IMG/VR virus record: IMGVR_UViG_3300020421_000171
Coordinates: 1-21,296 of that record
DNA: 21,296 nucleotides
Direction: 5' to 3' (one strand)
Source: a virus
In this document: piece after piece, positions 1 to 21,296 of the stretch
How the letters are laid out: the number at the start of each line of letters is the position of its first letter
Numbering within the stretch: position 1 is the stretch's first letter
Made by a program: the position numbers and the translations under genes
Notes under the pieces: model-generated
The model's database searches: none
What the model was told of the DNA's origin: nothing
The model's input: only the letters and a program-made list of their open reading frames with translations

Positions 1-1
1 A

Positions 2-367
2 GACTTAAGTCCTTTATATGATAGTTTAAGTGAATGTATTTTAGAAATAGAAGATCTTAAGAATGAGCTAACTACTATTGTAATGACACAAACTAGTACA
101 AGCTCAGGAGCAAGAGATAAATGGGATACACCAGAGGTCAAGTTGCAAACAGGTAAAAAGGGTCGATTAAGAAAAGATAGATATAGCTCCTTGGTAATAG
201 CAAATATGTTAGCTAGACAAACAAGACAGCAATTAGCTAGACCAGACTATGATGTTATAGGCGGAAACAGGATAGAGATAGTGAATCAAGAAGGAGATAT
301 GTACAAAGGCCCAGAATGGTTCACAGGAGGAGCAAATGATGATTTTTATACTGGCATCTATAAATAA
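2..367 (+). CDS. Terminase large subunit, C-terminal end (partial at left edge)
   Basis: The frame is open from base 2 with no stop, so the ATG at 83 is probably internal and this is the last 121 residues of a longer protein. It contains RKDRYSSLVIANMLARQ, a charged stretch resembling the C-terminal nuclease region of phage large terminases, where a late Asp is followed by a helix. The upstream segment (LSPLYDSLSECILEIEDLK, then ELTTI) also suits a terminase nuclease domain. Large terminase is the ATPase and nuclease that cuts concatemeric DNA and drives it through the portal. Position directly before a portal gene supports the call. The ATPase Walker motifs would lie outside the window, so this rests on the C-terminus and synteny. 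An unrelated short protein starting at 83 is the alternative, but there is no convincing ribosome-binding site before that ATG. Confidence 0.62.
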   Translation, partial: DLSPLYDSLSECILEIEDLKNELTTIVMTQTSTSSGARDKWDTPEVKLQTGKKGRLRKDRYSSLVIANMLARQTRQQLARPDYDVIGGNRIEIVNQEGDMYKGPEWFTGGANDDFYTGIYK

Positions 368-423
368 AAAGTGTATAATAAATTAATGGAATTGCAATAC
401 TATTACAATTGAAATGAAACACT

Positions 424-2592
424 ATGACAAAAAACTACCCTAAAAGTGACGCCATTCAGGATAAATCTCTAGTAGGCGAAGAGGCTTACATAGCATGGGG
501 AGATGATTTAGCTTCTAAACAAGAGGCTTTAAGCAAATCTTCAGAGTCTATGGAAGAATACGTTGGTATAGATCATACTACAGCTATGCGTAGACATGGT
601 TTAGATTATTCTAATCTGTCTACAAATACTTCGGGTAAACCAGGATTGACCCGTACAGATTATGATTTCTTCAGACCAGACGAAGCAGTACCTCGAAAAA
701 TTAAAGGAATAATGAAAAGGGCAGAGGACATATACCAGAGAGTTGGTCTCGTTAAAAACGTGGTTGACTTAATGGGGGACTTTGGCGCACAGGGTATTAG
801 ATTGGTTCATACAAACAAACGTATTGAGAGATTTTATAGAAAGTGGTTTAAAAAATGTAAGGGTAAAGAAAGAAGTGAAAGATTTCTTAATAACCTTTAT
901 AAAAGTGGTAATGTTGTAATGAATAGACAGACAGGTAAATTAAGTCTAAAAGTTACAGATAAATTATTTAAAAGTGTTGCAGCTCCGGATTTGATAATTA
1001 ATGATTTAGAAGATGTACAGCTTCAAAAAAGAGAAATTCCATGGAGATATACATTTATTGATCCTGTTTATGTAGATGTGTCAGCAGGTTCTTTATCCTC
1101 TTTTGTAAGTGATAAAAGATATGAGCTAACTATACCTGGAACTCTACGAAAGATGATCAATGCTCCTAAGAGTCAAGCAGAAAAAGATGTTATAGCTCAA
1201 TTACCTGACGCTATTTTGGAAGCAGCACAAGCCAGAAAAGCATATCCATTAGATCCTCAAAAGACTATGGTTTATCACTATAAGAAAGATGATTGGCAAA
1301 GATGGGCTTTCCCTATGATCTATTCTATTATGGATGATATTACTGTTATTGAAAAGTTAAAGTTAGCGGATATGGCAGCTTTAGATGGTGCTATTTCTAA
1401 TATTCGTATATTTAAGTTAGGAAGTCTAGAACATAAAATTGCTCCTACGAAAGCAGCAGCAGCAAAGCTTGCTAATATTCTTGGTAACAATGTTGGTGGA
1501 GGTACGATGGATTTAGTTTGGGGTCCAGACATCGAGCTTATGGAATCTAGAACTAATGTACATCAATTCTTAGGCGAAGCAAAATACACTCCACATTTAA
1601 ATTCAGTATATGCAGGTTTAGGTATTCCTCCTACACTTACTGGAACCTATGGGGCTGCTGGTACAACTAATAACTTTATCAGTCTTAAAACTTTGACACA
1701 AAGACTACAATATGGTAGAGATGTTTTAACAGAATTTTGGGAAAGAGAAATCGCATTAGTTCAAAAAGCTATGGGTTTCAGGAGTCCAGCTAAAGTAGAA
1801 TTTGATAGAATGGATTTATCTAATGAAGAAGCTGAGAAATCTTTATTGATTCAGTTAGCAGATAGAAACATCGTATCTGATGAGCTTATACAAACTAGAT
1901 TTGGTTTCGATCCAGACATGGAAAGATATAGATTGAACAGAGAAGACAGAGATAGAAAGAAAGATAAAATGGTTGGAAAAGCTAGTCCATATCATGACCC
2001 TGAACCTGAAAACGCACTTAAGAAAATCGCTTTACAAAGCGGAGTTGCCTCACCTAGCGAAGTTGGACTAGAACTTGATCCTAAGAAAGAAGGAGAGAAA
2101 AGTTCACTCGAAATGCGGCAAAAGCCAAAACCAACAAAGTTGGCAAAAGATTCGCCAGAATCTTTGCCTGGAGAACCGCAGCAAGGACGACCCAAATTAT
2201 CGAAAGATACAGAGAAACGAAAAGAACGAACGTTCTCGCCCCAGACAGGAGCATCATTGCAGCTATGGGCTACCGAAGCTCAGGGAAAGATAAGCGAAAT
2301 TATAAATCCAATATTGCTTGATTTCTTTGGAAAAAATAATCTCAGAAGTTTATCTAATGATCAACTTAAAGAACTCGAAAACGTCAAGAGTAGTATTCTT
2401 TTCAATATCAAACCATTCTGCACAATAAATTCCGAAACTATTACAGAAAAATTAAACGACTTAAATTATGCAGAGTTGACCGCTTATAGTGTATGGTTAA
2501 GACAGTTGGCTTCACAATTAAATAGAGATTTGTCTGTTGATGATCAAAAGCAGGCAAAATCTAGTTTTTATTGCACATTGAATAACAAATAA
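424..2592 (+). CDS. Portal protein with C-terminal extension
   Basis: Predicted 722-residue portal, which forms the dodecameric ring at the capsid vertex through which DNA enters and leaves. The core (about residues 60-515) has the mixed helical and beta composition of phage portals, including a segment like YAGLGIPPTLTGTYG followed by a long helix (about 405-450) in the position of the portal crown and wing regions. It lies 56 bases after the terminase-like gene and 12 bases before the protease/scaffold gene, the classical order. Residues about 519-625 are rich in Pro, Lys and Glu and look disordered. They are followed by a helical tail of about 95 residues with no relative I recognise. Many portals are nearer 450-550 residues, so the extension is unusual. 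No clear Shine-Dalgarno sequence precedes the start (AATTGAAATGAAACACT). Confidence 0.82.
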   Translation: MTKNYPKSDAIQDKSLVGEEAYIAWGDDLASKQEALSKSSESMEEYVGIDHTTAMRRHGLDYSNLSTNTSGKPGLTRTDYDFFRPDEAVPRKIKGIMKRAEDIYQRVGLVKNVVDLMGDFGAQGIRLVHTNKRIERFYRKWFKKCKGKERSERFLNNLYKSGNVVMNRQTGKLSLKVTDKLFKSVAAPDLIINDLEDVQLQKREIPWRYTFIDPVYVDVSAGSLSSFVSDKRYELTIPGTLRKMINAPKSQAEKDVIAQLPDAILEAAQARKAYPLDPQKTMVYHYKKDDWQRWAFPMIYSIMDDITVIEKLKLADMAALDGAISNIRIFKLGSLEHKIAPTKAAAAKLANILGNNVGGGTMDLVWGPDIELMESRTNVHQFLGEAKYTPHLNSVYAGLGIPPTLTGTYGAAGTTNNFISLKTLTQRLQYGRDVLTEFWEREIALVQKAMGFRSPAKVEFDRMDLSNEEAEKSLLIQLADRNIVSDELIQTRFGFDPDMERYRLNREDRDRKKDKMVGKASPYHDPEPENALKKIALQSGVASPSEVGLELDPKKEGEKSSLEMRQKPKPTKLAKDSPESLPGEPQQGRPKLSKDTEKRKERTFSPQTGASLQLWATEAQGKISEIINPILLDFFGKNNLRSLSNDQLKELENVKSSILFNIKPFCTINSETITEKLNDLNYAELTAYSVWLRQLASQLNRDLSVDDQKQAKSSFYCTLNNK

Positions 2593-2604
2593 AAGGTATA
2601 CTTT

Positions 2605-4248
2605 ATGATTATATATCCACAAGAAAGTGATGATGGTTTAGCAGGTAAAATATCTGCTTCTAATAGTATTTCTTATGCTTCTATAGTTGAACCATGCGAT
2701 ATCACACCAACTCAAAAGTCTAAAATTAAAGTGTCTGCATCTGTTAGTGATGCTGATTTATATTATGTACAATCTATCTTAGTTAGCTCATCATGGAATA
2801 GAAATGATGATATTTTTGATAAATCTGAGGTTTGGGCAGCCAGAGCCACCCCAGAAGATAAGCCTACTAATTTAGAACATGATGAAAATACAATTATTGG
2901 TCATATCACTTCTAATTGGCCTATTGATACAGAAGGCAAGACTATTGCTGAAGATATCGATATGGATGATTTGCCAGAAAAATTTCATATTGTTACTGGA
3001 TCAGTTATCTATAAAGCCTATAGTACTCCTGAACTTAAGGAGAGAGCAGAAAAGCTGATTGCTGAGATTGAAAATGGCACTAAATATGTAAGTATGGAGT
3101 GTTATTTTAAGGGTTTTGATTACGGCTTAACAAATAAAGTTACAGGCGAATATAAAGTTTTAGCTCGTAATGAAGACACAGCTTATCTCACCAAATATCT
3201 TAGAGCTTATGGTGGTTCTGGTGAACAAGACAATTACAAACTTGGTAGAGTTTTGAGAAGTATTACATTTAGTGGTAAAGGTTTTGTTGACAAACCAGCA
3301 AATCCGGATAGTATAATATTTCAAAGACAAATGATTGATGATTTATTTGAAGAAAAAAATGACAATTTATTAAATTCAGGTGTAGTAGATAATAAGCCCA
3401 TAACTAGCGAAGACACGGAGAATATCATTATGAGTGAAAATATAGAAAAACAAGTTGCAGAAATTAGTGATAAGTTAGACACTGTTGCAGCTAGTTGTGA
3501 CCAAACAGAGGAAGCAAAAACGTTAGCTTCTGAACTAGAGAAAACCAACCAAACCCTAGAGGCAGCTATGAAAGAAAAAGAAGAAGAACTCAAAAAAGAA
3601 AAGTCAAAGTCTGAAGAACTAGAAACTCTTGCCACAAAGATGGAAGAAGAGAAGGCTAGAAAAGAAGAAGAAATGGCTGAAGAGAAAAAGAAGGCCAAAG
3701 TAAAGGCTGAAGAAGTTGAAGCCGCAATGAAGGAAAAAGATGAGGAGCTTAAGAAGGTTAAGTCTGAATTAGAAGAAGTAACCGAAGCTCTTACAGCTAT
3801 GAAAGAAGAAGAAATGGCCAGAAAGAAGGAAGAACAAATGGCCAAAAGAAAAGCCAATTTGGTTGAAGCGGGTCTCGAAGACGACGCTGCTTCCGCTGCT
3901 GTTGAGAAATTTGAAAGTCTCGATGATGATTCCTTTGAAGCTGTTCTTGCGGCTATGACTGCTGTCAAGCCAAAGAAAGAAGAAAAAGCTGAGAAAAAAG
4001 AAACTGAGGCAGGAATGCCACCAGCTCTTAAAGAAGCTTTAGAAAAGAAGAAGCAAGAAGAAAAAGAAAAGGCTTCAGAATCAGACGAACTTGAAGAAGC
4101 TGAATCAGCTTTAGAAGAAGTTGAAGCTGAAGAAACCGTTGATCTGAGCGTCGGAAGTGACGAATCAGAAACAGAATCAGCAGAAGCTAGTGTTCGCGCA
4201 GAACTTGTAGAATTTGTAAGTGCTAGACTCGGTAACACCTCAAAATAG
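2605..4248 (+). CDS. Prohead protease fused to scaffold (547 aa)
   Basis: The N-terminal part (about 40-240) looks like a phage prohead protease of the herpesvirus-assemblin fold. It has WNRNDDIFDKSEVW, a candidate catalytic His in LEHDENTIIGH (H92 or H100), a candidate nucleophile Ser in KYVSMECYF (S163), and a closing GFVDKPANPDS, a motif typical of the end of this domain. From about 285 to 425 it is a Lys/Glu-rich coiled coil with many repeats such as MKEKEEELKK, as expected of an internal scaffold. The C-terminus is Glu/Ser-rich and acidic. The protease would act inside the procapsid, digesting scaffold before packaging. The next gene is a decoration protein and then the capsid protein, which fits. 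Catalytic residues are proposed from motif position only. An in-frame internal start at 3430 may make free scaffold. Confidence 0.8.
   Translation: MIIYPQESDDGLAGKISASNSISYASIVEPCDITPTQKSKIKVSASVSDADLYYVQSILVSSSWNRNDDIFDKSEVWAARATPEDKPTNLEHDENTIIGHITSNWPIDTEGKTIAEDIDMDDLPEKFHIVTGSVIYKAYSTPELKERAEKLIAEIENGTKYVSMECYFKGFDYGLTNKVTGEYKVLARNEDTAYLTKYLRAYGGSGEQDNYKLGRVLRSITFSGKGFVDKPANPDSIIFQRQMIDDLFEEKNDNLLNSGVVDNKPITSEDTENIIMSENIEKQVAEISDKLDTVAASCDQTEEAKTLASELEKTNQTLEAAMKEKEEELKKEKSKSEELETLATKMEEEKARKEEEMAEEKKKAKVKAEEVEAAMKEKDEELKKVKSELEEVTEALTAMKEEEMARKKEEQMAKRKANLVEAGLEDDAASAAVEKFESLDDDSFEAVLAAMTAVKPKKEEKAEKKETEAGMPPALKEALEKKKQEEKEKASESDELEEAESALEEVEAEETVDLSVGSDESETESAEASVRAELVEFVSARLGNTSK
3414..3432 (+). 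promoter_or_regulatory. Internal ribosome-binding site for nested scaffold
   Basis: ACACGGAG is followed by AATATCATT and then ATG, so GGAG ends nine bases before an in-frame start. It lies at the junction between the protease domain and the coiled coil, exactly where a free scaffold would be expected to begin. Confidence 0.5.
3430..4248 (+). CDS. Nested scaffold protein from internal start (272 aa)
   Basis: An in-frame ATG (codon 276 of the protease/scaffold gene) is preceded by ACGGAG with nine bases of spacing, a better ribosome-binding site than those of several full genes here. Initiation there would give a 272-residue protein containing the whole coiled coil and acidic tail but no protease domain. 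This is the arrangement known from lambda, where the scaffold Nu3 is made from within the C protease gene, and it supplies excess scaffold relative to protease. The sequence shows the site and frame; actual use is inference. Confidence 0.5.
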   Translation: MSENIEKQVAEISDKLDTVAASCDQTEEAKTLASELEKTNQTLEAAMKEKEEELKKEKSKSEELETLATKMEEEKARKEEEMAEEKKKAKVKAEEVEAAMKEKDEELKKVKSELEEVTEALTAMKEEEMARKKEEQMAKRKANLVEAGLEDDAASAAVEKFESLDDDSFEAVLAAMTAVKPKKEEKAEKKETEAGMPPALKEALEKKKQEEKEKASESDELEEAESALEEVEAEETVDLSVGSDESETESAEASVRAELVEFVSARLGNTSK

Positions 4249-4260
4249 GGAGATAAAAAC

Positions 4261-4713
4261 ATGGCTCTAAAACCAGATCGTATCGAAACTCAAACTGATG
4301 TATCTTTCTTCTCAGACGCAACTGCCACTCGTGGTGGTGTAGCTTCTGTAAAGACAGCTGGATCAGGTGTTTCTATGGATGATTCCAGTGCAGTTGCTGA
4401 ATACACTGCAGCTTTAGCAAATGCTAATCCTGTCGGTATTCTTCTTAATGATGTTGTTGATCTTGATTTGACAAGACAGCACATTAACTACCACAAAGAT
4501 GAAGTTCAAAAGGGTGGCAAAGTTACTTTGCTACAACTTGGTCAAGTTACCACAAGTAACATTGATACCGGTGCAGTTCCATCTGCAGGTTCAGGTGCCT
4601 TTGTTCACAATAATGGTAACATTTCAACTTCTGGCGGTGGTGCCAGAGTTGGTACATTCTTGAGTAGCAAAGACTCAGACGGGTTCGCCAAAGTCGCTAT
4701 TAACATTGCCTAA
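4261..4713 (+). CDS. Capsid decoration (head stabilising) protein
   Basis: A 150-residue Gly/Ala/Val/Thr-rich protein with predicted short beta strands and no transmembrane segment. It sits between the protease/scaffold gene and the major capsid gene, the usual position of lambda gpD-like decoration proteins that bind the outside of the expanded capsid and lock it. The pattern of alternating hydrophobic residues, the segment KGGKVTLLQLGQV and the final strand GFAKVAINIA suit a small beta-barrel or beta-tulip fold. A good ribosome-binding site (AGGGAG, eight bases before ATG) lies just after the preceding stop. The call rests on size, composition and synteny, as I do not see a diagnostic motif. 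Confidence 0.6.
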   Translation: MALKPDRIETQTDVSFFSDATATRGGVASVKTAGSGVSMDDSSAVAEYTAALANANPVGILLNDVVDLDLTRQHINYHKDEVQKGGKVTLLQLGQVTTSNIDTGAVPSAGSGAFVHNNGNISTSGGGARVGTFLSSKDSDGFAKVAINIA

Positions 4714-4736
4714 CTTTTAAAAGGGAGAAAATTAAC

Positions 4737-5750
4737 ATGTCAGCAGAAACTAAAGCATTTCAACCAACTCCAGAACTGACTGATCTTTTAGTCAAGTCTG
4801 GTTCACAGCACAGAGAAACTTCTCTTGCAGCTAATGCAGAGTTTGCAAAAGCGCTTGAGCAGCCACTCCGTCAAGGTGTACTTAGTGGAAACATCCTCGA
4901 TGGTATCTTTGAACCAATTCAGTTGGCTCAGAGTGCTACTCCTGAGTTCCCACTTGATTTCTTAGCCCCAGGTACAGAAAAGGACTTTGTTGCCTATACT
5001 ATACCTAATCATGGCTATATTCCAGAACGTCACGTCGAAGGCGATTACGTCATGGTTCCTACTTTTGATATCGGTGCAAGCATCGACTATCTCTTAAAGT
5101 ATGCCCGTGATGCTCGTTGGGACGTAGTCGGTCGTGCAATGGAAGTTCTTGAAGCTTCCTTTGTCAAGAAGATGAATGACGATGGATGGCACACGCTGCT
5201 TGCAGCTGGTGTTGATCGTAACATCGTTGTTTATGATAGCGATGCAGCTAGTGGTCAGTTCACTAAGAGACTCGTTTCTCTTCTTAAGACTGTCATGCGT
5301 CGTAACGGTGGTGGCAACTCTGCCAGCAATAACAGAGGTGCTCTTACCGATTTGTATGTCTCTCCAGAAGCTATGGAAGACATTCGTAACTGGGGTGTTG
5401 ATCAGGTTGATGAAGTTACTCGTCGTGAAATCTATACCGCTGCTGATGGTAGCGTCAATAGAGTATTCGGTGTTAACTTGCATGATCTAGACGAGCTTGG
5501 CAATGGCCAAGAATACCAGAACTTCTACGGCACTACTTTAGGTGCTGGAATGCCTTCTGGTCACAACACTGAAATTGTTGTTGGTCTTGATCTTCGCAAG
5601 AGAGACAGCTTCATCATGCCAGTGCGTGAGCCAGTACAGATCTACGAAGACGATACCCTTCATCGTCAGAAGAGAGCTGGCTTCTATGGTTGGGCTGAGC
5701 AGGGCTTTGCTGTTCTCGATAACAGAAGAGTTCTTCTTGGTTCTCTATAA
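4737..5750 (+). CDS. Major capsid protein, HK97 fold
   Basis: A 337-residue protein predicted to be the main shell subunit. The N-terminal arm (about 1-50) is helical and followed by an extended segment with FVAYTIPNHGYIPERH (84-99), matching the E-loop and beta region of HK97-fold capsid proteins. A long helix at about 112-155 (DARWDVVGRAMEVLEASFV) is a good candidate for the spine helix. The block from about 203 to 255 (TDLYVSPEAMEDIRNWG onward) resembles the A domain. No N-terminal delta domain is present, consistent with a separate scaffold. It follows the decoration gene by 23 bases with a strong GGGAGA site and is followed by a strong terminator, as expected for the most highly expressed virion gene. 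Codons appear to end in C or G more often than in the fibre genes. Confidence 0.88.
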   Translation: MSAETKAFQPTPELTDLLVKSGSQHRETSLAANAEFAKALEQPLRQGVLSGNILDGIFEPIQLAQSATPEFPLDFLAPGTEKDFVAYTIPNHGYIPERHVEGDYVMVPTFDIGASIDYLLKYARDARWDVVGRAMEVLEASFVKKMNDDGWHTLLAAGVDRNIVVYDSDAASGQFTKRLVSLLKTVMRRNGGGNSASNNRGALTDLYVSPEAMEDIRNWGVDQVDEVTRREIYTAADGSVNRVFGVNLHDLDELGNGQEYQNFYGTTLGAGMPSGHNTEIVVGLDLRKRDSFIMPVREPVQIYEDDTLHRQKRAGFYGWAEQGFAVLDNRRVLLGSL

Positions 5751-5774
5751 TCTATCTTTATAGATGTTAATAGG

Positions 5775-5806
5775 AAAAGCCGCCCACCAAATGGGTGGCT
5801 TTTTTT
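5775..5806 (+). terminator. Rho-independent terminator after the capsid gene
   Basis: A 12-base-pair stem with arms AAAAGCCGCCCA and TGGGTGGCTTTT, containing one G-U pair, encloses the loop CCAAA. The 3' arm runs into a T tract. It starts 25 bases after the capsid stop codon and is the only strong intrinsic terminator I found in the window, so it probably ends the head operon. Confidence 0.9.
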
Positions 5807-5812
5807 ATGCTC

Positions 5813-5848
5813 GGGTGTATCTTATAAGTATACTAACTCTACAAAAGG
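5813..5848 (+). promoter_or_regulatory. Possible promoter for the adhesin island
   Basis: Between the terminator and the next gene lies GGTGTATCTTATAAGTATACT. It contains TATACT (5829-5834), close to a bacterial -10 box, and TATAAGTA (5823-5830), seven of eight matches to the T4-type late promoter TATAAATA. No good -35 box is visible. The location after a terminator is the main reason to expect a promoter. In AT-rich DNA such matches also arise by chance. Confidence 0.3.
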
Positions 5849-5857
5849 TAAATTATT

Positions 5858-6262
5858 ATGGGAGCAAGTCTTTACAATTTTGAGATTGAACAAGGCTCAT
5901 CATTCAAAATGTCTTTGATTTATAAAGACAGTGCTGGAGCCGTTATAGATTTAACTGGTTGGTGTGCTAGGCTTACTTGGAGAACTAGTGCCAATTTGAC
6001 ACAAACCTATAAAAGTGGTAATACTGATAAAACTAGTTATGATTTTAATATAGAAGGACCTACAGGTAAAATTAATTTATTATTTCCTGCTAATACTACA
6101 AATGGATTTGATTTTAATACAGCTAAATATGATTTAGAATTACAGTCCGATGAAGATCATTACAGCCAAGGTGGTAAATTTGTTATTAGGCTACTGTATG
6201 GAACTGTAACTATACAGAGGCGATATAGTAAATCTAATCAAGCCTTGGAGTGTAATACCTAA
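5858..6262 (+). CDS. Small beta-rich fibre-associated protein, copy A
   Basis: A 134-residue protein that looks like a single beta sandwich: FEIEQGSSFKMSLIYKD, then DLTGWCARLTW, a hydrophobic strand ending GKINLLFPA, YDLELQ, and a final strand GTVTIQRRYS. It is clearly paralogous to the protein encoded at 17742-18170, sharing the L-T-x-W-C-A-R-L-x-W and YDLELQ blocks. The layout is similar to small Ig-like or baseplate-upper-protein N-terminal domains found near phage fibre genes, but that assignment is tentative. It starts after the terminator, and its stop overlaps the next start (TAATG), suggesting translational coupling. It may be a fibre adaptor or accessory baseplate protein. Confidence 0.5.
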   Translation: MGASLYNFEIEQGSSFKMSLIYKDSAGAVIDLTGWCARLTWRTSANLTQTYKSGNTDKTSYDFNIEGPTGKINLLFPANTTNGFDFNTAKYDLELQSDEDHYSQGGKFVIRLLYGTVTIQRRYSKSNQALECNT

Positions 6263-6552
6263 TGAGTGATTTTACTTTAGAAATTTCCGATGTAACTACT
6301 ACATTAGAGATCGAAACTTCTACAGAAGATAATACTGAAAATCTAGAGGTGACTAGTACTGTTGTAAATACTGTAGAAATTCAAACAGGATTTTCTTCTA
6401 GTGTTGCTTATGCTACTGATGTTATTGGATTAAGTACTTATATATCTAATAATATGCCTATTACCCTTAGTGGAATGAAAAGTATTGCTGGAAGTGGGAC
6501 AAACAGTCCTTTAAATCTTTACCATGTCGTTATTGATGGTGGTTCTCCGTAA
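6262..6552 (+). CDS. Short acidic Thr/Val-rich protein of unknown function
   Basis: A 96-residue protein with no Cys or transmembrane segment. The first half has alternating Thr, Val and Glu (LEISDVTTTLEIETSTED), suggesting beta strands. The second half includes VAYATDVIGLSTYISNNMP and ends DGGSP. Its ATG overlaps the preceding stop, and TTGGAG lies ten bases upstream, so translation is well supported. It sits just before the giant fibre gene. It could be a virion attachment domain for the fibre, or a remnant of a fibre N-terminus split from its shaft. I do not recognise the family. Confidence 0.55.
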   Translation: MSDFTLEISDVTTTLEIETSTEDNTENLEVTSTVVNTVEIQTGFSSSVAYATDVIGLSTYISNNMPITLSGMKSIAGSGTNSPLNLYHVVIDGGSP

Positions 6553-6575
6553 TTATATAATATAGGATAAATACT

Positions 6576-9500
6576 ATGCCAGTTAATAATGTAATTAAAT
6601 TAAGAAGAGGGGATGATTGGAGTAATAATCCTGTATTAGCAGAAGGCGAACCAGGGTTTGATACTACTAATAATATTCTAAAAGTAGGGGATGGAACTAC
6701 AGCATGGAATGATTTAAATCCTATAGGTAGTGGATTAAATTATTTACAATCTCATCCTAATATATCAGCAGCAGCAAGTTCATCAGATAATAGTGGTCGT
6801 ACATATATTCAGGATGTTTTGCTTGATGATAATGGTCATGTTATAGGTCTTAGTACGGCTACAGAATCAGGTTCTACTGTAGAAACAGATACTTTAGCAA
6901 CAGTTACGGCTAGAGGCAATAGCACAACTACAAATTGTATTATCCCCTTTTACTATGCTAATCAAGCCGCCTTTCCTAGTGCTACTACATATCATGGAGC
7001 AATAGCCCATAGTCACAGTGACGGGGCAATGTATTTTGCACACGGTGGTGCGTGGCATAGGTTAGCAAATAGTGATGACCCGGAATCTAATGATTTATCT
7101 TCATCTGTTACTTGGGCTAATGTACCAGATACCAATATTACTGAAAGTTCTGTTATCCAACATACTGGGGCATTTAGAGTTACAGAATCTCAAATAGTAG
7201 ATTTACAAAATTATTTAACATCATTCACAGAAACCAATGATTTGTCTTCAGCAGTTACATGGACTAATGTGCCAGATGCTAATATAACTGAAAGTTCTGT
7301 TGTTCAACACACTGGAGCATTCACAATTAAAGAGTCTCAAGTTGTTGACCTGAAATCTTATTTGACTTCTGAAAGTAATGATTTGTCTGCTGCTGTAGTA
7401 TGGGCTAATGTTCCTGATTCTAACATTACAGAAAGCTCAGTAGTTCAACATACAGGTGCTTTACTAATAACTGAATCTCAGATAGTAGACCTGCAAAATT
7501 ATTTAACTTCTCATCCTACTATAGCATCAGCTGCTTCTTCTTCTGATAATAGTGGTAGAACTTATATACAAGATATTTTATTAGATAGTAATGGTCACGT
7601 AATAGGTATAACTACAGCTACAGAAACTGTTACAGATACTAATACAGAATATACAGCAGGAACAGGACTATCGTTAGAGAGTACGGAATTCAATATAAAT
7701 CCTGACTTAATTAATAGCAGAACAGAAGTGACTAGTGAAGATTCGGATTATTTATTAATTTGGGATGCTACAGATTCACAACTTAAAAAGGTAGATGCTG
7801 GTGAGTTTAGAGGTGGAGGAGGAGGAGCTACTCTGACACAAGAAGAGGTTGAAGATTTTGTAGGAGGTATGGTCACTGGTAATACTGAAACAGGTATCAC
7901 CGTAACTTATCAAGACGCTGACGGAACCTTAGATTTCGTAGTAGCATCACAGACAGATGAAAACTTTACTACAGCAGATCACAGTAAACTAGATGGTATA
8001 GAAGCAGGGGCAGACGTTACTGACACTGCTAATGTTACTTCTGCTGGCGCTCTTATGGATTCAGAAGTCACAAACTTATCGCAGGTTAAGGCATTTGATT
8101 CCTCAGATTACGCTACTGCCGCCCAAGGTACCAAAGCTGATACAGCACAACAGCCACCGTCTGAAGGAGCTTTTGTAGACGGAGATAAAACTAAGCTTGA
8201 TGGTATCGAAGCCTCTGCTGACGTTACTGATACAGCTAATGTTAATGCAGCTGGTGCTGTAATGAACAGTGATACTACAACTGTTGATATGAGTTTTGTC
8301 ATAGACGAAGATAATATGACATCAAATTCAGATACCAAGGTTCCAACACAGCAATCTGTTAAGGCTTATGTAGATGCCAATGGTGGTGGAGGCGGTATTT
8401 CTAACATTGTAGAGGATACAACTCCACAGTTAGGTGGCAATCTAGATGCACAATCAAATAATATTAGTTCAGTAGGATCTCTGACCGCTACATCATTGAT
8501 TAAATCTGGTGGCACATCTTCACAGTTCCTTAAGGCTGATGGAAGTGTTGATACTAATACTTATCTTACTTCGTTTACAGAAACCAACGACCTGTCTGCT
8601 GCTGTTACGTGGACTAATGTTCCAGATGCAAATATTACACAAGGCTCTGTAACACAACATCAAGCTGCTTTGAGTATTACGGAATCACAGATCAGTGATT
8701 TACAATCGTATTTAACTTCTTATACAGAAACAGATACTTTAGCTAATGTTACATCTAGAGGAAATACGACTACCACTACTTGTGTCATACCTTTCTTATA
8801 TGCTAATCAGGCTGCTTTCCCAAATGCCAGTACATATCATGGGGCTATAGCTCATAGTCATAGCGATGGTGCGATGTATTTTGCTCATGGTGGTAATTGG
8901 ATTAAATTAGCAAATGATAGTGATATATTAAATGAAGAAAAAGTAGAGGACTTTGTTGGAGGTATGTTAACAGGTAATACTGAGACAGGTATTACAGTTA
9001 CATATGACGATAGCGATGGAACTATTGATTTTGTTGTGGCTAGTCAAACAGACGAAAATTTTACAACTGCTGATCACAGCAAGTTGGATGGTATTGAAGC
9101 AGGTGCAGACGTTACTGACACAACCAATGTCACTACTGCTGGTGCTTTGATGGACTCCGAGGTTACAAATCTGTCACAAGTTAAGGCTTTTGATTCCTCA
9201 GATTACGCAACTGCTGCACAAGGAACAAAAGCTGATAGCGCACAGCAACCACCATCAGAAGGTGCGTTTGTAGACGGAGACAAAACTAAATTAGATGGTA
9301 TTGAAGCCAACGCAGATGTTACAGATACGGCAAATGTGACTTCAGCTGGAGCATTAATGGACAGCGAGTTAACAGACTTAGCTGGTGTTAAAGGAGTCAC
9401 GATATCTACATTGCAAGTGAAGCCATCTGAAGGAGCATTCGCTGATGGAGACAAGACAAAGCTAGATGCTATTGAAGCAGGTGCGAATGTAACAGACGCA

Positions 9501-12500
9501 ACTAATGTTGACGCAGCTGGTGCAGTAATGAATAGTGACACTTCTACTGCTAGCATGAGTTTTGTAGTTGATGAAGACAATATGTCGTCTGATTCAGATA
9601 CTAAGGTTCCTACACAACAGTCGGTAAAAGCTTTTGTTGAGAATGCTGGTTATTTAACTGCACATCCAAATATTAGTGCTGCAAATTCTTCTGATAACAG
9701 TGGTAATACTTTCATACAAGATATTACTCTAGATAGTAATGGACATGTTACTGATATAGCTGTAGCTACAGCTACTGATGGAGGTGGTGGAGGAGGTATT
9801 AGTAATGTAGTTGAAGATACAACACCACAACTTGGCGGTGACTTAGGTCTTAATTCTAAAGATATAACCGGTACGGGTCATATAGACATAACTGGATCTG
9901 GACACTTTAGTGCAAAAGTTGAAGCTGATAGTTTTGTTAAAGATGGTGGTACATCTAGTCAATTCCTAAAGGCTGACGGTAGTGTAGATACCAATACGTA
10001 TTCTACTACAGACACACAGCTTACAGAAGAACAGGTAGAAGACTTTGTTGGAGGTATGGTCACAGGAAATACCGAGACAGGCATTACAGTAACATATGAC
10101 GACAGCGATGGTACATTAGATTTCGTAGTAGCTAGTCAAACTGATGAAAACTTTACAACAGCAGATCACGCTAAACTTGATGGTATAGAGGCTAGCGCGG
10201 ATGTAACCGATACGGCTAATGTTACTAGTGCAGGTGCTTTGATGGACTCAGAAGTAACAAACTTGTCGCAAGTTAAAGCTTTTGATTCTTCAGATTACGC
10301 CACCGCTGCACAAGGCACTAAAGCTGACAGTGCTCAGCAACCCCCATCTGAGGGAGCATTTGCAAATGGAGATAAAACCAAATTAGATGGTATTGAGGCT
10401 TCTGCTGACGTAACAGACACAGCGAATGTCACTAGTGCTGGTGCTCTTATGGATTCTGAAGTTACTAATCTGGCACAAGTTAAAGCTTTTGACTCCTCAG
10501 ACTATGCTACTGCCGCACAAGGAACAAAAGCCGATAGCGCACAACAGCCACCATCAGAAGGTGCATTTGTTGATGGAGATAAAACTAAACTAGACGCAAT
10601 TGAGGCTAATGCTACTGCTGATCAAACAGACGAAGAAATACAAGATATCGTTGGGGCTATGCTCTCAAGCAATACCGAAACAGGTATTACAGTAACTTAT
10701 CAAGATGCTGATGGCACTATTGATTTTGTTGTTTCGTCTCAAACAGATGAGAATTTTACTACAGCAGACCACAGTAAGTTAGATGGTATTGAAGCTAGCG
10801 CAGATGTCACAGACACAGCTAACGTAACCTCTGCTGGTGCTTTGATGGATAGTGAATTAGCCAGTATTGCTGACGTTAAAGCACTAGATCAATCAGTTAT
10901 AGCAGGTGCTTCGCCTAACTTTGCTACTACTAATATGACGGATGCATCTGATAAAAGATTTATGACAGATGCTCAAGAAACTAAATTGGATTCAGTTGAG
11001 AGTAGTGCAGATGTCACAGATACTGCTAATGTAACTGCCGCAGGAGCCTTAATGGACAGTGAACTAACTGACCTTGCAGGCGTTAAAGGTGTTACAATTT
11101 CTACGTTACAATCTAAACCTTCAGAGGGTGCTTTTGCTAATGGTGACAAAACTAAGCTTGATGGTATTGAAGCCAATGCTACAGCAGATCAGACAGATGA
11201 AGAAATACAAGATATTGTTGGAGCAATGGTTTCTAGTAACACCGAGACAGGAATAACTGTCACATATCAAGACGCTGATGGAACCTTAGACTTTGTAGTT
11301 GATCATGATGCTGCTAATAATTTTGTAGCTAACGAACATATAGATCATACTAGTGTTACTTTAACGGCTGGTGATGGTCTTACTGGTGGTGGGGACATTA
11401 GTGCTAATAGAACATTTGCTGTTAGTGTTGATGATAGTACTATAGAAATTAATAGTGATGCTTTAAGAATTAAAGATGGTGCAATAACTTCTGCTAAGAT
11501 AGGGGCAGGTGGGTTTGTCTTTAATGAAGCTGGCGCTTCTGTTGACTTTAGGGTTGAGGGAGATACTGACGCAAATCTATTATTTATAGATGGAAGTACA
11601 GATAGAGTTGGTATTGGTACAAATGCACCAGCATATCTTTTAGATGTTGATGGAGCAATAGGAGCAGATAGTATCACAGTTGGTGAATCAAATAAATATC
11701 TTAGTATGTTACGATCCACCGGAGGTACTTTTGGTATTGGTCGCATCCATGAACTACTTGGAACGTTTGAAGTTATGGTTGGTGCAAATACTGCCGCAGT
11801 AGAAATTACTAACCATAGTGTAGGTAGTCCTGTTGTAACTATTAATCCTGCTGGTATAGATATGGATTTTATAGTAGAAGGAGATACAGATACAGATTTA
11901 TTATTCTGTGATGCTGGAAATGATATTGTACAAATTGGCAAATTAAATATCAACGGAGCTTTTACACTACCTACAACAGATGGTTCTGCAAATCAGATAT
12001 TAAAGACCGATGGTTCTGGAAACGTTTCGTGGGCTGCTGATGGAGGAAGTGGAAGTTCTCTTACTGAAGAAGAAGTTGAAGATTTTGTTGGAGGCATGGT
12101 TACTGGGAACACAGAAACTTTTATTACTGTTACTTATGAAGATTCTGATGGAACACTTGATTTTGTTGTTCCCGTAAAAGATGAAGATAATATGGCTTCT
12201 GATAGCGCTACACACTTAGCTACACAGCAGTCTATTAAAGCTTATGTCGATGCAAATGCTGGTGGTGGTAGTACAAGTGTTGCTGCAATAAGTGCTAATG
12301 CTACCATTTCTTCTGATGTTAATTTGGTTACCACTGCTAATACAGATAGAACAGTAACTCTTCCCAGTGTATCTTCTGGTAAAATAGTTCGTATTAAAAA
12401 GGTTGATGCTGGTACAGGAACTGTGATTATTGCAAGAAGTGGTTCATCGACTATTGATGGTGCTACACAAGTTGCTTTGTATTCACAATTTGAAAGTATG

Positions 12501-12539
12501 ACAATTATTTGTGATGGCACAAATTGGCATGTATTTTAA
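6576..12539 (+). CDS. Giant modular repeat tail fibre/adhesin (1987 aa)
   Basis: A likely trimeric fibre or receptor-binding structural protein. Residues 1-50 (KLRRGDDWSNNPVLAEGE, then LKVGDGTTAWNDL) match the N-terminal domain found in major-tropism-determinant-like and many marine phage fibre proteins. The body is built of repeat families: NDLS..VTWTNVPD..IT units near residues 172, 221, 268 and 671; a 60-residue His-containing block at 106-165 and 721-780; EEVEDFVGGM..NTETGITVTY units near 423, 787, 1151, 1353, 1542 and 1831; and ADVTDTANV..AGALMDSE units with KLDGIEA. Residues about 1640-1700 carry FRVEGDTDANLLF and RVGIGTNAP, a common marine fibre motif. The C-terminus (TDRTVTLPS to DGTNWHVF) resembles known fibre ends. 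No S74 peptidase chaperone domain is seen. Gly-rich hinges occur near 415, 605, 1070 and 1905. Starts after ATAGGAT, about nine bases from ATG. Confidence 0.85.
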   Translation: MPVNNVIKLRRGDDWSNNPVLAEGEPGFDTTNNILKVGDGTTAWNDLNPIGSGLNYLQSHPNISAAASSSDNSGRTYIQDVLLDDNGHVIGLSTATESGSTVETDTLATVTARGNSTTTNCIIPFYYANQAAFPSATTYHGAIAHSHSDGAMYFAHGGAWHRLANSDDPESNDLSSSVTWANVPDTNITESSVIQHTGAFRVTESQIVDLQNYLTSFTETNDLSSAVTWTNVPDANITESSVVQHTGAFTIKESQVVDLKSYLTSESNDLSAAVVWANVPDSNITESSVVQHTGALLITESQIVDLQNYLTSHPTIASAASSSDNSGRTYIQDILLDSNGHVIGITTATETVTDTNTEYTAGTGLSLESTEFNINPDLINSRTEVTSEDSDYLLIWDATDSQLKKVDAGEFRGGGGGATLTQEEVEDFVGGMVTGNTETGITVTYQDADGTLDFVVASQTDENFTTADHSKLDGIEAGADVTDTANVTSAGALMDSEVTNLSQVKAFDSSDYATAAQGTKADTAQQPPSEGAFVDGDKTKLDGIEASADVTDTANVNAAGAVMNSDTTTVDMSFVIDEDNMTSNSDTKVPTQQSVKAYVDANGGGGGISNIVEDTTPQLGGNLDAQSNNISSVGSLTATSLIKSGGTSSQFLKADGSVDTNTYLTSFTETNDLSAAVTWTNVPDANITQGSVTQHQAALSITESQISDLQSYLTSYTETDTLANVTSRGNTTTTTCVIPFLYANQAAFPNASTYHGAIAHSHSDGAMYFAHGGNWIKLANDSDILNEEKVEDFVGGMLTGNTETGITVTYDDSDGTIDFVVASQTDENFTTADHSKLDGIEAGADVTDTTNVTTAGALMDSEVTNLSQVKAFDSSDYATAAQGTKADSAQQPPSEGAFVDGDKTKLDGIEANADVTDTANVTSAGALMDSELTDLAGVKGVTISTLQVKPSEGAFADGDKTKLDAIEAGANVTDATNVDAAGAVMNSDTSTASMSFVVDEDNMSSDSDTKVPTQQSVKAFVENAGYLTAHPNISAANSSDNSGNTFIQDITLDSNGHVTDIAVATATDGGGGGGISNVVEDTTPQLGGDLGLNSKDITGTGHIDITGSGHFSAKVEADSFVKDGGTSSQFLKADGSVDTNTYSTTDTQLTEEQVEDFVGGMVTGNTETGITVTYDDSDGTLDFVVASQTDENFTTADHAKLDGIEASADVTDTANVTSAGALMDSEVTNLSQVKAFDSSDYATAAQGTKADSAQQPPSEGAFANGDKTKLDGIEASADVTDTANVTSAGALMDSEVTNLAQVKAFDSSDYATAAQGTKADSAQQPPSEGAFVDGDKTKLDAIEANATADQTDEEIQDIVGAMLSSNTETGITVTYQDADGTIDFVVSSQTDENFTTADHSKLDGIEASADVTDTANVTSAGALMDSELASIADVKALDQSVIAGASPNFATTNMTDASDKRFMTDAQETKLDSVESSADVTDTANVTAAGALMDSELTDLAGVKGVTISTLQSKPSEGAFANGDKTKLDGIEANATADQTDEEIQDIVGAMVSSNTETGITVTYQDADGTLDFVVDHDAANNFVANEHIDHTSVTLTAGDGLTGGGDISANRTFAVSVDDSTIEINSDALRIKDGAITSAKIGAGGFVFNEAGASVDFRVEGDTDANLLFIDGSTDRVGIGTNAPAYLLDVDGAIGADSITVGESNKYLSMLRSTGGTFGIGRIHELLGTFEVMVGANTAAVEITNHSVGSPVVTINPAGIDMDFIVEGDTDTDLLFCDAGNDIVQIGKLNINGAFTLPTTDGSANQILKTDGSGNVSWAADGGSGSSLTEEEVEDFVGGMVTGNTETFITVTYEDSDGTLDFVVPVKDEDNMASDSATHLATQQSIKAYVDANAGGGSTSVAAISANATISSDVNLVTTANTDRTVTLPSVSSGKIVRIKKVDAGTGTVIIARSGSSTIDGATQVALYSQFESMTIICDGTNWHVF
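6891..7070 (+). repeat. His-containing fibre block, copy 1
   Basis: Encodes residues 106-165 of the giant fibre. It shares 49 of 60 residues with the copy at 8736-8915, including YHGAIAHSHSDGAMYFAHGG. The HSH (H145, H147) plus H156 recall the HxH motifs that hold iron ions in the T4 gp37 fibre tip, although metal binding here is inference. Confidence 0.8.
7842..12180 (+). repeat. EEVEDFVGGM/ADVTDTANV repeat array in fibre gene
   Basis: Six copies of a roughly 37-residue unit (EE...DxVGxM..xNTETxITVTYxDxDGTxDFVV) start at 7842, 8934, 10026, 10632, 11199 and 12066. Interleaved are FTTADH.KLDGIEA..ADVTDTANV units and four copies of a 40-codon block starting at 8094, 9189, 10281 and 10488. Amino acid identity between copies is very high while synonymous positions differ widely. 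The array makes up most of the shaft, and unit number could change by recombination. Confidence 0.85.
8736..8915 (+). repeat. His-containing fibre block, copy 2
   Basis: Encodes residues 721-780 of the giant fibre and is the partner of the block at 6891-7070. The eleven residue differences lie outside the central His-rich core, which is identical over at least 16 residues, suggesting functional constraint on that core. Confidence 0.8.
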
Positions 12540-12571
12540 TAATTTAATTTTTTAGAAGAAGGAAAGATGCG

Positions 12572-14260
12572 ATGAAAAGCATAATACTACAAACAAATGA
12601 CACGGCTATTACTGCTGATGATCAATTAGGACAAATACAATTTGCTGCATCTTCTGAATCTGATGGAAGCGCAGCACAGGATGTGTCTGCTAAAATCGAA
12701 GCTGTTGCTGAAGCAGCTTTTGGATCAGCTTCGCACTCTACAGCTCTTACATTTTCTACTGCTACTACAGACGCAAATGCTCCCGCAGAAAGAGTTAGAA
12801 TTAGTAATGATGGAAAGGTTGGAGTAGGTAGTAACAGTCCTTCATTTAAATTACATGTTAATGGAGATATTGGATTAACTAATGAAGGATTTTATGCTTC
12901 TCCTACAGGTGTCAAAATAGGAACAGATGGCGTACTTATTAATGATGGTCAGACTACATTATCACATGGTAATTTTAGTGCTGATGGAGATGCACAATCT
13001 AGTTCTTATATCCTAAGATGCACAACCACAAATGCTACGTTTACTACAGCGCAAAATAATGGAGCTGATATAGTAGTGCCTAATGATACTAGTATTATGT
13101 TTATAGCTAATATTACTGGTAGAAGAACTGATCAAGTTAATGCCTCCACTAACGACAATGCTAGTTATACACTTATAGGATTATTACATAATGATGGAGG
13201 AGGTATAGCTCTATTAGGTAGTGTTTCAAAAACAGTAATAGCAGAAACTGATAGTAATTGGGATGTTCAAGCTACTGTTACAGGAACTGGTTCTTCTGGT
13301 AGCGATAAATTAAATATACAATGTAAAGGTGCCTCGTCTAAAACTGTAAACTGGGTAGTTAAACTAGAAACGGTAGAGGTTAAGGGTGGAGAACATGTTG
13401 CAGGTTCCGCACTGTTTACTAGTAGTCAAAGTAGTACTGGAACAGGATCAGCAGCAGATCCATTTATTGTTGCTAGTGATCAAATAGCTAATGCTAGTGT
13501 ATTTACGGTTGCAGATATTACAGATCAAAAATATATGGTTATTCGAGCAGATTGTGGAGTTAATGACCAGAGTGGTCAAGATGATAATGCATTTTTTAAC
13601 TTTGTAAAAGGTGGTAGTATTGTAGATACTGTCACTGCTCCGCAGTCGGCAGTGACTTACTTTTACAGTTGTATTGCAAGCGTGAACGATGTTTATGGAT
13701 TCTCAACAACTGACAATCCTGGAGATATGGACATAACTAGTTGTCGAGCATTTATAGTGACAGCTGCTTCAAGTTTTACTATTACAAAAATCAGTGATGG
13801 TAGTAATGGAACTGGTTGGGCTAAGTTGCAAATCCCTAGAGCTGATACATTCCCTACAGCAATTGGGAATCATGGAGTTATGTTAAAGATTTCTGGCAAT
13901 GTAGTTAGAGGAGGTAGTAATAGAGCTTTTACAGGAGCAAAATGTGTTATAACGACTATTAGTTCCGGAGTGACTGATCCAACCCCTAGACAAAAGTATA
14001 ATACTGTTACGCGAAATACTACTACTGCAGGTAATGGTAGTGCTCATGGAACAGAAACCGTTGCCGGTAATAGTGTTCCAATCAGTTTCAAAGCTAGTAA
14101 CGTTGGTAGTGATAGTTTTATAGAGTTTAGAAATAATAATGCTTATGCTATGAACAATCTTACTGTAACTGTAGAAGCATTAACAGATGAATTTGAAGAA
14201 TGTTCAGTTAGTAGTAACTCTTTAACAATGTCTACTGGTACATGGGGAGATGATGACTAA
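12572..14260 (+). CDS. Fibre-like structural protein, long paralog (562 aa)
   Basis: The first 275 or so residues are closely similar to the whole product of 15944-16822, from MKSIILQTNDTAITA through the RRTD..NASTNDNA block to KLNIQCKGASSKTVNWV. The segment RVRISNDGKVGVGSNSP followed by LHVNGDI is the GIGT-type repeat widespread in marine phage fibre proteins and in proteins ending in chaperone domains. Residues about 280-562 form an extra beta-rich domain found only in this copy, with several Cys residues and no family I recognise. It could be a distinct receptor-binding head. The start has a good purine-rich site (AGAAGGAAAG). Its stop codon overlaps the start of the oxygenase-like gene (TAATG), so the fibre and cassette are translationally linked. 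Confidence 0.7.
   Translation: MKSIILQTNDTAITADDQLGQIQFAASSESDGSAAQDVSAKIEAVAEAAFGSASHSTALTFSTATTDANAPAERVRISNDGKVGVGSNSPSFKLHVNGDIGLTNEGFYASPTGVKIGTDGVLINDGQTTLSHGNFSADGDAQSSSYILRCTTTNATFTTAQNNGADIVVPNDTSIMFIANITGRRTDQVNASTNDNASYTLIGLLHNDGGGIALLGSVSKTVIAETDSNWDVQATVTGTGSSGSDKLNIQCKGASSKTVNWVVKLETVEVKGGEHVAGSALFTSSQSSTGTGSAADPFIVASDQIANASVFTVADITDQKYMVIRADCGVNDQSGQDDNAFFNFVKGGSIVDTVTAPQSAVTYFYSCIASVNDVYGFSTTDNPGDMDITSCRAFIVTAASSFTITKISDGSNGTGWAKLQIPRADTFPTAIGNHGVMLKISGNVVRGGSNRAFTGAKCVITTISSGVTDPTPRQKYNTVTRNTTTAGNGSAHGTETVAGNSVPISFKASNVGSDSFIEFRNNNAYAMNNLTVTVEALTDEFEECSVSSNSLTMSTGTWGDDD
13631..13656 (+). other. Intragenic hairpin in long fibre paralog
   Basis: GTCACTGC and GCAGTGAC form a perfect eight-base-pair stem around a ten-base loop inside the coding sequence, encoding part of the unique C-terminal domain. 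The downstream TTACTTTTACAG is only weakly T-rich, so a terminator is unlikely. A coincidental structure or a pause site are the alternatives. Confidence 0.3.
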
Positions 14261-14667
14261 TGGATGATAGGTCTTTATCTGTTAAACCATTAAGAGGTAA
14301 TAAGGGCTGTCGTCGTGCGGATATTCCAGATTTCTTGGCAGAAAATAGAAACATAACAGGTGGTTTTGAATATGGTCCTGGAGATCAACAACAATGGCAC
14401 ACTAATTGGAGTATGCCTGGAGCAAGATGTTATCTTGTTTGGTCTGAAGATGGCAATAGTGGTATGAGGTTTATAAGAGATGGTGAGATTGTAACATCTA
14501 AAGATGTAGTAGGATGGCAATATAGAATATTTAATGTTCCTCAACCTCATTGCGTATTCGCAGACTGTAAAAGATTTAGTTATGGATGGTATTTAGAAGA
14601 AACAGATAATGAAATTATTTTTCCTATAGGACTTGAAAATGCTGAAGCTGTATTACAATTTGCCTAA
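14260..14667 (+). CDS. 2-oxoglutarate/Fe(II) oxygenase-like protein, copy A
   Basis: A 135-residue protein that looks like the core double-stranded beta-helix of the 2OG-Fe(II) oxygenase superfamily. The segment [24 protein letters not shown] carries the first metal-binding position (H47, with N49 at the HxD place). PQPHCVFADCKRFSYGW gives the distal His (H97) and the Arg (R105) that usually binds 2-oxoglutarate. Such enzymes hydroxylate proteins, nucleic acids or small molecules. Asn instead of Asp at the second ligand is unusual and could reduce or change activity. The paralog at 15470 has the same Asn. The copy is short, lacking about 35 N-terminal residues compared with its paralog. GGGGAGA lies nine bases before the ATG. 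The substrate cannot be read from sequence. Confidence 0.58.
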   Translation: MDDRSLSVKPLRGNKGCRRADIPDFLAENRNITGGFEYGPGDQQQWHTNWSMPGARCYLVWSEDGNSGMRFIRDGEIVTSKDVVGWQYRIFNVPQPHCVFADCKRFSYGWYLEETDNEIIFPIGLENAEAVLQFA

Positions 14668-15202
14668 TGGTAAAAGTTTTGCTCATGTTAGCAGAAGTTG
14701 TACAAGCACACTTGCTGCACATGCCTTAATTAATTTTTATCCTGATTTGCAAGAACAATGGAAAAATGATGGAGGATCACCTCAAAAGTATATGCCAGAA
14801 ATTTGGGCTAATAGATTAGCTCCTCACTGTTTAGTTATGGTAAGAGATCCTATAGAAAGACTTACTAGTTTAATATCTAGAAACGGATATCATTATGATA
14901 TAGTGGAAGCTGTTTTATCAGCTTGTCATAGACGAGCAGAAATACCTAGAGATATATCTAGAGAATTAACGATACTAACGTTTCATCATATAGCACCCCT
15001 ATCATGGATAGCAGATAATGATTCTCAATTTTGTCTGTTTCCAGATGTAAAAAAGGCTTGTGAAATTTTAGAGATGGAATACTATCCAGAAATACAACAA
15101 AATATTTTAAAAAATCCAAGAGTAGATGATTTAGCAGTAGATAGATTTTATAATTATCTACAAGACAGTATAGGTATTTACGAGGCTTTAAAGGAGAAGT
15201 AA
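14639..15202 (+). CDS. Sulfotransferase-like protein (187 aa)
   Basis: The N-terminus [19 protein letters not shown] aligns with the 5'-phosphosulfate-binding loop of sulfotransferases, where the usual hxPKTGGTS precedes a helix. Residues 66-81 ([16 protein letters not shown]) match the 3'-phosphate-binding motif RDPxxRxxS, with R69 and S77 in place. The C-terminal [17 protein letters not shown] resembles the closing helix of the family. Together they suggest PAPS-dependent transfer of sulfate to a sugar, protein or lipid. The usual loop Lys is replaced by Arg (R19), and the protein is shorter than most family members (often 250-300 residues), so activity is uncertain. I prefer the ATG at 14639, which has ATAGGA upstream, over a TTG at 14633. 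It overlaps the end of the oxygenase-like gene. Confidence 0.6.
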
Positions 15203-15203
15203 T

Positions 15204-15476
15204 ATGCCACATGTAGTAGCTGAACCATGTTTTGCTTGTAAGTATACAGACTGCGTTGTAGTTTGTCCTGTTGAATGTTTTTATGAAGGACAGCAGATGG
15301 TCTATATTCATCCAGATGAGTGTATCGATTGTGAAGCATGTGTTCCAGAATGTCCGGTAGAAGCTATTTTTAGTGAACAGGATTTACCAGAAGAATGGAA
15401 ACCTTTTGCAGAGTTAAATCGTGAAATGGCACCACAAATGCCTGTTATTACAGACAAAAAGGATCCTTTATGTTAG
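15204..15476 (+). CDS. fdxA: Seven-iron ferredoxin, FdxA/Azotobacter FdI type
   Basis: A 90-residue ferredoxin carrying low-potential electrons. The cysteine pattern matches Azotobacter vinelandii FdI shifted by one residue. C9, C17 and C50 correspond to the [3Fe-4S] ligands, and C21, C40, C43 and C46 to the [4Fe-4S] ligands; C12 and C25 match its non-ligand cysteines. Diagnostic segments are [18 protein letters not shown] and [19 protein letters not shown]. The region after the clusters ([10 protein letters not shown], then ITDKKDPL) also follows the FdI family, but the protein ends at that point with a Cys, without the roughly 15-20-residue tail of the bacterial protein. GGAGAAG precedes the start, which lies one base after the sulfotransferase stop. 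Phage ferredoxins known from cyanophages are mostly plant-type [2Fe-2S], so this type is unusual. Redox partner unknown. Confidence 0.92.
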
Positions 15477-15934
15477 TTGATAAAATAGATCCTATACAAA
15501 TTATTAATAATTTAAATACTGAGGCCTTTATGGATTGGGGTGAGGATTTTTCTTTTGATGATTTATTTAAAAAACCAGACTTACATAATGAGAGATATAA
15601 AGCTGCTTTTGTTAAAAGATATAAACCATATAAAAATAATAACATAGCAAGAGAATTATTTGGAGATAGAGTAACTAATTTTATAGTATATCCTCCATAT
15701 GGTGGTATGAGTTGGCATACAAATGGCCCTAAAAAGTCTAAAAGAATGTATATAAGTTGGTCAGAAGATGGTAATAGTGGGATGAGTTGGTATGACACAG
15801 AAAAAGACGAGCTAATAGTAGATCAAGATGATCAAGGTTGGAATGTTAGATTTTTTGATATACCAACTTGGCATTGTGTTTGGAGTAAATGTTATAGACT
15901 TGCCATAGGATATAATGTAATGCGTGAGGTGTAA
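15470..15934 (+). CDS. 2-oxoglutarate/Fe(II) oxygenase-like protein, copy B
   Basis: A 154-residue paralog of the 14260-14667 product. Shared blocks are [20 protein letters not shown] and HCV...C.R...GY. Proposed metal ligands are H83 and H135, with N85 in the place of the usual Asp. R143 is the likely 2-oxoglutarate Arg. The N-terminal 60 residues are extra relative to copy A and may help close the fold. The start overlaps the ferredoxin stop by seven bases, with AAAAAGGAT upstream, so the two are translationally coupled. Such oxygenases need Fe(II) and 2-oxoglutarate and usually do not require a ferredoxin, so proximity to the ferredoxin does not prove partnership. Could be a catalytically altered cupin instead. 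Confidence 0.58.
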
Positions 15935-15943
15935 TAAGTAACT

Positions 15944-16822
15944 ATGAAAAGTATAATATTACAAACAAACGATACAGCGATTACTGCTACAGATCAGCTA
16001 GGGCAGATACAGTTTGCTGCTTCTTCTGAATCTGATGGAAGTGCAGCGACAGACGTATCTGCTAAGATAGAGGCCGTTGCTGAAGCTACTTTCGCTGCCG
16101 CTTCTCATTCAACAGCAATTGCTTTTTCTACTGCAACCACCGATGCTAATGCACCATCTGAAAAAGTTAGAATTAGTAATGATGGTTCTTTAGGTATTGG
16201 TACAACCAGTTCTTCGTATAAAGTACATATAAATGGAGATGTAGGTCTTACAAACGAAGGTTTCTATGCCTCTCCTACTGGAGTTATGTTGGGTGTTGAC
16301 GGTTTTTTATATAATGATGGTCAAACAACATTATCTCATGGAAGATTTGGTACTGATGGGGATGCTCAAAATAGCACTTACATTCTAAGAGGTACTACAA
16401 CTAATGCTACTTTTACCACAATTCAAAATAATGGAGCCCATGTTAAATTAGCTTCTAATAGAAGTATGATGTTTACTGCTCATATAATAGGAAGAAGAAC
16501 AGATTCAATTACTGGTTCTACAAATGATAATGCAGCTTATATTTTAAAGGGATCTATATTTAATGATGGATATGGTGCTGCTATAGTAGGTAGTGTGACA
16601 AAGACTGTTATAGCTGAAACTGATAGCAATTGGGACGTCCAAGCTACTATTACTGGTGGAGGAGCTGGTCAAACAGACCAAATTAATATACAGTGTAAGG
16701 GTGCTAGCTCTAAAACTGTAAATTGGGTAATTAAATTAGAATTATTAGAGGTTGGAGGAAATGTCACTGGATATACAGAAGCCAATATATTAGAAAATGT
16801 CAGTCCTACAATTATACCATAA
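15944..16822 (+). CDS. Fibre-like structural protein, short paralog (292 aa)
   Basis: Aligns with the first 275 residues or so of the 12572-14260 product along its length, with MKSIILQTNDTAITA, RVRISNDG-like and GIGTTSSSYKVHINGDV blocks, and ends in a short unique tail (ENVSPTIIP). It lacks the extra C-terminal domain of the long copy. The RISNDGSLGIGT segment is the GIGT-type marine fibre repeat. It follows the second oxygenase-like gene by nine bases, with only a weak purine-rich stretch upstream. The two paralogs therefore bracket the four-gene cassette. Probably a fibre component or an alternative adhesin lacking a tip domain. Confidence 0.68.
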   Translation: MKSIILQTNDTAITATDQLGQIQFAASSESDGSAATDVSAKIEAVAEATFAAASHSTAIAFSTATTDANAPSEKVRISNDGSLGIGTTSSSYKVHINGDVGLTNEGFYASPTGVMLGVDGFLYNDGQTTLSHGRFGTDGDAQNSTYILRGTTTNATFTTIQNNGAHVKLASNRSMMFTAHIIGRRTDSITGSTNDNAAYILKGSIFNDGYGAAIVGSVTKTVIAETDSNWDVQATITGGGAGQTDQINIQCKGASSKTVNWVIKLELLEVGGNVTGYTEANILENVSPTIIP

Positions 16823-16832
16823 AGGAGAAAGA

Positions 16833-17141
16833 ATGAGTTTACCAATTTTGCCAGCATCGTCACCATCCTCTATACCTGCGAAAGTATATGATAGAATATG
16901 GATAGAGGATATTAATATAAACGGTGCAGATCCAAATGGAGAAATTTCTGGAGCAGTTAAACTACGAAAATACGGTATGTTTGATGGGATTGCAGAATTA
17001 GATCCTAATTACGAAAAATGGATCACAATACCTAATATGTTAGAAGTATCAGCTACAGATACCGATTTAGCTACAGCTATGACTTCTTTGGTAAGTTATA
17101 TTACTAAATTGGGTCAAGCAGAAGATATTATATCGTCTTAG
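16833..17141 (+). CDS. Small conserved-looking protein, unknown function
   Basis: A 102-residue protein starting at the ATG with AAAGGAGAAAG immediately upstream. An earlier in-frame ATG at 16797 lies inside the previous gene and lacks such a site. It contains YDRIWIEDININGADPNGE, VKLRKYG and DPNYEKWITIPN, then a helix (DTDLATAMTSLVSYITKL). There is no signal peptide or membrane segment and no Cys. It sits between the fibre cluster and the adaptor gene, so a minor virion or fibre-assembly role is plausible, but I recognise no family. Confidence 0.55.
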   Translation: MSLPILPASSPSSIPAKVYDRIWIEDININGADPNGEISGAVKLRKYGMFDGIAELDPNYEKWITIPNMLEVSATDTDLATAMTSLVSYITKLGQAEDIISS

Positions 17142-17154
17142 GTGTATAAAACGA

Positions 17155-17166
17155 ATAGAATTCTAT
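17155..17166. other. 12-base perfect palindrome in intergenic region
   Basis: ATAGAATTCTAT is a perfect inverted repeat lying in the 58-base gap before the adaptor gene. In AT-rich DNA this can occur by chance. It might be an operator for a dimeric protein or just a short hairpin. No further evidence is visible. Confidence 0.2.
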
Positions 17167-17199
17167 ATTTGCAAATATTACTTAAAATGGGCCAAAATT

Positions 17200-17721
17200 A
17201 TGTCATGGAATGTAGAAATGCCTTTGATTGTAAGGTCATGGATCAATGACCTTTCTGATACACCTACTTATAGCGATGAAAGAGTTCAGCAATTAATCGT
17301 TGTAGCAGCTCAATACGTTATTAAAGAAGTAGATTTGAAAGTTGATTATACTATTAATATTGTCAATCCAGATATTAGTCCTGATCCTGTATTAGCACAG
17401 GAAAAAGACTTAGATTTTATAGGTTTGACATCTCTTAAAGCTTCTTGTATGTTTGATCAAAGTTCTTTGAGAACTAGAGCAGCCTCGGATGGCATTAGAG
17501 CAGCTTTAGGGCCTGCTCAACTAGCCGTAGGAGGTGGTACGAGGGGTTTTGAAGTGATTTTAAACCAAGGCCCGTGTGCGCTTTATGAGAAGCTGAAAGA
17601 AGAACATCAAATCGGTAATGTTCAAGCTATTCATGCTATTCTTGGACCTTTTGTTGGTAATGAATTTGACCCCAGATATTTGCAAGACGGTTCAGATAGG
17701 TCAAGATATTTTTATTCATGA
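17200..17721 (+). CDS. Probable head-tail adaptor (connector) protein
   Basis: A 173-residue protein. The opening helices (MPLIVRSWINDLSDTPTYSDERVQQLIVVAAQYV) fit the pattern of gp6/gp15-like adaptor proteins that bind under the portal: a short helix, a loop with a conserved D-P-x-Y-S-D-like segment, then a long helix. A central helix (LTSLKASCMFDQSSLRTRAASDGI) and a C-terminal loop with FEVILNQGPCALYEKL follow. Such proteins close the head and attach the tail. Normally they lie close to the capsid gene; here the adhesin island lies between them. No clear ribosome-binding site precedes the ATG. The role is inferred from the predicted helical pattern and size. Confidence 0.5.
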   Translation: MSWNVEMPLIVRSWINDLSDTPTYSDERVQQLIVVAAQYVIKEVDLKVDYTINIVNPDISPDPVLAQEKDLDFIGLTSLKASCMFDQSSLRTRAASDGIRAALGPAQLAVGGGTRGFEVILNQGPCALYEKLKEEHQIGNVQAIHAILGPFVGNEFDPRYLQDGSDRSRYFYS

Positions 17722-17741
17722 TATCAACGTGAGGAATAATT

Positions 17742-18170
17742 ATGGCAGCAGCAGATTATAGCTTTACTATAGAAAAAGGTACAGCTTTCGTAATTTCTTT
17801 TGAATATAAAGACGACAATAATAATGCAATTAATTTAACTAATTGGTGTGCTAGATTAAGATGGAAAGACAATAATGATGCTATTACAACATTTAATAGT
17901 AATCATACAGGTAATGACTATGAGTTTGTAATAGAACCCTTAACTGGTCAGATAACCTTAAAGATACCAGCTTCTGTAACAGCTGCCTATAGTTTCACAA
18001 ATGCATCTTATGATTTAGAATTACAAGAACCTAACGACCTATATAGTGGTGGAGGTAAAAAAGTATTTAGAATTTTACAAGGAACTATTACAACCATAGA
18101 ACGTAATGTTTCTGATACTGATGCTTTTAATTGTAATTTTGATTCTCAAGATGATTGTGAAACCTGTTAA
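17742..18170 (+). CDS. Small beta-rich fibre-associated protein, copy B
   Basis: A 142-residue paralog of the 5858-6262 product. Shared features are FTIEKGTAF, YKDDNN, NLTNWCARLRW, GQITLKIPA, YDLELQ and the GTITTIERNVS final strand, with a Cys-containing tail (CNFDSQDDCETC) unique to this copy. Both copies directly precede a fibre gene and both overlap the following start by one base (TAATG), which suggests a shared job in fibre attachment or assembly. A GAGGA site lies upstream. The family is not certain; a baseplate-associated Ig-like fold is plausible. Confidence 0.5.
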   Translation: MAAADYSFTIEKGTAFVISFEYKDDNNNAINLTNWCARLRWKDNNDAITTFNSNHTGNDYEFVIEPLTGQITLKIPASVTAAYSFTNASYDLELQEPNDLYSGGGKKVFRILQGTITTIERNVSDTDAFNCNFDSQDDCETC

Positions 18171-21100
18171 TGACACAAATAACTGTTAATGAAAATTTTC
18201 AGCCGAATAAATATTTATTAGTATCTAGAATAGATGAGAGTCAAGATATACAGACTACTCGTATTCTAATTACTGATGATAATAGTAACAAAATTAAAGT
18301 TGTAACTATAGAACAAGGACCTCAAGGGGATAAAGGTGAGACAGGTCCTCAAGGTCAACCAGGTCAAGATGCTCCTACTTTTGATGTATTACCTTTAAGT
18401 AGTGGAGGCACAAATAATACCACATATTCTAGTGGTAATATTATCTTTTTTGATGGAGAAAAATTAGCTACAACCAATCACACTGTACAAGATATTTTAG
18501 ATACAGCGGGCACCAGCAATAGTGTTACAGGTGTTTTAGCCGGTTCAGGTTTACGCAAGATAGATTCTAATAATACTGTCACATTAGATACACTTTTGGG
18601 TGAAGGATTATTGATTGGTGCTAATAATGAAATTGCTGTAGATAATACAATAGCAAGAACAAGCGAACTTGATTTAGGTACTATTCAAGGACAAGTTCCG
18701 ATCAGCAAGGGTGGAACAAATAATAATTTCTTTACACAAAATCGTTTAGTATATTTTGATGGAAATAAAATTAAATCGTATCCTATTGCTACAGGTAATT
18801 TCTTACTAAGTGGAGTATCTGTTAATGTAGTAGCTGGTTCTGGTTTAGTTGGTGGAGGAGCACTAGAACTACCCAATGGTACCGTAGCTATTAACATACC
18901 TTCTTCTGCAGATATTATTGTAGAAGACGATCTTATTAAATTAAGTACAACTGGCACAGCAGGTACTTATTCTAAAGTTATTACAGATGATAAAGGTAGA
19001 GTAGTAAGTGGCACAACTCTTACTGCTAGTGATGTCATAAATATTTTAGGATATACTCCTTATCATCAAGGAAATGATGGACCCGGTTCCAATTTAGATG
19101 CAGACTTATTAGACGGACAACACGGATCTTATTATTTAGATGCTGTCAATCTAACGGGTTTATTAAATACAAATGTTCTACCTTCTGCTGTAGTTCCTGG
19201 TACGTATACAAAAATAGGAGTAGACGCAAACGGATTAGTGTCTGGCGTATTATATGCAGATCAAGCTGATATTATATCTTCTTTAGGATATACTCCTGTT
19301 CCTGATACTGGTACAAAAATTATAAATGGTACAACAACTTTGGCTGGTGATGTTTATCTTAATGGTGAAACTACTATTTACGATCATTTACCACTACTAG
19401 CTACAAATAATAGTCAAATATTACCTGATCAACCAAGAGGAATAAGCTTTGTTTACGGAGGTCTATTTTCTAATAAAACCGGTATTGTAGCATACTATCC
19501 TGCCAGTGATGAATTGAAACTCGTTACGAATGTATTCGCTTCTGGAGCAGATACAGAGAATGGAGATGAGGATGATCTTAATGGTGGTGATGCTAATTCA
19601 GTTTACGTCGTATCTAATTTAGACGGAGATGCTTCTACAGTTTTACTTAGACATATCGCTGATACACTCTATGTTAAGACTAAAGGAGATGAAGAAATTG
19701 GTGGACAAAAATTGTTCACAGATACCGTTACTTTTGATAAACAAATTTATATTAATGATCCAGTTGGTAACACTCAAGCTCCTTTTAACGTAAGTAGTAA
19801 TACTAATTTAGTAACTAATTTAAATGTTGATTTATTAGATGGTGAACATGGTTCTTATTATACAAATGCAGCTAATGCAACTGGTCAATTCACTTACACA
19901 AAAGTGACTTTTGATCATATACAAGGTACCAATACATATATACCAAAATTTAATGATGACGTAAATGATCCAGCTAGTAAGATTGATAATTCTGTTATTT
20001 ATCAAAATAATCTAGGCGATATTATCATAGATGATAATCAAAATTTAATTATTGGCTCTGGTACTACAACTAATGCTGTATCATCTATTAGTATAGGTCA
20101 AAAAAATCTTATAGACGGTAATAATAATTTAATAGCGGGTACTGATAATGCTATCACAGGAAGTAATTCTATTGCTTTAAATAGTAATTCAAAAGTTGAG
20201 GCTGATAATTCTGTGGCATTAGGAGATTATGGATATGCTAATGTTGCTAATCAAATAGCTTTTGGTGCTTTTAATTTTAATGACCCAACAACTCAAGCTA
20301 GATTAGAACATGCTCAACATAGTCAAATCACTATGTATTTAAAAGGAGTAGAAGCAGGAAACAGCTGGAGATCATTAACGCCTAATGTTACTATACCTAA
20401 TAATAAAACTTTTGCATACAACTTAGAATTATTAATTACTAGAGCTTTTGGTACAGGTGTAGCTCAATATGAATTTATGAGTGGTATATTTAAAAATGCT
20501 ACCTTTAGAAGTTCTAATAATTTTACACAAATAGTTAATCTCACAACTCATCCACAAGAAGCCAAAAAAAGAGAACTATTTAATAATTCTCAAATTAAAA
20601 ATCACTATCATACCTTTAGTCATACCAATGGAGATAGACAACAACAAGATATTAGAGTTACCCATCTTCCTATACAAAACAATAATGTCTCTATCCAAAA
20701 TGCAGAAGATTATTACTTATATACAAAAGAAAATATAGATATTAGTGGTTCATATTATAAAACCAATCAGGGTAATTTAATCTTAGATGTTAATGAACCT
20801 CAACACTCTGGTAATTTTATAATGGACGGGAGTACTAATAAGGGTATTAAAATTAGATCCCGTAATCATGGTGTTCAAGCAGGTGCTAATGTTGATTTGA
20901 GATTTAAGCATGAGACTGCACAAGATTTAATTGATAAGTCATATAATGTATATTCTGTAGTAGGTGATCACGAGCTTTTTGTAGAAAGACCATTTTACAC
21001 TGGTATTATAAATTATTATTCTGGTTTAACTACATGTTATGCTAATATTGTAATAGATAGTAAAAGCATATCAGCTTTAGATGGTATTGACGGAGAAAGT

Positions 21101-21296
21101 TATTCAAGTGGACTATTTAGTAATGCTGAAAAAATATTCTTTACCACTTCACAAGAAGGAGATAAAAGTTATACTAATTTCGAAATTCATCATAACTATA
21201 TTGATTATAGGGGTAATTCATCTATATTAATTTCTGGAATTGATCTTGGTAATAGATTTAGTTTCCCTTCTGGTAGATTTGTACGTACCCTTCCTA
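18170..21296 (+). CDS. Tail fibre/adhesin with collagen-like and YadA-like segments (partial)
   Basis: This frame is open from the ATG at 18170 to the right edge (over 1040 residues, no stop), so the C-terminus is missing. Residues 50-67 form six collagen-like triplets (GPQ GDK GET GPQ GQP GQD), a common trimerising shaft element in phage fibres. Phage fibre repeats DGQHGSYY (315-322) and DGEHGSYY (557-564) follow, each with nearby SLGYTP-type or TG motifs. Residues about 500-527 carry a T4 long-fibre-like VKTKGDEEIGGQKLF block. Residues about 635-700 contain NSIALNSNS and NSVALGDYG, resembling the head repeats of trimeric autotransporter adhesins such as YadA. It lacks a clear ribosome-binding site and probably relies on coupling to the preceding gene. 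Likely a receptor-binding fibre. Confidence 0.85.
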   Translation, partial: MTQITVNENFQPNKYLLVSRIDESQDIQTTRILITDDNSNKIKVVTIEQGPQGDKGETGPQGQPGQDAPTFDVLPLSSGGTNNTTYSSGNIIFFDGEKLATTNHTVQDILDTAGTSNSVTGVLAGSGLRKIDSNNTVTLDTLLGEGLLIGANNEIAVDNTIARTSELDLGTIQGQVPISKGGTNNNFFTQNRLVYFDGNKIKSYPIATGNFLLSGVSVNVVAGSGLVGGGALELPNGTVAINIPSSADIIVEDDLIKLSTTGTAGTYSKVITDDKGRVVSGTTLTASDVINILGYTPYHQGNDGPGSNLDADLLDGQHGSYYLDAVNLTGLLNTNVLPSAVVPGTYTKIGVDANGLVSGVLYADQADIISSLGYTPVPDTGTKIINGTTTLAGDVYLNGETTIYDHLPLLATNNSQILPDQPRGISFVYGGLFSNKTGIVAYYPASDELKLVTNVFASGADTENGDEDDLNGGDANSVYVVSNLDGDASTVLLRHIADTLYVKTKGDEEIGGQKLFTDTVTFDKQIYINDPVGNTQAPFNVSSNTNLVTNLNVDLLDGEHGSYYTNAANATGQFTYTKVTFDHIQGTNTYIPKFNDDVNDPASKIDNSVIYQNNLGDIIIDDNQNLIIGSGTTTNAVSSISIGQKNLIDGNNNLIAGTDNAITGSNSIALNSNSKVEADNSVALGDYGYANVANQIAFGAFNFNDPTTQARLEHAQHSQITMYLKGVEAGNSWRSLTPNVTIPNNKTFAYNLELLITRAFGTGVAQYEFMSGIFKNATFRSSNNFTQIVNLTTHPQEAKKRELFNNSQIKNHYHTFSHTNGDRQQQDIRVTHLPIQNNNVSIQNAEDYYLYTKENIDISGSYYKTNQGNLILDVNEPQHSGNFIMDGSTNKGIKIRSRNHGVQAGANVDLRFKHETAQDLIDKSYNVYSVVGDHELFVERPFYTGIINYYSGLTTCYANIVIDSKSISALDGIDGESYSSGLFSNAEKIFFTTSQEGDKSYTNFEIHHNYIDYRGNSSILISGIDLGNRFSFPSGRFVRTLP

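Follow-up and report, generated by a model that had tools for sequence, protein, structure and literature searches.

The window analysed here, 21,296 bases long, is an entire IMG/VR record; none of the results marked the virus as marine. Two fibre genes in it, Fib1 and Fib2, enclose four short genes, namely the oxygenase-like OxyA, the sulfotransferase-like ST, a ferredoxin and a second oxygenase-like gene, OxyB. The features of the locus are as follows.

12572..14260, + strand: Fib1, the upstream fibre, 562 aa, the proposed substrate (from the ORF, paralogy and tail statistics)
14234..14262, + strand: the codons for the tail (TGTWGDDD), the stop codon and the TAATG that couples Fib1 to OxyA
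14260..14667, + strand: OxyA, oxygenase-like, 135 aa, with the motif HxN...H...R (H47, N49, H97, R105)
14639..15202, + strand: ST, sulfotransferase-like, 187 aa, with VSRSCTST and RDPIERLTS
15204..15476, + strand: 7Fe ferredoxin of the FdI/FdxA type, 90 aa, a lineage-specific passenger
15470..15934, + strand: OxyB, a paralog of OxyA, oxygenase-like, 154 aa, of the solo type seen in G009, G012 and G013
15944..16822, + strand: Fib2, the downstream fibre paralog, 292 aa (from the ORF and paralogy with Fib1)

The open reading frames confirmed the existence, order and coordinates of the four genes given in a preliminary description of this DNA, which had also claimed that the upstream fibre is coupled to the cassette by TAATG and that the fibres, like the oxygenases, are paralogs. 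The TAATG junction between Fib1 and OxyA was found at 14260. Identity between Fib1 and Fib2 is 74% across the first 272 aa, and Fib2 has neither the unique C-terminal half of Fib1 nor its acidic end (...GTWGDDD). OxyA and OxyB share 38% identity over 81 aa with an E-value of 1e-16. OxyB belongs to the same family and is of the solo type. The ATG of ST at 14639 lies inside OxyA, which gives an overlap of 29 nt, and OxyB overlaps the ferredoxin gene by 7 nt.

When the proteins of the window were searched against Pfam and PHROG, only the ferredoxin was placed among the four genes (phrog_8732), and no significant match was obtained for OxyA, OxyB or ST. The ferredoxin matched Azotobacter ferredoxin I, a 7Fe protein of the FdxA type, with an E-value of 3e-33 over residues 3-89. 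Every cluster cysteine is present (C9, C17, C21, C40, C43, C46, and C50, for the [3Fe-4S] and [4Fe-4S] clusters), which bears out its earlier identification as a bacterial seven-iron ferredoxin. The two proteins differ in length, 106 aa in Azotobacter against 90 aa in the window, where the C-terminal end is shortened.

Viral contigs were searched with the oxygenase and ST profiles, and eight other contigs carrying the pair were found. An oxygenase lies directly upstream of ST with a fixed overlap in 9 of 9 cases (the window plus the eight recovered by the ST profile). The overlap is exactly 29 nt in six contigs, including the window, and 13 nt in three distant ones (L041-L043), and each of the six type-1 (29-nt) OxyA genes is followed by an ST. 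The gene directly 5' of the pair is of the fibre type in 8 of 9, with a spacing of -11 to +8 nt. The exception is G005, in which the upstream gene is a fusion of CTP_transf with a mannose-6-phosphate isomerase cupin. By BLASTP, essentially nothing apart from the oxygenases and ST is common to the window and any of G001-G008. These eight contigs represent three additional unrelated groups: G001, G004, G006, G007 and G008; the T4-like G002 and G005; and G003. In both OxyA and ST, conservation is higher at the first two codon positions than at the third. In 50,697 annotated phages, a search at tblastn sensitivity detected distant single oxygenases only, never the pair, and the genome_contigs collection (84,980 species) yielded no relative of OxyA or ST at the sensitivity used. 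These observations give good support to a mobile, fibre-linked module made up of OxyA and ST, and the recurrence of an oxygenase-sulfotransferase pair next to fibres across several unrelated lineages, looked for on the basis of the preliminary description, was found for eight of the nine pairs.

The same search did not return the four genes as a recurring unit. The ferredoxin occurs in 0 of the 13 other records carrying the oxygenase, and OxyB-type genes stand alone, so the travelling unit consists of the fibre C-terminus, OxyA and ST. In the window the four genes follow one another directly, their ends touching or overlapping, as one redox or sulfur auxiliary metabolic cassette would be. However, the absence of the ferredoxin from all 13 relatives largely refutes such a cassette as a conserved unit, and the FdI-type ferredoxins of annotated phages occur in unrelated surroundings. 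We consider this explanation very improbable. The ferredoxin is a passenger that was acquired separately.

The C-termini of the fibres in front of the pair were then compared. The five fibres upstream of type-1 pairs end in GDDD, DDCDD, ESDDD, DDRDGD, and DDCSD, respectively. In G005, the sixth type-1 case, the upstream protein ends in EDDIERRD; this end is probably native to the mannose-6-phosphate-isomerase-like cupin domain, and G005 was dropped as an independent acidic tail. At least three Asp in the last eight residues, with Asp as the final residue, were found in 6 of 6 type-1 upstream genes and in 0 of 244 others among the 250 coupled upstream genes of these records, a count that was framed after the pattern had been seen and describes its rarity in these genomes, not the outcome of a pre-registered prediction. 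The C-terminal domains of most type-1 upstream genes have little or no detectable homology to each other, with a possible remote relation between those of L021 and L029. The Asp tail is missing at type-2 and solo oxygenase loci and is therefore not a general substrate. Over 176 aa of the body, the L018 fibre is 75% identical to that of L021, and the two differ in both the C-terminus and the enzyme encoded behind it. The simplest reading is that the type of enzyme matches the fibre C-terminus.

The tail codons occupy the stretch in which OxyA must have its ribosome-binding site, and those of the window contain GGAGATGATG. The tail might accordingly be a functionless by-product of the coupling signals, or of short stretches recombined in together with OxyA, even if the module is real. 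However, the 244 equally coupled genes, solo and type-2 oxygenase loci included, have no such tail, and the six tails differ in codons and spacing. We regard a by-product as unlikely.

The solo oxygenases show a comparable position. In G009, G012, and G013, OxyB-type genes occur without ST, each sharing 4-11 nt with the 3' terminus of a fibre gene. By phmmer, the C-terminal domains of these three fibres are homologous to one another (E of 2e-8 or better), and the phage of G013 is otherwise different from those of G009 and G012. In L023, a solo oxygenase and a C-type-lectin gene overlap by 4 nt. Three groups carry the oxygenase outside a fibre neighbourhood, namely L014-L016, phage C48C1, and LR756511.

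The claim that ST resembles a sulfotransferase is supported by its motifs, by a sub-threshold domain match in one relative and by a viral fold match. The loop (V/I)S(R/H)S(C/G)(T/S) after the first strands is present in 9 of 9 STs and aligns with a protein of cyanophage P-SSM7; we take it to be the 5'-phosphosulfate-binding loop. A motif like that binding the 3'-phosphate, R-(D/N)-P, follows, with R69 in 9 of 9; the residue eight positions further is Ser (S77) in 7 of 9 and Asn in 2 of 9. No ST of the family passed the Pfam cut-off, and the best Sulfotransfer_2 match, in a single relative, reached 20.0 bits against a cut-off of 22 bits. The predicted structure of ST had a pLDDT of 86. In a Foldseek search of viral models, its best matches were named sulfotransferase, including the P-SSM7 protein (E3SP23) with an E-value of 1e-4. 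The fold search of the PDB with the same model gave no significant match; the non-significant ones include heparan sulfate and glycopeptide enzymes.

The probable gene of the P-SSM7 sulfotransferase (GU071103 17127-17717, 196 aa), picked by length and best profile match within the scanned parts of the genome, passes the Pfam Sulfotransfer_2 cut-off. The ST profile aligned with it at an hhalign E-value of 0.003, and the alignment spans both motifs. The two proteins are linked by the fold match and by two aligned motifs. Their surroundings differ, since the P-SSM7 gene lies behind the baseplate hub gene gp5 and has no adjoining oxygenase.

The predicted structure of OxyB (pLDDT 82, pTM 0.79) is a double-stranded beta-helix. 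It matched cupins and HIF prolyl hydroxylase 2 (PHD2), both with a probability of 1.0, as well as other double-stranded beta-helix proteins. This fold sustains in part the proposal that OxyA and OxyB resemble 2-oxoglutarate (2OG) oxygenases; they are not canonical ones, as the metal motif is HxN...H. As in enzymes of the PHD2/prolyl 4-hydroxylase type, one His lies at the end of strand II, the other in strand VII, and an Arg in strand VIII. Unlike those enzymes, which have HxD, the phage proteins have HxN, measure only 125-170 aa, and gave no Pfam 2OG family match in any of the 14 members; an hhalign comparison of a single sequence with the PHD2 segment also found nothing. The putative iron-binding residues are His-x-Asn...His in all aligned members, and the HxD/E...H facial triad is absent. 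The Arg expected to hold the C5 carboxylate of 2OG (R143 in OxyB, R105 in OxyA) is invariant, eight residues past the distal His. Y, W, H, N, H, and R are invariant throughout the family, two distant phages included. The oxygenases that are paired with ST carry an extension at the C-terminus (with P-I/V-x-L close to its end; EIIFPIGL in OxyA and common to its ST-linked relatives) that is missing from the solo members. A weak match of the oxygenase profile to a B-type mannose lectin (4pdt, E 4e-4) was rejected because such matches were short and lay around WHTN, and the model is a beta-helix with cupin and oxygenase fold matches.

A prolyl 4-hydroxylase is inactivated when its Asp ligand is replaced (D414A/G/H; PMC2767507), and the change from HxD/E to HxN loses this ligand, so OxyA may not be catalytic. 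On the other hand, human AspH is an active 2OG oxygenase in which two His hold the iron with no carboxylate, and its substrate includes Asp within proteins (PMC10947486, PMC13168262). AspH sets a precedent for chemistry without the Asp ligand; in the phage proteins, by contrast, the third position is occupied by an Asn.

The same Asp-to-Asn change, together with the very small size of these proteins (125-170 aa) and their location right behind the fibre, would suit a non-enzymatic role, in which OxyA and OxyB are metal- or ligand-binding proteins of the fibre tip, or chaperones, derived from an oxygenase fold. The T-even gene for gp38, behind that for gp37, and Tfa genes are small, lie directly behind a fibre gene and are dedicated to it; their products are adhesins or chaperones and do not have enzyme-like folds. 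This role is quite unlikely in our judgement. The residues expected to bind iron and 2OG, namely the two His and the Arg of the last strand, are kept over about 25-75% identity, even in phages where the gene is not beside a fibre, and a chaperone would leave the obligate pairing with ST unexplained.

If OxyA and ST are enzymes, their target has to be considered. The pair may act on host or environmental molecules, for example small metabolites, or surface glycans whose modification would mask receptors or bring about superinfection exclusion, with fibre loci serving as hotspots for accessory genes. In G005 the pair comes after a CTP_transf/cupin gene of the sugar-nucleotide type and a gene related to a weakly GH130-like one, and the fibre locus of L006 likewise contains the weakly GH130-like gene, which indicates that glycan-type enzymes gather at fibre loci. 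The heparan sulfate and glycopeptide enzymes among the non-significant fold matches of ST point the same way. However, neither the fixed overlap and the place directly behind a fibre in 8 of 9 nor the co-variation of the enzyme type with the fibre C-terminus would be expected of a free accessory gene, and we find a glycan or metabolite target rather doubtful.

The reading we favour is that OxyA and ST are co-translated, as a mobile module, with the tail fibre of their own phage and act on its C-terminal part; we put its chances at about even. The linkage to fibre genes supports, and does not prove, the fibre as substrate. Among the roles suggested in the preliminary description, we prefer decoration of the fibre to redox or sulfur metabolism, since the pair stays behind fibres and co-varies with their C-terminus. 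We infer the chemistry, the substrate, the order of the steps and their effect as follows. OxyA would add hydroxyl groups to residues that form or adjoin the C-terminal end of the fibre. Foremost among the candidates is the Asp tail, which may itself be the substrate, yielding beta-hydroxy-Asp by analogy with AspH, or may serve as a docking tag. With host PAPS as donor, ST would then sulfate either the hydroxyl made by OxyA or a neighbouring one. The modified tip may affect how the adhesin binds its receptor, how it folds or how well it is protected. The full version of this proposal, a self-contained hydroxylation and sulfation of fibre tips with a travelling recognition tail and a previously undescribed His-x-Asn...His iron site, is possible, and we put it forward tentatively.

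To our knowledge, there is no report of phages that chemically decorate their own host-binding fibres in this way. A fibre-linked sulfotransferase/hydroxylase system was likewise not reported in the literature searched, which covered papers outside subscription. Phage sulfotransferases and 2OG-oxygenase-like proteins are usually classed as auxiliary metabolic genes. For the former the function has been called unclear (PMC10580990), and for phage 2OG oxygenases a role in DNA repair has been proposed (PMC9146016). The pair behind fibres in four unrelated lineages gives both enzyme types a concrete candidate substrate. If the HxN family is active as proposed, it would broaden the range of active iron oxygenase sites. 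And if fibres are hydroxylated and sulfated, the fibre sequence alone would be insufficient for the prediction of host range.

The fibre block of the window was bordered on either end by two paralogous members of the phrog_1084 family (5858-6262 and 17742-18170, 44%), the second of which additionally showed a weak relationship to L-shaped tail fibre assembly. The 1987-aa fibre encoded at 6576-12539 was built from numerous near-repeats, such as the ADVTDTANVTSAGALMDSE blocks. Two other viral contigs from unrelated phages, L006 (13693-15923) and L030 (7018-10001), had in common, inside the fibre region, a gene with weak similarity to GH130 and, after it, one resembling TPR/FkbM. A CTP_transf/cupin fusion came after these two genes in L030.

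The contigs L041 and L043 are more distant and carry the oxygenase and sulfotransferase-like pair. A structural-region gene of L041 (6626-8569) encoded 648 aa, compared with 308 aa in L043. The L041 gene carried an insertion near its NSW motif, which contained a LAGLIDADG domain (E 5e-8) and is possibly an intein.

Contig L003 (9641-10102) encoded a ferredoxin closely related to that of the window (76% over 34 aa); its gene was cut by the contig end and lay behind a gene similar to A-type Fe-S carriers. The distant oxygenase gene of phage C48C1 touched a NifU-like gene.

On contig L023 (8808-10255), the gene of an oxygenase with the HxN motif was overlapped by 4 nt by a C-type lectin gene (Lectin_C match, E 3e-13). 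Besides the fibres, C-type lectins are therefore another adhesin type to which this oxygenase family is coupled.
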